From: Christiangramia lutea
Lineage (GTDB): Bacteria > Bacteroidota > Bacteroidia > Flavobacteriales > Flavobacteriaceae
Direction: 5' to 3'
Assembly (NCBI RefSeq): GCF_022489035.1
Contig: NZ_JAKVTV010000003.1
Span: 248,001-312,000, forward strand
Length of the DNA stretch: 64,000 bases
This document shows, in pieces, positions 1 through 64,000 of the stretch. The position numbers were made by a program, and so were the translations under genes. The notes beneath the pieces are model-generated. The model did not search any database. It worked only from the letters and a program-made list of their open reading frames with translations, and was not told where the DNA came from. The first letter of the stretch is position 1. The number at the start of each line of letters is the position of its first letter.

Positions 1-44
1 TAAAGATTTTCAATGTAGGGCAAAATAAGGATTTAAATCAAAAG

Positions 45-152
45 CTATATTATAAAGTAGGCCAGAGAAACGGTGAGTATCAGAATAATCAAATACTTCA
101 AAATAGTTTCCCGGGTTCTTGCAGGATTCAAAAGCCATTCAGACTTTTTCAT
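45..152 (-). CDS. Possible 35-residue single-pass membrane protein
   Basis: I do not recognise this short frame. It encodes a basic N-terminal stretch (MKKSEWLLNPARTRET) followed by about 17 hydrophobic residues that run to the stop codon, the layout of a small tail-anchored membrane peptide. A TTG at 186-188 would lengthen it to 47 residues with a charged N-terminus; a TAA lies in frame five bases beyond that. No promoter or neighbour supports expression, and the rest of 1-411 holds no other gene I can see. It could equally be a chance frame or the remnant of a longer gene. Confidence 0.25.
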   Translation of the reverse strand: MKKSEWLLNPARTRETILKYLIILILTVSLAYFII

Positions 153-411
153 TCTGTCCAGATCACCATATTTAGAGATCTTATTCAAGCTTTAGATTTT
201 TGGCTTTATAAAGATAACCTGCGGTTTCTAAATAAATTATCAACGTTTGAAAATTAAAGCCTAAATTTTATAGTAAGATGTTAAAGAAATTAGTTTATTT
301 TAGGATTTTAGGGTCTAACTGAAAAAACCAGAGGGTGTAATTTGCCTTGTAATTCTCTAAAATACTCATTTGAAAGGTTTTGAGTTTGCTAATCTTAACT
401 AAGCGTAGATA

Positions 412-1137
412 TTAATCAATTTCGAATTCGAGTCTCATGGTGATGGAAGCGGTTTTATTTTTATCTGCCGTATTATATGCTCCGCTCCAACTATAATCCT
501 CACCGCTATTCTGTCCTGTAATTTGAAAAACTCCCATATTGGCATTTTTAAGATCACCTAATTTTTCACCGCTGTTCGCTGCGATCTTTTCTGCCCTTAA
601 CCTGGCATCTTCAGTAGCCTTAGAGATCATTTCAATTTTAAGGTCGGCAATTTTTGTGTAATAATATCTTGGAGGAGCTGAATTGAACTGTACACCTTTA
701 TTGAGGAGTTCAGTGATTTCCCTGGAAACAGCTTCGATGAGCTCCACTTCGGTTGATTCAATTTTTATGGGCTGGATCAATTCATATCCTTTAAAAATAC
801 TGCCAGTAAAATTCCCATTCTGATACTGGTTCTCTCTTTGCTCATTCGTTTGAACCGAATTAAAAACGATATTTTCAGGTTTTATGCCCTGGTCTATAAG
901 GTAGTTCCTAACTATTTCCTTGTCCCTGTTCAATTGATTGTAAGCCTGCTCGAGATTTGGATTCATCCTGCTAAATCTGCCTTCCCAAACAATAAGATCT
1001 GAAACGAAATTTTCGCTTCCTGAACCAGTAACCGAGATCACTCCATCTGGGTTGGCCCGGGAAACATAGGAATTACCCAAAAAGAAAGCTGAAATAACGA
1101 TAGCGATGGAAAAAATGATGGCAGTAAGGTATTTCAT
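412..1137 (-). CDS. SIMPL domain (DUF541) protein
   Basis: A 241-residue envelope protein of the SIMPL/DUF541 family (related to BP26 and YggE); the molecular role of the family is poorly defined, with links to oxidative stress and to surface or periplasmic assemblies. One hydrophobic segment (about residues 3-20) serves as signal anchor, then the family opening VISVTGSGSE appears near residue 33. The conserved C-terminal helix region ATEDARLRAEKIA is present. I chose the ATG at 1137 because it sits directly before the signal segment; a frame open to 1194 adds a non-hydrophobic leader that looks spurious. It is divergent from guaA with an 83-base gap. No partner gene is adjacent. Confidence 0.8.
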   Translation of the reverse strand: MKYLTAIIFSIAIVISAFFLGNSYVSRANPDGVISVTGSGSENFVSDLIVWEGRFSRMNPNLEQAYNQLNRDKEIVRNYLIDQGIKPENIVFNSVQTNEQRENQYQNGNFTGSIFKGYELIQPIKIESTEVELIEAVSREITELLNKGVQFNSAPPRYYYTKIADLKIEMISKATEDARLRAEKIAANSGEKLGDLKNANMGVFQITGQNSGEDYSWSGAYNTADKNKTASITMRLEFEID

Positions 1138-1209
1138 ATGAGGAGTATTAAGCTTTATTAAATATAGAAATTTTATCAAATCCTTTGCCTGCATTTTTTC
1201 TCGTTTTCC

Positions 1210-1217
1210 TATTTTTG
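1210..1217 (+). promoter_or_regulatory. Putative guaA promoter -7 element
   Basis: Reads TATTTTTG, matching the Bacteroidota -7 consensus TAnnTTTG. A TTTG at 1184-1187 lies 22 bases upstream and could be the -33 element. Only three bases separate the -7 element from the guaA ATG, so the transcript would start at or very near the start codon. Confidence 0.45.
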
Positions 1218-1220
1218 CGC

Positions 1221-2750
1221 ATGCAAAACAACGTACTCATCCTAGACTTTGGTTCGCAGTATACCCAGCTAATCGCGCGAAGAGTAAGAGAGCTAAATAT
1301 TTACTGCGAAATTTATCCTTTTCATAAAATACCTGAAGATCTATCAGGCTTTAAAGCGGTCATCCTTTCGGGGAGTCCCTTTTCAGTTAGAGCAGAAGAT
1401 GCTCCGCATCCAGACCTTTCTGAAATACGCGGTAAACTTCCAATCCTGGCCGTTTGTTATGGAGCTCAATATCTTGCTCATTTCTTTGGCGGAAAAGTGG
1501 AGCCTTCAGATACCAGAGAGTATGGAAGAGCGAATCTTTCGGTTATAAAAGATGCTGAACCTTTATTTGAGAATATAAAAGAGAACTCGCAGGTTTGGAT
1601 GAGTCATAGTGATTCTATTATCAAGCTTCCTGAAAACGGGGTAAGACTGGCAAGTACTTCAGACGTATTAAATGCCGCATATAGGATTGAAGGTGAAGAA
1701 ACTTTTGCAATTCAATTTCATCCTGAGGTTTATCATTCTACTGATGGTAAACAGTTACTGGAGAACTTCCTGGTAAAGATTTCGGGTACAAAACAAACCT
1801 GGACACCTGGTGCTTTCGTAGACCTTACTGTATCTGAACTTAAAGAAAAAATTGGTGATGATAAGGTAGTTCTTGGCTTAAGTGGTGGGGTAGATTCAAC
1901 TGTAGCTGCCGTGCTGCTTCATAAAGCAATTGGGAAGAATCTATATTGCATTTTTGTAAATAATGGTTTGCTGCGGAAGAACGAATTCGAAAGCGTTCTG
2001 GATCAGTATAAGCATATGGGACTTAACGTAAAAGGAGTAGATGCTTCAGATAGATTTCTTGATGCCCTTAAAGGTCTAAGCGATCCTGAAGAAAAGCGGA
2101 AAGCCATCGGGAATACATTTATCGATGTCTTCGATGATGAGGCTCATGAAATAAAGGATGTTACTTACCTGGCACAGGGAACCATCTACCCAGATGTTAT
2201 TGAATCGGTTTCCGTGAATGGACCATCAGTAACTATAAAATCTCACCATAATGTGGGAGGATTGCCAGATTTCATGAAACTTAAGGTGGTAGAGCCACTT
2301 AGAATGTTGTTTAAGGATGAGGTGCGAAGAGTTGGCAAGGAACTTGGAATAGATAAAGAACTTTTGGGAAGACATCCATTTCCAGGCCCTGGACTGGCAA
2401 TTAGGATCCTGGGAGATATCACTGCAGAAAAGGTAAGGATACTTCAGGAAGTAGATCATGTGTTCATTCAGGGACTAAGAGACTGGATGTTGTATGATAA
2501 GGTTTGGCAGGCAGGAGCTATACTTTTACCAATTCAGTCGGTAGGAGTGATGGGAGATGAGAGAACCTACGAACAGGTAGTAGCCCTGAGAGCTGTAGAA
2601 TCTACAGATGGGATGACCGCAGACTGGGTAAATTTACCTTATGAATTTCTGCAAAAAACATCCAATACAATAATAAACCGGGTTAAAGGCGTTAATAGAG
2701 TGGTATATGATATCAGTTCTAAACCACCTGCAACTATTGAGTGGGAATAA
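1221..2750 (+). CDS. guaA: GMP synthase (glutamine-hydrolysing)
   Basis: Converts XMP to GMP using ATP and the amide nitrogen of glutamine, the last step of guanine nucleotide synthesis, in the cytosol. The 509-residue protein has the class I glutamine amidotransferase domain first (nucleophile Cys79 in VCYGAQ, His167 and Glu169 in FHPE), then the PP-loop ATP pyrophosphatase domain (SGGVDS at 221-226), and ends with the conserved KPPATIEWE dimerisation tail. Length is normal for the family. The ATG at 1221 matches the family start [13 protein letters not shown]; the frame is open upstream to 1185 but that part overlaps the promoter. It heads a same-strand series with the LysM, OsmC and DUF922 genes, 31 bases before the first. 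Confidence 0.97.
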
Positions 2751-2781
2751 TTAGATTATCGTTCAACCTAAATCTATCGTA

Positions 2782-4767
2782 ATGAAATACCTATTTGTAA
2801 TATGTTTTCTTTTTCAATTTTATTCGATTTTGGGAAATGCCCAATCTTATAAATATCATACTGTAAAAAAGGGAGAGACCGTTTTTAGCATCTCTCAAGC
2901 CTACGATATAGAGGAAGAAGATATTTACAAATATAACCCAGATGCCAAGGAAGGAATTGGGGTAAATGAAAAGCTGGTAATTCCTTTAGATGCAACTATT
3001 TCGGGAACTGAAAATGCTGCTACTAATGATAAAGCCAATCAGTTCGTAGAACATAAGGTCAAGAAAAAGGAAACCCTATATAGCCTTTCTAAAACATATA
3101 ATGTTGAAATAGACCAGATTAAAAGGTATAATAAACAGTTATATGCTAAAGAATTGCAAATTGGAGAGATTATAAGAATTCCTCAGGGAGTTCCAAGTAC
3201 TAGTTCAGACAGGAATGATCTTGCTCAAAATACTTCAAACCCAACCTCGCTGCAGAAGCCTCAGGAAAGTCAAATTAGCAAAACGAGAGAGCATATCGTG
3301 CTTCCAAAGGAAACCAAATATGGGATCGCTAGAAAGTATGGGATGACCGTGAAGGAACTTGAGGCAGCAAATCCAAGAGTAGAAACTCTTCAGCCAGGGA
3401 TGATGATCAAGGTGGGAGTTGATGTGCTTGAAGATGAACCGGTGATCATTACCGATGATCGCTTCAGATTTTATGAGGTGAAGCCACAGGAAACCCTTTT
3501 TAGCCTTACCAGAAGATTTGGGGTTAGCATGGATTCTCTCAGGCAGTTGAATCCGGCTTTGAAAGACGGATTAAAATTTGGGATGGTTCTTAAGGTTCCG
3601 GAAAATCCTGAAGGAGCAGATCTTGATGATGAATCTCTTGCCGGTATGAGCGAGGATTCGAATATGAAAATGGACCTGAGCGAATCTATTACCAACAGGT
3701 CTACTAAGAATATTGCCTTGATGTTGCCATACCATCTACAAAAGATCGAAGAGGACTCACTGGACACTTATCGCAATTCTATTATGAACGAGCGGGTGGT
3801 AAGAATCTCGCTGGATTTTTACTCGGGTGTTCTTATGGCTTTAGACAAAGCAAAATCTTATGGTATTTCTACTAATTTGAAGGTGTATGATACTAAGCAA
3901 ACAGCATCTGAAGTCGCAAATATCATCAATACCAACAATTTCAATGAAGTAGATGCGGTGATAGGACCACTTTTACAGGAGACTGCAGAGGCTGCAGCCT
4001 CCAGGTTGCAAAACACTAATGTTCCGGTGATAAATCCTTTGTCTAACCGTAAAATGAAAGGGCATCAGAATCTCTTTCAATCAATTCCCGGAGACGAATA
4101 TATGAAGGAAGCGATGCTCGATTATATTTCCAGGAATTCGCAGGGAAAAAATGTTATCATTATTGCTGACGGCAGATCATTCCAGGTGAAAAACGAGCTT
4201 ATGAATATAATTCCTTCAGCAAGACCTGTAAATCCTACAGATAATTATATTTCAGATGAAATGCTGGCCGGAGTGATGACGGAAGGTGAGAACTGGGTTA
4301 TCCTTGAATCGGGAAATATTAACCTGGTGAGCAGTGCTACTTCGGCATTGAACAGAATGGCAAGAGAACATGATATCACTTTGTTCACAACAAATAAAAC
4401 CAATGCATTTGAGAACGATATTGTTTCAAATAATCATTTGGGTAATCTAAAATTCCATTATCCTTCGGTAGATAAAGAATATGAAAGTTCGCTTACTGAG
4501 GATTTTAATAAGGAATATCTGGACAGGTTTAATGTAGAACCAAACCGTTACGCGGTTCGAGGTTATGACCTTACTTTAGATGTTCTTTTAAGACTGGCTT
4601 CTGCTGAAGATCTTTATGAATCTTTCGAAAAATATCCCGGTTATACTGAATACAATGAAAGTAAGTTTCATTATGTCCCAAGTACGGGAGGAGGATTTAT
4701 TAATGATGCAATTTATATATTGAAACTGGATAAGGATCTGACCAAAAGCGTAGTGAATGACCTCTAA
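2782..4767 (+). CDS. Secreted protein with four LysM domains and a type 1 periplasmic binding-protein domain
   Basis: A 661-residue exported protein. A signal peptide (about residues 1-20, ending GNAQ) is followed by four LysM repeats at about 24-68, 90-134, 169-212 and 230-273, each with the HxVKxxETxxxxSxxY type opening and a final (V/I)xIP strand. A Ser/Asn-rich linker joins the second and third. From about residue 310 comes a type 1 periplasmic binding-protein fold (IALMLPYHL, then DAVIGPLLQETA and VINPLSN). LysM domains bind peptidoglycan, so the protein probably sits on the wall and senses a ligand or contacts a partner enzyme. It is a domain-level counterpart of LpoA-type activators only by analogy. 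The stop overlaps the next start by 11 bases, indicating translational coupling. Confidence 0.88.
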   Translation: MKYLFVICFLFQFYSILGNAQSYKYHTVKKGETVFSISQAYDIEEEDIYKYNPDAKEGIGVNEKLVIPLDATISGTENAATNDKANQFVEHKVKKKETLYSLSKTYNVEIDQIKRYNKQLYAKELQIGEIIRIPQGVPSTSSDRNDLAQNTSNPTSLQKPQESQISKTREHIVLPKETKYGIARKYGMTVKELEAANPRVETLQPGMMIKVGVDVLEDEPVIITDDRFRFYEVKPQETLFSLTRRFGVSMDSLRQLNPALKDGLKFGMVLKVPENPEGADLDDESLAGMSEDSNMKMDLSESITNRSTKNIALMLPYHLQKIEEDSLDTYRNSIMNERVVRISLDFYSGVLMALDKAKSYGISTNLKVYDTKQTASEVANIINTNNFNEVDAVIGPLLQETAEAAASRLQNTNVPVINPLSNRKMKGHQNLFQSIPGDEYMKEAMLDYISRNSQGKNVIIIADGRSFQVKNELMNIIPSARPVNPTDNYISDEMLAGVMTEGENWVILESGNINLVSSATSALNRMAREHDITLFTTNKTNAFENDIVSNNHLGNLKFHYPSVDKEYESSLTEDFNKEYLDRFNVEPNRYAVRGYDLTLDVLLRLASAEDLYESFEKYPGYTEYNESKFHYVPSTGGGFINDAIYILKLDKDLTKSVVNDL

Positions 4768-5158
4768 AGTTAAGTATCTTGGCAGCTTAAGAACAGAATC
4801 GGAGCATCTAAAGAGTGGTTCGAAGATGATTACAGACGCCCCAACAGATAATCACGGTAAGGGAGAAGCCTTTTCGCCCACAGATACGGTTGCCAATGCC
4901 CTGGCTACCTGTATGCTTACTGTGATGGGAATTAAAGCTGAATCTTTAGGAGTTAACATTGATGGAGCCTCGGCTGAAGTTACAAAGACCATGGCTGCTG
5001 ATCCCAGAAGGATTTCGATTATAGATGTGAATATTAAATTTCCATCGTCTTATTCTGAAAAGGAAACCAGAATACTTGAGCAAACTGGAAGAACCTGTCC
5101 GGTTCTACAAAGTTTGCATCCCGATATTGAAAAGAATATCTCTTTTACCTATTCATGA
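4757..5158 (+). CDS. OsmC family peroxiredoxin-like protein
   Basis: A 133-residue OsmC/Ohr superfamily protein, predicted to reduce organic hydroperoxides or related thiol-reactive compounds in the cytosol. The two family cysteines are present: Cys52 in LATCMLTVMG and Cys114 in GRTCPVLQSL. No signal peptide. The length suits the short YhfA/OsmC branch rather than Ohr proper. It overlaps the LysM gene before it (11 bases) and the DUF922 gene after it (four bases, ATGA), so it is almost certainly co-transcribed with both. Physiological substrate cannot be read from sequence. Confidence 0.88.
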   Translation: MTSKVKYLGSLRTESEHLKSGSKMITDAPTDNHGKGEAFSPTDTVANALATCMLTVMGIKAESLGVNIDGASAEVTKTMAADPRRISIIDVNIKFPSSYSEKETRILEQTGRTCPVLQSLHPDIEKNISFTYS

Positions 5159-5697
5159 GAATTGAACTTTTTTCCATTTTTTACCTGATCTTTATTGTGG
5201 TTGGTTATCCGCAACAGGAGCAGTTGAAAATAGAATGGAGAGAAGGTGTTTTATTAAGCTGGGGAGATTTTCAGGCAGAGCCAGATTCCAGTTTATCATA
5301 TTCAGCAAACACGAATTCAGGGATTACTTATAGCTGGAATTATAGTACCTCTTCTGGTAAACCGGTTCTTAAGCATGAAGTTCATGCATTTTTCTATCCG
5401 GAAAAATCCTGGGTCAAAAAAGAAGATGCAGATGAATATCTGCTGGCTCATGAACAACTTCACTTCGATATTTCTGAACTATACGCCCGGAAATTAAGAC
5501 AGGCGTTAAATAGTTATGAAATTGGCCGGACTATTAGACAGGATTTGAAAAGGATTTACAATCAAATTGAAAAGGAACGCGCAGCCTTGCAGGATCAATT
5601 TGATAAGGAAACCATGCATAGTGAAAACAGGGAAGCTGAGATGCGATGGAGAAGTTTTGTTGCTAAGGAACTAGATAAACTTGCTGCCTTTCAATAG
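5155..5697 (+). CDS. DUF922 protein, probable secreted zinc-dependent protease
   Basis: A 180-residue protein with an N-terminal hydrophobic export segment (about residues 4-19) and the DUF922 core. The motif HEQLH (His99, Glu100, His103) followed by FD is the family signature and looks like a zincin active site; I could not assign a third metal ligand. DUF922 members are often annotated as predicted zinc proteases without biochemical proof. The start overlaps the OsmC stop as ATGA. The C-terminal part is charged and helical (residues about 125-170). Function in the periplasm is inferred from the signal only. Confidence 0.7.
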   Translation: MRIELFSIFYLIFIVVGYPQQEQLKIEWREGVLLSWGDFQAEPDSSLSYSANTNSGITYSWNYSTSSGKPVLKHEVHAFFYPEKSWVKKEDADEYLLAHEQLHFDISELYARKLRQALNSYEIGRTIRQDLKRIYNQIEKERAALQDQFDKETMHSENREAEMRWRSFVAKELDKLAAFQ

Positions 5698-5774
5698 TTT
5701 TTCGTTTAAAATAGAACATAAAATTAGTTGTTAAAAAATTTTATGCTAAATTGAAATGATAAAACATTTTGAAT

Positions 5775-6014
5775 ATGAGTCAGTTAAGTCAGAATAGCCC
5801 AGCAAAATGGGCTCTCTATATTTTTATTTCAGGTATCCCTTTAGTTGGAATCATTATGCTATTGGTCTGGGGATTTGGCAGCGATAATAATATCTCAAGA
5901 AAAAACTGGGCAAAGGGAATGCTTCTTATTTATCTTTTAATCATCATCTTTTATATCATCTTTATGTTCTTCCTTGGTGGAGCAGCGATCCTGAACTCCA
6001 TGCGAGAAGGATAA
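5775..6014 (+). CDS. Small two-helix membrane protein
   Basis: A 79-residue protein with two predicted membrane helices (about residues 12-34 and 46-70) joined by a short loop carrying the sequence NISRKNWAKG. Similar small proteins with an SRKNWAK-like loop are common in Bacteroidota and other bacteria as uncharacterised membrane proteins; I know of no function. I start it at the ATG at 5775; a TTG two codons earlier is possible. It lies 77 bases after the DUF922 gene and ends one base before the convergent flavoenzyme gene, with no terminator visible between them. Confidence 0.6.
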   Translation: MSQLSQNSPAKWALYIFISGIPLVGIIMLLVWGFGSDNNISRKNWAKGMLLIYLLIIIFYIIFMFFLGGAAILNSMREG

Positions 6015-6962
6015 TTAGATGAAGGGCGGTGCCTCCAGGGCGTTTTCAAAATCTTGGATGATCTCTTTTACGATTGCTTCGGCAGGTTTGATCTCATGGA
6101 TTAATCCTGAAATCTGACCAATTTCAAGCTCGCCTTCATCGAGATCACCTTCGAACATACCTTTTTTTGCCCTCGCTCTTCCCAGTAATTCTATAAGTTC
6201 TTCCTTACTTGGGCTTTTTGAATAAAGGTCCTGTATGTCCTCGTAAAATTTATTTTTCAAAAGTCTTACAGGGGCCAGTTCCTTCAATGTTAAAATTGTA
6301 TCACCTTCTTTGGAATCAACCACCATTTTTTTGAAATTATCGTGTGAAGATGCTTCTGGGGACGCCACAAAACGACTTCCAATCTGCACAGCATCTGCAC
6401 CCAATACCATTGCAGCGAGCATTCCCTTACCTGTAGCAATACCACCCGCAGCGATCAACGGAATTGAAATCTTTTCTTTTACCATAGGTATTAAAGTGAA
6501 AGTTGTGGTCTCATCCCGGCCATTATGACCTCCGGCTTCAAAGCCTTCAGCAACCACTGCATCAACCCCAGCTTCTTCAGATTTCATTGCGAATTTTACG
6601 CTGCTTACCACATGCACGACTTTGATTCCATGATCCTGCAGATGCTTGGTCCAGGTTTTTGGATTTCCTGCCGAGGTGAAAACGATCTTCACACCTTCTT
6701 CGATAATAATCTCCATGATTTTATCGATCTCGGGATATAGCATAGGAACATTTACGGCGAAAGGTTTATTAGTCGCTTTTTTACATTTTTGAACATGTTC
6801 CCTTAGAATTTCTGGATACATAGAACCTGAGCCTATAATTCCAAGTCCTCCTGCATTAGATACCGCGCTGGCTAATTTCCAGCCGCTGGCCCAGATCATT
6901 CCTGCCTGGATTAACGGATATTCGATATTAAAAAGACTGGTAATTCTATTCTTTGACGGCAT
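6015..6962 (-). CDS. FabK-like / nitronate monooxygenase-family flavoenzyme
   Basis: A 315-residue FMN-dependent TIM-barrel protein of the 2-nitropropane dioxygenase family, which includes nitronate monooxygenases and the enoyl-ACP reductase FabK. The catalytic His motif AGGH is at 143-146, and FMN phosphate-binding glycines occur in AAGGI (171-175) and in ADAVQIGSRF. The C-terminal GDLDEGELEIGQISGL closely follows the FabK pattern of a GD followed by GQIAGL. I therefore consider an enoyl-ACP reductase role as likely as nitronate oxidation. It is monocistronic, about 100 bases downstream of mnmA on the same strand. Confidence 0.8.
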   Translation of the reverse strand: MPSKNRITSLFNIEYPLIQAGMIWASGWKLASAVSNAGGLGIIGSGSMYPEILREHVQKCKKATNKPFAVNVPMLYPEIDKIMEIIIEEGVKIVFTSAGNPKTWTKHLQDHGIKVVHVVSSVKFAMKSEEAGVDAVVAEGFEAGGHNGRDETTTFTLIPMVKEKISIPLIAAGGIATGKGMLAAMVLGADAVQIGSRFVASPEASSHDNFKKMVVDSKEGDTILTLKELAPVRLLKNKFYEDIQDLYSKSPSKEELIELLGRARAKKGMFEGDLDEGELEIGQISGLIHEIKPAEAIVKEIIQDFENALEAPPFI

Positions 6963-7064
6963 TTTGTTCCTGTTGTAAAGATTCCCTCAAACATAATAAT
7001 ATATATGCTTTGGGAAAACCTTTCAGAATTATTTTGCCTGAAAATATTTTGGAACAATAATATT

Positions 7065-8252
7065 TTATGAGATGACCCCTGAACCAATCAGTTCATCATC
7101 TAAATACCAGGCTACAAACTGACCTTCGGTTATTGATGCTTGTGGCTTTTCGAATATCACATACATTCCATTATCGGTTTGATGCAAAGTGGCTTCCTGC
7201 AAAGGTTGACGATACCTGATCCTTGCTTTTACCTTTAGGTTCTCATTTTCACCGATGGCAAGGTCCTTTCGAACCCAGTGTATCTCGTCCTGGTCAATGA
7301 AAAGACCCTGCCTGTAAATTCCCGGGTGATCTTTTCCCTGGCCCGTGTAGATCACATTTTCCTTCACATCTGTATCTATTACGAATAAAGGTTCAGGAGT
7401 TCCGCCAACAGCAAGTCCTTTACGTTGGCCCTTGGTGAAATAATGTGCGCCCTGGTGTTTTCCAACTACTTTACCGTCTTCGAGATTATAATTATATTTT
7501 TTGGAAAGATGCTTTAGTTCCTCCTTAGGATCATTGAATTTGACCTTTTTCCTGGTATAATTTCCGTTTATGGCAGGAATTTCCACGATCACCCCTTCCT
7601 TCGGTTTTAATTTTTGCTGAAGAAAATCTGGTAACCTTACCTTTCCAATGAAGCATAGTCCCTGGGAGTCCTTCTTTTCAGCGGTAACCAAATTTTGTTC
7701 GGCTGCGATCTTTCTAACTTCCGATTTCTGTAATTCCCCTATTGGAAAAAGGGTTTTTGAAAGCTGTTCCTGGGTAAGCTGGCAGAGAAAGTATGACTGG
7801 TCCTTATTATTATCCTTTCCTGAAAGTAACTGATAGATAGTTTCTCCATCCTTTTCAGTTTCAGACTTCCTGCAATAATGCCCGGTCGCAACATAATCTG
7901 CTCCAAGAGATAGAGCGATCTTCATGAAAACATCAAATTTGATCTCACGGTTACATAGAACATCAGGGTTTGGAGTACGGCCTCTTTCGTATTCATTGAA
8001 CATATAATCTACGATACGCTCTTTGTACTGTTCGCTGAGATCTACGGTTTGAAAAGGAATGCCGAGCTTTTCGGCAACCATCATAGCGTCGTTGCTATCG
8101 TCAAGCCACGGACATTCATCTGAGATGGTTACCGAGTCGTCGTGCCAGTTTTTCATAAACAGGCCAATCACCTCATATCCCTGTTCCTTTAAAAGGTATG
8201 CTGAAACACTTGAATCTACACCTCCGGAAAGACCAACAACCACTTTTTTCAT
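7065..8252 (-). CDS. mnmA: tRNA 2-thiouridine(34) synthase
   Basis: Catalyses ATP-dependent thiolation of U34 in the anticodons of tRNA Lys, Glu and Gln, taking sulfur from a persulfide relay. The 395-residue protein shows the PP-loop SGGVDSS (residues 9-15), the nucleophile Cys100 in NPDVLCN and the partner Cys200 in DSQGLCF, plus the central and C-terminal beta-barrel domains. It is somewhat longer than the Escherichia coli enzyme, mainly in the stretch after Cys200. A -7 element and an inverted repeat lie upstream (see those entries). The gene appears to be transcribed alone, after the terminator of the lipocalin gene. Confidence 0.95.
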
Positions 8253-8274
8253 GCTCTTGATTTTATTTTTTTTA

Positions 8275-8300
8275 CTTAACCGCTAAACTAGTCGGTTAAG
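8275..8300 (-). repeat. Inverted repeat in the mnmA leader
   Basis: CTTAACCG at 8275-8282 and CGGTTAAG at 8293-8300 form a perfect 8-base inverted repeat around a 10-base centre. It starts six bases after the mnmA -7 element, so it spans the expected transcription start. It could be an operator or a 5' stem-loop in the mRNA. Confidence 0.4.
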
Positions 8301-8306
8301 CGCGCA

Positions 8307-8314
8307 CAAAATTA
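8307..8314 (-). promoter_or_regulatory. Putative mnmA promoter -7 element
   Basis: Reads TAATTTTG on this strand (TAnnTTTG), 54 bases before the mnmA ATG and just after the preceding terminator. No -33 TTG is evident. Confidence 0.4.
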
Positions 8315-8320
8315 CGAAAT

Positions 8321-8348
8321 AAAAAAAGGTGGCGAAAGCCACCTTTTT
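8321..8348 (-). terminator. Rho-independent terminator of the lipocalin-like gene
   Basis: An 11-base stem (AAAAAGGTGGC paired with GCCACCTTTTT) closed by a four-base loop and followed on this strand by a run of T. It lies 20 bases after the stop codon. Confidence 0.75.
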
Positions 8349-8367
8349 AAGCGTTTAAGAACTTTAT

Positions 8368-8763
8368 TTAATTTCTTTCAAATGTGAGGCTTGCTACAGG
8401 GAATTCATTAGGTGTAAAAGTAAACCTGTTATTGTTAAATACAATTGTGCCGGTTACAGGATCAGGAAACCCTGGGATATTTATCGTGTATTGTGAATTT
8501 GATGAACTACTCCAGGATCCTGAGTCTGTATCAGACATACATTCTCCTTCAACATCTCCATAGAAAGTAGAAGATGCGGTATTGTTTTCATTAAAGGTGA
8601 TGGTAGACTGGCCTGTACAATCATCAACTGTAAAACCAGGAACGTTGTTTGCTTCTACCAGCACCCAGGTTCCAACAATTTTGTCACTTGAGCCTGAATC
8701 ATCATCATCACTACAGGCTGTAAATACAGTAATTGCAAATAATAGAATTAAGAACTTTTTCAT
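8368..8763 (-). CDS. Lipocalin-like lipoprotein
   Basis: A 131-residue predicted lipoprotein. The signal peptide ends in VFTAC with the acylated residue at Cys17, followed by an acidic SDDDDSGSSD tether, a common way for Bacteroidota lipoproteins to leave the inner membrane. The remainder matches the lipocalin-like pattern (IVGTWVLVEANN at the start, beta strands ending LTFERN). Cys pairs at two positions could form a disulfide. Ligand unknown. I start at 8763 because it places the signal peptide first; eight extra codons upstream are open. It follows the YwqK gene by 36 bases but has its own -7 element. Confidence 0.7.
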   Translation of the reverse strand: MKKFLILLFAITVFTACSDDDDSGSSDKIVGTWVLVEANNVPGFTVDDCTGQSTITFNENNTASSTFYGDVEGECMSDTDSGSWSSSSNSQYTINIPGFPDPVTGTIVFNNNRFTFTPNEFPVASLTFERN

Positions 8764-8784
8764 AAGTAGATTGTTTAAGTTATT

Positions 8785-8792
8785 CAAATATA
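8785..8792 (-). promoter_or_regulatory. Putative lipocalin-gene promoter -7 element
   Basis: Reads TATATTTG on this strand, 21 bases before the ATG at 8763, in the short gap after the YwqK gene. Confidence 0.4.
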
Positions 8793-8799
8793 TCGATTA

Positions 8800-9465
8800 T
8801 TAATAATCTTCTTCATTTTTTAATTTTCCTTGCTCATAATATTTCCATGTACCCGATTTGCTACCGTTGGAATAACCACCTTCCATAATCTTCTCACCAT
8901 TTACATTATAATAAATAGCCGGTCCATGAAGTTGGCCCTCCATATAACTAAGGTCTTTGGTTATTTGTCCGTTATTCGCGTAGATCAAACTTTTACCATG
9001 TTTTTCCCCAATTGAATATTCCGTGTTTTCTGCTATTTGACCATTAGGATAATAAGTTTTCTGGGAACCGTGTAGCTTGTCATTCTTATATTCTTCCAGC
9101 ATCATAATACTATCAGACTCCTGGTGATAATAAATCCATTTACCTTCACGTTTTTTGTCAATCATTTTTCCTTCACTTATCTCTTTCCCTTTTTGGGTGT
9201 AATAGGTCACATGAACAGAATCCTTTCCGTTTTCGAAATTCATTATCGCAGATGGATGATCATAAAATCCTTTTTTGTAAAATTTGAAAGTTCCAATCTC
9301 TTTTCCATGATCGAATGTTCCTTCGAATTTTGGTTTAGAGGTGCCTTCGAAATTGACTTTCCAAGGACCATTTCGGCGTCCTTCTGAATCAAATTGATTA
9401 ATTTGCGAATTACAAATAATTGAAAAACAGGCGAATAAGATGAGAAAAAACAGGTGTTTATTCAT
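8800..9465 (-). CDS. YwqK/MORN-repeat secreted protein
   Basis: A 221-residue exported protein (signal peptide about residues 1-21, ending CNSQ) built almost entirely from YwqK-type repeats of about 22-24 residues. Each has the core G.W.YY or a related aromatic pair and a loop such as YPNGQIAEN or YANNGQITKD. Databases often call this family toxin-antitoxin YwqK antitoxin, but no toxin gene is next to it and the name says little about function. Such beta-hairpin repeats usually act as scaffolds. The start at 9465 (MNKHLFF) is preferred over an ATG-like start three codons upstream. It is divergent from the fasciclin gene. Confidence 0.7.
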   Translation of the reverse strand: MNKHLFFLILFACFSIICNSQINQFDSEGRRNGPWKVNFEGTSKPKFEGTFDHGKEIGTFKFYKKGFYDHPSAIMNFENGKDSVHVTYYTQKGKEISEGKMIDKKREGKWIYYHQESDSIMMLEEYKNDKLHGSQKTYYPNGQIAENTEYSIGEKHGKSLIYANNGQITKDLSYMEGQLHGPAIYYNVNGEKIMEGGYSNGSKSGTWKYYEQGKLKNEEDY

Positions 9466-9553
9466 TTTTAACAAAGATTAAACAGAATTATCCCTTAATA
9501 GGTTCTACTTTTATAAAAAATCAAAAGCTAATCAATAACTTAAACTTAGAATT

Positions 9554-10582
9554 ATGAAATTTATTTTGAAAAATGCGAAATTAAGTTTTCTGGCTCTATT
9601 CATTTTTCTCGGATTCACAGCATGTGATGAAGAAGATGACTTTCAGTTTGACGACGACGTTACTGTAACCCCAGACCCAGATCCAGATCCCACTGACGAT
9701 GGCGGTACCGAATCTAATAACATTCTGGATTTTGCAGCTGCAAACGGGCACACCACATTTGTAGCAGCAGCTGAAGCAGCGGGATTAACAGATGTACTTG
9801 TTGCAGACGGAGAAATTACTGTTTTTATGCCTACTAATGATGCCTTTCAGGCATTACTTGATTCAAATGATGACTGGTCTTCTTTAGATGATATTGATGC
9901 CGGTGTACTTGAATTAGTTCTTATGAACCATGTTCAGGATGGTAGTGTAATGTCTACTGATCTTTCTACGGGTTACATCGAAAGTATGGCAGCCGCAGGT
10001 CCTGATGGAGAAAATGTAAGTCTATATGTAAATACTGATGATGGCGTAATGTTAAACGGAATGAGCTCTGTTACCTCTGCTGATAATGATGTAGATAATG
10101 GAGTAGTACATGTTGTAGATGGAGTTATTGGATTACCAGATGTAACTACCTTTGCTACAGCAGATCCAACTTTCTCTATTCTTGTTCAGGCACTAACACG
10201 GGAAGATTCTTATACTTTTATAGAAACTTTACAAGGTGAAGGTCCATTTACTGTTTTTGCTCCAACTGATGACGCTTTCTTAGCACTTCTTGACTCTAAT
10301 GATGATTGGTCTTCGCTAGACGATATTGATGGAGATCTATTGGCTGATGTGCTTTCTTACCACGTAGTGGCAGGAGATAATGTTACCTCTGATGAACTTT
10401 CTGATGGTATGGTAGTAACCACTTTCCTTGAGCAGGATATTACTATTAATGTAGATGCGGATGGTGTTGTAACTATAACTGATGCTAATGACGGAGTTTC
10501 AACCGTTGTTGCTGCTGATGTTCAGGCAACTAATGGTGTAATTCATGCTATCGATATGGTATTGCTACCATCTATGGAGTAA
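9554..10582 (+). CDS. Lipoprotein with two fasciclin (FAS1) domains
   Basis: A 342-residue surface or periplasmic lipoprotein, acylated at Cys24 (GFTAC), with an Asp/Pro tether (DPDPDPTDDG) and two FAS1 domains at about 55-192 and 197-340. FAS1 domains mediate adhesion to proteins or polysaccharides. Both domains carry the H1 motif as TVFMPTNDAF and TVFAPTDDAF, and both continue into an identical DSNDDWSSLDDID stretch, which shows a fairly recent internal duplication or ongoing gene conversion. The protein is strongly acidic. It is transcribed alone, against the flow of the surrounding genes, and ends at a strong terminator. Confidence 0.88.
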   Translation: MKFILKNAKLSFLALFIFLGFTACDEEDDFQFDDDVTVTPDPDPDPTDDGGTESNNILDFAAANGHTTFVAAAEAAGLTDVLVADGEITVFMPTNDAFQALLDSNDDWSSLDDIDAGVLELVLMNHVQDGSVMSTDLSTGYIESMAAAGPDGENVSLYVNTDDGVMLNGMSSVTSADNDVDNGVVHVVDGVIGLPDVTTFATADPTFSILVQALTREDSYTFIETLQGEGPFTVFAPTDDAFLALLDSNDDWSSLDDIDGDLLADVLSYHVVAGDNVTSDELSDGMVVTTFLEQDITINVDADGVVTITDANDGVSTVVAADVQATNGVIHAIDMVLLPSME

Positions 10583-10613
10583 TTCATGATCTAATGTTTT
10601 TAATTTGAATAAT

Positions 10614-10642
10614 AAAAGCCTCTGTAAAAACAGAGGCTTTTT
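10614..10642 (+). terminator. Terminator of the fasciclin gene
   Basis: AAAAGCCTCTG and CAGAGGCTTTTT pair around TAAAAA, 31 bases after the stop. Confidence 0.75.
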
Positions 10643-10902
10643 CTTGGTAATAGGTTTACTAAATTCTTAATTACTAAAACCTTAATCTTTATTCAAACTA
10701 ATTGGCTCTATTAAAAATTAATTCTGTTTCAGGCGATTTTCACTAGAATTTCTATTCTATTTCGAGAGGCATTCGGTAAAGGATTAATTAGAGAAGATGC
10801 TTAATATGATTCGATGTAATAATGTTATTAAAACTTAATTACCTATCGGTTCCAGGGATTTATTTTTAATGTCTGAAGGACTGTTCACTCAAAATCACAA
10901 AC
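10643..10902. other. Gene-free stretch between two terminators
   Basis: Between the fasciclin and yidC terminators I see no credible reading frame, RNA gene or repeat. The sequence is A+T-rich with many stops in all frames. Confidence 0.6.
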
Positions 10903-10938
10903 AAAAAAAGGCCTCTGCAATACAGGGCCTTTTTTTTT
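10903..10938 (-). terminator. Terminator of the pyrG-yidC operon
   Basis: AGGCC(T)CTG pairs with CAGGGCCT with one bulged T; on this strand it is followed by a run of T. It lies 20 bases after the yidC stop. Confidence 0.7.
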
Positions 10939-10958
10939 ACTAGCTAAAATTAAATTAA

Positions 10959-12815
10959 CTATCGCTTTTGCTGTTTCTTCTGTTGTTCTTCAGCCTGTTC
11001 CATCATTTCCTGGAACTTCCTGGTGAACCTATTTTGTTTCTTCGGTTTCTTCTTGTTCTCCTGGATCTTAGCATGGATCTTATCCTCATCTATGATCACA
11101 TATTTTATCACTAACATGATACCTATAGTAATAAGATTGGATGTGAAATAATATAATGATAATCCACTCGCATAGTTATTGAAGAAGAACAACATGATAA
11201 GCGGAGAAAGATACATTAGGAACTTCATATTTGGCATACCAGGTTGTTGCTGTGCCTGCATGTTTTGTCCCGTGGTCATCATCATGTAGATAAATATAGC
11301 AATAGATGCCAGGATTGGGAATAAACTTACGTGGTCACCATAAAATGGTATCGTAAATGGTAGTTCTGCTATGGTATCATAACTTGAAAGGTCGTCTGCC
11401 CAAAGGAAGCTCTTCTGCCTTAGCTGGAAAGCACTTGGGAAGAACTGGAATAAAGCATAGAAAACCGGTATCTGCATCAGGGCAGGTAAACATCCGCTCA
11501 TCGGGCTGGCTCCGGCCTTACTATACAGCTTCATAGTTTCCTGCTGCTTCTTCATCGCGTTATCCTTATACTTCTCGCTAATTTCGTTGATCTCAGGTCT
11601 TAAGATCTTCATTTTCGCCTGTGATAAATACGATTTATAGGTAACGGGAGATAGAACGATCCTAACCACGATGGTCATCGCGATAATCGCAAGTCCGTAG
11701 CTAGGTAAAAATCCGGCTAAAAATGCGAAAAATGGAATAAAAAGGTATTTATTGATCCATCCGAAGATTCCCCAGCCAAGAGGAATTATTTCGTCAAGAT
11801 TTCGGTCGTAATCGTTCAGGATCTTATAATCTGAAGGACCGTAGTACCAGTTCATGTCATAATTAAGCTCTCCTGCTTTCAGGTCAAGCGGAATGGAAGA
11901 TGCAAAAGTTTTGGTGAAAACCGTATCTACTTCCTCATCGTCTACAAGGTTTTCAACCTCGAATTTAGCCGATTTAAATGGGGTGTCGGTTAAAAGGATT
12001 GAACTAAAGAAATGTTGTCTATAGGCGATATAGCTAACATTTTCTTCTTCATCATCACCACTGGAAAGATTGTCATCATCTCCACCATCATATTCATAGA
12101 TTAGATCGGTGTATCGGTTTTCGTAAGAAATACTTTTAGCATGACGGTAACCTTTCAGTTTCCAATCCAGTACTGGATTTTCTGCCGTATTAAGAACTCC
12201 GGTTAAACCCTGAGATCGAATGCTGAAATCCAACATATATTCTCCCGGGCGCATGGCATAGCGGTATTCCAGGTATTCGTTCTCAGAAACCTTCAATTTC
12301 ATAGAAAGGATCTGGCTTCCGTTATTTTCCGTTAATTCAGGTTCGAAATAAAGATTTTCTGTATTCAGGGTTCTTCCATCTGTTGTGGAAAAACTCATGT
12401 TCATTGAAGCGTTTCCTTCCTTTATAAGGTGTACCGGAATCGAATCGTAAGTTTTGAAATTCTTCAGCCTGGCTTCTTCAATATAACCACCCTTGTTTGA
12501 AATTTTTAGTTCCAGCAGATCATTAGAAATAGTAGTGGTGCCACCCTGAGCTGAGGATAGAGTCTCAGAATAACCAAATGCACCTAATCTGCGCTGGGCA
12601 TCGGCAAGGGCTGTAGAATCATTTCTTACCGGTTCTGAACTTCTGGTGTCTTCTGAAATTTGAGATTCCTGAGTATTTTCCTGAATCTGCTCGGTAGTAG
12701 TAGTTTCCTCTGTTGGTGTTTCTTCGGGAGTGTTGTTATAAAGCATCCACAATAGGATACCTCCAATTAGAATAAACCCGATTATAGATTGAATATCTAT
12801 TTTCTTTTCTTCCAT
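10959..12815 (-). CDS. yidC: Membrane protein insertase YidC
   Basis: Inserts and folds inner-membrane proteins alone or with SecYEG. The 618-residue protein has an N-terminal membrane helix (about 10-26), a Thr/Glu/Gln-rich linker, a large periplasmic beta domain (about 90-335), and the conserved insertase region from about 345 with five membrane helices; the conserved groove arginine is Arg385 in VVRIVLSP. The C-terminal tail is highly basic (many Lys and Gln), which usually contacts ribosomes. The periplasmic domain contains a very acidic insert (about 243-258). It lies 46 bases after pyrG, so the two are probably co-transcribed. Confidence 0.96.
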   Translation of the reverse strand: MEEKKIDIQSIIGFILIGGILLWMLYNNTPEETPTEETTTTEQIQENTQESQISEDTRSSEPVRNDSTALADAQRRLGAFGYSETLSSAQGGTTTISNDLLELKISNKGGYIEEARLKNFKTYDSIPVHLIKEGNASMNMSFSTTDGRTLNTENLYFEPELTENNGSQILSMKLKVSENEYLEYRYAMRPGEYMLDFSIRSQGLTGVLNTAENPVLDWKLKGYRHAKSISYENRYTDLIYEYDGGDDDNLSSGDDEEENVSYIAYRQHFFSSILLTDTPFKSAKFEVENLVDDEEVDTVFTKTFASSIPLDLKAGELNYDMNWYYGPSDYKILNDYDRNLDEIIPLGWGIFGWINKYLFIPFFAFLAGFLPSYGLAIIAMTIVVRIVLSPVTYKSYLSQAKMKILRPEINEISEKYKDNAMKKQQETMKLYSKAGASPMSGCLPALMQIPVFYALFQFFPSAFQLRQKSFLWADDLSSYDTIAELPFTIPFYGDHVSLFPILASIAIFIYMMMTTGQNMQAQQQPGMPNMKFLMYLSPLIMLFFFNNYASGLSLYYFTSNLITIGIMLVIKYVIIDEDKIHAKIQENKKKPKKQNRFTRKFQEMMEQAEEQQKKQQKR

Positions 12816-12861
12816 TATTTAATTTTGCTTAATCTTCCTTGGTCAAAAAAATGGCCATTTC

Positions 12862-14529
<1,668 letters not shown>

Positions 14530-14620
14530 TCAGGGCGCTAAATTACAAAGAAGAATACAAAAAGCCACCAATTTGGAAGTCTAATATTAAGAGCTTTTTA
14601 AGGAACGTATAATGGGTGAT

Positions 14621-14851
14621 CTAGGGCCTTGGATAGCGTTTTCTGATCTGCCTGAGAAGACCTTCGAGGCTATTGATCTTCAATTCCATTACCTGTTGCA
14701 TCTGGTCACCAAGTTTACCCGGCGGAAATCCCTTTTGCCTGAACCATACATAATAGGGTTCAGGAATATCTGATAAATAGTAACCCTTATACTTTCCAAA
14801 ATGCATTTTGGCGTAGGCGAGTTCAAGTAATTTCTGAGGATCTGGCTGCAT
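14621..14851 (-). CDS. DUF3820 family protein
   Basis: A 76-residue soluble protein of the DUF3820 family. The family core is visible as MHFGKYKGYYLSDIPEPY followed by VWFRQKGFPPGKLG. Some databases label the family a quorum-sensing-regulated virulence factor on the basis of a Pseudomonas homologue; in Bacteroidota the function is unknown. The LxDIPxxYxxW pattern resembles the small nucleic-acid-associated domain found in exonuclease-related proteins, which is only a similarity of appearance. It stands alone between pyrG and the divergent GH3 gene, with no terminator or promoter that I can define. Confidence 0.75.
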   Translation of the reverse strand: MQPDPQKLLELAYAKMHFGKYKGYYLSDIPEPYYVWFRQKGFPPGKLGDQMQQVMELKINSLEGLLRQIRKRYPRP

Positions 14852-15050
14852 CTATGAAAAGAATAAAATGTAAAAGATTTAACCCAGGCGAAGCTACTAA
14901 CTTTTATAATACCAGGAAAGTCAATCAACAGATGAAATACAGGTATAAGACCTCCCGAAACTTGTAAATCTGTCGTTAAATATTTGATAATCCTTACCCG
15001 TTCTCAAAATGGTCTCTGTAGATTTAACTTTTAAAATTTATATACCCAAA

Positions 15051-16586
15051 ATGGCAATATTCGGATCTATTATCAAAAGTGTTATTGAGCTTAAAGAAAC
15101 CCTTACTCCAGAAGGGGAAGCGGTTAAAGATCAGCAAGATGTGCTGGTTAGGCTACTGAAAAAAGCAAAGGATACAGCCTTTGGGAAACACTATGATTTT
15201 GAGAAGATTCTGAAGTCTGATAATATCAGGAAAACATTTGCTGAAAGTATACCTTATTTCGATTATAATAAAATTGATAAAGAATGGTGGCATCGTTATC
15301 ATGAAGGTGAAGAAAATGTTACCTGGCCGGGTAGGCCACCATATTTTGCCCTTAGCTCCGGAACTACAGGGAAGAGTAGTAAAAGAATTCCTGTATCTGA
15401 TGAAATGGTTGAAGCGATTCGTAAGGCTGGCATCAAACAGGTGAGTGCTTTAAGCAATTTCGATCTTCCGCCAGATTTCTTTGAAAAGGAGATCATGATG
15501 CTTGGAAGTTCTACAGATCTGCAAAGTGCCGGTGATCATAAAGAGGGTGAAATTAGCGGGATTAGTGCCAGCAACATTCCATTTTGGTTCAGAAGTTATT
15601 ATAAACCGGGAGAGGAAATTGCGAAAATAGATGAGTGGGATGATCGGGTACAGAAGATTGCCGAGAACGCTAAACAATGGGATATTGGTGCTCTTAGCGG
15701 TATACCATCCTGGATGGAACTCATGCTGAAGAATGTTATAGAATACCATAATCTTAACCATATTCATGAGATCTGGCCAAATCTTCAGGTATATGCTTCT
15801 GGAGGAGTAGCTTTTGAGCCCTATGAAAAGAGTTTTCAAGCTCTTCTGGGAAAACCGGTTCAGGTAATAGATACCTACCTCGCTTCAGAAGGATTTCTGG
15901 CATTGCAGGAAAGACCAGATACGCATGCAATGAGGTTGATTACCGATAATGGGATTTATTTTGAGTTCGTTCCTTTCAAACCAGAGTACATCAACCAGGA
16001 TGGTTCGATTACCAAGGACGCACCGGTAATTATGCTTGAAGATGTTGAGGAGGAAGTAGATTATGTCATACTTATTTCAACGGTTAGTGGAGCCTGGCGA
16101 TATTTGATAGGGGATACCATCAAGTTTACCGATAAGGCCAAAAACGAGATCAGGATTACGGGTAGGACCAAGTTTTTCTTAAACGTAGTTGGCTCTCAGC
16201 TTTCAGTGAATAAGATGAATGATGCCGTTAAGGAACTTGAGGATGAATTCGATATCAAAATTCCCGAGTTCGTAGTGGCAGCCAAGCGGGGAGAAGATGG
16301 GGAATATTATCATTTTTGGTATTTAGGAACCAATGACCGGGCCGATGATGAAAAGTTGTCAGAATCTCTTGACAATGCACTTAAATCGGCAAATAAGAAT
16401 TATAAAGTTGCCAGGTCAAAAGCTCTAAAAGGCGTTAAAGTAAAAACGATAGATCCCAATATGTTCCACGAATGGAATGCCGTAAATAAGAAAAAAGGTG
16501 GCCAGGTGAAGATGGAGAAGGTTATGAATGAGGAGAAATTTGCCGAGTGGGAAAAATTTCTGAAGGATCAGAAAGCTGTGGATTAG
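15051..16586 (+). CDS. GH3-family acyl-adenylating ligase
   Basis: A 511-residue member of the GH3 auxin-responsive promoter family, ANL-like enzymes that adenylate a carboxylic acid and in plants join it to an amino acid. The phosphate-binding motif SSGTTGKSSKR is at 102-112, and the hinge region GDTIKFTDK followed by ITGRTKFF is present. Bacterial members are common in Bacteroidota and their substrates are unknown. I chose the ATG at 15051 (MAIFGSIIKS) over an ATG 14 codons upstream because family proteins begin there. Its stop overlaps the convergent metallopeptidase-like gene by four bases. Confidence 0.88.
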   Translation: MAIFGSIIKSVIELKETLTPEGEAVKDQQDVLVRLLKKAKDTAFGKHYDFEKILKSDNIRKTFAESIPYFDYNKIDKEWWHRYHEGEENVTWPGRPPYFALSSGTTGKSSKRIPVSDEMVEAIRKAGIKQVSALSNFDLPPDFFEKEIMMLGSSTDLQSAGDHKEGEISGISASNIPFWFRSYYKPGEEIAKIDEWDDRVQKIAENAKQWDIGALSGIPSWMELMLKNVIEYHNLNHIHEIWPNLQVYASGGVAFEPYEKSFQALLGKPVQVIDTYLASEGFLALQERPDTHAMRLITDNGIYFEFVPFKPEYINQDGSITKDAPVIMLEDVEEEVDYVILISTVSGAWRYLIGDTIKFTDKAKNEIRITGRTKFFLNVVGSQLSVNKMNDAVKELEDEFDIKIPEFVVAAKRGEDGEYYHFWYLGTNDRADDEKLSESLDNALKSANKNYKVARSKALKGVKVKTIDPNMFHEWNAVNKKKGGQVKMEKVMNEEKFAEWEKFLKDQKAVD

Positions 16587-17233
16587 TCTGGGCTTATCTC
16601 ATCAATTAAAACCATGATCTCTTCGGGAGACAGGTACAATTCCTGGATTCTATCCTTATAACTGTCAGATAGTTTCGAGTGGTTAATGATAAAATTCTTC
16701 GTGGCTATGATCTGTTCTCCAAGACCGTGATTTACCGCATAAGTATCTGCAGCTTTTTCAGCCTCTTTTATATAGTTCTTTGAAGTAAGGTATTTCACAC
16801 CAAACCAAAGCAGGTCTGCGCCAGATCTTTCACGGTAATCCATGATATGCCCTAATTCATGTCCCAGCCAACCGATCAAGACTTCAGAAGGCACTGCGGT
16901 TATATCGAAAACTTCGTCTTCAATCTTGAATTTTTCATTTATAAACACCAGGTAGCCTCTGTTCTTCCGTTTTTTAAAAAGACCACCTATTTTCGGCTGA
17001 GCCTGCATAAAGGACTTTTTTATATTCTTTTTGAATTTGAACTCAATAGGAGTATCCTTTAATTCAGGATAATGAGATAATGCTACATAAGCCTCTCGCC
17101 AGATCGCGTCTGGGACTATTTTGTTGTTGAATTTTAAACTATCTTTTTGCTTCATAGCTGATTCCTGGGCATAACAAGCTGGTAAGACCATTAAAAAAAG
17201 CAGTATCAATATTTTCCTCACCTTGCCTGTCAT
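16583..17233 (-). CDS. Secreted HExxH protein, probable metallopeptidase
   Basis: A 216-residue exported protein with a zincin-like motif HELGH (His125, Glu126, His129) and a plausible third ligand in EAEKAADTYA (Glu159 or Asp163), the gluzincin/M48-like spacing. The N-terminus has a basic start, a hydrophobic stretch and LPAC at 17-20; that could be a weak lipobox, or cleavage could occur after CYA. The region RNRGYLVFINEK before the motif is basic. No family name comes to mind. An upstream ATG at 17254 adds seven residues that do not look like a signal peptide. The gene overlaps GH3 tail to tail. Confidence 0.6.
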   Translation of the reverse strand: MTGKVRKILILLFLMVLPACYAQESAMKQKDSLKFNNKIVPDAIWREAYVALSHYPELKDTPIEFKFKKNIKKSFMQAQPKIGGLFKKRKNRGYLVFINEKFKIEDEVFDITAVPSEVLIGWLGHELGHIMDYRERSGADLLWFGVKYLTSKNYIKEAEKAADTYAVNHGLGEQIIATKNFIINHSKLSDSYKDRIQELYLSPEEIMVLIDEISPD

Positions 17234-17331
17234 AATATTAGTATCAAAATTCAAATTACAATAAAATTGTACGGTTTGTAGATTATCAAGTTTTAAAATA
17301 GACTTAAAATATGTTTTGAGAATATTAATGC

Positions 17332-17363
17332 AAAAAAAAGCAGGTCCAGAGACCTGCTTTTAA
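17332..17363 (-). terminator. Terminator of the DUF4168 gene
   Basis: AAAAGCAGGTC and GACCTGCTTTT pair around CAGA; on this strand an eight-base T run follows. It lies 20 bases after the stop. Confidence 0.78.
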
Positions 17364-17383
17364 ATTTATCGAGATCAACAATT

Positions 17384-17848
17384 TTAGCTTTTCAGGATTG
17401 CCTGAAGTCTTTGCTGAAGTTCAACATCACTTCTAAGGGCCATTGCCATCTGCTGATATCTTTCCATGCTTAGATCACTTTCGGTGATCACTTCTTCCAT
17501 TTTCTTCTGGTATTTTGGCTGAATTTCTTCAATTTCAGTAACAACCGCCTGGTATTTCTTATCTTCTTCAGCTGTAGTTTCTATCTCTTTATTAGGATCC
17601 ATTTTAGCCTGGTGAATCTCATTGAATCTCTGAAGTTCAAAATCTCCATTCTGGACCACGGTCATCATTTCCTGTTGAACTTCCTGGTTCATCATTCGCA
17701 TTTGCTGATACACCTCTGCAAACTGTGCCAGTTCGGCATCGTTTACTTCAATCTTTTCCTGTTGTTGTGGCATTGCGGTAGATTGTGCATTCATAGATGC
17801 GGTTCCTACGGCCAATACAAATAACAGACTACTAAATAACTTCTTCAT
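17384..17848 (-). CDS. DUF4168 exported helical protein
   Basis: A 154-residue periplasmic protein with a clear signal peptide (residues 1-21, ending SMNAQ) and a Gln/Glu/Met-rich helical body of the DUF4168 type. The pattern DAELAQFAEVYQQMR and the later LSMERYQQMAMALR are characteristic. The high Gln and Met content suggests an extended coiled coil. Function is unknown; members are found in cyanobacteria and Bacteroidota. The gene is monocistronic with its own terminator. Confidence 0.75.
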   Translation of the reverse strand: MKKLFSSLLFVLAVGTASMNAQSTAMPQQQEKIEVNDAELAQFAEVYQQMRMMNQEVQQEMMTVVQNGDFELQRFNEIHQAKMDPNKEIETTAEEDKKYQAVVTEIEEIQPKYQKKMEEVITESDLSMERYQQMAMALRSDVELQQRLQAILKS

Positions 17849-18090
17849 TTCCTATATTTTAATATTTTCTTTTAAAGAGGCGAAAACTATGCCTATACCT
17901 TATAAATTCCAAAGCTTTAAGAGGTAGGGGAGAAATCTTAATAAAATATTAACAACAAGAAGGTCACGATGTTAAAACCAATAATTTTTATTTTAGAATA
18001 AATCGAATCTTAGCTTTTTTTGGTTGCAAAAGAACCAATTTTAATAAAGAACTGACATTTTGTTAGTGTTGAGCGGGAAGTAATTCCTCA
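17849..18090. other. Intergenic region with a small hairpin
   Basis: No gene is visible. TTGGTT at 18020-18025 and AACCAA at 18033-18038 can pair around seven bases and are followed by a T-rich stretch on the plus strand; it sits far from any plus-strand gene end, so its role is unclear. Confidence 0.3.
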
Positions 18091-18549
18091 TCATTTTCTT
18101 TTTACGTTCTTCTCGTAGAGATCGATCCATTGTTTGGGTGTGATCTTCTGAGAAAGTTCGCCAATAAGTTCAAAAGGGATCTGATCCATCTTTTTAAACC
18201 GAATGCAGCTTTTTCCCATATCGGGCTTTTTACCGGTTCTTTTTTTATATTCCCCAACAAACCATTCCGATAGTTCTTTATCAGCATAAACTCCCGAATG
18301 ATAAACCGCTATATAATTTTTTTGGGAAGCGAGATTCATAAAAGGTAAAGGGAGTTCAGGGTCGCAATGATAACCGGCTGGGTATAGAGAATGTGGAACT
18401 ACGAAACCAATCATGCCATAGCTCATCGTTTCCTCGAAGCCGCCTGGTAAATTACTTTTTATTTCATCTCGCAATTTTTTCATTGGTATCTTTCTGTCTT
18501 CCGGAACCTTGCTGATATAATCCTGAGGTGAATCGGCTTCAATTTTCAT
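18091..18549 (-). CDS. DUF1801 (YdhG-like) protein
   Basis: A 152-residue soluble protein of the DUF1801 family. The family core FEETMSYGMIGFVVP is followed by FMNLASQKNYIAVYH, and GKSCIRFKKMDQIP near the C-terminus, which is typical. The family has a compact fold related to iron-sulfur or frataxin-like scaffolds in structure databases, but no agreed function. I use the ATG at 18549 rather than one seven codons earlier. It is divergent from the SRAP gene with 106 bases between the starts. Confidence 0.8.
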   Translation of the reverse strand: MKIEADSPQDYISKVPEDRKIPMKKLRDEIKSNLPGGFEETMSYGMIGFVVPHSLYPAGYHCDPELPLPFMNLASQKNYIAVYHSGVYADKELSEWFVGEYKKRTGKKPDMGKSCIRFKKMDQIPFELIGELSQKITPKQWIDLYEKNVKRK

Positions 18550-18655
18550 TTTTGAAATTTTAGAATTCAAAGTAAATTTAAGAATTAAACAGTAACCTTT
18601 CCTTCAAAATACTCCGTAGTAAAAGGTTAAAGATTTATCTAAAAATTAGAATTTC

Positions 18656-19390
18656 ATGTGTTACCAGAAATCACTTAATCAGTCCCAGGATAACCTAACC
18701 AGATATATGGATAAGCCTCCTGTACAGGAAGATATTTTCAGTCCTTATTTTTTAAATGATGGTTTTGCCCATGATCGGGTTTATATAATTCCTATGGATG
18801 AGCCTAGGCACTGGTATCCGGCCAGCTGGGGATTGGTGCCTTCCTATACAAACCGGGAAGAATTCTATAAAAATAGAAAATACAATACCCTGAATGCGAG
18901 AGACGATAAAGTATTCGATTCCCGGCTGTATTCAAAGCCTATTCGCGAAGGGCGATGTCTTATTTTTGCAGATGGTTTCTTTGAACCGCATCATTCCGGA
19001 AAGGAAAGTCAGCCGTATTTTTGTTACCTCGATGATAGTGAAAATTATAAGATTAGATCGATTTTCACTTTTGCCGGAATATTTACCAAGGATGAAAATG
19101 GTGATTATTCTACCTCGCTTATTACAGTGGAAGCAAATCCTTTATTTGAAAAAGTGCATAATAAAGCAAAACGGATGCCCTTGGTTTTAGACCGGAAGTT
19201 TGAAAATGAGTGGATCACAGAATCACAACCTGAAGGTATAATTAAAGACATCATGACTGAAGGTTTTACTTCCAAATCTTTTACTGCTCATCCCGTAATG
19301 AATTATAGGTTGAAGAAGAACAGAGAGACAAAAAATACTGAAAAAGTAATTGAACCGGCAGAAGCCCTGGATAAAAACTTATCTATTTGA
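18656..19390 (+). CDS. SRAP (YedK/HMCES) abasic-site protein
   Basis: A 244-residue SRAP protein that shields abasic sites in single-stranded DNA by forming a thiazolidine crosslink through its N-terminal cysteine. The key residues are present: Cys2 (exposed after Met removal), Asn80 and Arg82 in LNARDDK, Glu110 in DGFFE, and His168 in HNKAKRMP. The usual MCGR opening is MCYQ here. The extra residues after position 215 are charged and probably disordered. No SOS-type partner gene is adjacent. The 3' end overlaps the convergent MFS gene by eight bases. Confidence 0.9.
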   Translation: MCYQKSLNQSQDNLTRYMDKPPVQEDIFSPYFLNDGFAHDRVYIIPMDEPRHWYPASWGLVPSYTNREEFYKNRKYNTLNARDDKVFDSRLYSKPIREGRCLIFADGFFEPHHSGKESQPYFCYLDDSENYKIRSIFTFAGIFTKDENGDYSTSLITVEANPLFEKVHNKAKRMPLVLDRKFENEWITESQPEGIIKDIMTEGFTSKSFTAHPVMNYRLKKNRETKNTEKVIEPAEALDKNLSI

Positions 19391-20576
19391 TGGACACAGA
19401 CCGATGTTTACTTCTATAAAGAAAGAACAATCCGAAGGCAGGTCCGACAGCCAGGGTCGTAAAAATTAAGGCAGTCGAGATCTGGGTATTCAGGAAATTC
19501 AGCAATTGGATACTTAAGATAGTAATACTAAAACCTATACAATTCACAATAGTTAATGCCGTTCCACGGGATTCGGCGGAAGCATTGCGAGCCACCAGGG
19601 TCGAAAATAAAGGAGAATCTGCTATTACTACCAGTCCCCAGAAGATCAAAAAGCCTATCAATAAGAATTCAGAATTCTGGAAAAAAAGTAGGGGGGAAAG
19701 CAAGCAGCAGAACCCCGATAAAAATAGAGCCCCTCCTGCAGTTCTTTTCAGACCTGTATTTTCAGAAATATAACCGCCAAGGATGCAGGCCACAGAACCA
19801 AGACCTATCACAAGAAATGAAACCAGGGCTACGCTAAAATCAGCTTTTGGATGATATTCTTTATAATAATTTAAAAGTACAGGCGTAAATGCCCAGAATG
19901 CATACAATTCCCACATATGGCCAAAATATCCGAACGCTGCCGAACGAAAATCTGGTTTATTAAAAACTTTGAAGACCAGGCTAAGATCCGGCTTCTTCCT
20001 TTTTGTTCGATATGGGCCATCCGGGATAAAAATCAATATGAGCAAACCTCCTAATGCAGCCAAAATCGAAGTAGAATAAACCACAGATTGCCATTTAAAC
20101 TGAATATTCTCTGAGACCTCTTTCAATAAATGAGGAAAGGCGGTGCCAAGAACCAATGCGCCTACCAGGTATCCCAGGGATCTTCCAAGGCCTTTATCAA
20201 AATAATCTGAAGCTATTTTCATCCCAACAGGATATATCCCGGCTAGCGAAAAACCTACAAGAAACCTGAAAAATATCAGGCTAAATAGGCTGTTATCATC
20301 CCATAAGATTCCAAGGTTGAAAAATGCCCCGGAAAGCGCGCAAATAAAGAAAACTTTTGAAGGTGAAAACCTGTCTGAAATGGTTAGAATAGCAAAAATT
20401 AAAGTCCCGAATATAAAGCCTAGCTGAACGGCAGAGGTTAAATGTCCTAAAGCTTCAATTTCCAGGTTGAATCCCATTATTAGATCTGGCATAACCGCAT
20501 TTACCGCGAACCAAAGGGAAGTACAGCAGAATTGAGAGAAAACAATAACAGGTAAAACTCTTGAAGGAATACTCAA
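19383..20576 (-). CDS. MFS transporter
   Basis: A 397-residue inner-membrane protein with twelve predicted helices and major facilitator features, including GFIFGTLIFAILTI in helix 2, the acidic/basic loop DRFSPSK after it and a charged central loop (DGPYRTKRKKPD) between the two halves. Substrate cannot be predicted; the overall pattern recalls YfcJ/cyanate-type drug or metabolite exporters. The only in-frame start that I can find is TTG at 20576, since an in-frame stop lies about 15 codons upstream with no ATG between. That makes either a TTG start or a small N-terminal lesion possible. Confidence 0.82.
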   Translation of the reverse strand: MSIPSRVLPVIVFSQFCCTSLWFAVNAVMPDLIMGFNLEIEALGHLTSAVQLGFIFGTLIFAILTISDRFSPSKVFFICALSGAFFNLGILWDDNSLFSLIFFRFLVGFSLAGIYPVGMKIASDYFDKGLGRSLGYLVGALVLGTAFPHLLKEVSENIQFKWQSVVYSTSILAALGGLLILIFIPDGPYRTKRKKPDLSLVFKVFNKPDFRSAAFGYFGHMWELYAFWAFTPVLLNYYKEYHPKADFSVALVSFLVIGLGSVACILGGYISENTGLKRTAGGALFLSGFCCLLSPLLFFQNSEFLLIGFLIFWGLVVIADSPLFSTLVARNASAESRGTALTIVNCIGFSITILSIQLLNFLNTQISTALIFTTLAVGPAFGLFFLYRSKHRSVSIK

Positions 20577-20653
20577 AAATACAAGCTTTGAAGTGATAAA
20601 TCTAATGGATTCAAGATCTGAGTTTTGAAAACCATTGCAAAAACTATCATGGA

Positions 20654-21013
20654 TTAAATGAATTTTTGGTCATTATTAGTTAGTTCATGCTGTTCCTCCC
20701 CGGTATGCCTGGTCTTAGATGGTTCAAAAAGCATCACATGTACCTCTTCCTCGGCAACAGGTCTATGCTCAACTCCACGGGGCACAATGAGAAATTCATT
20801 TTCCTGGATTTCCACAGTTTTTTCCCGGAATTCAATTTTCAAATTGCCTTTGATTACATAGAACATTTCATCTTCGTTCCTATGGGAATGCCAGATAAAT
20901 TCTCCTTTTAGTTTCGCAAGTTTTACCTGCTGGCCATTTAACTCTCCAACGATCCTGGGATTCCAGTGATCTGAAAACAAACTTAACTTCTCCTTTAGGT
21001 TTACTTTTTCCAT
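20654..21013 (-). CDS. Cupin-domain protein
   Basis: A 119-residue single-domain cupin. Motif 1 is WHSHRNEDEMFYVIKG, giving His, His and Glu metal ligands, and motif 2 is VPRGVEHRPVA with the fourth His. Small cupins of this type are metal-binding isomerases, dioxygenases or sensors; nothing decides between these. It lies two bases downstream of the NTF2-like gene and is probably co-transcribed with it and with the esterase upstream. Confidence 0.8.
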   Translation of the reverse strand: MEKVNLKEKLSLFSDHWNPRIVGELNGQQVKLAKLKGEFIWHSHRNEDEMFYVIKGNLKIEFREKTVEIQENEFLIVPRGVEHRPVAEEEVHVMLFEPSKTRHTGEEQHELTNNDQKFI

Positions 21014-21015
21014 GA

Positions 21016-21510
21016 TTATTCCGGATTTTTATGGTCGTAACTAAGAACACGTTTTAAGATCCATTCATTATTTTCTTTAATCCAAAGATGAGTGAATTTT
21101 GCCGTACCGGTTTGGTATAATTCCCTGTTTGGTTCTTTAATGAAAAAATCATGTATACCTTTCTGAATAGCTCCATAAAGTTCGGCATTTTGATAAAGAG
21201 GAAAAACCTTCAGACTTTCTTCCCTTAATTTCCTGATCGGTTTTACATCCAGATTTCCACAAATATTATTTTTAACGGCAGTTAAGAAATCTTCTTTATT
21301 TGTGGTTATTCCTGCTTGATCATGATAGAACTCAAGGTCGTTACTAATGAAATCCTGAAATTCAGAAATTTTGCATTTATTAAATCCACGGTCAAAGAGC
21401 AGACTATCTCTGGATTTCAGTTCTTTATAAAGATCTGAATCCTTTGCAACCTGAGAGAATGAAAAGCCTGAATATAAAATTGTAAATATGATAAGAACTA
21501 CTTTCCTCAT
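21016..21510 (-). CDS. Exported NTF2-like (DUF4440) protein
   Basis: A 164-residue exported protein: signal peptide residues 1-19 (ending GFSFSQ), then an NTF2-like alpha+beta fold of the DUF4440 type (FDRGFNKCKISEFQDF, DLEFYHDQAGITT, and the C-terminal strand pair FTHLWIKENNEWILKRVLSYDH). Such domains are ligand pockets or polyketide-cyclase-like enzymes; function here is unknown. Two bases separate it from the cupin gene downstream, and six bases separate it from the esterase gene upstream, so the three form one unit. Confidence 0.75.
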   Translation of the reverse strand: MRKVVLIIFTILYSGFSFSQVAKDSDLYKELKSRDSLLFDRGFNKCKISEFQDFISNDLEFYHDQAGITTNKEDFLTAVKNNICGNLDVKPIRKLREESLKVFPLYQNAELYGAIQKGIHDFFIKEPNRELYQTGTAKFTHLWIKENNEWILKRVLSYDHKNPE

Positions 21511-21516
21511 GTTTAA

Positions 21517-22320
21517 TTATTTCATTAACCAAAGATATGTTTCCGCAAAATTTGATTTCCATAAGGCTTCATTATGTTCGCCTCCCTCGATAAAACTCTT
21601 CTTGATATTACTCGAATTAATTCCCTTCTCCTTTAGAATCTTAACCATACGATCTACATCCGGTAACATTTCTTCAGATTCTGCTGTGCCTGCTAAAAAA
21701 TAAAATTTGGAATTGAGATTCAACTCAGCATTTTTGACGTATTCATAGATCTTCTCATTAAACCAGAACGAAGGTGAATAAACTCCAATCTTACTAAATG
21801 TATCTGGATATTTCAGAGCGGCGTAAAAAGATACAAGGCCACCTAAAGAAGAACCAAAAATACCCGTATTTTCAGGTCCTGGTTGAGTTCTGTAGGTTTT
21901 GTCAATATGCGGTTTTAAGTCGTAAACAATAAATTCCAGGTAACTATCGGCATTTCCGCCGCCGTATTTTTCATGAGGATAGGGGGTAAGTTCATTTATT
22001 CTGTTTTCACCGCCGTGTTCAATTCCTACGATAATGGCTTCAGGTTCACCAATGCTATCCAGTTTTTCGTCCACCTGCCATTCACCAACAAAGGAGGTTT
22101 TATTGTCAAAAAGATTTTGTGCGTCGTGCATGTAAATTACCGGGTACTGCTTATCACTATTTTTATAAGAGTGAGGTAGATACAGCCAGATTTTCTTTAC
22201 TGTATCCAACTGTGCGGCTTCTATATCGAATGTGCTTATATTTTTTGATGCAGTACTCTGCGCATGAGAATATTGAAAGATGAAAAGGCTTAAAAGGAAA
22301 AAGGCAAATTTCAATTTCAT
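21517..22320 (-). CDS. Exported esterase-like alpha/beta hydrolase
   Basis: A 267-residue secreted hydrolase of the putative-esterase family (the Fes/IroE/esterase D group). Signal peptide residues 1-20 end SHAQ. The nucleophile Ser158 is in GSSLGG, the oxyanion/ligand region is YMHDAQNLFD, and the likely catalytic His is in EGGEHNEALW near the C-terminus. Substrates of related enzymes include siderophore trilactones, acetylxylan and other sugar esters; no nearby gene settles it. I chose the ATG at 22320 for the signal peptide. It is the first gene of a likely three-gene unit with the NTF2-like and cupin genes. Confidence 0.82.
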   Translation of the reverse strand: MKLKFAFFLLSLFIFQYSHAQSTASKNISTFDIEAAQLDTVKKIWLYLPHSYKNSDKQYPVIYMHDAQNLFDNKTSFVGEWQVDEKLDSIGEPEAIIVGIEHGGENRINELTPYPHEKYGGGNADSYLEFIVYDLKPHIDKTYRTQPGPENTGIFGSSLGGLVSFYAALKYPDTFSKIGVYSPSFWFNEKIYEYVKNAELNLNSKFYFLAGTAESEEMLPDVDRMVKILKEKGINSSNIKKSFIEGGEHNEALWKSNFAETYLWLMK

Positions 22321-22350
22321 TAATAAAGGTTGTTTTAAACGATTGTATCT

Positions 22351-22358
22351 CAAAAATA
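22351..22358 (-). promoter_or_regulatory. Putative esterase promoter -7 element
   Basis: Reads TATTTTTG on this strand, 30 bases before the ATG at 22320. Confidence 0.4.
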
Positions 22359-22383
22359 GAATTAAAACCGAAAAGAAATAATT

Positions 22384-23658
22384 TTATTCAACACATTCAA
22401 AACAGGGTAGGAGAGCTATATCTATCTCTGCATCTTCTGAACCTTTTAAAGGCTCCTTTAATTTTCCCTGCTGCTGGATGATTGTATGAAATTCTAAAGC
22501 ATAATTTGAAATTTGATCCCGGCGACTTTTAATTTTGTCGCCTATTTCTTCCTTATTTAGCCTGGAAACCTCTTTAGGCCATACTTTAAAAGCCGCATCT
22601 ATTTTTTCATTTGTTAGGATCATTTCAAGTTCCTTCGCCTGTTCCAAAAAGACCTCTTTGGGGGTGTCTATTAGGAAATATCGATCAAAAGGATATACCA
22701 GTCCTGGCATATAATCTATCTCTTTTTCGAAAGGTCTAACCAGTGGTTCTATTTTTTCATTTGTGATTATGGATGGTATTATACCGCTCAAATTAAAAAA
22801 GGCATTATCTCTGTCTCCAGCAATCGGGATGGCTTTTATCTGGTTTCCATCTTCCTGTAATATCCAGCCCCATTGTTCGGCATGCCGATCCCAGTCACCT
22901 ATGATAAGATCGAAAAGTCTCATTTTTATCAATTGCTTTTTGTCGATAAGAAGAGCTTTGCCTTTTTCCTGTTTTAACTCCTGAAGGTCTTTGGTTTCAA
23001 CTATCTCTTTCACATTTTCAAATTCACTCCAATTAGTTTCACTTTCAGTTTCATATTCCAGAAGGTAAAGCCGATTCCCATATTTAGAATTAAATTCTCC
23101 TAATCTATCCTGTATTGGTATAAAATACATTTTAGGATGTGTGTGTTGCAAACCTGCGATTTGGGAAAGTTCTGCCGCCAGGATGGCTCCATGTGGGTGT
23201 TGGGCAGAGATCCCATCTACAATTATATTTTCAAGACCAATGTCTTCGGCTATTTCCGGGATAAGTTTCTTTGGGTCTTTAGTGACACTGCGAAGGGTGT
23301 ACAAAATACCATTTTCGCTTTCTAGTTTTAAGGAATGGGTTTGTTTACCTCCTCCTTCTTTAACGATCTTCAGGCCTCCTTTTAAAGTATCTAGAAATGC
23401 AATGGGAACACGCACCGGGGTAGACCAGGCTTTTCTATAATTCTTACCCTGCATAAATTCTTTCAGAAAACTCCCTTCATAAAGTGTGCCGGGAGCAATG
23501 AGGACGGAATCATGATTGCGAAAATCAACTTTGCTAAGGTCATTGAATTCCTTGATCTCACAAGTTTGAAATTCTTTACTGGTGCTGGAAGTAGACCAAT
23601 AGGTGAGTGCCAGAAAAACTATGAAAAGTATTGCAACGAGAGCAAGAAATTTTTTCAT
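22384..23658 (-). CDS. Membrane-anchored protein with a GDWDRH kinase-like motif
   Basis: A 424-residue protein anchored by an N-terminal helix (about residues 4-20), the rest outside the cytoplasm. A central motif IIGDWDRHAEQW (about 252-263) followed by IAGDRDNAFF (about 279-288) has the look of a catalytic loop and a metal-binding loop of atypical kinases such as the FAM20, HipA and PI4K groups, in which G..DRH and a later D..NAF supply catalytic and metal-binding residues. Upstream, GGGKQTHSLKLES and YTLRSVTKDPKKL could hold the nucleotide-binding lysine. From memory, the same domain is found at the C-terminus of some Bacteroidota metallophosphoesterase/outer-membrane fusions. Enzymatic activity is inference only. 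The C-terminus ends with a CFECVE pair of cysteines. Confidence 0.55.
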   Translation of the reverse strand: MKKFLALVAILFIVFLALTYWSTSSTSKEFQTCEIKEFNDLSKVDFRNHDSVLIAPGTLYEGSFLKEFMQGKNYRKAWSTPVRVPIAFLDTLKGGLKIVKEGGGKQTHSLKLESENGILYTLRSVTKDPKKLIPEIAEDIGLENIIVDGISAQHPHGAILAAELSQIAGLQHTHPKMYFIPIQDRLGEFNSKYGNRLYLLEYETESETNWSEFENVKEIVETKDLQELKQEKGKALLIDKKQLIKMRLFDLIIGDWDRHAEQWGWILQEDGNQIKAIPIAGDRDNAFFNLSGIIPSIITNEKIEPLVRPFEKEIDYMPGLVYPFDRYFLIDTPKEVFLEQAKELEMILTNEKIDAAFKVWPKEVSRLNKEEIGDKIKSRRDQISNYALEFHTIIQQQGKLKEPLKGSEDAEIDIALLPCFECVE

Positions 23659-23758
23659 TTAGACCTGATTGTTTTTTGGATTCTAAAGCTATGATTTTCC
23701 TCCGTTAACAGGGATTTCGAAAAGTTATAATAATCTAAAAAAAAATAGATTGAATGCA

Positions 23759-24259
23759 TCAATCCATCTGGAGTTCACTGTTTTTATTTCTCAGGTCCGG
23801 GCCGTCCTTAAGAATGGACTTCAGATTCAACATATAAAAGGTCCAACCGGTTTTGCAACCTACATGAAAATTCATCTTGGAATATTCGTCTTCCGGAATA
23901 TTTTCCTGAGTTAAACTTAAGATGGTTTGATCCGCTTCTTCAATGATCTTTACTGAGACAGTTCCGGCTTTTCCAAAAATGAATCTGAGGAATTCATCAT
24001 CCCTTGGATTCAATATTTCACCGTGTTCTTCAATACTATCCGGCCAGCCATGCCATCGCCAGGAATATTGATCACCTGGCTGAATTTGCTCATTTCTTTT
24101 TCGATGCTCACCATTTCTTGTTTTGAATTCAGCAAGTTTTAAGAACCATTTTTCAAGTTCAGCCTGGCAGAGCCAGGATTCTACAATTTTATTTTTCGGG
24201 ATATCCATGGGTTGGTTTACGGTAAAGCTGCTCCAATCGGGTTTATTTCTATCTTCCAT
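23759..24259 (-). CDS. SRPBCC/AHSA1-family protein
   Basis: A 166-residue soluble protein of the SRPBCC fold, Activator-of-Hsp90-homologue-1-like branch. Features are the opening MDIPKNKIVESW, the acidic-aromatic strand YSWRWHGWPD, and the helix closing CKTGWTFYMLNLKSIL. Such proteins bind hydrophobic ligands in a helix-grip cavity; ligand unknown. It is divergent from the VOC gene with 58 bases between start codons, so they may share a regulatory region. Confidence 0.78.
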   Translation of the reverse strand: MEDRNKPDWSSFTVNQPMDIPKNKIVESWLCQAELEKWFLKLAEFKTRNGEHRKRNEQIQPGDQYSWRWHGWPDSIEEHGEILNPRDDEFLRFIFGKAGTVSVKIIEEADQTILSLTQENIPEDEYSKMNFHVGCKTGWTFYMLNLKSILKDGPDLRNKNSELQMD

Positions 24260-24317
24260 CTTATTTGTTATTAGAAGGCTGTTCTTTTCGGATTCTTACT
24301 TAAATTTAAGGAAAAAT

Positions 24318-24806
24318 ATGATGTCTGAAAAGTATAAAACCCCTGATAAAACGAGGATTGGCCATGTTCACTTGAAAGTGTCAGATATAGATAAATCCTT
24401 AAAGTTTTACAGGGATATCCTGGGTTTTAAAGTCACTGAACGAATAGCCGATCAGGCAGTATTTCTTTCAGCCGGGGGATACCACCATCATATCGCACTT
24501 AATACCTGGAATAGTAAAGGTGCCGGAAAAGCATCCAGATCTGGGGTAGGCTTGTTTCATGCTGCTATTCTGTATCCCGAACGAAAAGACCTTGCTGCTA
24601 TATTAAGAAGGCTTTACAATGAAAATTATCCCCTGACCGGTGCTGCAGATCATGGGGTCTCGGAGGCATTGTATCTTGATGACCCAGATGGAAATGGAAT
24701 TGAACTTTACTGGGATAAACCTCGTGAGGATTGGCCTCAAAATAAAGATGGAAGCTTGAGTATGTACACCAGGTCATTATCTTTAGAAGATTTGCTAAGA
24801 GCCTGA
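24318..24806 (+). CDS. VOC-family protein, catechol-2,3-dioxygenase-like
   Basis: A 162-residue vicinal-oxygen-chelate protein. Metal ligands of the family fit His in HVHLKVSDID near the start, His in VGLFHAAIL in the second module and Glu in NGIELYWD near the end. The HHIALNTWNSKGAG and LDDPDGNGIELYWDKP patterns resemble the CatE group of extradiol dioxygenases and related isomerases. Two adjacent ATGs (24318 and 24321) can serve as start; the long open frame upstream to 24123 is on the back of the SRPBCC gene and I reject it. Substrate unknown. Confidence 0.78.
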   Translation: MMSEKYKTPDKTRIGHVHLKVSDIDKSLKFYRDILGFKVTERIADQAVFLSAGGYHHHIALNTWNSKGAGKASRSGVGLFHAAILYPERKDLAAILRRLYNENYPLTGAADHGVSEALYLDDPDGNGIELYWDKPREDWPQNKDGSLSMYTRSLSLEDLLRA

Positions 24807-24926
24807 ATTCAGATATTAAGAGGTGATCGTAAGATTAGCCATAATGATAGTTCATATTAAATTTTATACGTAACCGATATTTTTTTGCAATGGTTTTTTG
24901 TATTGTTGTAGCCCAATAATATACCT

Positions 24927-25565
24927 ATGCAGAATTTCATCATTACTTTTCTCTTATTTTTATTCTCTTTGTTAGTTAGTGCCCAGGAGACTACAGAAAA
25001 ATTTAACATCGTAAAAGGAACCATTGGTCTTGGTGGATCTATAGGAATAAATACCAATAGTGCAGAAAGTAATTCTTACGAGGGTAAGGGCTTTGGCTTC
25101 GGAATTAGCCCGGAGGCAGGTTATTTTTTAAGTGATAATCTTTCTCTCGGGGTGATGTTAGGGTTCAATTATTATTCTAGCGAAAATACCAGGTCAAACG
25201 AATTGCAGGAGTCCACAAGTTCGACGTTTACTATAGAACCATACCTTCAAAAGTTTTTTAGTGTTTCAAAATCACTCGCTTTAAGCCTTACGGGCTCTGT
25301 TTATTATTCCAGGAACTGGTATGAGTATCAAAATACCAACTGTCTTAATTGCAGCAATACAGATCGTAACAATTATGGTATAGCAATCCGGCCGGGACTT
25401 TCCTATCTTTTATCAGAGAAATTTTCTTTGGATGCAGATATTGGGGCCTAACAATATTCTCATACAGATCTAGATGAGAATCCAGGTGAAACCTCTACCA
25501 ATTCATTTAATCTTTCTTTCGGACTTAGTAATATTAATTTGGGACTTACCTACTATTTGAATTGA
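24927..25565 (+). pseudogene. Outer-membrane beta-barrel protein interrupted by an in-frame stop
   Basis: The frame opens with a signal peptide (MQNFIITFLLFLFSL to VSAQ) and continues as alternating beta strands of an eight-strand OmpA/PF13505-type barrel. After codon 174 (DADIGA) a TAA at 25449-25451 stops translation, but the same frame then reads QYSHTDLDENPG, a short loop, and closing strands FNLSFGLSN and [10 protein letters not shown] before TGA at 25563-25565. Total length of 211 sense or once-sense codons fits the family, so the stop looks like a point mutation (for example TTA to TAA). The truncated 174-residue product would lack the last strands and the C-terminal sorting signal. 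The restored end overlaps acr3 by 13 bases. Confidence 0.78.
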
Positions 25566-26602
25566 AACTCATTTTTGTAAAAGATTGTCTTCAGCCAGAA
25601 GGAGACCCTAACCAGTAAAATAAGTGCGGGTACTTCCACCAAAGGACCAATTACTCCAGTAAAAGCCTGGCCACTATTTAATCCGAAAACGGCGATAGCT
25701 ACAGCTATGGCCAGTTCAAAGTTATTTCCGGCTGCGGTAAAGGAAATAGATGCATTTTTATCATAAGAAGCTCCAAGCGCTTTGCTTGCAAAGAAACTTA
25801 TAAGGAACATAAGGCTGAAATAGATTAACAATGGAATTGCAATTCGAACAACATCCATTGGAATCTCCACGATGAGTTCACCTTTCAGGGAAAACATTAA
25901 AACGATGGTGAATAAAAGCGCGATTAGGGTTATTGGCGAAATCTTAGGAATGAAGATATTCTCATACCAGCCTTCTCCTTTGATCCTGACAAGTATCAGC
26001 CTGCTTAGAATTCCCAGTGCAAACGGGATTCCAAGGTAAATTGCAACACTTTCCGCGATCGTTCCGATTGAGATATCTACGATAGCTCCTTCAAATCCGA
26101 AAAATGGGGGCAACCAGGTGATAAAGAGCCAGGCGTAAAAACTATAAGCAAAAACCTGGAAGATACTGTTAAGAGCTACCAGACCAGCCCCGTATTCGCG
26201 ACTTCCATTGGCAAGGTCATTCCAAACCAATACCATGGCAATACAGCGGGCAAGGCCAATTAGAATTAAGCCAACCATATATTCCGGATGGTCCTGTAGA
26301 AAAATAATAGCGAGAAAGAACATTAATAATGGACCAATGATCCAGTTCAGAACGAGTGATATGCTTAGAATCTTCACATTTTTGAATACCTTCGGTAGCA
26401 GCCTGTATTTCACCTTAGCCAACGGTGGATACATCATCAGGATAAGTCCTATCGCTATCGGAATATTTGTACTCCCACTGCTATAAGAATTAATATTTTC
26501 GGGTATGGAGGGAAAAAAGTAGCCTAAACCTACTCCAATTCCCATAGCCAGGAAAATCCATAAAGTGAGATTCTTATCAAGAAAATTCAGTTTTTTCGAC
26601 AT
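25553..26602 (-). CDS. acr3: Arsenite efflux transporter Acr3
   Basis: A 349-residue inner-membrane carrier of the ACR3 (BASS) family that expels arsenite using the proton gradient. About ten membrane helices are visible. The essential family cysteine is Cys120 in [14 protein letters not shown], and the second conserved region [18 protein letters not shown] near the C-terminus is intact. It is the last gene of arsR-DUF6428-arsC-acr3, one base after the arsC stop. Its 3' end meets the broken beta-barrel gene. Confidence 0.93.
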
Positions 26603-26603
26603 T

Positions 26604-27221
26604 CTATTTAATATTTTTAAAAACGTAGATCATTTCTGAAGCGATCTGGTCGCTGCGTTCGTCATATTTTTGGGAAGCCAGGGGAGTACCATCGTATTCT
26701 TTAGGATCATTATAATCTAAAGAAATCCTAGCTGAAGAACCGGCAATAAAAGGACAGTTTTCGTCGGCGTGGGAACAGGTCATTAGGGCGGCAAAGTTTT
26801 CTGATGGATTTTCCGGTGCATCATAAACTTTTGAATAGCAAACCAAAGGATCTTCATTTTCAGAAAAATGAACCTTAATTTTAGGATTCTTCCCTTCTTC
26901 CGTTTGGATCCTGAACCCAGCTCTATCTAATGACTTGATGGCATTCGTAAAAAATTCCGTTTCTTCAGTTCCTCCAGAATAGCAATCTGTTTCAATATTG
27001 TAATTCGCTGAGATAGCCTTGGCCCAGACCTGCCCCAACTGACTCCTTCTGGAATTATGGGTGCATATAAAATTCAGTATAATCGAATCTCCGGCATCCT
27101 TCCTTTTCTGAACATATTGGATAAATGGCTTTAAAACCTTTTTTCGGTTCGTGGGGATTTCCAGTTTTTCAAGTCTATTGAGTTTTTCCAGAAGTTCCGG
27201 ATATAGCATGTCTTTTTTCAT
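26604..27221 (-). CDS. arsC: Thioredoxin-type arsenate reductase (LMW-PTP fold)
   Basis: A 205-residue low-molecular-weight phosphatase-fold protein predicted to reduce arsenate to arsenite for export by Acr3. The P-loop CX5RS is CTHNSRRS, with nucleophile Cys53. The two further redox cysteines of the thioredoxin-coupled class are in [11 protein letters not shown] (Cys149 and Cys156), matching the plasmid pI258 type ArsC spacing. It has a 45-residue N-terminal helical extension and an insert before the Cys pair, so it is longer than the usual 130-140 residues. The catalytic Asp loop may be [11 protein letters not shown] start at the ATG at 27221. Position in the ars operon supports the assignment. 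Confidence 0.88.
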
Positions 27222-27232
27222 AGAATAAAAAT

Positions 27233-27697
27233 TTAACAACAACCGCTGTTGGGATTACAGCCTGAATTTTGCAGTTCTGAAAGTTTTATTTTAGGCTTTT
27301 TATCCGGGATTCCACATTTCTCTTTGGCCAGACAGGCGGTTTGCATATTTATTAAAAGGAAGTTGGATCCATTAAAACCAAGTTCAAATTTATTGATGCT
27401 TTCGCCCTGGTATTCCACTTCAATATCTGCATCAGGCAATCCCAGTTTATCTTTGGCCAGGTCTATTATTTTGATCAGTTTTTCCGGGTGGAGACGGTGG
27501 TTATAATCGTTTTCTTCCCAAAGTTGAAAGGAAATTTTTTCTTCATCTCTCAAAGTTCCTCCACAATCGATAAATTGTTTGGTTATTTTGCCAACTTCGG
27601 TAACGTGAAAATGCTCTGGCACCAGGCTACCATTGGGAAGCTCGAAAGCGATCTCCTGTAACCCGGATAACTGATCTCTAAATTCTGAAAGTTTCAT
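27233..27697 (-). CDS. DUF6428 family protein of the ars operon
   Basis: A 154-residue soluble protein of a family that, to my knowledge, occurs beside arsR and arsC in Bacteroidota and has no assigned function. It has about six cysteines: one in FIDCGGT, two in TACLAKEKCG, and a tail ending SGCNPNSGCC with three. The body is a mixed alpha/beta domain of SxFRDQL and HLHPEKL-like segments with no known motif. Cys-rich tails suggest binding of arsenite or another thiophilic metal, perhaps as a chaperone, but that is inference. It sits 11 bases before arsC, and an operator-like palindrome lies between it and arsR. Confidence 0.7.
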   Translation of the reverse strand: MKLSEFRDQLSGLQEIAFELPNGSLVPEHFHVTEVGKITKQFIDCGGTLRDEEKISFQLWEENDYNHRLHPEKLIKIIDLAKDKLGLPDADIEVEYQGESINKFELGFNGSNFLLINMQTACLAKEKCGIPDKKPKIKLSELQNSGCNPNSGCC

Positions 27698-27712
27698 AAT
27701 TTTAATCGTTAT

Positions 27713-27728
27713 ATCGTATTATTACGAT
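27713..27728. promoter_or_regulatory. Candidate ArsR operator inside the operon
   Basis: ATCGTA and TACGAT form a perfect inverted repeat around TTAT, 15 bases upstream of the DUF6428 start. The right half ATTACGAT recurs upstream of arsR. Confidence 0.45.
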
Positions 27729-27746
27729 GGTTTAGTTTAAATTTTT

Positions 27747-28085
27747 TTAGCAGCATTCGTCCTTCGGCCCGCAATTATGGATCTTATCGAACATTCCATT
27801 GAAAAGCTCTTTTACATCTTCCCATTTTTCTGGATCTATACAATAACTCATGGAAACACCTTCAATATTTCCCTGAATAAGTCCGGCGTTCTTGAGTTCC
27901 CTCAGGTGCTGACTAATAGTTGCCTGGGCCAGACCTAATTCATTTACCAGGTCACCGTTGATGCAGGTGTTAGAATCGAGTAAATACTGTAAAATAGCGA
28001 TACGGGCAGGATGAGCGAAAGCCTTAGCTAAAACAGCCAATTCATTTTGCTCTTTAGTAAATAAATCTGTTTTGGTGATGCCCAT
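27747..28085 (-). CDS. arsR: ArsR-family metalloregulator
   Basis: A 112-residue winged-helix repressor of the ArsR/SmtB family that should release DNA when arsenite binds its cysteines. The recognition helix region is LGLAQATISQHLRELKNAGL, and the wing follows at IQGNIEGVSMSYCI. Candidate metal ligands are Cys in SNTCINGD, in SYCIDPE and in the tail CGPKDECC; which of these form the sensor site is unclear, because the classical CVC motif of helix alpha3 is absent. It is first gene of the ars operon, with a palindrome 12 bases before its start. Confidence 0.9.
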   Translation of the reverse strand: MGITKTDLFTKEQNELAVLAKAFAHPARIAILQYLLDSNTCINGDLVNELGLAQATISQHLRELKNAGLIQGNIEGVSMSYCIDPEKWEDVKELFNGMFDKIHNCGPKDECC

Positions 28086-28096
28086 AGCTAAATTAT

Positions 28097-28114
28097 ATAT
28101 TGCAATATTACGAT
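28097..28114. promoter_or_regulatory. Candidate ArsR operator upstream of arsR
   Basis: ATATTGCAATAT (28097-28108) is a perfect palindrome, and it continues into ATTACGAT (28107-28114), the half-site shared with the palindrome before the DUF6428 gene. Confidence 0.45.
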
Positions 28115-28150
28115 GAATAGGTTATTCTGCAAAACTTTTTGTCGAAAATA

Positions 28151-29233
28151 TCATATTAGTACTCTTTTACTATTATTAGTGGCAGACTCGTTGATCTTTT
28201 GAACGATATGTATATCCTTCAAACCTTCAATTCCAGGTACCATGACTTCGGTGTTGTTGATAATAGCTAAAGCGTCATCATCCATCTGCACAGCCTGTTG
28301 GTTTTTACCCATGGGAGGTAGTTTCTTACCATCACTGGTCTTACCCTGCACACCGGAATAGGACTGCATAGGTTTTAAATAATACCAACCTTTATTGGCT
28401 GTAACTTCAAGCTGGTTGAGGCTTTCACCGAAACTAGTCTTTCCATCTACGATGATTCCGCCGGGAAATTCCATTTGAAAACTGGTAGTTTCGTCAACCT
28501 CGGTAAAAATCTCAGGTCTTGTAGTACTTTGACTGGCTGTTACGGCCATAGGTTCCATACCGGTTGAATATCTGGCAGCATTTATCGAATAGACTCCCAT
28601 GTCATAAATCGCACCGCCGCCCATTTCCTTTTTAAGTTTCCATGGATTGATGGTTCCCCCGTTATAACCAGCTTCTGAGATCACCTTTTTTATATTTCCA
28701 TATGGTTTGGTCTCGGCCCAGGTCATGATCTTTCTGGTATTGGTTTCATGTTGCATGCGATAACCTTTAGATAGTTTAACCCGGTTCTTATTGCAGGCTT
28801 CGATGATCTGGCGGCATTCTTCGGCTGTCCTGGCCATAGGTTTTTCACACCATACATGTTTTCCGGCATTGGCAGCTTTAATAGCATACTCTGCATGAAG
28901 ACCTGTTGGAAGTACGATGTAGACCACATCGATATCAGGATTATCAGCGATGGTATGCATATTTTGATAATTATAGACATTAGAATCTTTTATACCGTAT
29001 TTTTTCTGCCATACTGGGATCTTTTCAGGGCTTCCGGTAACTATGCCTCTTAGTTCACAATAATCTGTTTTCTGTAAAGCAGGAGCGAGTAAGTCGGTAC
29101 TATAATAGCCCAGTCCTACAAGGGCAACGCCCAGTTTTCTTTGGGAAGTAGAACCCAAACACCCAGGAAAGGGAAGTAGGGCTGCGCTTAAGATCAATCC
29201 TGATTTTTTGATAAATGTTCGTCTGTTCTCCAT
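28151..29233 (-). CDS. Tat-exported Gfo/Idh/MocA-family oxidoreductase
   Basis: A 360-residue NAD(P)-dependent oxidoreductase or glycosidase of the Gfo/Idh/MocA family. The N-terminus has the twin-arginine motif NRRTFIKKSG, a hydrophobic stretch and PFPGC, so the folded enzyme is probably exported by Tat and possibly lipid-anchored at Cys25. The Rossmann motif follows (VALVGLGYYSTD, about 37-46), then the family catalytic EKP at 130-132 and GGGAIYDMGVYSIN. Glucose-fructose oxidoreductase and sugar-acid dehydrogenases are the closest characterised types; no sugar locus is nearby. It is divergent from the first L,D-transpeptidase gene. Confidence 0.85.
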   Translation of the reverse strand: MENRRTFIKKSGLILSAALLPFPGCLGSTSQRKLGVALVGLGYYSTDLLAPALQKTDYCELRGIVTGSPEKIPVWQKKYGIKDSNVYNYQNMHTIADNPDIDVVYIVLPTGLHAEYAIKAANAGKHVWCEKPMARTAEECRQIIEACNKNRVKLSKGYRMQHETNTRKIMTWAETKPYGNIKKVISEAGYNGGTINPWKLKKEMGGGAIYDMGVYSINAARYSTGMEPMAVTASQSTTRPEIFTEVDETTSFQMEFPGGIIVDGKTSFGESLNQLEVTANKGWYYLKPMQSYSGVQGKTSDGKKLPPMGKNQQAVQMDDDALAIINNTEVMVPGIEGLKDIHIVQKINESATNNSKRVLI

Positions 29234-29441
29234 AAGGCGTATTTGTTTAAAACCATAAGATACTGAAAAACATAGTCTTTAAGAATGGTTAAATCTTAAG
29301 ATAATTTTTGATAAAAACGAGTCATGCTTTTTTAAAAAAGGGTTAATTATCATAATGTCAACAAAGGCTTAACGGCTTATTAGCAGGCTTCGCAACATTG
29401 TGTGCGTAATTTCACACTACAAACTAAAAACTACTATTTCA

Positions 29442-30380
29442 ATGAAACGCTTAAATGCTTTAGGTAAATTATCGTTATTATTTTTATGTAGTGCCCTTTT
29501 CCTTGCCTGTAATTCTAATACACAGGTAGTAGAACCATCAGTTACACAATCTAAGGAACTTTCCATGAGAAACCCGATTGTGAAAAAGAAGCCTAAAATT
29601 TTCAGGAAAGAAATCAGTTATACTATCGATTCTCTAAAAACGAGAAAAGATATCGATAGTCTTTTCAAAATTTATTCTGATGAACAAATGAAAACCATTT
29701 TAGCCTTAAACCGTATAGAACGAAATAGGCTAAGACCCAACCGTCCTATAGTAATCCCAGATTGCGCTTCAGATGAATTCAACGCTTATAGCCCATTTCC
29801 GGAAAACTTAAATTTCCTTCAGTGTATACCAAAAACCGTTCTTATCTCACAAAGAGTTCAGGCATTCGGATTATATGAACAAGGGGAGTTGGTTAAGTGG
29901 GGACCAATTAGTTCAGGAAAGAGCTCAACCAGAACCCCGAACGGATTGAATTATGGAAATTACAAAGCAAAAAGAAAAGTAAGTACAGTAGATGAATCAT
30001 GGATTTTACCGTATTATTTCAATTTTATGAACTTTGAAGGGGTTGGGGTGCACCAATATGCCCTACCCGGTTATCCGGCAAGCCATGGATGTGTAAGACT
30101 ATATATGGATGATGCAAAATACATCTTCGATTGGGCTGAAATGTGGGAGGTGAAAGGTTCTGAAATTGCACGGAATGGTACGCCTTTTATGGTATTTGGA
30201 GAATATCATTATGAAAACCAAAAGCCCTGGCATTCCCTATCCCAGAATATGAAAGCCAATGATCTTACCCAGGAAGAAATAGATACTCTTCAGGAATATG
30301 TGAAAAAATATCATTCAGACCCTAAAAATTTTAAAAGTATAGCTTCGAAAAATGCTGAAGCTGGATTAGCCAAAGTTTAA
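29442..30380 (+). CDS. L,D-transpeptidase lipoprotein (first of a tandem pair)
   Basis: A 312-residue lipoprotein (Cys23 in ALFLAC) with a YkuD/L,D-transpeptidase domain at about 130-245. The catalytic motif is His204 then SHGCVR at 214-219 with nucleophile Cys217. Such enzymes make 3-3 peptidoglycan crosslinks or attach proteins to peptidoglycan. N-terminal to the domain is a helical stretch ending LNRIERNRLRPNRPIVIP, which resembles the second half of a LysM repeat (N.....L.PG..L.IP). The start at 29442 fits the lipoprotein signal; the frame is open further upstream. It ends in a strong terminator before the second copy. Confidence 0.88.
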   Translation: MKRLNALGKLSLLFLCSALFLACNSNTQVVEPSVTQSKELSMRNPIVKKKPKIFRKEISYTIDSLKTRKDIDSLFKIYSDEQMKTILALNRIERNRLRPNRPIVIPDCASDEFNAYSPFPENLNFLQCIPKTVLISQRVQAFGLYEQGELVKWGPISSGKSSTRTPNGLNYGNYKAKRKVSTVDESWILPYYFNFMNFEGVGVHQYALPGYPASHGCVRLYMDDAKYIFDWAEMWEVKGSEIARNGTPFMVFGEYHYENQKPWHSLSQNMKANDLTQEEIDTLQEYVKKYHSDPKNFKSIASKNAEAGLAKV

Positions 30381-30405
30381 TTGAAGTAATTTTTGATTAT
30401 ACTGG

Positions 30406-30456
30406 CCGGTAAATATTGTAGCCCTGATGTGGTTAAAATATTTACCGGTTTTTTTT
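30406..30456 (+). terminator. Terminator between the two L,D-transpeptidase genes
   Basis: CCGGTAAATATT and AATATTTACCGG form a perfect 12-base stem with a 19-base loop, followed by eight T. Confidence 0.75.
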
Positions 30457-30497
30457 TGATCAAAATTGTATTCTGGTTTATGTATATTTATTAGGTA

Positions 30498-30517
30498 AAC
30501 TAATCAGTTGATTGGTT
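30498..30517. repeat. Imperfect palindrome upstream of the second L,D-transpeptidase gene
   Basis: AACTAATCAG and TTGATTGGTT match in eight of ten positions as an inverted repeat, 25 bases before the ATG. It has the size of a TetR-type operator, but no regulator gene is near. Confidence 0.3.
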
Positions 30518-30542
30518 GTTAATCAGGTAAAAGTACAAGGCC

Positions 30543-31466
30543 ATGAAAGACTCTATTTTCACTATTAATTTTATTTTCTGTATAACGTTTTTGGCATTTT
30601 ATGCCTGTAATACAAAGCCGGAAGTAGAAGATAGTTTAAATAATCGGTCGATAGTAAAGAAGGTTGATCCCGTTGTAAAACGTACAGCCAAAACCTACAG
30701 GACTCAGGTGGTCTATGAATTGGATACCATGCATTCTGTTAAAGAAGTTGATAGCTTATTCGCATTGCTCAATGAGGATCAAAAAAAGGTATTACTAGAT
30801 CTTAACCGTATAGAGCAGAACAGGATTAAACCGAAAATGGCCATTATAGTGCCAGAGTGTATTTCTCACGAACTGGTGGAATACTCGCCTATGCCACAAC
30901 ATGTACACGTAATGAAATGCCTGCCTAAGAGTTTGATTATCAATCAAAGAATTCAGGCATTTGGATTGTACGAGAACGGAGATTTGATCAGGTGGGGACC
31001 AATATCATCAGGAAAAAAATCTACTCCTACACCTAATGGTCTTTATTACACCAACTACAAGTCGAAAATGAAAACCAGCTCAGTGAATCACGCCTGGAAA
31101 CTACCTTACTACTTTAATATTATGAACAACGAGGGTATTGGAATGCACCAGTATGAAATGCCGGGTCATCCTGCCAGTCATGGTTGTATAAGGCTTAAAA
31201 TGGAAGATGCGCAGTTTATTTATGATTGGGCAGATACCTGGGGACTTGAAAATAATCAGGTGGCTCGTCATGGAACTCCGGTGATGTTAATAGGAGAATA
31301 TGATTATCAATCAGAGATTCCCTGGCATCTTTTAAAAGAAAATATGAAGGCAGATGACTTTACTAAAGAAGAATTTCTTACACTTGAAAAATATATGCTG
31401 GCCTACCAGGAAGATACTTTAAATGATAAGAACCTGGAAGAGATACAGCTCAACTTACATAAATAA
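30543..31466 (+). CDS. L,D-transpeptidase lipoprotein (second of a tandem pair)
   Basis: A 307-residue paralogue of the gene before it, with lipobox FYAC (Cys22) and catalytic His202 and SHGCIR (212-217, nucleophile Cys215). The two proteins share the whole layout: the LNRIExNRxxP segment, a conserved Cys pair before the catalytic domain (in VPECIS and VMKCLP) and the post-catalytic helix ending in WHLL or WHSL followed by KENMKAD-like residues. The C-terminal ends differ. It has its own promoter region after the terminator and is followed after 15 bases by a secreted protein gene, so those two are probably one transcript. Confidence 0.88.
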   Translation: MKDSIFTINFIFCITFLAFYACNTKPEVEDSLNNRSIVKKVDPVVKRTAKTYRTQVVYELDTMHSVKEVDSLFALLNEDQKKVLLDLNRIEQNRIKPKMAIIVPECISHELVEYSPMPQHVHVMKCLPKSLIINQRIQAFGLYENGDLIRWGPISSGKKSTPTPNGLYYTNYKSKMKTSSVNHAWKLPYYFNIMNNEGIGMHQYEMPGHPASHGCIRLKMEDAQFIYDWADTWGLENNQVARHGTPVMLIGEYDYQSEIPWHLLKENMKADDFTKEEFLTLEKYMLAYQEDTLNDKNLEEIQLNLHK

Positions 31467-31481
31467 ACAGAATTCAGTAAT

Positions 31482-32237
31482 ATGATTTCAAAAAAACATC
31501 TGGCTACAATAGTTTTTCTATTCAGCTTATTATTTGTTAATGCTCAAACTACCAATATCATGGTAAGGGCGAAAGCAAAGGATGCTAAATTCATTGGCAC
31601 TTCCATTGGTGGTGCGAAAATAATGGTTCTGGACGCATATTCAGGAGAAATACTGGACGAAGGTATTACTTCTGGAAGTACAGGCGACACTGAAAGAATC
31701 ATGAAAAAGGACTGGGGCAGGGGAGTAGATCTTTCAGACGACAAAACCGCTGGTTATATGGCCACTCTCGATATAGATGAACCAAAATTTATCACTGTAA
31801 AAGCCTACGCACCTGTCAATAAGAAACAAGCTGAGGTTGTAAGTAGTACCCAGCTATGGGTGATCCCTGGAAAGGATATTACCGGAGATGGAGTAGTGCT
31901 GGAAATACCTGGATTTGTTGTGGATATCTTAAGTCCGCAAACCCACGAAAGAATAAAGGCATCAGACAAGATCTGGCTTGAAGCTAATATCGTAATGATG
32001 TGTGGATGCCCTGTCACGAAAGATGGCCTATGGGATGCAAATCAATATGAAGTAAAGGCAGTAATAACCAGTTCTGAAGGAAATTCGAGAGAGGTTGTTT
32101 TAGATCAAAAGGATAAGCCCAGTACTTTTTCCGGGGAGACAAATTTAGATAAAGGACTTTACGAGATCATGATTTATGCCTACGACCCGGTCACTGGGAA
32201 TTCAGGTCTGGATAAAACCAATATTATCGTAAATTAG
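31482..32237 (+). CDS. Exported beta-rich protein with a CGCP motif, function unknown
   Basis: I do not recognise this 251-residue protein. It has a signal peptide (residues 1-21, ending FVNAQ), then two or three immunoglobulin-like or carbohydrate-binding-like beta modules: NIMVRAKAKDAKFIGTSIGG, a middle region with FITVKAYAP, and a C-terminal module from about residue 145 that closes GLYEIMIYAYDP. The motif MMCGCPVTKDGLWD near residue 174 holds two cysteines and could bind a metal or form a redox pair. It directly follows the second L,D-transpeptidase gene, so a role at the cell wall or in handling the transpeptidase is a reasonable guess. Confidence 0.6.
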   Translation: MISKKHLATIVFLFSLLFVNAQTTNIMVRAKAKDAKFIGTSIGGAKIMVLDAYSGEILDEGITSGSTGDTERIMKKDWGRGVDLSDDKTAGYMATLDIDEPKFITVKAYAPVNKKQAEVVSSTQLWVIPGKDITGDGVVLEIPGFVVDILSPQTHERIKASDKIWLEANIVMMCGCPVTKDGLWDANQYEVKAVITSSEGNSREVVLDQKDKPSTFSGETNLDKGLYEIMIYAYDPVTGNSGLDKTNIIVN

Positions 32238-33028
32238 CCATTTAACAGCCCAAGAGATTTTATAGTACGCAGTACACCATTATCATTATTATCGTGGCTG
32301 GTAACAAAATTACTTGCTTCAAGAATTTCTGGATGAGCATTTTTCATGGCATAACTATGCTTGGCCACCTTCATCATTTCAAGGTCGTTCAGGTAATCGC
32401 CAAATACAAGAGTCTCCTCAGGGCTAATGCCCAATTCCTTTTGAATTCCCCTGATGGCATTTCCTTTATTCGCATCCAGTGCGGTAATATCTATGAATAC
32501 TTTTGCGGCAATTGCTATTTTATACCGGTCTGTATAATTCACGAAATGCGGAAAGGTATTTTCTTCAACCCCGTTAAAATTACATAGGGTAACCTTCAGG
32601 TAGGTATCGTCAACCTGGGTGAGATCGTCTACAACCTTCAGTCTTTCATAGAATTTAGATATCTCTTTTCTGAAGCCTTCATCACTGGTTTCGATATAAG
32701 CCGAATTCTTTCCGCATAGAACAAGGTTTGTACTCTCCAATTCACGGCCTAATCTTATAAGATCCTTAGCAGCTGTTTTTTCGATAGGGTTCACATAAAG
32801 TTCCTTGCCTTTGTGAGAAACATAAGTTCCATTCTCTGCAAAGAACATCGTGCGGTGCTTTATCTTTTCAAATCTGGATTCAAGGTTATAGAATTGTCGG
32901 CCACTCGCAATGGAAAATAAAATTCCATTTTTAGTAAGCTGTTCTTCTACCTCCCAGAAATCTGGATGTAACTCATGATTATCATTCAGCAAAGTTCCGT
33001 CAACATCTGTTACAATTAATTTGATCAT
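32234..33028 (-). CDS. Cof-type HAD phosphatase
   Basis: A 264-residue cytosolic HAD-superfamily hydrolase of the Cof/YbjI type IIB group, which dephosphorylate sugar phosphates, FMN-related or phosphorylated cofactor compounds. Motif I is TDVDGTLLN (nucleophile Asp8, acid Asp10), motif II SIASGRQF, motif III lysine in DANKGNAIRGI and motif IV FGDYLNDLEMM. Length is normal. The gene overlaps the convergent CGCP protein gene by four bases at its end and has a good -7 element 19 bases upstream of its ATG. Substrate cannot be named. Confidence 0.9.
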   Translation of the reverse strand: MIKLIVTDVDGTLLNDNHELHPDFWEVEEQLTKNGILFSIASGRQFYNLESRFEKIKHRTMFFAENGTYVSHKGKELYVNPIEKTAAKDLIRLGRELESTNLVLCGKNSAYIETSDEGFRKEISKFYERLKVVDDLTQVDDTYLKVTLCNFNGVEENTFPHFVNYTDRYKIAIAAKVFIDITALDANKGNAIRGIQKELGISPEETLVFGDYLNDLEMMKVAKHSYAMKNAHPEILEASNFVTSHDNNDNGVLRTIKSLGLLNG

Positions 33029-33047
33029 AGGTTTTTATTTGAAATTT

Positions 33048-33055
33048 CAAAAGTA
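33048..33055 (-). promoter_or_regulatory. Putative HAD-gene promoter -7 element
   Basis: Reads TACTTTTG on this strand, 19 bases before the ATG. Confidence 0.45.
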
Positions 33056-33168
33056 GCTGAAAGGAAAGGAATTCAGTTTAAATCGGCATTAAATTTAAAA
33101 TTCCTGTTATAATCAATCTTTATTCTTCTCAATTTTAAACGTTTGATTTACAATTAATTCAATTTTTT

Positions 33169-33251
33169 TATTTAAAATAAATCTAAATAAGCTTTTTATT
33201 TTCATTTTCCTCACATAGTTTTGCTGCTCTATTTAAAGTAAGTCTAAATAA
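33169..33251 (+). promoter_or_regulatory. Two direct Fur-like boxes upstream of the siderophore receptor
   Basis: A 22-base sequence ending TCTAAATAA occurs at 33169-33190 and again at 33230-33251, with 20 of 22 bases identical and 61 bases between starts. Within each copy ATTTA and TCTAAAT form an imperfect inverted repeat of about 19 bases, the shape of a Fur box. The second copy ends seven bases before the receptor ATG, so a bound repressor would block initiation. Confidence 0.5.
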
Positions 33252-33259
33252 AATTAAAA

Positions 33260-35698
33260 ATGAATAAGAAACTACTACTCATCCTAATATTGATCAATTA
33301 TACCAGTTTTGCCCAGGATTCTGGAAGTCTAACTGGTAAGGTTACCAGCATTAATGGAGATGGAATTTCCGAAGCGAACATAGAAGTTCAGGGTACTAAC
33401 ATTGGTACAGAAACCAATAACTCTGGATCTTTTACAATCAATAATATACCTGATGGGAATTATCTTTTAAGGATTACCTATGTTGGATTCAAACCGAAAG
33501 AAATCGCAGTTTCCATAAAGCCTGGAGAAAATACTGTAATTCCCGAAGTTATTTTGAAAACCGGGGAAGAGCAACTAAATGAGGTTGTAATTCAGGGAAA
33601 CGGAAAAATAAATAAGTACGATAGGGAAAGGAGTGTTTACGTCTCCAAATTACCTTTAAAGAATATTGAGAATCCACAGGTTTACGATAATATCACTTCC
33701 GAGTTACTGGAGGAGCAGATCATCACTAATTTCGATGATGCCTTAAAAAATAGTTCCGGGATCACCAAACTTTGGGAATCTACCGGTAGAGGTGGAGACG
33801 GAGCCGGTTATTATTCTCTTCGAGGATTTCCAGTGCAGCCAACCATGGTTAATGGATTACCTGCTGTTACTAATGGAAGCCCAGATCCGGCCAATATTGA
33901 GAATATTGAAGTGATCAAAGGCCCATCAGGTACCTTGTACGGAAGCAGCCTTATTTCTTACGGAGGCTTGATAAATATCACTACCAAAAAACCATATGAT
34001 TATTTCGGTGGAAATATTACTTATACCCTGGGAAGCTTTGGTCTTAACAGGATTGCCGCCGATGTGAATACTCCGCTTGACGAAGAAGGAGATGTTGCGA
34101 TGAGGGTGAATACTGCCTATCAAACACAGAATTCTTTTCAGGATGCAGGGTTTTCAAAATCATTTTTTGTTGCTCCCTCACTAAGTTACCAGGTGAATGA
34201 TAAACTTTCATTCTTCGTGAACACAGAGTTCTATAATGGAGAATCTACAAATCCTACCATGTTGTTCGTGGATAGGGGAGCGCCTTTAACAGTTAATAAT
34301 GTGGAGGAGTTGAACTATGATACAAATAGATCTTATACCAGTAATGATCTAACTCTAACAAATCCTACTTACAGCCTGCAGGGGCAAATGATCTATAATT
34401 TATCTGACAAGTGGACCTCGCAAACGGCAATTTCGAGAGGAAGTGCAAAATCTAAAGGTTACTATTCCTATTTATATGAAACTACCAGGTTTTATGAGGG
34501 ACTTGATGAAGGGATTGTGCTTTCCAGGTTTATGAATAACCAGAATTCAACGACCTTGACTACCGATTTTCAGCAGAATTTCATCGGTGATTTCGAAATT
34601 CTGGGTATGAGGAACAGAATGGTTGCCGGCCTTGATTATTTTCAACGTGAGACTATAGATAATGGTACCGGGTATATTGGAAATGGCAACGTATACATTG
34701 GAAATGCCAGTTTACAGAATGTAAATGAAAGTGTTTACGGCATTACCGATGAAGCGAATTATATTACCGATGGGGACAGTGGAATTCTATCAACGGCTGC
34801 CGTGGATGGATTACTGGCGAATACAGACCGTAATAACACTACAACGCAAGAAGACATTTACAGCGCCTATGTTTCAAACGTTTTAAACATAACTCCCGCG
34901 CTTTCGGCTATGGCAAGTTTAAGAATAGACCAATTCGAGAATGATTCCAACAGTCAAACAGCCTTGTCTCCAAAATTTGGGGTGGTGTATCAGCCGCTGT
35001 TAGACAGAGTATCCATATTTGCCAATTATATGGATGGGTTCAGCAATGTAGCGCCTTCAGAAGTCATCGATCAGCAGACCGGTGAAACCAGGAGAATTAC
35101 TTTCGATCCTGAACACGCCACCCAGTTTGAATTCGGAACCAAACTGAATTTTTTCAATGATAAAATCTTCGCGACCCTGAGTTATTATGATATTCAGGTT
35201 GAGAATATCGTTCTAGGTAATGGCCTGGATGTAAACCAGGATGGAACTCAGTACAGTCGTGGTTTTGAAGCAAGAATAACTGCAAGTCCGGTAGATGGAT
35301 TAAACCTGGTGGCTGGATATAGTTATAACGACAGCGAGGTGACCGAAGCTTCTGAAAATGATGACTTCCTGGGAAGAAGACCGGAATCTGCGGGGCCGGA
35401 AAACCTTGCCAATCTCTGGGCCAGCTATAGGTTTACCTCTGGATTGGCGGAAGGTTTTGGGCTTGGATTTGGTGGAAATTATGCCAGTGAGAATATGATC
35501 TTTAACCGTAATACTTCCGGAACTTTTACTCTTCCATCTTATACGATTTTGAACGCCGCTGTCTTTTATGATGTAGATAAATTTTCTATCAATTTCAAGC
35601 TAAATAATCTTACCAATGAAGATTATTATAACGGATGGTCTACCATTAACCCACAGGCACCAAGGAATTTTGCCGCGGCGCTTACTTACAAATTTTAG
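33260..35698 (+). CDS. TonB-dependent siderophore receptor
   Basis: An 812-residue outer-membrane receptor for ferric siderophores. After the signal peptide (residues 1-19) comes a carboxypeptidase-regulatory-like beta domain (about 20-100), common in Bacteroidota receptors, then a plug (about 125-235, with NIENIEVIKGPSGTLYG) and a 22-strand barrel ending in AALTYKF with a terminal Phe for Bam recognition. The plug signature and the overall layout resemble the FhuA/FoxA/FecA siderophore group rather than SusC. Exact siderophore unknown. Its expression is probably iron-controlled through the boxes upstream. The next gene, a PepSY membrane protein, is 53 bases downstream past a terminator-like hairpin. 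Confidence 0.92.
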   Translation: MNKKLLLILILINYTSFAQDSGSLTGKVTSINGDGISEANIEVQGTNIGTETNNSGSFTINNIPDGNYLLRITYVGFKPKEIAVSIKPGENTVIPEVILKTGEEQLNEVVIQGNGKINKYDRERSVYVSKLPLKNIENPQVYDNITSELLEEQIITNFDDALKNSSGITKLWESTGRGGDGAGYYSLRGFPVQPTMVNGLPAVTNGSPDPANIENIEVIKGPSGTLYGSSLISYGGLINITTKKPYDYFGGNITYTLGSFGLNRIAADVNTPLDEEGDVAMRVNTAYQTQNSFQDAGFSKSFFVAPSLSYQVNDKLSFFVNTEFYNGESTNPTMLFVDRGAPLTVNNVEELNYDTNRSYTSNDLTLTNPTYSLQGQMIYNLSDKWTSQTAISRGSAKSKGYYSYLYETTRFYEGLDEGIVLSRFMNNQNSTTLTTDFQQNFIGDFEILGMRNRMVAGLDYFQRETIDNGTGYIGNGNVYIGNASLQNVNESVYGITDEANYITDGDSGILSTAAVDGLLANTDRNNTTTQEDIYSAYVSNVLNITPALSAMASLRIDQFENDSNSQTALSPKFGVVYQPLLDRVSIFANYMDGFSNVAPSEVIDQQTGETRRITFDPEHATQFEFGTKLNFFNDKIFATLSYYDIQVENIVLGNGLDVNQDGTQYSRGFEARITASPVDGLNLVAGYSYNDSEVTEASENDDFLGRRPESAGPENLANLWASYRFTSGLAEGFGLGFGGNYASENMIFNRNTSGTFTLPSYTILNAAVFYDVDKFSINFKLNNLTNEDYYNGWSTINPQAPRNFAAALTYKF

Positions 35699-35711
35699 AA
35701 TTGAATTAGCC

Positions 35712-35743
35712 GGAGATCGCCTTTAAGGTGATCTCCTTTTTTT
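35712..35743 (+). terminator. Terminator-like hairpin between receptor and PepSY gene
   Basis: GGAGATCGCCT and AGGTGATCTCC form an 11-base stem with one G-U pair and a three-base loop, followed by seven T. It ends eight bases before the next ATG. Confidence 0.6.
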
Positions 35744-35751
35744 CTAATATC

Positions 35752-36873
35752 ATGAAAAAAAAGAAGAAAAAAAACATACTGAAGAAATGGGCCGGCAGAC
35801 TTCACCTCTGGCTGGGCCTTCTCACAGGAATTATAGTTTTTATAGTAGCCATTACCGGTTGTATTTATGTTTTTCACGACGAGATCAAGGATGCGCTATT
35901 TGATTATCGTTTTGTTGAACAGAAAGAAACCGGTTATTTACCACCTTCAGAGATCAAAGAAATCGTACAAGAGAGATTTCCGGGCACCACTGATGATTTT
36001 GTAATTTATTCTGGTAAAGACAGGCCGGTTGCGGTTTACGGTGTGCATAATGAAACCCCTTACTATTATTATATAGACCCCTATACCGGGGAGTTTTTAT
36101 ATGCCCAGGATTTCACTAAAGATTTCTTCGAAATTGTAAAAGCCCTGCATATGTACCTGTTATTACCACAAGAAATTGGTAGACAGGTGGTGGGGGGTTC
36201 TACCCTCATCTTTATTCTAATGATGATTACCGGAGTAATCCTGTGGTGGCCTAAAAAACTGAAGAACCTTAAGAAAAGTTTGAAAATAAAATGGAACGCC
36301 CGTTGGAGAAGGTTGAATTATGACCTGCATAACATAAGCGGGTTCTATTTACATATCCTGGCGATCATCGTAGCCATCACAGGTTTATACTTTTCCTATG
36401 ACTGGGTGAAAGACGGGATATATTTCGTAGGAAACTTGGGTGAAGATATCGAAAGCGATCACCATATAGAAAATATCATTCAGAAGAAGAGAATTACAGG
36501 AGAACCGATAGATATTGCCTTTAATGAAACGATGAAAATGAAACCGGGAAACGACATGTATTTCGTATGGACCGAAGGTGACCACCATCCTATTGTAACA
36601 GGTGTTTATCCAGAATCGCTTGATTATGATCACCAGTCCAACTACTATTTTCATCCTCAAACAGCAGAAATTCTTCAGGAGCAACCTTATGATTCTAAAA
36701 GTACCGGACTCAAATTACAGGAAATGAGTTATGGTATACATACCGGGCAGTATTTTGGGATGACCGGAAAGATCATAGCTTTTATTCTTAGCATTTTTGT
36801 GGCGTCTTTGCCGGTAACCGGATTTTTCGTCTGGTGGGGTAGAAAAAACCGGATGAGGCATCTCACCCGGTAG
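35752..36873 (+). CDS. PepSY-associated membrane protein (iron-regulated PiuB-like)
   Basis: A 373-residue inner-membrane protein with four predicted helices (about 15-38, 145-165, 205-225 and 335-360) and PepSY periplasmic regions. Family members next to siderophore receptors are called PiuB or iron-regulated membrane proteins, and related proteins reduce ferric siderophores in the periplasm. Conserved His near LHLWLGLLTG and in LHMYLLLP, and in LHNISGFYLHI, could ligate heme. The start at 35752 is chosen as the only one leaving the basic KKKKKKN leader; an ATG eight codons upstream lies in the terminator hairpin. The gene pairs functionally with the receptor gene before it. Confidence 0.85.
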   Translation: MKKKKKKNILKKWAGRLHLWLGLLTGIIVFIVAITGCIYVFHDEIKDALFDYRFVEQKETGYLPPSEIKEIVQERFPGTTDDFVIYSGKDRPVAVYGVHNETPYYYYIDPYTGEFLYAQDFTKDFFEIVKALHMYLLLPQEIGRQVVGGSTLIFILMMITGVILWWPKKLKNLKKSLKIKWNARWRRLNYDLHNISGFYLHILAIIVAITGLYFSYDWVKDGIYFVGNLGEDIESDHHIENIIQKKRITGEPIDIAFNETMKMKPGNDMYFVWTEGDHHPIVTGVYPESLDYDHQSNYYFHPQTAEILQEQPYDSKSTGLKLQEMSYGIHTGQYFGMTGKIIAFILSIFVASLPVTGFFVWWGRKNRMRHLTR

Positions 36874-36879
36874 TTTTTT
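36848..36879 (+). terminator. Terminator overlapping the end of the PepSY gene
   Basis: ACCGG-A-TGAG and CTCA-C-CCGGT pair around GCAT with one A/C mismatch, followed by six T after AG. The stem lies within the last codons of the gene. Confidence 0.55.
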
Positions 36880-37233
36880 AAAAAAGGATTGCATCAACGA
36901 TTGCTCCAAAAATCGCAATTAAGACTGCCAGCCAGATCGAAGACATAAAGCCGTCAGTTTTGAAATCTGAGGTCATTTTATCGGCAATTTCAATTATGAT
37001 AGCATAGGCAATAACCCTGGTCACAAAACCAATTCCGAGGAAGTAAAAGATACCCAGAGTGGCGATGTTGAGTATAGCGGTAAGTAACCAGCTTAGCAGG
37101 AAACTTAAAACCCCAATAATCAAGGCTACGATTATGGCTGTTTTGAAGCCTTTAAATGGACACTGCCAAGAAATTTAGCGGCAATGAGTAAGACAAGGGC
37201 GTCAACCAGAATGTGAATTATCCACTGAATCAT
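36878..37233 (-). pseudogene. Frameshifted holin/YvlD-type membrane protein
   Basis: The intact downstream frame (36878-37123) gives 81 residues with three membrane helices and the YvlD/4TMS holin C-terminal pattern, with a charged turn and an FMSSIWLAVLIAIFG helix. Reading further upstream in another frame from an ATG at 37233 gives MIQWIIHILVDALVLLIAAK then FLGSVHLK. The frames join only if one G is added at 37149-37150, where GG should probably be GGG; the joined product is about 118 residues, the normal family length, and the seam reads HLKGFKTAI, which is the conserved junction. So this is a single-base deletion or a sequencing error. Function of the family is unknown. A shorter product could be expressed. 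Confidence 0.72.
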
Positions 37234-37284
37234 TATTTTGGTATTAGAAGTTAGTAGTATTCTAAGATACTCAAAAAGAAATGA

Positions 37285-37929
37285 TTAATTTGAAGTTGGA
37301 AATATTCCGGCCTGAAGGGAGTGTGGTTTTTTATGGATAAAGACTTCCCACAGGGCTTTGAGATTGGCCAGTTTTTCTCTTTGTTTTAAACGATATTCAG
37401 TTTGATAGGCTCTTTGATCGGCCGGGAATCCTTTATAATTCAGATCCAGGTTTTCGGCTATAAATAAAGTTCTTGGTAAATGGAATTCCTGAGTGACTAC
37501 AATAGCATCTTTTATGTTATAGATATTTCCCGCACGGTACATGCTATCGTACGTATCCAGACCGGCAGGATCTGAAATGATGAGGTCTTTATCTATGCCT
37601 CGATCTTCAAGGTATCCGGTCATAGCCGCGATCTCATTGTAATCGTCTGTTCGGTGGTCCCCCGAAACAAGGAAATTCTTCACTTTATTGTTTTCGAATA
37701 ATTTTATGGCGGTATCTACCCTGTCCTTCAAAATGGGAGATAACTTCCCATCTGCGTGTACACTTGCTCCCAGAATTATTACGGTTTCAGACTTAGGCAA
37801 GGTTGAAATATCCCTGTAAATAAGATCCTGAGTTTGTCTCTTAAAAATTGCCTCTACTCCAAGGATCGCAAAAATTATCAGTACCAGGCCAATAACCGAA
37901 AACAGAATGATTTTTTTAAGTCGGCGCAT
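37285..37929 (-). CDS. SanA/YdcF-like DUF218 protein
   Basis: A 214-residue protein with one N-terminal membrane helix (about 8-28), then a periplasmic DUF218 domain. Family motifs are visible: VIILGASVHADG, the acidic SPILKDRVDTAI, FLVSGDHRTDDYNE, EFHLPRTLFIA. SanA is linked to barrier function and vancomycin sensitivity at high temperature in Enterobacteria. The start codon at 37929 is an ATG. It is divergent from the nitroreductase gene with 126 bases between start codons. Confidence 0.82.
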   Translation of the reverse strand: MRRLKKIILFSVIGLVLIIFAILGVEAIFKRQTQDLIYRDISTLPKSETVIILGASVHADGKLSPILKDRVDTAIKLFENNKVKNFLVSGDHRTDDYNEIAAMTGYLEDRGIDKDLIISDPAGLDTYDSMYRAGNIYNIKDAIVVTQEFHLPRTLFIAENLDLNYKGFPADQRAYQTEYRLKQREKLANLKALWEVFIHKKPHSLQAGIFPTSN

Positions 37930-38024
37930 TATAGAATGATGAGAGTCTTATCGAAGATAGCCATAATATTTGGATGTATCAGATTAATTTATTCCCTAAC
38001 GCCGATCTTGCCTTCTACATTATG

Positions 38025-38032
38025 TACATTTG
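38025..38032 (+). promoter_or_regulatory. Putative nitroreductase promoter -7 element
   Basis: Reads TACATTTG, 23 bases before the ATG at 38056. Confidence 0.45.
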
Positions 38033-38055
38033 TAAAATATTATTTAAAAGAGGTT

Positions 38056-38688
38056 ATGAGTAATATAAAAGCTTTGAACTGGCGCTATGCGACTAAGAAA
38101 TTTGATGAAACCAGGATCCTTTCTGAAAAGAAAGTAGAGGTGTTGAAACAGGCTTTTAATCTCACTGCTACTTCTTATGGCTTGCAACCTCTTAAAATGC
38201 TTATTATTTCTAATAAGGAGATCCAGAAAGAATTAAAAGAATTCTCATATAATCAACAGCAGGTAGACAGCGCTTCGCATGTTCTGGTAATTTGTATAGA
38301 AAATAAGGTAGATGAAGAGTTTATTACAAATTACTTCAAAAGGGTAAAACACGTAAGAGAAACACCCGAAGAGATCCTTAAACCTTTTCACGAGTTTCTG
38401 GTAAATGACTTTAAGACAAAAGAGGTTGAAGAAATTGAAGCCTGGGCCATAAATCAGGCTTATCTTGCTCTGGGTACTCTTCTTACAGTTTGTGCTTCTG
38501 AAGAGATCGACGCATGTCCCATGGAAGGTTTCGAACCTGAAAAATATGACGAATTCTTAAAGCTTCACGATAAAAATTTAAGATCGGTTCTAGTGCTTCC
38601 AGTTGGATATCGCTCTGATGACGATATGTTCTCAAAATTTAAAAAAGTGCGAAGACCCCTGGATGAGGTAATCATCGAAGTTGACTAA
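38056..38688 (+). CDS. Nitroreductase-family NAD(P)H oxidoreductase
   Basis: A 210-residue FMN-dependent enzyme of the nitroreductase family. It begins MSNIKALNWRYATKKFD with the conserved basic patch for FMN phosphate, then NLTATSYGLQPLKMLII and, later, AINQAYLALGTLLTVCASEEIDACPMEGF, the family signature with the LxxxA helix. Length agrees with related proteins of Bacteroidota. The frame is open for about 70 codons further upstream, but the extra part is antisense to the SanA-like gene and lacks any resemblance to the family. The gene ends overlapping the convergent ribB by four bases. Confidence 0.88.
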   Translation: MSNIKALNWRYATKKFDETRILSEKKVEVLKQAFNLTATSYGLQPLKMLIISNKEIQKELKEFSYNQQQVDSASHVLVICIENKVDEEFITNYFKRVKHVRETPEEILKPFHEFLVNDFKTKEVEEIEAWAINQAYLALGTLLTVCASEEIDACPMEGFEPEKYDEFLKLHDKNLRSVLVLPVGYRSDDDMFSKFKKVRRPLDEVIIEVD

Positions 38689-39833
38689 TAGTTTACGTAT
38701 TCCGTAATTTCCAGTCCATATCCTATCATTCCCACACGCTTGGTTTGCTGGGTATTAGAAAGCAGCCTGATCTTGTGAATTTCGAGATCATGCAAAATCT
38801 GAGCTCCAATCCCGAAGTCCTTATTATCCATGGTTACCGGGGGAGCTTTGATCTCTCCTTTTTTCTGGCTCTCCTTAAGTTCAGTCAACCTGCTTAGAAG
38901 ATTAGGGGACTGGTTGGCGGGATTAATGAAAACAATGGCACCACGACCTTCATCATTGATCGCCTGAAACATTCCATCCAGCTTTTTATCGGCATTATTG
39001 GTAAGTGTTCCTAGAATGTCATTATTCACACGAGTGGAATTCACTCTAACCATGATCTCTTCATTAGGTTTCCAGCTTCCTTTTGTAAGGGCGATATGCA
39101 CCTGGGAGTTCGTGGTTTGCTTATATGCTCTTAAGCGGTATCTTCCAAATCTTGTATCCAGTTCAAAATCCTCTTTCTTTTCAATAAGAGAATCATGCTG
39201 CATTCTGTAGGCTACCAGATCTTCAATAGAAACTATTTTAAGATCGAACTTTTTGGCAACTTCTAATAATTGAGGTAATCGAGCCATGGTTCCATCCTCG
39301 TTCATGATCTCTACGATCACCCCGGCAGGTTCAAAACCAGCTAGCCTTGCGAAATCTATCGCGGCCTCGGTATGTCCTGTACGTCTTAAAACTCCACCTT
39401 CCTTAGCTTTCAATGGGAAAATATGTCCCGGCCTGTTCAGGTCATGAGGTTTTGTTTCCGGGTCTATTAAAGATTGAATGGTCTTCGCTCTATCTGCAGC
39501 TGAAATCCCGGTAGTTACTCCTTTTCCTCTTAGATCTACTGAAATGGTAAAGGCTGTTTCCATAGGATCGGTATTATTACCAACCATCATTTCCAGCTTC
39601 AGCTCGTTACATCTAGGTTCCGTAAGCGGAGCACAGATAAGTCCGCGGCCGTGAGTGGCCATGAAATTTATCATTTCGGGGGTTACTTTCTCAGCAGCTG
39701 CCAGAAAATCTCCTTCATTTTCTCTATCAATATCATCTACAACGATAATCACTTTTCCTGCGCGAATATCATCGATAGCTTCCTGAATATTATCCAGTTT
39801 AATTGAATATTGATTGTTCTCCACCTGAGCCAT
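38685..39833 (-). CDS. ribB: 3,4-dihydroxy-2-butanone 4-phosphate synthase with a degenerate RibA domain
   Basis: A 382-residue fusion for riboflavin synthesis. The N-terminal RibB domain (about 1-205) is intact: DDIDRENEGD at 33-42 and RRTGHTEAAID near 150. The C-terminal half (about 222-382) follows the GTP cyclohydrolase II fold, but the zinc site is lost: where RibA has three Cys in the ECLTGD...RCDCG segment, this protein reads RVNSTRVNND (263-272) followed by ILGTLTNNADK, with no cysteine. Residues resembling the later RLLSNTQQTKR end are kept. So the enzyme should make dihydroxybutanone phosphate but probably not cleave GTP; a separate RibA must exist elsewhere. It is transcribed with the lptFG gene upstream or from its own -7 element. 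Confidence 0.88.
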   Translation of the reverse strand: MAQVENNQYSIKLDNIQEAIDDIRAGKVIIVVDDIDRENEGDFLAAAEKVTPEMINFMATHGRGLICAPLTEPRCNELKLEMMVGNNTDPMETAFTISVDLRGKGVTTGISAADRAKTIQSLIDPETKPHDLNRPGHIFPLKAKEGGVLRRTGHTEAAIDFARLAGFEPAGVIVEIMNEDGTMARLPQLLEVAKKFDLKIVSIEDLVAYRMQHDSLIEKKEDFELDTRFGRYRLRAYKQTTNSQVHIALTKGSWKPNEEIMVRVNSTRVNNDILGTLTNNADKKLDGMFQAINDEGRGAIVFINPANQSPNLLSRLTELKESQKKGEIKAPPVTMDNKDFGIGAQILHDLEIHKIRLLSNTQQTKRVGMIGYGLEITEYVNY

Positions 39834-39853
39834 AAAATCTAGTTTTGTGGCTG

Positions 39854-39861
39854 CAAAGATA
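39854..39861 (-). promoter_or_regulatory. Putative ribB promoter -7 element
   Basis: Reads TATCTTTG on this strand, 20 bases before the ATG and just downstream of the lptFG stop. Confidence 0.45.
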
Positions 39862-39862
39862 T

Positions 39863-41311
39863 TTATTCTGTTTTACTTTTGTCCTTGAAAAGACCGGCTT
39901 TTTTGAAGAGTTTCTTAATAGGAGCTACAAAATTGTCGAATACAAATAGCCCCTGATCTGTAGTAGCTCTATAAGTAAGATATATACCCAGGGGAAGCAT
40001 GATCCAGGTAGATAACCAGGTAGCAATAAACGGAGGAACGCTACCATCTTCCGCAGAGTTTTTTGCGAATATTCCAATAAAGTGATAGGTGAGGAATAAA
40101 AGAATAGCAACTACGATTGGTAACCCAATTCCACCTTTTCTAATGATCGCTCCAAGCGGCGCACCTACAAAAAACAATACAATACACGCAAATGAAAGTA
40201 CATATTTCTCGTGCAGGGCGATCTCAAATTTATTGATCTGTTTAATGCTGACCTTGAATTCCTGTTTTTTCATTGCTAAATGAGCAAGAGAAGAATTCAC
40301 CGATCCCAGGGCTAGATTGGCGATCTGTGCACCGTCATATGTATCAAAATATCCAAGTAGACTTTTTTGATTATCTATGACCGTATCCTTAACCTTATAA
40401 TTCATATTAAGGTTGGGAACTCCGGTTCGTGTATACATGTTCTGGCTGAATTCAGCCATTTTGTTATTGTAAGAAACTGAAAAGGAATCTATACTTTCAT
40501 CCAGTTCAGAGATCTTAAGCATTCCATGAGTAGAACTGTAAGACTCATCCTCAAGGTCTACATTATTAAAATCTGAAAGATCTATGTTGATGACATATTC
40601 ATCAAAATAACTCTTCATAAAGGGTTTCTGCTTTCTTTTTTTATAATCGGTAGACTGGATCTCATCGTAGTAATTCCCTTCCTTGAGAATTAGAGATAAA
40701 ACATCAGAATCTGTACTACCAACCAGTTCGCCCTCCTTGGCTTTGATTACCGTATTGTTTCCACCGCCATTTCCCTTTTTATGTATTATTACGTCGGTAA
40801 GAAACTGATCGTTTTCGCCACTTTTTTCATCAACCTTGATATTGAATGTCCCAATATCGTTAAAAACACCTTCAGTAATTGCCATGGCCGGTTTCAACTG
40901 GGCGATATTCTTTCGAAGGTTAATTGACTTGAATTCGGCAGCCGGGATCACATTATTGGCGAAAAAGAAGGCTACAAAACTTACAAAAACTATAAAAACG
41001 GTAAGGCTTCGCATGGCACGGCCAAGCGAAATACCCGAAGATTTCATCGCTGCGAACTCATAATTTTCAGCAAAAGAACCAAAGGTCATTATGGAAGTAA
41101 GCAGGATGGTGAGCGGTAATACCAGCGGTACCAGTTTTGGTGAGAAATACAAAAGGAATTTCAGGATCACCTCGGCATCCAGGTCTTTACCAGCAAGTTC
41201 ACCTATGTACAACCAGATCGTCTGTAGCACAAAGATGAACATGAGTATGATAAAGACCGAAAAAAAAGTTTTTAAAAAACTGGTGAGTATGTACCGGTCG
41301 AGTATCTTCAA
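39863..41311 (-). CDS. LptF/LptG-family LPS export permease
   Basis: A 482-residue inner-membrane permease of the YjgP/YjgQ family, part of the Lpt ABC transporter that moves lipopolysaccharide to the cell surface. Six helices are predicted, three before (about 10-115) and three after (about 370-455) the large beta-jellyroll periplasmic domain. It starts MKILDRYILTSFL, the family opening; the start codon is TTG at 41311, one base after the lolA stop. Whether it acts as LptF or LptG cannot be told. Genomic position next to lolA and ftsK is a conserved Bacteroidota arrangement as far as I recall. Confidence 0.87.
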   Translation of the reverse strand: MKILDRYILTSFLKTFFSVFIILMFIFVLQTIWLYIGELAGKDLDAEVILKFLLYFSPKLVPLVLPLTILLTSIMTFGSFAENYEFAAMKSSGISLGRAMRSLTVFIVFVSFVAFFFANNVIPAAEFKSINLRKNIAQLKPAMAITEGVFNDIGTFNIKVDEKSGENDQFLTDVIIHKKGNGGGNNTVIKAKEGELVGSTDSDVLSLILKEGNYYDEIQSTDYKKRKQKPFMKSYFDEYVINIDLSDFNNVDLEDESYSSTHGMLKISELDESIDSFSVSYNNKMAEFSQNMYTRTGVPNLNMNYKVKDTVIDNQKSLLGYFDTYDGAQIANLALGSVNSSLAHLAMKKQEFKVSIKQINKFEIALHEKYVLSFACIVLFFVGAPLGAIIRKGGIGLPIVVAILLFLTYHFIGIFAKNSAEDGSVPPFIATWLSTWIMLPLGIYLTYRATTDQGLFVFDNFVAPIKKLFKKAGLFKDKSKTE

Positions 41312-41312
41312 T

Positions 41313-41954
41313 TTAGTCTAATCTATTAATGTAAAAATCGCTGTATCGATCTTCATTAAAGGTAAACAGATTTTTTGCCAGTGGCTGATCTGTTTTAAAG
41401 CTTTTCACAGTGATGGTTACTTTGGTTCCGTTCTCCTGAGTTTGTATCAGGTTATAAATATGTTTTGTCTGGCTGTCTATTCCCAGAAGGATATTTTTGA
41501 TCTCAGCATTGCTATCTTTCGGGGTGAGTTTTACGTACTGTATCTCTCTTCCTTTTACGTTTTGGGTGATGTCCATTTCGTAGTTATATCCATCTTCATA
41601 AAAACTGAACATTTTTGATGGAGTGATACTGTTTGCGTCTTCTTCTACATAATTCGAGATATTGATCTCTTCATCTTCTGGAATAATGGTGTAGATCTTT
41701 TCACCGTCAAACATTTGAGTAGTGCCCATAAGGTTTAGAACATATTTTTCACCTGCGATACTCACATCTCCTCTGGTTTCCTGGCTTACATTTTCTGCCT
41801 GGTTTTCCAGGGCATATTTAAATTCGATCACCATATTGTCATAATTCTTCACTTTGGAAGAAACTTCATTCAATAGTTTTTCTGCTTTTGGTGAATTCTG
41901 TGCCTGGGAGCTAAAAGAAATAATTGCAGCCAGGATAAATACTAGTTTTTTCAT
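41313..41954 (-). CDS. lolA: Outer-membrane lipoprotein carrier LolA-like
   Basis: A 213-residue periplasmic protein (signal peptide residues 1-18, ending SSQAQ) with the LolA/LolB half-barrel. It would ferry lipoproteins from LolCDE to the outer membrane. The opening SPKAEKLLNEVSSKVKNY and the strand pattern with a long hydrophobic-lined cavity are family features. The tail KNLFTFNEDRYSDFYINRLD is typical for Bacteroidota LolA. It lies nine bases after ftsK and one base before the permease gene, so the three are an operon. Confidence 0.88.
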   Translation of the reverse strand: MKKLVFILAAIISFSSQAQNSPKAEKLLNEVSSKVKNYDNMVIEFKYALENQAENVSQETRGDVSIAGEKYVLNLMGTTQMFDGEKIYTIIPEDEEINISNYVEEDANSITPSKMFSFYEDGYNYEMDITQNVKGREIQYVKLTPKDSNAEIKNILLGIDSQTKHIYNLIQTQENGTKVTITVKSFKTDQPLAKNLFTFNEDRYSDFYINRLD

Positions 41955-41963
41955 TACGATTTT

Positions 41964-44345
41964 TTAATTGTCTGGTTCATTTAATAGCTGATCTAAAGCT
42001 GCTAGATCTGTAATTAAAACCTGTCTTGCCTTGCTTCCTTCAAAAGGGCCAACGATACCTGCGGCCTCAAGTTGGTCTATGATTCTACCTGCACGGTTAT
42101 AGCCAAGTTTTAATTTTCTCTGAAGCAAAGATGCCGAGCCCTGCTGGGCGGTCACGATCACTTCTGCAGCTTCGCGGAATAGCTTGTCCCGCTCGCTCAC
42201 ATCTATATCAACTCCTGTGCCACTTTCCTCACTTTCGTAGGCAGGTAATTGATGCGCATCTGGATATGCTTTTTGTGATCCAATAAATTCGGTGATCTTA
42301 TCAACTTCGGGTGTATCGACGAAAGCACACTGAAGTCTTTTCAATTCATTACCCTGGGTAAACAGCATATCTCCACGCCCAATTAACTGGTCGGCTCCCT
42401 GGTTGTCCAGAATTGTTCTGGAGTCGATCTTTGAAGTTACACGGAAAGCTACTCGCGCAGGGAAGTTGGCTTTAATAATACCTGTAATAACGTTTACCGA
42501 AGGTCTTTGGGTTGCAATGATAAGGTGGATACCAATCGCACGGGCAAGCTGCGCCAGCCTGGCGATTGGAGTTTCTACTTCCTTACCGGCAGTCATGATA
42601 AGGTCGGCGAACTCATCTACTACAAGTACGATATATGGTAAAAATTTATGCCCGTCATTCGGGTTAAGTTTTCTGGCCTTGAACTTAGCATTGTATTCCT
42701 TAATGTTACGACACATCGCGTTTTTAAGCAGTTCGTAACGATCATCCATCTCAATACAAAGTGAGTTCAACGTGTTGATCACTTTGGTATTATCAGTAAT
42801 AATAGCGTCTTCGGTATCCGGTAATTTTGCCAGGTAATGACGTTCAATTTTATTGAATAGCGTAAGCTCTACCTTTTTAGGATCTACCAGAACAAACTTT
42901 ACTTCTGCTGGATGCTTGCTATATAGTAACGAAGTAAGAATAGCGTTCAATCCAACAGATTTACCCTGACCTGTTGCCCCGGCCATAAGCATGTGAGGCA
43001 TTTTTGCCAGGTCTACCACAAAGGTTTCGTTAGAAATTGTTTTTCCGAGAGCCAGGGGAAGTTCCATTTCAGCATTCTGAAATTTTGCGGAAGCGATTAC
43101 AGAGCGCATAGAAACTATACTCGCGTTCTTATTAGGGACTTCAATACCTATGGTTCCCCTTCCTGGAATAGGCGCAATGATCCTGATCCCCAATGCTGAA
43201 AGAGATAAAGCTATATCATCTTCAAGGTTTTTGATCTTGGAGATCCTTATTCCTGCTTCAGGAACAATTTCGTAAAGAGTAACTGTAGGACCAACGGTAG
43301 CTTTGATCTGGGCGATCTCGATCTTATAGTTCTTTAAGGTCTCTACAATTCTATTTTTATTTTCTTCGAGTTCTTCCTGGTCAATAGTAATGGTTCCACC
43401 ATAATCTTTCAGAAGTTCAATGGTTGGAAACTTATAGTTTTTGAGCTCGAGAGTAGGATCGAATTCGCCAAAATCTTTAACAAGTTTTGTGCTTAAATTG
43501 TCCTCCTCTTCCTCTTCGGGAGCAGCTTCAACCTCCATAGCCACATCTTCCTCTGGAGCAGGATTTATTTCCATTTGTGGTGAAGGCTCCGAAACTTTTT
43601 TCTCAATAGGTTTATCTTCAGATAGGTCTATATTAGGCGCTTTTTCCTCTTCTTTATCTTCGACTACAGGTTTTGCAACAGTTTCTTTCCAGTCTTTTTC
43701 TTCATCTGTTTCAGCGACCTGCGACTGATGTTCCTTCATGGCATCCTGTAGTTCCTTTTTACCAGATCTAAAATATCCTCCTACCATTTCAGGGGTGACT
43801 TTCATGCGAATAGCCAGGTAAGCTATAAACAGGAAGAGCATAAGAAGAACGGTTCCGAAAAAACCTAAATAATCCTGAATGAAGTCATTTGTTTCAAAAC
43901 CTATGCGTCCCCCCAGCAGGGCATATTTTCCGCTGAAAAATCCGAAAAAAATAGAAAGCCAGATCATGACCAGAATTCCCCAAAACCAGAATTTTCTAAG
44001 ATTAGCACTGTTAAAACCAAAGAAAAGATAGATTCCACTTAATAAGATCAAAAAAGCGATAGAGAAGGAGGCAAGTCCAAAACCTTTATAAATAAAGAAG
44101 TCGCTAATGCTGGCGCCAAATTTACTTAACCAGTTTCTTGCTTCTAGTTCTCGGTTGGAAAACTCGTTAAGTATACTCTGATCTGCCTGCCAGTTGAATA
44201 GAAAGGAGATAAAGGCAACGATCAATGCCAGGCCAAAAAGCATCAGGAAACTACCTAGAACCACTTTTTGCTGCCTGTTCAGCTTTAGCGAAAATTTACG
44301 GGATTTTTTGGTTGTTTTCTTGTTCTTAGCTTTCTTTTTAGCCAT
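41964..44345 (-). CDS. ftsK: DNA translocase FtsK
   Basis: A 793-residue FtsK/SpoIIIE translocase for chromosome segregation at the septum. Four membrane helices lie in residues 28-180, followed by an acidic linker (about 205-300, rich in Glu/Pro) shorter than in Escherichia coli. The motor has Walker A GATGQGKS at 456-463 and Walker B LVVDEFADL at about 574-582. The gamma winged-helix (about 725-793) for recognising KOPS-type sites ends in the usual RKLKLGYNRAGRI. The start at 44345 (MAKKKAKNKK) is preferred; an upstream ATG adds eight residues. It heads an operon with lolA and the permease. Confidence 0.95.
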   Translation of the reverse strand: MAKKKAKNKKTTKKSRKFSLKLNRQQKVVLGSFLMLFGLALIVAFISFLFNWQADQSILNEFSNRELEARNWLSKFGASISDFFIYKGFGLASFSIAFLILLSGIYLFFGFNSANLRKFWFWGILVMIWLSIFFGFFSGKYALLGGRIGFETNDFIQDYLGFFGTVLLMLFLFIAYLAIRMKVTPEMVGGYFRSGKKELQDAMKEHQSQVAETDEEKDWKETVAKPVVEDKEEEKAPNIDLSEDKPIEKKVSEPSPQMEINPAPEEDVAMEVEAAPEEEEEDNLSTKLVKDFGEFDPTLELKNYKFPTIELLKDYGGTITIDQEELEENKNRIVETLKNYKIEIAQIKATVGPTVTLYEIVPEAGIRISKIKNLEDDIALSLSALGIRIIAPIPGRGTIGIEVPNKNASIVSMRSVIASAKFQNAEMELPLALGKTISNETFVVDLAKMPHMLMAGATGQGKSVGLNAILTSLLYSKHPAEVKFVLVDPKKVELTLFNKIERHYLAKLPDTEDAIITDNTKVINTLNSLCIEMDDRYELLKNAMCRNIKEYNAKFKARKLNPNDGHKFLPYIVLVVDEFADLIMTAGKEVETPIARLAQLARAIGIHLIIATQRPSVNVITGIIKANFPARVAFRVTSKIDSRTILDNQGADQLIGRGDMLFTQGNELKRLQCAFVDTPEVDKITEFIGSQKAYPDAHQLPAYESEESGTGVDIDVSERDKLFREAAEVIVTAQQGSASLLQRKLKLGYNRAGRIIDQLEAAGIVGPFEGSKARQVLITDLAALDQLLNEPDN

Positions 44346-44366
44346 ATGCAGGTTCAAGGATTTGGG

Positions 44367-44374
44367 CAAAAATA
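44367..44374 (-). promoter_or_regulatory. Putative ftsK promoter -7 element
   Basis: Reads TATTTTTG on this strand, 21 bases before the ATG at 44345. Confidence 0.45.
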
Positions 44375-44490
44375 CAAATAAGCCTTTGTCAAAATAAGAA
44401 AAAAATAATTCAATTTTGAAAGTTATTAATTTTCCCGATGCTACTTTAGAAAAGTAAACTGCAAAATGAGCTAAATATTACCTTTTAGAT

Positions 44491-44853
44491 TTAAAAGATA
44501 TGAGGGAAGTATATAAATCCAGCTATTATCACTGCAATTATTGCGGCGATAAATACAGCTCCGGCAGCTATGTCTTTTATATGACCTATTTTATTATGAA
44601 AATCTGGATGGACAAAATCTGCCATGGCTTCTACAGCTGTGTTCAAGCCTTCTGTTGCCATCACCAGACCGATCGCTAGGAATTGAAAGATCCATTCTTC
44701 TCTGGAAATTTCAAAATATAAACCTGCCAGACATACTAAAACCGAAATTATAAACTGAACCTGAATGCTGGGTTCATGTCTTAGTAGTAGCCAGGCTCCT
44801 TTAATAGCATATTTTCCTCCTCTGACTCTTTTTCCGAGGAAACTATTCTTCAT
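44491..44853 (-). CDS. dgkA: Diacylglycerol kinase
   Basis: A 120-residue inner-membrane enzyme of the DgkA/undecaprenol-kinase family with three helices (about 25-45, 55-80, 97-117). The catalytic Glu and the substrate-binding motif lie in EGLNTAVEAMADF. In Gram-negative bacteria it recycles diacylglycerol released by envelope glycan synthesis. Length and the GxKYAIKGAWLLLRHEPS start are normal. The gene overlaps the tpx stop by one base and is probably co-transcribed with tpx. Confidence 0.92.
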   Translation of the reverse strand: MKNSFLGKRVRGGKYAIKGAWLLLRHEPSIQVQFIISVLVCLAGLYFEISREEWIFQFLAIGLVMATEGLNTAVEAMADFVHPDFHNKIGHIKDIAAGAVFIAAIIAVIIAGFIYFPHIF

Positions 44854-45353
44854 TATAATAGGGTTTTCAGTGCGGCAAGATAATCCGGCTCCTCATCAAT
44901 ACTTGGAACCTGTTGCGAATGAATTACATGGCTATTTTCATCGAGCACTATAACGGCCCTGGATAATAAACCTTCAAAAATACCATCTATCATCTCAACC
45001 CCGTAATCTTTTCCAAAGTTCCTGTCTTTGAAATCTGAAAGATTTACCACTTTGTCTAATTTTTCATCGCTTACAAACCTTTGTTGTGCAAAAGGAAGGT
45101 CTCTGGAAATACAAAGTACCACGGTGTTTTTAAGTTCCGATGCTTTTTTATTAAAATTACGAACCGAGGTGGCACAAACTCCCGTATCTATACTTGGGAA
45201 AATATTCATAATAACCCGCTTACCCTTGAAATCTTCCAGAGTACCAATTTTAAGGTCTGCTTTAATAAGTTCAAAATGTGGAGCTTTTTCATTTATAGCA
45301 GGAAGGTTTCCGTATGTTGTGACCATTTCCTCCCCAAGTTTAATCTTTGCCAT
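44853..45353 (-). CDS. tpx: Thiol peroxidase Tpx lacking the usual resolving cysteine
   Basis: A 166-residue peroxiredoxin of the Tpx class that reduces hydrogen peroxide and alkyl hydroperoxides in the cytosol or periplasm. The peroxidatic Cys60 is in PSIDTGVC. In Escherichia coli Tpx the resolving cysteine lies in RFCGAEG, but here the site reads QRFVSDE with valine at 94. Another cysteine, Cys81 in VVLCISRDLPFA, also occurs in the Escherichia coli protein and is not its resolving residue. The enzyme may therefore work as a 1-Cys type with an external thiol, or use Cys81. It overlaps dgkA by one base. Confidence 0.85.
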   Translation of the reverse strand: MAKIKLGEEMVTTYGNLPAINEKAPHFELIKADLKIGTLEDFKGKRVIMNIFPSIDTGVCATSVRNFNKKASELKNTVVLCISRDLPFAQQRFVSDEKLDKVVNLSDFKDRNFGKDYGVEMIDGIFEGLLSRAVIVLDENSHVIHSQQVPSIDEEPDYLAALKTLL

Positions 45354-45423
45354 TATTTTTTTATTAGAAATATAAATTTAGAAGATTGAGTTTCGGTTAT
45401 TACTAAAATTATCATAAAACAGC

Positions 45424-45455
45424 AAGGGCTGTTTTCATTGGAAAACAGCCCTTTT
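45424..45455. terminator. Hairpin between the peroxiredoxin operon and tpx
   Basis: AAGGGCTGTTTTC pairs with GAAAACAGCCCTT around ATTG. The T run is better on the plus strand than on the minus strand where both flanking genes lie, so it may terminate weakly. Confidence 0.5.
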
Positions 45456-45475
45456 ATATCGCTTTGTAAAAAAAA

Positions 45476-45724
45476 TTATTTGTCTATAGAACCTAAAACT
45501 TTCTTTACAAAGTTATTCGCAGCGTCCTTTTCAGGAACACCATCTTCAATCATCTTGTGAACTTCTACAGCTCCGCAGAGGTTAGTAATTAATTCTCCAA
45601 CCACATCCATTTGCTCTTCAGTTACTGAACGGTGCTCGGTGAAACTTTCCAGAACCTCTATAGTGTTCTCTAATTTTACAACCTCGTTGTTTCTTTGTAG
45701 ATGTTTAATTACTGGTAACTTCAT
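45476..45724 (-). CDS. DUF6952 protein
   Basis: An 82-residue mainly helical protein of a family known to me from Flavobacteriia next to thioredoxin and peroxiredoxin genes; function unknown. The opening MKLPVIKHLQRNNEVV and the tail VKKVLGSIDK flank a helical middle with one Cys in ITNLCGAVEVH. It could be a thioredoxin partner or subunit, judging only from position. The gene starts inside the thioredoxin gene (overlap 20 bases). I use the ATG at 45724, not the TTG one codon earlier. Confidence 0.65.
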   Translation of the reverse strand: MKLPVIKHLQRNNEVVKLENTIEVLESFTEHRSVTEEQMDVVGELITNLCGAVEVHKMIEDGVPEKDAANNFVKKVLGSIDK

Positions 45725-46019
45725 CAACTAAGTTTTTTAACTGGTCAAATTTGTTAGTTTGAACCTGATTCTTAAAACTTCCATTTTTGAATGTCGCGAA
45801 GGTTGGTAGATTATCTACTTTTGCCAGCTTTCTTGATTCCGGAAACTTTTCCGCATCAACAAAAATGAACTGAGCATTTTCGTTTTCTGAAGCCAGTTTT
45901 TTGAATTTTGGCTTCATCAATCTGCAGTTTCCACACCATCCGGCCATATACTGAACCACAACAGTGTCGTTACTTTCAACAACTTCGCTTAAGTTATCCT
46001 GATCTAATTCCTTAATCAT
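45705..46019 (-). CDS. Thioredoxin-family protein with CGNC active site
   Basis: A 104-residue cytosolic thioredoxin fold with active site Cys29-Gly-Asn-Cys32 instead of CGPC, preceded by AGW. The cis-proline is in VDNLPTFATF. It follows the peroxiredoxin gene after about 40 bases and precedes DUF6952 with overlap, so it probably supplies electrons to that peroxiredoxin. The CGNC site is expected to shift the redox potential relative to standard thioredoxin. No signal peptide. Confidence 0.85.
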   Translation of the reverse strand: MIKELDQDNLSEVVESNDTVVVQYMAGWCGNCRLMKPKFKKLASENENAQFIFVDAEKFPESRKLAKVDNLPTFATFKNGSFKNQVQTNKFDQLKNLVDEVTSN

Positions 46020-46058
46020 AGCAATTTTTTTAGATTCTTAATTTAAGCTTTGTGCTTC

Positions 46059-46697
46059 TTAGTTTAAGCTTAGGTATGATGCAACGCCTTCTCTATCTGC
46101 ATTCATTGCTTCTTTACCTTCTTCCCAGTTTGCAGGACAAACTTCTCCTTTTTCCTGAACGTGAGAATAAGCATCGATCAATCTAAGGAATTCGTTTACA
46201 TTTCTTCCAAGTGGCATATGGTTGATACCTTCGTGGAATACAGTTCCTTCCTCGTCGATAAGGTATGTAGCTCTATAAGTTACATTATCTCCTTCAAGCG
46301 TGATCGCCCCGGTTTCCTCATCATAAGTTTCGCTCATGATATCCAGAATATCTAGTCTTGAACTTAGGTTACGATTAGAATCTGCAAGAATTGGATATTT
46401 TACACCTTCAATACCACCATTATCTTTTGGAGTATTTAACCAGGCGAAATGAACTTCAGGAGTATCGCAAGAAGCTCCAATCACCATAACATTTCTCTTT
46501 TCAAATTCTTCCATTGCATTTTGAAAAGCGTGTAGTTCTGTAGGGCAAACAAAGGTGAAATCTTTCGGGTACCAGAAAAGCAATACTTTCTTATTGTTTT
46601 TCTGAGCTTCTTCTAATACATTTAATTTAAAAGTGTCTCCCATTTCATTCATAGCGTCTACGCTAAGGTTTGGAAATTTTTTTCCGACTAAAGCCAT
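46059..46697 (-). CDS. 2-Cys peroxiredoxin (AhpC/Prx type)
   Basis: A 212-residue peroxiredoxin that reduces hydrogen peroxide, peroxynitrite and organic peroxides. Peroxidatic Cys51 is in DFTFVCPTELHAF and resolving Cys187 in GEVCPANW, the typical 2-Cys layout, with the GGIEGVKYP region present. The C-terminal tail ends VASYLSLN without a YF motif, which makes it robust type rather than sensitive. It is first in the run peroxiredoxin, thioredoxin, DUF6952. A TACTTTTG element 46 bases upstream is the likely promoter. Confidence 0.92.
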   Translation of the reverse strand: MALVGKKFPNLSVDAMNEMGDTFKLNVLEEAQKNNKKVLLFWYPKDFTFVCPTELHAFQNAMEEFEKRNVMVIGASCDTPEVHFAWLNTPKDNGGIEGVKYPILADSNRNLSSRLDILDIMSETYDEETGAITLEGDNVTYRATYLIDEEGTVFHEGINHMPLGRNVNEFLRLIDAYSHVQEKGEVCPANWEEGKEAMNADREGVASYLSLN

Positions 46698-46743
46698 ATA
46701 AATTATTCTTTTTTAAGTTTAACTTTTTCTTTTTTCTACACTG

Positions 46744-46751
46744 CAAAAGTA
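46744..46751 (-). promoter_or_regulatory. Putative peroxiredoxin promoter -7 element
   Basis: Reads TACTTTTG on this strand, 46 bases upstream of the ATG; the resulting leader is very A-rich. Confidence 0.45.
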
Positions 46752-46901
46752 GCATCTAACTGCGCATTTTAAAGGCTTGAAAATTTTTTAATTTTATTGT
46801 TTAATAGATTCCATCTATCAATTCAGAGAAGTTTAATAGCGTGCATCTATAATTGCCGAATTATCAGGAAATTAACCCTGGAGTTACCAGATTGATAATA
46901 T

Positions 46902-48374
46902 CTATTTTTCGGAAAGCATTTTTATTTTGATCCCAACGGCGGCGAATAACAATGTCATAAACGGACTCAGGTAATTGAAGAAGGCATAACCGGCATATGA
47001 AAGAACCGGAACACCCAGTACACCGCTATGATATGCACCACATGTGTTCCACGGCACTAGAACTGATGTTACCGTACCTGAATCTTCCAGACTCCTACTA
47101 AGGTTTTCTGGTGCCAAACCTTTATCCTTATAGGCTTTAGCGAACATTTTACCGGGAACTACTATCGCCAGGTACTGGTCTGAGGCGGTAACGTTCAAAG
47201 TAAGACAACTAAATACTGTACTAGCAAACAAACCAAAGGTAGTGTGGAATAAATTTAATAGAGCCTTGCTGATTCTGGCCAAAGCACCAATCGCTTCCAT
47301 AATCCCACCAAAAACCATTGCGCAAATAATTAGCCATATGGTCCCTAGCATTCCGGCCATTCCGCTTGAGGCGAAAAGGTCATTAAGGGCTTCAGAATCT
47401 GTTTCTACAGCCGTATTCACGGTGATCGCATTCATGATGCCCTTATATCCGCTAATAAAATTAAGTTTATCCATACCACTTACAGACAATACTACATCTG
47501 GCTGAGCGATGAGCGCCGCTACTGCACCCATCAAAGTTCCAATTAGGAGCGCTATTAACGGAGAGGTCTTTTTTACGATAAGGACGATCACCAATACTGG
47601 TACAATAAAAAGCCATGGGCTAATATTAAATGAAGAATCTATCGAATTGAGGATGGAGGTTGTGTCTGTAGAACCACTTGTGTCCAGGTTTAAACCTATT
47701 ATTATAAAAGTAATAAGAGTTACGGTAATAGTAGGTACGGTAGTTAAAGCCATGTACCTTATATGGGTGAAAAGATCGGTTCCTGCCATAGCCGGGGCAA
47801 GATTGGTAGTATCACTCAATGGAGACATTTTATCACCGAAATAAGCTCCGGAAAGGATCGCTCCAGCCGTCATGCCCAGGGAAATTCCTAAAGCATCGGC
47901 AATACCTATCAATGCGATACCTACTGTTGCCGAGGTGGTCCAGCTACTTCCCGTAGCCAGGGAGATCACAGAACATATAATAACGCAGGCAGCAAGAAAG
48001 ATGGTAGGATTTAAGATCTGTAAACCATAATAGATCATAGTTGGGATAATACCACTAATTAGCCAGGTTCCTGCAAGGGCACCAACCATTAATAGGATCA
48101 AAATCGCACCGGCAGTACTTTGAATGTTCGAGGCAACTTCATCTATCATAAAGTCAAATTTTACCTTATTGAAATAACCTACTATAGCTGCAACACCTCC
48201 TCCAAGAAGTAAAATAAACTGGTTTGAACCACTTAGAGCATCATCTCCAAAGACAAAAACATTGAAAGCCAGCATCCCTATTAGGGCAAAAACTGGAATT
48301 AGTGCTTCCCAGATGTTTAACTCTTTGTTTTCGATGATTGCATCATTTTCAGTTTGTGTGGAAGAGTTTTCCAT
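46902..48374 (-). CDS. nhaC: Na+/H+ antiporter NhaC family
   Basis: A 490-residue inner-membrane antiporter with about twelve helices. NhaC-family hallmarks include VISLATGSSWTTSATVGIAL, followed by MSPLSDTTNLAPAMAG, and, near the C-terminus, GTVTSVLVPWNTCGAYHSGVLG. Such proteins exchange sodium for protons (or malate/lactate with protons in some subgroups) and suit a marine salt-loving host. Duplicated inverted repeats of the family are visible. It has its own -7 element overlapping the terminator tail of the preceding gene. Confidence 0.9.
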   Translation of the reverse strand: MENSSTQTENDAIIENKELNIWEALIPVFALIGMLAFNVFVFGDDALSGSNQFILLLGGGVAAIVGYFNKVKFDFMIDEVASNIQSTAGAILILLMVGALAGTWLISGIIPTMIYYGLQILNPTIFLAACVIICSVISLATGSSWTTSATVGIALIGIADALGISLGMTAGAILSGAYFGDKMSPLSDTTNLAPAMAGTDLFTHIRYMALTTVPTITVTLITFIIIGLNLDTSGSTDTTSILNSIDSSFNISPWLFIVPVLVIVLIVKKTSPLIALLIGTLMGAVAALIAQPDVVLSVSGMDKLNFISGYKGIMNAITVNTAVETDSEALNDLFASSGMAGMLGTIWLIICAMVFGGIMEAIGALARISKALLNLFHTTFGLFASTVFSCLTLNVTASDQYLAIVVPGKMFAKAYKDKGLAPENLSRSLEDSGTVTSVLVPWNTCGAYHSGVLGVPVLSYAGYAFFNYLSPFMTLLFAAVGIKIKMLSEK

Positions 48375-48398
48375 TAAGGTTCAGTGCTTTATATGTGG

Positions 48399-48406
48399 CA
48401 AAAATA
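48399..48406 (-). promoter_or_regulatory. Putative nhaC promoter -7 element
   Basis: Reads TATTTTTG on this strand, 24 bases before the ATG, and forms the T-rich tail of the preceding hairpin. Confidence 0.4.
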
Positions 48407-48452
48407 AAGCCTCAGGGTATTCCTGAATTTCTTCAGATCCACCCTGAGGCTT
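48407..48452 (-). terminator. Terminator of the PLP-lyase gene
   Basis: AAGCCTCAGGG and CCCTGAGGCTT form a perfect 11-base stem; inside, CTGAA and TTCAG add a second stem with a TTTC loop. A T-rich tail follows on this strand. Confidence 0.6.
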
Positions 48453-48531
48453 GTCATTTTAAAACCGGTCGTTAATATTGATCATTTTTCTGATCGTAAT
48501 TTTACGACTTTCGGCTTAATCCTGCAAAAAA

Positions 48532-49746
48532 TTAGACCAATTCGGTATTCAAAACACCAACCTTAACCATGCATTCTTTCATCATTTCATAAGTTCTTGC
48601 AATATCGTTATCCAGACCAATGGAAAAACGGATCAACCCATCGCTTAATCCCATTTCTTTTTGCTCTTCAATTGGGATTTCTGAAGAAGTTGAAGTTCCT
48701 GGCGCGCTGAATAAAGTTTTGTAGAATCCTAAACTCACCGCCAGGTAACCCAGATTACGCTCCTGCATTAACTCCATAAGCTCATTCGCTTTGTCTAAGG
48801 AACCTACATCTATGGTAAGCATTCCGCCGAAGCCGTAACTTTCGTTCATCATTCTACGGAAAGTTTCATGTCCCGAGTGAGATTTAAGACCAGGGTACAC
48901 CGTTTTAAATCCGTCTTCCTGGAATTTTTTAGCCAGGTACATCGCGTTATGACTGTGTTGCTTCATTCGAATATGAAGGGTTCTAAGGTTTTTTAAAATC
49001 GAAGCAGCCCTGAAACTATCCATCGTTGGCCCAAGAAGCATGGCTGCTCCATCATTCACATTTCTAAGATCATTGATGAATTCTTTAGTTCCGCAAACCA
49101 CACCGCCAACGGTATCGCTACTTCCGTTGATGAATTTTGTAAGGCTATGGATAACCACATCAGCACCTAATTTGATCGGAGTGATCGATAAGGGAGAGAA
49201 AGTGTTGTCGACTACTAGTTTAAGATCATGAACCTTTGAAATTCTACTTAAAATTTCAAGATCGGCGATCTCCAGAAGCGGATTGCTCACAGATTCGCAA
49301 TAGATCACCTTTGTGTTTTTCTGAACGGCTGCTTCAACCAATTCAGGATTGGTAACATCTACGAATGTGGTTTCAATGCCGAATTTCGGCGCGAAATTCT
49401 TCAGAAATGCGTAGGTCCCGCCATAAACGGTGCGACTGCAAACGATATGATCTCCGGCATTACATAGTTGCAGTAGAGCTGCAGTGATGGCTCCCATTCC
49501 GGAAGCTGCCACGTTAGCAGCCTCTGTGCCTTCCATAGCTGCTAAAGCTTCTCCAAGATACAGGTTGGACGGGGAGGAGTGGCGTGAATATAGGTAACAA
49601 CCTTCCGCGTTTCCTTCAAAAGTGTCGAACATGGTCTTTGCTGAAAGAAAAGTATAGGTCGAGGAATCTGAAATTGATGGGTTCACTCCACCAAATTCTC
49701 CAAAATATTGTAGATCCTGAATTCTATCTGCTGGCTTATATTTCAT
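48532..49746 (-). CDS. PLP-dependent gamma-family sulfur amino acid lyase
   Basis: A 404-residue Cys/Met metabolism PLP enzyme (cystathionine gamma-synthase/methionine gamma-lyase family). Lys204 in HSLTKFINGSS is the Schiff-base residue; substrate-site features include YSRHSSPSNLYLGEAL, EGCYLYSR and NPLLEIADL with the aspartate VVDNTFSPL. The pattern fits methionine gamma-lyase or O-acetylhomoserine sulfhydrylase-type enzymes; I cannot separate them. I start at ATG 49746 (MKYKPADRIQD). A divergent Lrp-family regulator lies 157 bases away, so it probably controls this gene in response to an amino acid. Confidence 0.85.
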   Translation of the reverse strand: MKYKPADRIQDLQYFGEFGGVNPSISDSSTYTFLSAKTMFDTFEGNAEGCYLYSRHSSPSNLYLGEALAAMEGTEAANVAASGMGAITAALLQLCNAGDHIVCSRTVYGGTYAFLKNFAPKFGIETTFVDVTNPELVEAAVQKNTKVIYCESVSNPLLEIADLEILSRISKVHDLKLVVDNTFSPLSITPIKLGADVVIHSLTKFINGSSDTVGGVVCGTKEFINDLRNVNDGAAMLLGPTMDSFRAASILKNLRTLHIRMKQHSHNAMYLAKKFQEDGFKTVYPGLKSHSGHETFRRMMNESYGFGGMLTIDVGSLDKANELMELMQERNLGYLAVSLGFYKTLFSAPGTSTSSEIPIEEQKEMGLSDGLIRFSIGLDNDIARTYEMMKECMVKVGVLNTELV

Positions 49747-49903
49747 AATGTTTGATTTAATCTTATCAAATTTCAGTCTAATCTGTTTTAAAAACAATGA
49801 TATAGTTCATACCTGGTAAATAAATCGGTCAATATTTACTATTTCAGAATAAAAATCTATTTTTATTCGAAAATCGATTAATTTTCCAAATTTTTAAAAG
49901 CAA

Positions 49904-50362
49904 ATGAAAATTGACGAGTTAGACAAGAGAATCCTCAAGCATCTTCAGCAGGATAGTAAAAAGACCAATAAGGAGATCTCCAACGATCTTGGGCTTTCAG
50001 TTACGGCAGTTTACGAACGCATAAGAAAACTGGAACGCGAAGGAATTATTTCTAAATACGTTGCCCTGGTAGAACCCCAAAAAGTTGAAAAATGTTTTAT
50101 GGTATTATGCCAGATCAAACTTGTGCAGCACAAAAAAGATTTTCTTTCCCGATTCGAAAAGGAGATCAATAACCTACCCGAGGTGATAGAATGTTTACAT
50201 GTAAGTGGAGATTTTGATTATATGCTTAAGGTACTGGTGAAAGATATGAATGCATACCGGGAATTCCTGGTCACCAAGCTTACCACGCTGGATCATATTG
50301 CGAGTACTAAAAGTATTTTCACGATCAATAAAGTGAAGCAAAGTACTTTTATTAGTCTGTAG
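49904..50362 (+). CDS. Lrp/AsnC-family regulator
   Basis: A 152-residue transcription factor with an N-terminal helix-turn-helix (LDKRILKHLQQDSKKTNKE, then LSVTAVYERIRKLEREG) and a C-terminal RAM domain that binds an effector amino acid (HVSGDFDYMLKVLV). It is divergent from the PLP-lyase gene, the usual arrangement for a specific Lrp-type regulator and its target, often methionine or branched-chain amino acids. The long A+T-rich gap between them offers binding sites that I cannot define by eye. Confidence 0.88.
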   Translation: MKIDELDKRILKHLQQDSKKTNKEISNDLGLSVTAVYERIRKLEREGIISKYVALVEPQKVEKCFMVLCQIKLVQHKKDFLSRFEKEINNLPEVIECLHVSGDFDYMLKVLVKDMNAYREFLVTKLTTLDHIASTKSIFTINKVKQSTFISL

Positions 50363-50425
50363 GTGAAAGTGAAAAGTGAAAATTTGTAAAAATGACTTTT
50401 TAAAGTACGCTAAAAATTTTAATTT

Positions 50426-50551
50426 CTGCTAACTGCTAACTGCTAACTGCTAACTGCTAACTGCTAACTGCTAACTGCTAACTGCTAACTGCTAACTGCT
50501 AACTGCTAACTGCTAACTGCTAACTGCTAACTGCTAACTGCTAACTGCTAA
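50426..50551. repeat. Perfect heptamer tandem array, 18 copies of CTGCTAA
   Basis: Exactly 126 bases consist of 18 uninterrupted copies of the seven-base unit CTGCTAA. Because seven is not a multiple of three and the unit contains TAA, every forward frame meets a stop within 21 bases; the reverse unit contains TAG with the same effect. It is therefore noncoding. It begins 63 bases after the Lrp stop and ends eight bases before the TTG of the likely lpdA promoter. Perfection indicates slippage, recent origin or maintenance. Confidence 0.95.
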
Positions 50552-50581
50552 TAGAGTATTGGTCATTGTAGAGAATAGTTG

Positions 50582-50589
50582 TACTTTTA
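50582..50589 (+). promoter_or_regulatory. Putative lpdA promoter
   Basis: TACTTTTA (one mismatch to TAnnTTTG) lies exactly 20 bases after a TTG at 50559-50561, a good Bacteroidota spacing. The -33 TTG starts eight bases after the heptamer array. A 35-base A-rich leader follows. Confidence 0.45.
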
Positions 50590-50624
50590 CGATCGATTTT
50601 TGAAAAACAAAAAAACACACAATT

Positions 50625-52028
50625 ATGAGTAAATATGATGTTGCAGTTATAGGATCAGGACCCGGTGGATATGTTGCCGCCATTCGTTGCGCCCAGCTGG
50701 GTATGAAAACTGCAATCATTGAAAAATATTCCACTCTTGGTGGAACCTGTCTTAACGTGGGATGTATCCCAAGTAAGGCACTTTTAGATTCTTCTCACCA
50801 TTATCATGATGCCATCAAGCATTTTGAAGACCATGGAATTGAAATTCCCGGGGAAGTAAAGCTGAATCTTGAAAAAATGATGGAACGTAAATCTTCTGTG
50901 GTAAGTCAGACTTGCGACGGAGTGAAGTTCCTGATGGATAAAAACAAAATTGATGTTTATGAAGGTCTTGGATCTTTTAAAGATAAGACTCACATCAATA
51001 TTGAAAAAGATGGTGAAACTCAGACCATCGAAGCGAAAAAAACCATTATTGCAACCGGGTCTAAGCCATCGAATCTTCCTTTTATCGAATTGGATAAAGA
51101 ACGAGTGATCACTTCAACAGAAGCTTTAAAGCTGAAAGAAGTTCCTAAACACATGATCGTAATTGGTGGTGGAGTTATTGGACTGGAACTTGGCCAGGTT
51201 TACCGTCGTCTTGGTGCTGAAGTGACTGTAGTAGAATTCCTTGATAGAATTATTCCAACGATGGATTCTGCACTTTCGAAAGAACTTCAGAAAGTATTAA
51301 AGAAGCAGGGAGTGAAATTCCATACCAGCACGAAAGTGAAATCGGTTAAAAGAAATGGAGATGAGATCATCATTAAGGCTGATGACAAAAAGGACAAAGA
51401 GATCGAGATCAAAGGTGATTACTGCCTGGTTTCTGTAGGTCGTCGTCCTTATACCGACGGATTGAATGCTGACGCTGCAGGAGTGAAGCTTGATGATAAA
51501 GGAAGAGTGGAAGTGAACGATCACCTTCAAACCAATGTGGATAATATTTACGCAATTGGTGATGTGGTTAGAGGAGCGATGCTTGCTCATAAAGCGGAAG
51601 AAGAAGGTTCTATGGTTGCTGAACTTATCGCAGGACAGAAACCTCATATCGATTACAATCTTATTCCTGGCGTGGTTTACACATGGCCTGAAGTTGCATC
51701 TGTTGGTAAAACCGAAGAGCAATTGAAGGAAGAAGGAGTGAAATATAAAGAAGGGAAATTCCCAATGCGCGCCCTTGGTCGTTCAAGAGCCAGTGGAGAT
51801 ATTGACGGACTTGTAAAGATCCTTGCAGATGAGAAGACCGATGAGGTTCTTGGAGTTCATATGATCGGTGCAAGAACGGCTGATCTTATTGCTGAAGCAG
51901 TTACCGCCATGGAATACAGGGCATCTGCTGAAGATATCGCCAGAATGTCTCATGCTCACCCAACTTATGCTGAAGCAGTTAAAGAAGCTGCTCTTGCTGC
52001 TACCGAGAATAGAGCTTTACATATTTAA
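50625..52028 (+). CDS. lpdA: Dihydrolipoyl dehydrogenase (E3)
   Basis: A 467-residue FAD enzyme that reoxidises dihydrolipoamide in the pyruvate, 2-oxoglutarate and branched-chain dehydrogenase complexes or the glycine cleavage system, using NAD+. FAD site GSGPGG is at about 10-15, redox pair Cys42 and Cys47 in GGTCLNVGC, NAD site GGGVIGLE in the middle and the catalytic His-Glu in HAHPTYAEA at the end. Length normal. No other complex subunit is adjacent, so the gene is a stand-alone E3, flanked by the heptamer array upstream and a terminator downstream. Confidence 0.96.
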   Translation: MSKYDVAVIGSGPGGYVAAIRCAQLGMKTAIIEKYSTLGGTCLNVGCIPSKALLDSSHHYHDAIKHFEDHGIEIPGEVKLNLEKMMERKSSVVSQTCDGVKFLMDKNKIDVYEGLGSFKDKTHINIEKDGETQTIEAKKTIIATGSKPSNLPFIELDKERVITSTEALKLKEVPKHMIVIGGGVIGLELGQVYRRLGAEVTVVEFLDRIIPTMDSALSKELQKVLKKQGVKFHTSTKVKSVKRNGDEIIIKADDKKDKEIEIKGDYCLVSVGRRPYTDGLNADAAGVKLDDKGRVEVNDHLQTNVDNIYAIGDVVRGAMLAHKAEEEGSMVAELIAGQKPHIDYNLIPGVVYTWPEVASVGKTEEQLKEEGVKYKEGKFPMRALGRSRASGDIDGLVKILADEKTDEVLGVHMIGARTADLIAEAVTAMEYRASAEDIARMSHAHPTYAEAVKEAALAATENRALHI

Positions 52029-52052
52029 TGTAAAATCTAATATACATTTTAG

Positions 52053-52082
52053 ACCCGGACGTTAATTCGTCTGGGTTTTTTT
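52053..52082 (+). terminator. Terminator of lpdA
   Basis: ACCCGGACG and CGTCTGGGT pair (one G-U) around TTAATT, followed by eight T. It lies 24 bases after the stop. Confidence 0.72.
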
Positions 52083-52092
52083 ATATTCGAAA

Positions 52093-53160
52093 ATGAGCAA
52101 ATTTATTCCTGTTTTTATTCTTGCAATTTTTGGTTTTCAATTTGCTTCTGGGCAATTAAGTGAAAAACAATTGGAGGATGGTTATCAATATTATAACACA
52201 CGGAAAGCAAGCATTCCTCCACTGCAAATTCTACCTAAACATACTTTAAATCCAAATAAATTAGAATTTGTGTCCAGTTGGATGAATATCGATTCTATTA
52301 AGAAAAACTTTAAATCCCAACGTGTAATCATTGATGGTAGATTTCAGCATTTGAATATTGATTTGGATTCAATTTTTGGGCCTGCTGAAACAAAAAGTCT
52401 GAATGAAAAAATTAAGAATTTGAAGAGTGTAATGTTGGATCCAAAATTACTAAAATCTGATTATAAGCTCAGCGATTCGTCATTTTTTATGAAAGCATTT
52501 CCTATAATTCAAGAAGGCAGAGATTCAATTTCCTATGCTTTAATATATGAGGAATCAGATCACTGGCAGGCTTTTGGAAGAATAAGAATTGAAAAGCAAG
52601 CAGAAGATGATTGGCTTTGGTTTGGAAGCGTTATTGTTCCTCGTTTTGATATAGTAAAGATCACTAACCAATTAAAAAACCTCCCTGAAGAATATCAGGT
52701 AATTAATAGTTTTCTTATAGGGAAAGATGCCCTTATTCAATCTAAATTTATACCGATTAATGGTGGTGGTGATAATTATGACCGGTACAGCGAATTTGAA
52801 ACATGGGATAAGATCCAGAATTCTTCATTAGATGAAGATATTGATGTGCGAAAGCATTTTTCAAAATCTAATTTAGCATCAATCACCAAATATTTAAATA
52901 GTGATCCAAAAGGATCTATTGATAAAAGTTTTCTTTTAGGAAATTTGAAAAGTTTAGATGCAACGAACAAAATAAAATATGGGATTTATAAAATAAGTAA
53001 ACCATTTATATTTCATTCTGATATTGATAATTGTTATTATGCTATTTTCTATTGGGCTAAAGTTGACGGACCTCTAAATGGAAGTGGTAATATTCTAGTC
53101 ATGAAAAAGGAGAATGGTCGTTACGTGAAATTTCTATCCCATATGCTCTGGATAAGCTAA
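52093..53160 (+). CDS. Exported protein of unknown function, A+T-rich
   Basis: I do not recognise this 355-residue protein. It has a signal peptide (residues 1-20, ending FASGQ) and a soluble alpha/beta body with no metal or catalytic motif that I can identify. A stretch WQAFGRIRIEKQAEDDWLWF and the C-terminal FYWAKVDGPLNGS look like beta strands of a mixed domain. Codon use is more A+T-rich than its neighbours, consistent with an acquired or fast-evolving gene. It starts just 10 bases after the lpdA terminator and runs towards the convergent LytTR gene. A role outside the cytoplasm is all that can be inferred. Confidence 0.6.
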   Translation: MSKFIPVFILAIFGFQFASGQLSEKQLEDGYQYYNTRKASIPPLQILPKHTLNPNKLEFVSSWMNIDSIKKNFKSQRVIIDGRFQHLNIDLDSIFGPAETKSLNEKIKNLKSVMLDPKLLKSDYKLSDSSFFMKAFPIIQEGRDSISYALIYEESDHWQAFGRIRIEKQAEDDWLWFGSVIVPRFDIVKITNQLKNLPEEYQVINSFLIGKDALIQSKFIPINGGGDNYDRYSEFETWDKIQNSSLDEDIDVRKHFSKSNLASITKYLNSDPKGSIDKSFLLGNLKSLDATNKIKYGIYKISKPFIFHSDIDNCYYAIFYWAKVDGPLNGSGNILVMKKENGRYVKFLSHMLWIS

Positions 53161-53200
53161 TCTATTCAAATTGCTTTAAGACCTTTAAAACATTCTCCTT

Positions 53201-53875
53201 TTAAGTACGGCTTACCGGAATAGATCTGTTATTTATGATGACCTCTTCATAGGAATAAGATTCGATCCTTTCTATAGCAACAATAAAGGAGCGATGAATT
53301 CTAATAAATTTTCCCTGTGGCAGTTTGGTTTCGATGGAAGAAATAGTTTCCCTGGTTACTTTAGTGCCTTCAGTTGTTTCAATTTTTAAATAATCACTCA
53401 GGCTTTCTATCCATAGGATCTTCGAGAAATCGATCTTATGTTTTTTCCGGTCGATCTTTACAAAAATGAAATCTGCATTTTCCTCATTTTGATTCGACTG
53501 TGGCTGGTGATTAAAATGATTTTCCTGGAAATTATTTACGGCATCGAGTAAGCGGGGAAAGGAAATTGGTTTAAGCAGGTAATCTACTGCCTGCAAATCG
53601 AATCCTTCAATAGCATATTCCCGGTAAGCTGTGGTAAAAATGATCTTTATATTCCTGTTGATCGATTTTGCAAAAGATATTCCCGTAACGCCCGGCATAT
53701 TTATATCCAGAAAGATGAGATCCACCTGGTTCGCGTTCATCATATTAAAAGCTTCGGTAGCATTCTGACATCTTCCAACAATTTCGATCTTTTCTATCCT
53801 GGAAAGATGATTTTCCAGGATATCCAGGGCTACCGGTTCATCGTCTACGATAAGACATTTAATTTTAACTGACAT
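53201..53875 (-). CDS. LytTR-family response regulator
   Basis: A 224-residue response regulator: receiver domain with phospho-acceptor Asp57 (LIFLDINMPG) and a LytTR DNA-binding domain at about 125-222 (RKKHKIDFSKILWIESLSDY, then FIRIHRSFIVAIERI). LytTR domains bind promoter repeats with beta strands. It follows the LytS-type kinase with an 11-base overlap and forms a two-component system with it. Targets are unknown; an adjacent TolQ-like gene is a candidate but no binding site is clear. Confidence 0.9.
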   Translation of the reverse strand: MSVKIKCLIVDDEPVALDILENHLSRIEKIEIVGRCQNATEAFNMMNANQVDLIFLDINMPGVTGISFAKSINRNIKIIFTTAYREYAIEGFDLQAVDYLLKPISFPRLLDAVNNFQENHFNHQPQSNQNEENADFIFVKIDRKKHKIDFSKILWIESLSDYLKIETTEGTKVTRETISSIETKLPQGKFIRIHRSFIVAIERIESYSYEEVIINNRSIPVSRT

Positions 53876-54944
53876 CTGTTGGTTTTTTAGTAATATTCAG
53901 ATCCAGCTGGACTTTAAAAGTACTTTTGTTATTCTTAATATGAAGATTGTACCTATTCTCATATAGTATGTCCAGTCTGCGCTTTAAGTTCTTAAGTCCA
54001 ATACCTTCACTTTCTTTTTTATCTATTTCCCCCGAGATTGAATTTTCGATTTTGAACCTGAGCATCTCGTCGATCAATTTCATGCAAATAGAAATTTTGA
54101 ATTTTCCGTCGTTACCTTTTCCATGTTTAAAACTGTTCTCCACAAAAGGCAATAGTAGCATGGGAGCTAGTTCAATATTCGAAGGAATTTCATCAATATT
54201 GAGTTGAACATCCAGATTTTCCCGGAAGCGTTTTTTCTCCAGATCTATATAATTTCGAATATGACCTACCTCATCCTCAAGCTTTACTACAGGTTTTTTG
54301 GTTTGGTAAAGAATATAATCCAGCAACTCTGAAAGTTGCAGGATCATTTCGGGAGTGGCAGCATTTTTTGAGAGGCTCAATCCGTAGATCGTATTTAGGG
54401 TGTTGAATAGAAAATGCGGGTGTATCTGCATTTTTAAATACTGAAGTTCCTGTTCCTTCAGTTTAAGCTGTGCTTCCAGGAATCGATTTTTCAATTCTTC
54501 ATTCTTAGCCGAAGTGGAGTAATTGTATTTCAGCAAACTAAAGGCAGAGGCAATGGTTACAACGAGATATACTGAAATTAAAATGTAGATGAGGCTTTTG
54601 GTAAGGGGGAAGTTCTCCTGGTAGCCGTATCCCAGGGTCATTATGATGCCGTAGAATGCCGATAAGGTGATGTAAGTTGCCGAAATAAGGAAGGTGGCTA
54701 CGGAATAAAGAAAAAATTTCAGGTATTTTTTCAAAATAAGATATGCCGGAATGAGCCTGTAAATGAAAACATAGGTCGTACCAATTGTAACCGGGAGAAA
54801 GAAGGCCGAGAATGTAAGAATGGTACTGAAATCGGCTCCTTGAAATCCAAAGAAAAATGTAAAGAACAGGAGCACAATTAGCCATAAAAGACTATGTAGC
54901 AATATTCTTCTTCCTAATTCTAAAAATGCACCGGCGATTTTCAT
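53865..54944 (-). CDS. LytS/YehU-family sensor histidine kinase
   Basis: A 359-residue inner-membrane kinase with four predicted helices in residues 15-140, then a coiled linker and the HisKA_3-like segment MQIHPHFLFNTLN (phospho-accepting His about residue 177), followed by a GHKL ATPase half with LPFVENSFKHG and GIGLKNLKRRL. No periplasmic sensor domain exists, so it may sense membrane or cell-wall state. The start is ATG 54944; a TTG just before it also fits. It overlaps the response-regulator gene by 11 bases. Confidence 0.88.
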   Translation of the reverse strand: MKIAGAFLELGRRILLHSLLWLIVLLFFTFFFGFQGADFSTILTFSAFFLPVTIGTTYVFIYRLIPAYLILKKYLKFFLYSVATFLISATYITLSAFYGIIMTLGYGYQENFPLTKSLIYILISVYLVVTIASAFSLLKYNYSTSAKNEELKNRFLEAQLKLKEQELQYLKMQIHPHFLFNTLNTIYGLSLSKNAATPEMILQLSELLDYILYQTKKPVVKLEDEVGHIRNYIDLEKKRFRENLDVQLNIDEIPSNIELAPMLLLPFVENSFKHGKGNDGKFKISICMKLIDEMLRFKIENSISGEIDKKESEGIGLKNLKRRLDILYENRYNLHIKNNKSTFKVQLDLNITKKPTDVS

Positions 54945-54999
54945 CAAGAAATAAAAATGTGACTAAATTTTCAGATGTGAAAGTTTTTGCGACAAATAA

Positions 55000-55007
55000 C
55001 AAATTTA
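55000..55007 (-). promoter_or_regulatory. Putative kinase-gene promoter -7 element
   Basis: Reads TAAATTTG on this strand, 55 bases before the ATG at 54944. Confidence 0.35.
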
Positions 55008-55153
55008 GAAGGGCGCATGACATTATAATCATTTTATATAAGTTTATGGCTTAGACGATGTAGAAACAGGGTTGATTTTTGCATTTCATCTCAAAATTCA
55101 TTTTTGGAAAGGCTTATCATGTAGATTTGAGACTACAATCAAAAAACCGAACA

Positions 55154-55594
55154 ATGATCGCAATCAGTATTTTAATTTTTCAACAGGGTGGATTTTTCGA
55201 ACAGTTATTGGCCAGGATACATGAAGGTGGTCCCTTGGCTATGAGCCTTATTCTTATTTGCTTTCTACTGGTACTGTTCTTAATTGTTAGAGCAGCGATG
55301 AAACTAAAATCACCTGCACATATTTTTAATAAGTCGGTCACACTTATAAATCAGCTTGCCTTACTGGCCCTGGTGATTGGTCTATTCGCACAATTTATCG
55401 GACTCATTCAGATTTTCGATGCGTTTGAAGCCCTGGGAGATATCAACCCTAATTTATTTGCTGGTGGATTAAAAGTGACTTTGTTAGCTCCCGTATTTGG
55501 TGGATTCACATTTCTAATTGGTAGAATGGCCAGCTTTATCTTAAACTGGATAAGGAATGAAAATCTTGACGCTGTCACATCAGAAAGCGTCTAA
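55154..55594 (+). CDS. MotA/TolQ/ExbB-like membrane protein
   Basis: A 146-residue protein with three predicted membrane helices (about 22-45, 63-85 and 106-130) that shows the MotA/TolQ/ExbB pattern, although it lacks the long cytoplasmic loop of ExbB. The helix GGLKVTLLAPVFGG is typical of the proton-channel core. No ExbD, TonB or TolR gene is adjacent. It is divergent from the LytS/LytTR pair and could be a target. I start at ATG 55154; the frame is open further upstream to 55079 but that part is not family-like. It may interact with a partner encoded elsewhere. Confidence 0.68.
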   Translation: MIAISILIFQQGGFFEQLLARIHEGGPLAMSLILICFLLVLFLIVRAAMKLKSPAHIFNKSVTLINQLALLALVIGLFAQFIGLIQIFDAFEALGDINPNLFAGGLKVTLLAPVFGGFTFLIGRMASFILNWIRNENLDAVTSESV

Positions 55595-55659
55595 AATTGA
55601 ATTTCTAGCTTAACGCAGGTATGTAAATTGCCGTTTCGAAGGAATTTACAAATCGGTTA

Positions 55660-57381
55660 TTACTTTATCCTTGATGAATTGATCTGGATATCTGCCCCTT
55701 TCCAGCTTTGTTTTATCTCAGCATCCATTTTCTGAACATTGCCATTGTCATTCAAATTTTGGTAGGCGAGTTTCATTCCATGTTGGGCCCAACCATTTTT
55801 GGGTAGTTTTTTCAGATCTTGCTCATAGGTTGCGATCGCTTCATTATATTTTCCTGCTTCTATTTGTACTGCACCTAAATGGTGTCTAACGGAAAAGAAC
55901 CAATCTGGTGGTTCATCGTAATTAAGGGAATCTTCAATTTCAACAGCTTCTTTTAGCAGAGTGATACTTTCATCATAATTTTCTTCGCTGGCCAGGATCT
56001 CTGCCTTGACCACTCTTCTTGCGATTTGCATCAAATGATTCACCGAATTGATGTCCCAGACTGTTACTTCCTCAAGACTTTTATCGTCTGAAAGTTCTTC
56101 CAGTGTCTCTAACTCGGTTCTGGCTTTATCAAGATCATTTTTGGCCATATAGGCCATTCCTCTGGCATATTTTTTTACAGCCTCAAGGTATGGCAGGTCA
56201 TAGGTCTTAAAATCTGAATTCAGGATCTCGTCCCAGCGTCCTAATTTTACCTGCACATATAGCGGAATAGCGTAATAATGTTGTAACGTTCCCCAACCCG
56301 GTTCTTTCATTATATCCGGATGAACGTACCCCGAAAGTTTATTTGCCCCAAGCATAGCCCATTCGCTATTACCTTCCAAAGTTGCTGTGGCGGCCAGGAA
56401 ATGATAGTTATGCGGATAATAAGCGAGGGGATAAGCTCCCTGGGCATGACATTTCGTGACGTAAATACTATCTGCTTCCACAGCACGAAGGTTTGCTATA
56501 GAGCCTTTATGATATTCACCGGTTCTTATATAAACGTGCGATGGCATATGCACTAAATGACCGGAGCCCGGAACCAATCCGTCATCAAAAGCTTTTGCTG
56601 CAACATTTGCTCTTTCAGGAGAATTAGAAGCCTCTACGGCGTGAATATAAAAGTGGTTTGCACCGGGATGATCAGGATGATTTTTTAAAATTTCCTCAAG
56701 AAGACTAACAATTTCCGGCGTCCATTCCTCTGGGTTGCCCTGTTTGTCATAGAGCTGCCATGGATAAAGATTCATTAAAGATTCTGCATAAAGCGTGGCG
56801 ATGTCCTGGTCTTGTGGAAACTGCTGATAAACCCTCTTCATTTCAGCGCTATAGGCCTTATCGAGATTTGTTCGGTCTTCAGGAGGTTCCTCCACATATC
56901 GCGCTGCCATTGCTGAGATCAATTCTGATTCTTTTTCAGATTTCGAACCCAGTTCTTGGGCTTTCTGGATAGCGCCGTAAGCCCGCTCGTAATTGTCGTC
57001 TTCCATTCCTGCGTTATAGTTGGGCCCCAAAACATAGGCATAACCCCAATAGCACATAGCGCATTCAGGATCGAGTTTGGTAGCGTAATAAAAAGAGCGA
57101 GCTGCCTCGGCGTGGTTGAATCCATAGGCCAGAACCATTCCCTGATTAAAGTATTTCTGAACTTCAAAATTATCTGTTTCAATCTTAAAATCAACTGCAT
57201 CAAGTCCATCGAAAAGTGGAGCTTTTTTATCGGATTCATACCATTCGCTATCGGTCATTTTAGGTGCGCAACTATACTTGCTCGAGGGTACTTCTTTTAG
57301 GGTGATTTCTTCTGGTTTCTCTCTATCATTTTTACAGGAAAAAATGATAAGGCCAATGAGGAATAAAATTATAGTTCTCAT
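55660..57381 (-). CDS. Tetratricopeptide-repeat lipoprotein
   Basis: A 573-residue lipoprotein (lipobox IFSC near residue 16) of TPR-type helical pairs over most of its length. Early repeats are around MVLAYGFNHAEAARSFYYATKLDPECAM (in parts), with later ones such as YNEAIATYEQDLKKLPKNG. The motif HFYIHAVEAS and HLVHMPSHVYIRTGEY is shared by a Bacteroidota/Proteobacteria family often annotated only as TPR protein; His-rich positions raise the possibility of metal binding. I start at ATG 57381 for the lipoprotein signal. No partner gene is adjacent, and the gene is monocistronic. Confidence 0.78.
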   Translation of the reverse strand: MRTIILFLIGLIIFSCKNDREKPEEITLKEVPSSKYSCAPKMTDSEWYESDKKAPLFDGLDAVDFKIETDNFEVQKYFNQGMVLAYGFNHAEAARSFYYATKLDPECAMCYWGYAYVLGPNYNAGMEDDNYERAYGAIQKAQELGSKSEKESELISAMAARYVEEPPEDRTNLDKAYSAEMKRVYQQFPQDQDIATLYAESLMNLYPWQLYDKQGNPEEWTPEIVSLLEEILKNHPDHPGANHFYIHAVEASNSPERANVAAKAFDDGLVPGSGHLVHMPSHVYIRTGEYHKGSIANLRAVEADSIYVTKCHAQGAYPLAYYPHNYHFLAATATLEGNSEWAMLGANKLSGYVHPDIMKEPGWGTLQHYYAIPLYVQVKLGRWDEILNSDFKTYDLPYLEAVKKYARGMAYMAKNDLDKARTELETLEELSDDKSLEEVTVWDINSVNHLMQIARRVVKAEILASEENYDESITLLKEAVEIEDSLNYDEPPDWFFSVRHHLGAVQIEAGKYNEAIATYEQDLKKLPKNGWAQHGMKLAYQNLNDNGNVQKMDAEIKQSWKGADIQINSSRIK

Positions 57382-57424
57382 AATGAATATTTTATGAGCA
57401 GGAAGTTCAATGATTGGCAACTTA

Positions 57425-57432
57425 CAAATTTA
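57425..57432 (-). promoter_or_regulatory. Putative TPR-gene promoter -7 element
   Basis: Reads TAAATTTG on this strand, 43 bases before the ATG at 57381. Confidence 0.35.
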
Positions 57433-57511
57433 CGAAATGATGCCTGAAGAATTGCGAATTTCGCAATGAAACAATCACTACATTTAAAAGTTAATTCTAA
57501 TCATAGAAATC

Positions 57512-57619
57512 ATGTCTAAGGAGAAATCCCCTTCCAAGAATTCGGCTAAAAAAGAACCGACCAGGAGTTTGAAAGAAAAGAGAGCGGCTAAAGCTGTAAA
57601 GAGAAAGAATAGGAGTTAG
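57512..57619 (+). CDS. Small lysine-rich protein, 35 residues
   Basis: The frame opens at ATG 57512 and ends at TAG 57617-57619. The product begins MSKEKSPSKNSAKKEP and ends KAVKRKNRS; about two-fifths of residues are Lys or Arg. Very small basic proteins of this type are known in Bacteroidota and resemble ribosome- or nucleic-acid-associated peptides. I recall similar short Lys-rich frames near helicase genes but cannot name a family. It is too short for most gene finders. Expression is inferred only from codon use and the start context. Confidence 0.5.
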   Translation: MSKEKSPSKNSAKKEPTRSLKEKRAAKAVKRKNRS

Positions 57620-57648
57620 TTATTCACAATTACTGCAATTAAATTGAA

Positions 57649-57725
57649 GTCATCCTGAACTTGTTTCAGGATCTCGGAGGAGATAAATTTTCAAATTGGA
57701 GAAGCTGAACCAAGTTCAGGTTGAC
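57649..57725. repeat. Inverted-repeat element, Bacteroidota TCCTGAACTTG type
   Basis: GTCATCCTGAACTTG (57649-57663) and CAAGTTCAGGTTGAC (57711-57725) are inverted repeats with one mismatch over 15 bases. The left arm can also pair locally as ATCCTGAA-CTTGT-TTCAGGAT (57652-57672). From memory this sequence family is scattered in intergenic DNA of many Bacteroidota. Confidence 0.6.
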
Positions 57726-57733
57726 GTAAGAGT

Positions 57734-57760
57734 AAAAGGAGCGTTTATGCGCTCCTTTTT
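57734..57760 (-). terminator. Terminator of the DEAD-box helicase gene
   Basis: AAAAGGAGCG and CGCTCCTTTT pair around TTTATG; on this strand a T run follows. It lies nine bases after the helicase stop. Confidence 0.7.
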
Positions 57761-57769
57761 ATAATTTCT

Positions 57770-59113
57770 TTATTTTTTCCTTCTGCGATTGGCGTTCTTG
57801 TCGCCTCGCGTTTTAGGTTTTTTATATTTTTTCGCAATTTCCCTTCTATAAGATCCGCCTAGATTAACTTTTTTATTCTTATCCTTTTTCTCGTGGAATG
57901 CAGGTCCGGCTTCCTCGATATCTTTATTAGGGTTATTGATCTCAATGGCTCGAGGCCTTTCTTCGGGGATCAGTTCTTTCGAAATTTCAACATCTTCAGG
58001 AAGATCATGCTGAGGTACTTCCATATCCATTAGGTCTTCGATCGCATCCAGGTATTCCTGTTCCTTTTCGGTAGTAAAAAGAAGAGACCGTCCTTTCCTT
58101 TCAGCCCGTCCGGTTCTACCAATTCTGTGCATATAGTTTTCAGGATATTGCGGGGTGTCGAAATTTACTACGTGTGAAACATGTTCAATATCCAGTCCGC
58201 GGGCCATCACATCTGTAGCTATCATAATTCGGGTTTCTCCTGCGTCGAATTCAGAAACACTGTTTAAGCGGTAGTTCTGACTTTTTCCGGTATGTACAAC
58301 GCTTACTTCGCCAGGGAATTCCTCACCCAGACTTTCAAAAAGTCTGTCGGCTATTCTTTTATCACCTATAAAAATCAAGACCTTGTGGTAAGTCTCAACG
58401 TCTACCAGGAGATGTTTTAATAAATTGGACTTAGTATAGAAATTTGGCAGATTATATCCGCTTTGTTCAATGTTTTCAAGAGGCGTTCCGCTCACGGCTA
58501 CTGAAATTTTTTCCGGAGCCTTGAAACTGGCATCGATCATCGCCTCAACCGTTTCGGTCATGGTAGCAGAGAACATGATATTCTGCCTGTTCTGCGGAAG
58601 TAGGTCAATAATATTATTCACCTGAAATTTAAAGCCAAGGTCCAGCATTACATCAACTTCATCTATCACAAATTTCTGGATAGATTTCAGCTGAATTGCT
58701 CTGCGCAGAACAAGATCATAAAGTCTTCTGGGGGTGGCTACAACGATATCCAGCCCACGCATGAGTTCCTGGTGTTGCGTATTTATGTTAACACCTCCAT
58801 ATACGCCCGCAACCCTTACATTGATGTATTTGGCTACTTTTTCGATCTCTCCAACTACCTGCACTACAAGTTCCCTGGTTGGAACCATGATCAATATTCT
58901 CGGATTCTTTTGCTCTGAATATTTTAGCATTCTCAGTATAGGGAGCAAATAGGCGAAGGTCTTTCCTGTTCCCGTTTGAGCAATACCTATTACATCCCGG
59001 CCAGACATGATTGTAGAAAACGCCTGTTCCTGAATGGGCGTAGGCTCCTGGAAGTTCAGATCTTCCAAGGCGTTTCGCAATGGTGTATTTAAGTTTAGGT
59101 CAGAAAAGCTCAA
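57770..59113 (-). CDS. DEAD-box RNA helicase
   Basis: A 447-residue ATP-dependent RNA helicase for ribosome assembly, RNA decay or cold adaptation. It has the Q motif (LNFQEPTPIQE), Walker A AQTGTGKT, a DEVD box in place of DEAD in VIDEVDVMLDLGF, and HRIGRTGR as motif VI. SAT (FSATMTE) is present. The C-terminus is a basic tail rich in Lys and Arg for RNA binding. The start is TTG at 59113, matching the family opening MSFSDLNLN. The gene stands alone with its own terminator. Confidence 0.9.
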   Translation of the reverse strand: MSFSDLNLNTPLRNALEDLNFQEPTPIQEQAFSTIMSGRDVIGIAQTGTGKTFAYLLPILRMLKYSEQKNPRILIMVPTRELVVQVVGEIEKVAKYINVRVAGVYGGVNINTQHQELMRGLDIVVATPRRLYDLVLRRAIQLKSIQKFVIDEVDVMLDLGFKFQVNNIIDLLPQNRQNIMFSATMTETVEAMIDASFKAPEKISVAVSGTPLENIEQSGYNLPNFYTKSNLLKHLLVDVETYHKVLIFIGDKRIADRLFESLGEEFPGEVSVVHTGKSQNYRLNSVSEFDAGETRIMIATDVMARGLDIEHVSHVVNFDTPQYPENYMHRIGRTGRAERKGRSLLFTTEKEQEYLDAIEDLMDMEVPQHDLPEDVEISKELIPEERPRAIEINNPNKDIEEAGPAFHEKKDKNKKVNLGGSYRREIAKKYKKPKTRGDKNANRRRKK

Positions 59114-59133
59114 AATATAAAAATTTAATGCCC

Positions 59134-59141
59134 CAAAGGTA
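59134..59141 (-). promoter_or_regulatory. Putative helicase promoter -7 element
   Basis: Reads TACCTTTG on this strand, 20 bases before the TTG start. Confidence 0.4.
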
Positions 59142-59174
59142 GGGCATTAAAAATTAGCGATATCGGCAAAAATT

Positions 59175-60014
59175 TTATTTTCTTTTACTTCCCCAGGGAG
59201 ATCTTTTTATAAGATAGCTAATCGTAGATTCATATTTGTCTAGGTTGGTCCCGATACCGGTGCGGTCTACATTGTAAAGACTTTTTCCCTGATCATTAAA
59301 AATCTTTATCATGATATTGGTACTATAATTTTCCAAAGAGCTGCTGGATGAAAAAGTGTTTTCTTTTCCAGAAGACTTGCTTGATTTTCTGTCTTTATTT
59401 TCCTTATCCTTATAAGTTGTACTACTGCTTCCATAAGAATTTGATCCGGTATAGTCTATTTTCGCCGAGCCAAGAACGATAAACTCAACTCCAAGCAATT
59501 GGGCAAGTTCTGCAGGTCTCAATTTGCTGGCTTCAGCTTCCCCAATATTATTCTCATAAAGAATGGCATTGGTTTCAGATGGATCCTGAAGAATCACCTG
59601 GCTGGTATTTTTCCTGATAGAGCTTGCTGTGGCATCCTGTACTTCCTCCATCATTCCTTCGGTAGTTAAGGCAGTGTTATTAGAGACAATCTTAAAGGGA
59701 AGAACTGCAATCTTATTTTTTCTTTCCGCTGCAGTTGTAGTAGAATTTAGATTTGGTAGAGTTGAGGTACTTTGAATTTGATTATAGACCTCGGTACGTC
59801 CGCTGGCAAAATCGATCTTATGGATATTTTCTTTTTTTAACTCATACTCCAGGTCTTCTCCGGAATAAACAAAACTAATCACCTCACTTTTTACTGCGGT
59901 AACCTTTCCTTTTTTCTCATCACCATTCAGCATATGCACTATATCTTCCTGTGCCAGCGAAATCGATGAAATAAACATAAATAATAAAACGAAAATAAAT
60001 TTTGGATTTTTCAT
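59175..60014 (-). CDS. Exported CsgG-like protein
   Basis: A 279-residue exported protein. Signal peptide residues 1-21 end SLAQ. Next comes a small SH3-like beta domain (DIVHMLNGDEKKGKVTAV to KIDFASGRTEVY) that begins many Bacteroidota envelope proteins, then a domain reminiscent of CsgG/FlgO-type periplasmic folds: KIAVLPFKIVSNNTALTTEGM, a helix with SIRKNTSQVILQDP and LAQLLGVEFIVLGSAKIDY. The segment TGSNSYGSSSTTYKDKEN to SSSSSLENYS is a Ser-rich insert. CsgG-like domains form secretion channels or bind peptidoglycan-associated complexes. The link is remote and I am not sure of it. Confidence 0.55.
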   Translation of the reverse strand: MKNPKFIFVLLFMFISSISLAQEDIVHMLNGDEKKGKVTAVKSEVISFVYSGEDLEYELKKENIHKIDFASGRTEVYNQIQSTSTLPNLNSTTTAAERKNKIAVLPFKIVSNNTALTTEGMMEEVQDATASSIRKNTSQVILQDPSETNAILYENNIGEAEASKLRPAELAQLLGVEFIVLGSAKIDYTGSNSYGSSSTTYKDKENKDRKSSKSSGKENTFSSSSSLENYSTNIMIKIFNDQGKSLYNVDRTGIGTNLDKYESTISYLIKRSPWGSKRK

Positions 60015-60077
60015 AGAATACTTTTTAATAATATGAAAATAATAAAAAACTGTTTATTAGGATATTGTGTGTGAATT

Positions 60078-60953
60078 TTATTCTATCTGGATATTATAGG
60101 CATGGTTTACTTCCTCTGCTTCATTCAGCTTTTCAATACCTTCCTTATCTGGTAAGTTTTGGTTTGTATCTTCAATATCTGCAATTCCCAACCAGGGTTC
60201 TATACAAACATAGGAAGCACCGGGTTTAGCCCAGATTCCCAGGTTCTTGAAATCCTTGTATTCAACAGATAGGATCCTGCCATTTTTGGCACTTACCAGG
60301 TTGACTTTTTTAGACTTGATATTCTTAAATATTAGGGCATCATTATCAAAAATATGCGGAGTTAACTGGATCCTATTTTCGTCTTTTAGAACCTTTCTGG
60401 TTTTGGAGCTCACCAAGCCTTCGGCATTAAGAAGATAGGTTTCCAGATTTATTTTTTTATCGAATTCCAAATAATATTCTTCGATCTTTTCATTTTCAAA
60501 ATGCTGAATATTAAATGCCGGATGTCCTCCAAGAGAGTAATACATAGGTTTAGAATCGAGATTAATGACATGATGACTAACTTCAATATTTTTTCCGTTT
60601 AAGGTAAAGGCAATTTTGAAATCGAATTTGAAAGGATACATTTCAAGCGTTTCTTCTGAATACATGAGTTCAAAAACAAGCTGATGTTCAGATTTTTCCT
60701 TGAGCCTTATATCTTGGTTGTATCTTATAAATCCATGTTTGGGAACGGAGTATTCTTTTCCATTATAAAAGAATTTTCCATCTTTTATAACCCCGATAAT
60801 GGGAAAAAGATTAGGAGCATGACTTCCCCAAATATCAGGAGTAGCCTGCCATATATATTCCTTGTTATTCTCTTTATTAATGATGCTGCAAAGTTCTGCA
60901 CCGGTTTCCTTTACAGATATTGTCAGGAATTCATTTTCTATGGAATGTTTCAT
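60078..60953 (-). CDS. Aldose 1-epimerase family protein (LacX-like)
   Basis: A 291-residue cytosolic protein of the galactose-mutarotase-like superfamily, LacX/YeaD branch. It has the pattern LFPIIGVIKDGKFFYNGKEY, followed by PKHGFIRYNQD, with the catalytic His in KHGFIR and HLGGHPAF-like YSLGGHPAFN, and Glu near the end in CIEPWLGIADIED. It presumably interconverts anomers of an unknown sugar. Length normal. No sugar operon is adjacent. A short A+T-rich gap without features separates it from the CsgG-like gene. Confidence 0.85.
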   Translation of the reverse strand: MKHSIENEFLTISVKETGAELCSIINKENNKEYIWQATPDIWGSHAPNLFPIIGVIKDGKFFYNGKEYSVPKHGFIRYNQDIRLKEKSEHQLVFELMYSEETLEMYPFKFDFKIAFTLNGKNIEVSHHVINLDSKPMYYSLGGHPAFNIQHFENEKIEEYYLEFDKKINLETYLLNAEGLVSSKTRKVLKDENRIQLTPHIFDNDALIFKNIKSKKVNLVSAKNGRILSVEYKDFKNLGIWAKPGASYVCIEPWLGIADIEDTNQNLPDKEGIEKLNEAEEVNHAYNIQIE

Positions 60954-61236
60954 TAAAATGGCAAATTTTTAAATAAAGTTAGTCTTCTGAATAAAAAAAC
61001 AGAACCAGTTTCTTATTTAATTCAATTCCAAAGGAAAATTAGATGAAAATTTGTCGGAATTCCATTCCAAATGAAATCGGTAATCATCGGTAAAACTATG
61101 GAATTTATCCTCTTGCAATAGGTTACCTGTTAAATATTCAATTTTTATCACAATTATATAAAAAACTGAAAACCAACACCTTAGACTGTTCGTATATTAT
61201 GTACAGGTGATTTTTTTAACCATTAAATAAATAATT

Positions 61237-62034
61237 ATGAAAAAACCAGTTATTAAGGTTGAAGTAAACAGAGGAAATGAAAATGCATCTTCCAGAAGAA
61301 GCTTTTTAAAACTTGGTGGGCTTGCGGTAGTGGGATCCAGCTTAATGTTGTATTCATGCCAACCGGAAGAAGATGAGATTTTCTCACTAGACGCTAAAGC
61401 CAAAGGAGTCAATAATAAGAAGGTATTTAATTTAGGTAAGGGTGACCGGGCCATATTGAACTATGCTTATATCCTTGAACAGCTAGAGGCAGCATTTTAC
61501 TCTAATGTGGTAAACGGTAATTCTTTGTCATTTGATAGTATGGACGGGGACTATGAAATATTCTATGATATCTATCAACATGAATTGATACACCGTGACT
61601 TTTTTGAACTAGTCCTGGACTCATTATTTGGTCCTGGACAAGTTGCTCCAAATCTGGAATTCGATTTCAGTTCTGTAAATTTTCAGGATAGAGATACAGT
61701 TCTCACTTTTTCTCAAATTTTAGAAGATACCGGGGTTCAGGCGTATAATGGTGCAGGTAAACTATTATCGAATGCGACTTACCTGTTACTTGCTGGAAAA
61801 ATAGTCTCGGTGGAAGCCAGGCATGCCTCGGCAATCAGAGATCTTATTGGAGAAACAACTGGTGATACAGATAATTTTGCTGATGAAGACATTACGGTAG
61901 ATCTAGCACTAGGAAATCAGGTATTTCCAGAAGCATTCGATGATGCAGTTGCGCCGGGAGATATCCTGGAAAGGGTTGCTGGAACTGGATTCCTGAAAAC
62001 CCGGATTATCGCCAATAATGTTCCAACAGAGTAA
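61237..62034 (+). CDS. Ferritin-like secreted lipoprotein (first of a pair)
   Basis: A 265-residue protein of the ferritin-like Pcc13-62/PF13668 type. The N-terminus has a twin-arginine motif SRRSFLKLGG followed by a hydrophobic stretch and LMLYSC, giving acylation at Cys41. The four-helix core has metal-ligand pattern Glu84 (LEQLEAAFY), Glu116-x-x-His119 (HELIH), Glu163 (EDTGVQAY) and Glu193-x-x-His196 (VEARHAS). A di-iron or di-manganese centre is therefore plausible. Homologues are linked to desiccation or stress, without enzymology. It lies 21 bases before the second copy and forms one operon with it. Confidence 0.82.
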   Translation: MKKPVIKVEVNRGNENASSRRSFLKLGGLAVVGSSLMLYSCQPEEDEIFSLDAKAKGVNNKKVFNLGKGDRAILNYAYILEQLEAAFYSNVVNGNSLSFDSMDGDYEIFYDIYQHELIHRDFFELVLDSLFGPGQVAPNLEFDFSSVNFQDRDTVLTFSQILEDTGVQAYNGAGKLLSNATYLLLAGKIVSVEARHASAIRDLIGETTGDTDNFADEDITVDLALGNQVFPEAFDDAVAPGDILERVAGTGFLKTRIIANNVPTE

Positions 62035-62055
62035 TAACACTAAAATCTTAAAATT

Positions 62056-62856
62056 ATGAATTTTATAAATTTCTTAGATAAAATAGCCGACGGTGAACTT
62101 TTAAACATAAAAGCCAACAGGAAGGAATCCTTCGGACATATGAAAAATATTGGGAAGCAGGCTGCATTAGCGTCAATTCCTTTTGCATTTGCAGCAACCA
62201 GTAACAAAACGAAAGCGGCAACGATGTCGTCAGCATTTGCTTCAGCCATGGCAAGTCCGATTGAAATATTAAATTTTGCCCTTACCCTGGAGTACTTGGA
62301 AAAGGAATTCTACCAGATCGGGATGGATACTAATGGTTTAATAACAGGTGATGACAGGGATGTGTTTGGCCTAATCTTAAAACATGAAGATGAGCATGTA
62401 AAATTTCTCCTTACGGCCCTGGGAGAAAATGCTATTGAAAAACCGCAATTTGATTTCACGGCTGGAGGAGCTTTTAACACTTTTGGGGATTATCAAACCT
62501 TTTTATTATTATCCCAGGGATTTGAAGACACTGGTGTTAGAGCCTATAAAGGACAGGCAGGAGCTTTGATAGATAATAATGCCTTATTGGAATATGCGCT
62601 TCAGATACATTCAATAGAAGCCAGGCATGCTTCAAAGGTTCGTAGAATGCGAATGGAAAAAGGATGGATCACAGGAAATGGTGATGAAAGTTCACCAATA
62701 GCTGCAGTTTATGCAGGGGAAGCTAATACTATTCAAGGTGGTGTAGATTTAAATGCAGCATTGCCTCAGTATTCTAATTCTTCAATAACTGAAGCCTTTG
62801 ATGAGCCATTAACAATGGATGAGGTAAATGCAATAGCCGGACTCTTTATTGTATAA
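62056..62856 (+). CDS. Ferritin-like protein (second of a pair)
   Basis: A 266-residue homologue of the gene before it. The N-terminal 66 residues are different: a weak hydrophobic stretch (KQAALASIPFAFAATS, about 34-49) without twin arginine or lipobox, so it may be a signal anchor or be exported with the first protein. The ligands are conserved: Glu82 (LEYLEKEFY), Glu111-x-x-His114 (HEDEH), Glu157 (EDTGVRAY), Glu188-x-x-His191 (IEARHAS). Different surfaces but identical centres fit a heteromeric complex. A terminator lies after the stop. Confidence 0.8.
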   Translation: MNFINFLDKIADGELLNIKANRKESFGHMKNIGKQAALASIPFAFAATSNKTKAATMSSAFASAMASPIEILNFALTLEYLEKEFYQIGMDTNGLITGDDRDVFGLILKHEDEHVKFLLTALGENAIEKPQFDFTAGGAFNTFGDYQTFLLLSQGFEDTGVRAYKGQAGALIDNNALLEYALQIHSIEARHASKVRRMRMEKGWITGNGDESSPIAAVYAGEANTIQGGVDLNAALPQYSNSSITEAFDEPLTMDEVNAIAGLFIV

Positions 62857-62878
62857 ATTTAAATCTTCAATTTTATAT

Positions 62879-62909
62879 AACCCTGGAAATTTTCCGGGGT
62901 TTATTTTTT
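62879..62909 (+). terminator. Terminator of the ferritin-like pair
   Basis: AACCCTGG and CCGGGGTT pair (one G-U) around AAATTTT and are followed by a T-rich tail. Confidence 0.6.
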
Positions 62910-62959
62910 AGAAAGATCAGACTTAATAATTTTAGGTATTTTTAGTCCAAAATCGACCA

Positions 62960-63496
62960 ATGCGAAAAATACTGGCCTTCGCAGGCTCTAATAGCAGCAC
63001 TTCTATTAATCAGCAATTATTAAATAATGTTTTAAGCAGGATCCAGGGTCATGAGATCAAGGAAATTAAACTTACGGAATTTCCATTGCCTGTTTTTAGC
63101 GTAGATATCGAAAAGAACGAAGGCCTTCCTATCAATGCTACCATCATAAAGAATTTGATCCTTGAAAGTGACGCGCTGGTTATTGCCGTAAATGAGCATA
63201 ATGGAGGTCCTTCAGCATTTTTCAAAAATATAATTGACTGGGTTTCCCGGGTGAACAGGAATTTTCTGGAAGGTAAAAAGATCCTTTTAATAAGTACTTC
63301 TCCTGGAAAACGTGGCGCAGCCAGTTCGCTGGAATACTCGAAGAATATCTTCGGAAGGTTTGGCGGAAATGTTATCGAAAGTTTCAGCCTGCCTTCATTT
63401 AAGGATAATTTTGAAGATGGAAAGGTCATAAACGAAGTTCTGGATATGGGAATTGAGGATGTGCTTACTACCTTTGCGCATCAAATTGAAGATTAA
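62960..63496 (+). CDS. NADPH-dependent FMN reductase
   Basis: A 178-residue flavodoxin-like enzyme that reduces FMN or quinones with NAD(P)H. The phosphate-binding loop is AGSNSSTSINQQLL near the start, and the second signature is NEHNGGPSAFFKNIIDWVSR near residue 78, followed by STSPGKRGAASSLEY. Family members include azoreductases and chromate reductases; its natural substrate is unknown. Its TAA is immediately followed by the GTG start of the chorismate-enzyme gene, without a gap, so the two are translationally coupled. Confidence 0.88.
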   Translation: MRKILAFAGSNSSTSINQQLLNNVLSRIQGHEIKEIKLTEFPLPVFSVDIEKNEGLPINATIIKNLILESDALVIAVNEHNGGPSAFFKNIIDWVSRVNRNFLEGKKILLISTSPGKRGAASSLEYSKNIFGRFGGNVIESFSLPSFKDNFEDGKVINEVLDMGIEDVLTTFAHQIED

Positions 63497-64000
63497 GTGC
63501 GCACTTCCAGAGTTTTTTCCGTAAAAGAAACAAAGAAATTTAAAGAACAGTTATTGTCGTGGAGCAGGCAGTTTCAGGAAATTGCCTGGCTGGATAGTAA
63601 CGAATACGATTCTAAGACCGGCGAATATGAAGCCATTCTTGCTGTAGAAGCTTTTACGGCGATCAAAACGGACTACGTTCAGGCTTTCGATAAACTCAAA
63701 GAATACCAGGAAACCACTGCCGACTGGATTTTTGGGTATTTAAGTTATGACCTTAAGAACGATGTGGAGAACTTAAGTTCTAAAAATTTCGACGGACTGC
63801 ATTTTCCCGACCTCTATTTTTTTCAGCCTCAGAAATTGATCTTAATCAAAGAGGGGTGTGTAGAACTCAGTTACCTTAGAATGGTAGATGATGAGATAGA
63901 GAATGACTTTAAGGAGATCCGGGATTATAGAGTAGAATTGGCATCAGACCATACGCCGGTAAAGGTAGAAGCCAGGATTTCCCGGGAAGAATACCTGGAG
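63497..64000 (+). CDS. pabB: Chorismate-using enzyme, PabB/TrpE family (partial, N-terminus)
   Basis: The frame runs past the window end; 168 codons are visible, starting with GTG at 63497 directly after the preceding stop. It begins MRTSRVFSVKETKKFKEQLL and contains WIFGYLSYDLKNDVENL and HFPDLYFFQPQKLILI, the N-terminal domain pattern of anthranilate synthase component I or aminodeoxychorismate synthase. The catalytic part lies beyond the window. Single-gene location next to a flavin reductase and far from trp genes favours PabB, which supplies folate precursor, over TrpE, but this is inference. The symbol is provisional. Confidence 0.75.
   Translation, partial: MRTSRVFSVKETKKFKEQLLSWSRQFQEIAWLDSNEYDSKTGEYEAILAVEAFTAIKTDYVQAFDKLKEYQETTADWIFGYLSYDLKNDVENLSSKNFDGLHFPDLYFFQPQKLILIKEGCVELSYLRMVDDEIENDFKEIRDYRVELASDHTPVKVEARISREEYLE

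Follow-up and report, generated by a model that had tools for sequence, protein, structure and literature searches.

The run of 18 perfect CTGCTAA heptamers upstream of lpdA in this stretch of Christiangramia lutea DNA probably represents the right arm, variable through slippage, of a small composite repeat that is non-coding and occupies intergenic sites in this genus. The composite has a recognisable anatomy, recurs at unrelated loci and is missing from orthologous sites in sister species, and the heptamers of its right arm differ in copy number between species. At lpdA, both the heptamer unit and its copy number change from species to species beside an almost unchanged promoter. The features around the array in the window (the whole stretch of 64,000 nucleotides that was analysed) are the following:

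49904-50362, + strand: lrp, regulator of the Lrp/AsnC family (Pfam PF01037 and HTH domains; orthologues in the genus)
50363-50382, + strand: left heptamer tract, about 2.5 imperfect GTGAAAA units right after the lrp stop codon (from the sequence)
50372-50425, + strand: A/T-rich core of the dispersed composite (model R1 and PSSM)
50426-50551, + strand: (CTGCTAA)x18, read as the right heptamer arm (from the sequence)
50559-50588, + strand: lpdA promoter block, consisting of TTG, 20 nt and TACTTTT (conservation in 22 of 24 genus genomes)
50625-52028, + strand: lpdA, dihydrolipoyl dehydrogenase-type (Pfam PF07992, pyridine nucleotide-disulphide oxidoreductase, and PF02852)

The array and its setting beside the lpdA promoter

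The 126 bases from 50426 to 50551 consist of 18 CTGCTAA units without a single mismatch, exactly as the first-pass annotation had described them, and the period-7 run is bounded on both sides, with no further extension. The core overlaps part of the left tract, and its last base adjoins the array. Across the 64-kb window the array is the sole exact run with at least 12 matched positions at any period from 3 to 21, and three order-1 Markov surrogates of the window yielded no such runs. The search for further CTGCTAA arrays that had been proposed gave no second place with three or more units in a row in the 3.47-Mb genome. Related AACTGNNAACTG runs are present elsewhere in it, the foremost being TAACTGA with 18.6 copies at C1:117408-117537. 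We also observed CTGTTAA/CTGATAA heptamers in the rRNA spacer between 16S and 23S of G000 (C6:2294-2326, L176), directly before a tRNA (2332-2405). Regarding translation, the annotation had pointed to stop codons in all frames as a block to readthrough from lrp. TAA does occur in all three forward frames of the array, but the blocking role is redundant because lrp ends on its own TAG (50360-50362).

The genome is a draft in 31 contigs. In a comparison set of at least 115 stretches from other genomes that contain CTGCTAA arrays, the longest perfect run among the matches listed has 18 copies, and six of the nine listed runs of 16 or more copies lie at contig ends or beside N. Hence, the exact number of 18 may reflect a limit of assembly rather than the true count.

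The array ends at 50551 and the TTG occupies 50559-50561, which leaves seven bases between them and agrees with the eight-base step reported before. Of the 24 genomes examined from the genus (that of Christiangramia bathymodioli), 22 contain the promoter block TTGGTCATTGNAGAGAATAGTNGTACTTTT, each in a single copy when up to three mismatches are allowed, as expected for the well-spaced lpdA promoter that had been claimed, and a 467-aa lpdA-like frame lies downstream of it in all 22; it is missing in G010 and in G019 (73% complete). Mean majority identity is 0.93 at columns -4 to +29 vs 0.52 at -40 to -5, although the former is due in part to selection, since the alignment rows were chosen by the pattern with up to three mismatches. 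Conservation sets in one base before the TTG and is weak further upstream, with the array lying within the unconserved flank. Twenty bases separate the TTG from TACTTTT (50582-50588), which fits TAnnTTTG, given as the -7 box of the flavobacterial primary sigma factor in the excerpts of PMC9723704. A search for an E. coli-type promoter between 50200 and 50700 found none. TTG-N20-TACTTTT suits the flavobacterial primary sigma factor, and a promoter here is supported by conservation. The 20-nt spacer between the boxes (50562-50581) is conserved almost like the boxes themselves, which hints at an operator within it. In G010, where the gap from lrp to the lpdA ATG is 712 bp (L149), an apparent decayed copy of the block stands directly after lrp.

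Immediately upstream of the block, we counted 18 CTGCTAA units in G000, 13 in G009 and nine, followed by decayed units, in G003, while G012 carries 14 copies of CTGATAA. About two units are left in G007, G014 and G023, one in G021 and decayed units in G002; other heptamers occupy the site in G001 (CTTACAG-like) and G016 (ACGAACT-like), and G004 and G018 show two AACT motifs seven bases apart. In 11 of the 22 block-bearing genomes no array is evident, small arrays having been judged by eye and G020 being visible for 45 bases only. The whole lrp-lpdA spacer spans 107-109 bp in seven array-less genomes vs 268, measured to the ATG, in the window. In the lpdA tree, G009, G014 and G018 are grouped with support (99/97; forks are mostly weak outside this cluster), and they have 13, about two and no copies, respectively. 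Copy number therefore differs between related genomes at one and the same site, as in slippage-type simple sequence repeats. The proposal that the array is prone to slippage is borne out between species (18, 14, 13, 9, about two or no copies), and the suggested comparison of relatives reveals a number that is not constant across the genus. Because copy number varies between species and the promoter also occurs without the array, the latter is not a fixed part of the former. In the place of the left tract, G003 harbours a longer array, (GTGGAAA)n. In G009, with lrp about 10.7 kb distant, the end of the array keeps the eight-base step to the TTG seen in the window, so the array there stays on the promoter side. 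The lrp orthologue lies approximately 10.6-12.4 kb from the lpdA block in five genomes (G002, G004, G007, G009 and G018), and for this reason the lrp-lpdA spacer looks like an insertion site.

A composite element with a recurring core

The composite consists of GTGAAAA-like left heptamers, an A/T-rich core of 45-55 nt ending in AAATTTTWATTTT, and right heptamers of the CTGATAA/CTGCTAA type. Besides lpdA, it is found between prfA and pyrF, between yqeY and a tRNA, upstream of fabI and downstream of two further genes, one for an aldehyde dehydrogenase and one of Cys/Met metabolism. Seven cores, taken at pyrF, at fabI and at a third locus, served to build a model of the core (R1), from which all lpdA rows and all bases of the array were excluded. 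R1 matched the core of the window (50372-50425) with an E-value of 9e-9 within the window and 4.9e-7 genome-wide. In the 24 genus genomes it gave 13 matches with E<1e-6, namely the seven training rows and six others, three of which are at lpdA (G000, G003 and G023; E 2.9e-8 to 4.9e-7). All 13 lead straight into right-arm heptamers, the unit at the fabI locus of G007 being CTGAATA. The next match has an E-value of 0.0038, and G009 and G012, with long arrays at lpdA, gave no R1 match at E<=0.1. A PSSM built from six of the training cores (the seventh has a two-base insertion) gave the core of the window 44.1 bits, a value reached by none of 20000 dinucleotide shuffles, the best of which scored 14.8. 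Elsewhere, the maxima were 10.8 bits in the rest of the window, 13.8 in 400 kb of G017 and 16.0 when 400 kb of the own genome were scanned, this last match being the core beside the pyrF array.

Cores from different loci resemble each other more within a genome than between genomes (0.581 over 25 pairs vs 0.527 over 234; permutation p 0.027), an excess that depends on few pairs, since those at 1.0, 0.98, 0.89 and 0.87 drive it and 15 of the 25 are at or below 0.56. This likeness fits copying or conversion between sites, which it would be compatible with rather than prove as a route.

The prfA-pyrF spacer could be compared in 23 genomes. It measures 12-20 bp in six of them and contains the core and right arm in seven, with 18 right-arm copies in the own genome. 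In G002 the array is at a contig start, four genomes (G004, G008, G010 and G012) show other or decayed heptamers, and five have 92-106 bp without an array. In the divergent species G008 this spacer (L375) has the same anatomy built from other sequences, (AAGGTTT)n followed by a core of about 50 nt and (GATAATT)n. We tried this core as a candidate dispersed element, and apart from its self-match (E 7.1e-30) nothing in that genome fell below 0.264, so it is not dispersed there. Another shared sequence, REP-like and ending in CTCGCAATGA, was seen beside heptamers at L301 (G004), L314 and L320 (G021), and L217 (G002).

Distribution and the seven-base period

Among 249 genomes of the family, R1 matched one, the own genome. 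This search scored 23 candidates per genome under stricter filters, compared with 150 in the genus search, so weak copies of the core may be missed by it. R1 was also applied to 80 of the at least 115 listed CTGCTAA loci from the scan of other taxa (35 further loci were left out) and matched one of these 80 named loci, L090 of Christiangramia bathymodioli, which has the same lpdA region as G003 (2999 of 2999 31-mers). As far as searched, the composite is limited to this genus, whereas CTG-type heptamer arrays are spread more widely. The pattern AACTGNTAACTGNTAACTGNTAACTG matches 22 of 299 family genomes vs nine for the reversed control, and its NN form matches 11 of the 24 genus genomes vs none for the control. 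By record titles, exact CTGCTAA arrays occur among the matches listed in Cyanobacteria, Gammaproteobacteria, Chloroflexota and others.

The constant in these sequences is the period of seven bases, with units that differ. In 400 kb of G003 we detected 21 period-7 runs with many different units, vs 0-4 at other periods from 3 to 21 (the four being of period 14). The own genome shows a weak excess over 400 kb, with three period-7 runs vs 0-2 at other periods, and G017 has no period-7 run in 400 kb. Among the at least 115 listed stretches, 32 have a period-7 run upstream of the CTGCTAA array and ten have one downstream, at a distance of up to 200 bases, some of these runs being the same array continued with a changed unit; flanking runs of any other period from 4 to 12 number three at most. 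Dense clusters of varied period-7 runs, as if entire stretches were built from heptamers, were also seen in G003 at C1:22065-25430 and C1:69912-77006 (L279 and L281).

Mechanism, alternatives and known systems

Of the possibilities offered by the first-pass annotation, a neutral spacer or a lineage-wide repeat family has the strongest support, and we would add that the array forms one arm of a dispersed composite. In the mechanism that we favour, the arrays would grow, shrink and homogenise through replication slippage, and copies of the core would pass from one intergenic site to another, perhaps through recombination within the arrays on either side. The element would persist as filler of tolerant space that extends from a stop codon up to the feature that follows, be it a promoter, a start codon or a tRNA. 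We expect the effect of the array on lpdA to be small and the element to be close to neutral. Since about half of the species examined lack an array at the same promoter, an expandable filler is more likely than a switch.

The upstream gene is co-directional with the CTGATAA strand of the array in 23 of 23 composite rows, and so is the downstream gene in the 15 rows, from five gene pairs, in which both ORFs are resolved; at L312 the downstream ORF is opposite, but a co-directional tRNA lies in between. Co-direction in 15 of 15 rows is not required under pure neutrality and counts against a mere filler. It was discarded as a rule for CTGCTAA arrays in general, the 81 of the at least 115 stretches with both ORFs being divided into 21 ++, 25 --, 22 +- and 13 -+. 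One could imagine, tentatively and with low confidence, a new class of element in which slippage-prone heptamer ends would act as homology handles for copying or converting the core between intergenic sites along transcription, the unit being rewritten and the seven-base period kept.

One could also argue that the composite works as transcribed sequence, that is, as a weak terminator, an insulator or a processing site after the upstream gene, with its arms kept for that function. The co-directional neighbours would agree with this, as would the start of the element close to the upstream stop codon and the apparent hairpin with a T-rich tail (by eye) that stands instead in the prfA-pyrF spacer of G009, G014, G018 and G020, four of the five with 92-106 bp and no array. 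Weak A/T-rich arms of 15 nt, 80% matched, can also pair the left tract with the end of the core. On the other side, the region 50363-50558 folds no better than its shuffles (z -0.40), and the core has nine weak predicted pairs and no compensatory one. A simple scan of 50200-50700 gave no terminator, and Rfam gave no family at threshold. A sub-threshold Rfam match on the array itself (21.8 bits vs a gathering score of 110) was judged spurious. Given also the patchy presence of the composite at each locus, we regard a transcribed function as unlikely.

Quite improbable, in our judgement, is a phase-variable promoter, in which slippage would alter the number of copies among cells and tune lpdA by way of the sequence immediately preceding the -33 box. 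The array does sit directly upstream of the conserved TTG, at seven bases, and its copy number differs largely even between close species; against this, half of the genomes with the block have no evident array, the right arm likewise stands before pyrF, a tRNA and fabI, and columns -40 to -5 are poorly conserved. A purely local satellite, with each array born by slippage in place and the shared core due to chance A/T-rich composition, would suit the coreless heptamer arrays of other taxa (one R1 match in the 80 named loci among those listed) and the single-copy core of G008, yet it is very improbable in view of the held-out R1 matches at lpdA, the dinucleotide shuffles and the nearly identical cores found at separate loci in a single genome.

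With the same intergenic sites holding from none to 18 copies, exchangeable units and a promoter that is almost unchanged, the genus offers a natural series in which slippage, gene conversion and tolerance can be tested beside a central metabolic gene.

MITE/REP-type elements are short, dispersed, non-coding repeats at intergenic sites. The composite resembles them in being a short, non-coding intergenic repeat within one genus, with a sequence shared by unrelated loci and absent from orthologous sites, but its ends are variable heptamer arrays, with no clear terminal inverted repeat. The phase-variable promoter repeats of pathogens are perfect tandem arrays directly upstream of a promoter; in contrast to them, the array described here is missing in many species that have the same promoter.

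The over-representation of heptamers, slippage as its proposed cause and the TAACTGA arrays of Gramella forsetii have been published (PMC4679880, PMC4692102, PMC6749651). In Xanthomonas and Nostoc, GGGAATC and GGGGA(C/T)T heptamers are intergenic, are mostly flanked by the same gene pairs in two related species and vary strongly in length, for which polymerase slippage was proposed (PMC4692102). They share with our array the intergenic position, the seven-base unit and the variable length, but they are G-rich and quadruplex-forming, and the excerpts of that paper describe no composite core. On why bacterial tandem repeats favour seven-base units, a hypothesis concerning the DNA segment held by the polymerase is reported there (PMC4692102). 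The closest parallel is the work of MacGregor (2015; PMC4679880) on intergenic TAACTGA direct repeats, for which horizontal transfer, translational regulation and rearrangement were discussed. Like those, our array has a seven-base unit, is intergenic and runs forward to the downstream gene, although in the same register it reads TAACTGC, one base off. In G. forsetii, long sets of TAACTGA and other heptamers share the same spacers, and the spacer of a close relative is shorter and has no evident repeats (PMC4679880). The excerpts of that paper describe neither a core shared between two heptamer arms nor a copy-number series beside a conserved promoter, and searches of open-licence literature revealed no composite with a shared core. 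Heptamer arrays as such were already published (MacGregor 2015), and what is new here is the recognition of this array as the right-hand arm of a dispersed composite.
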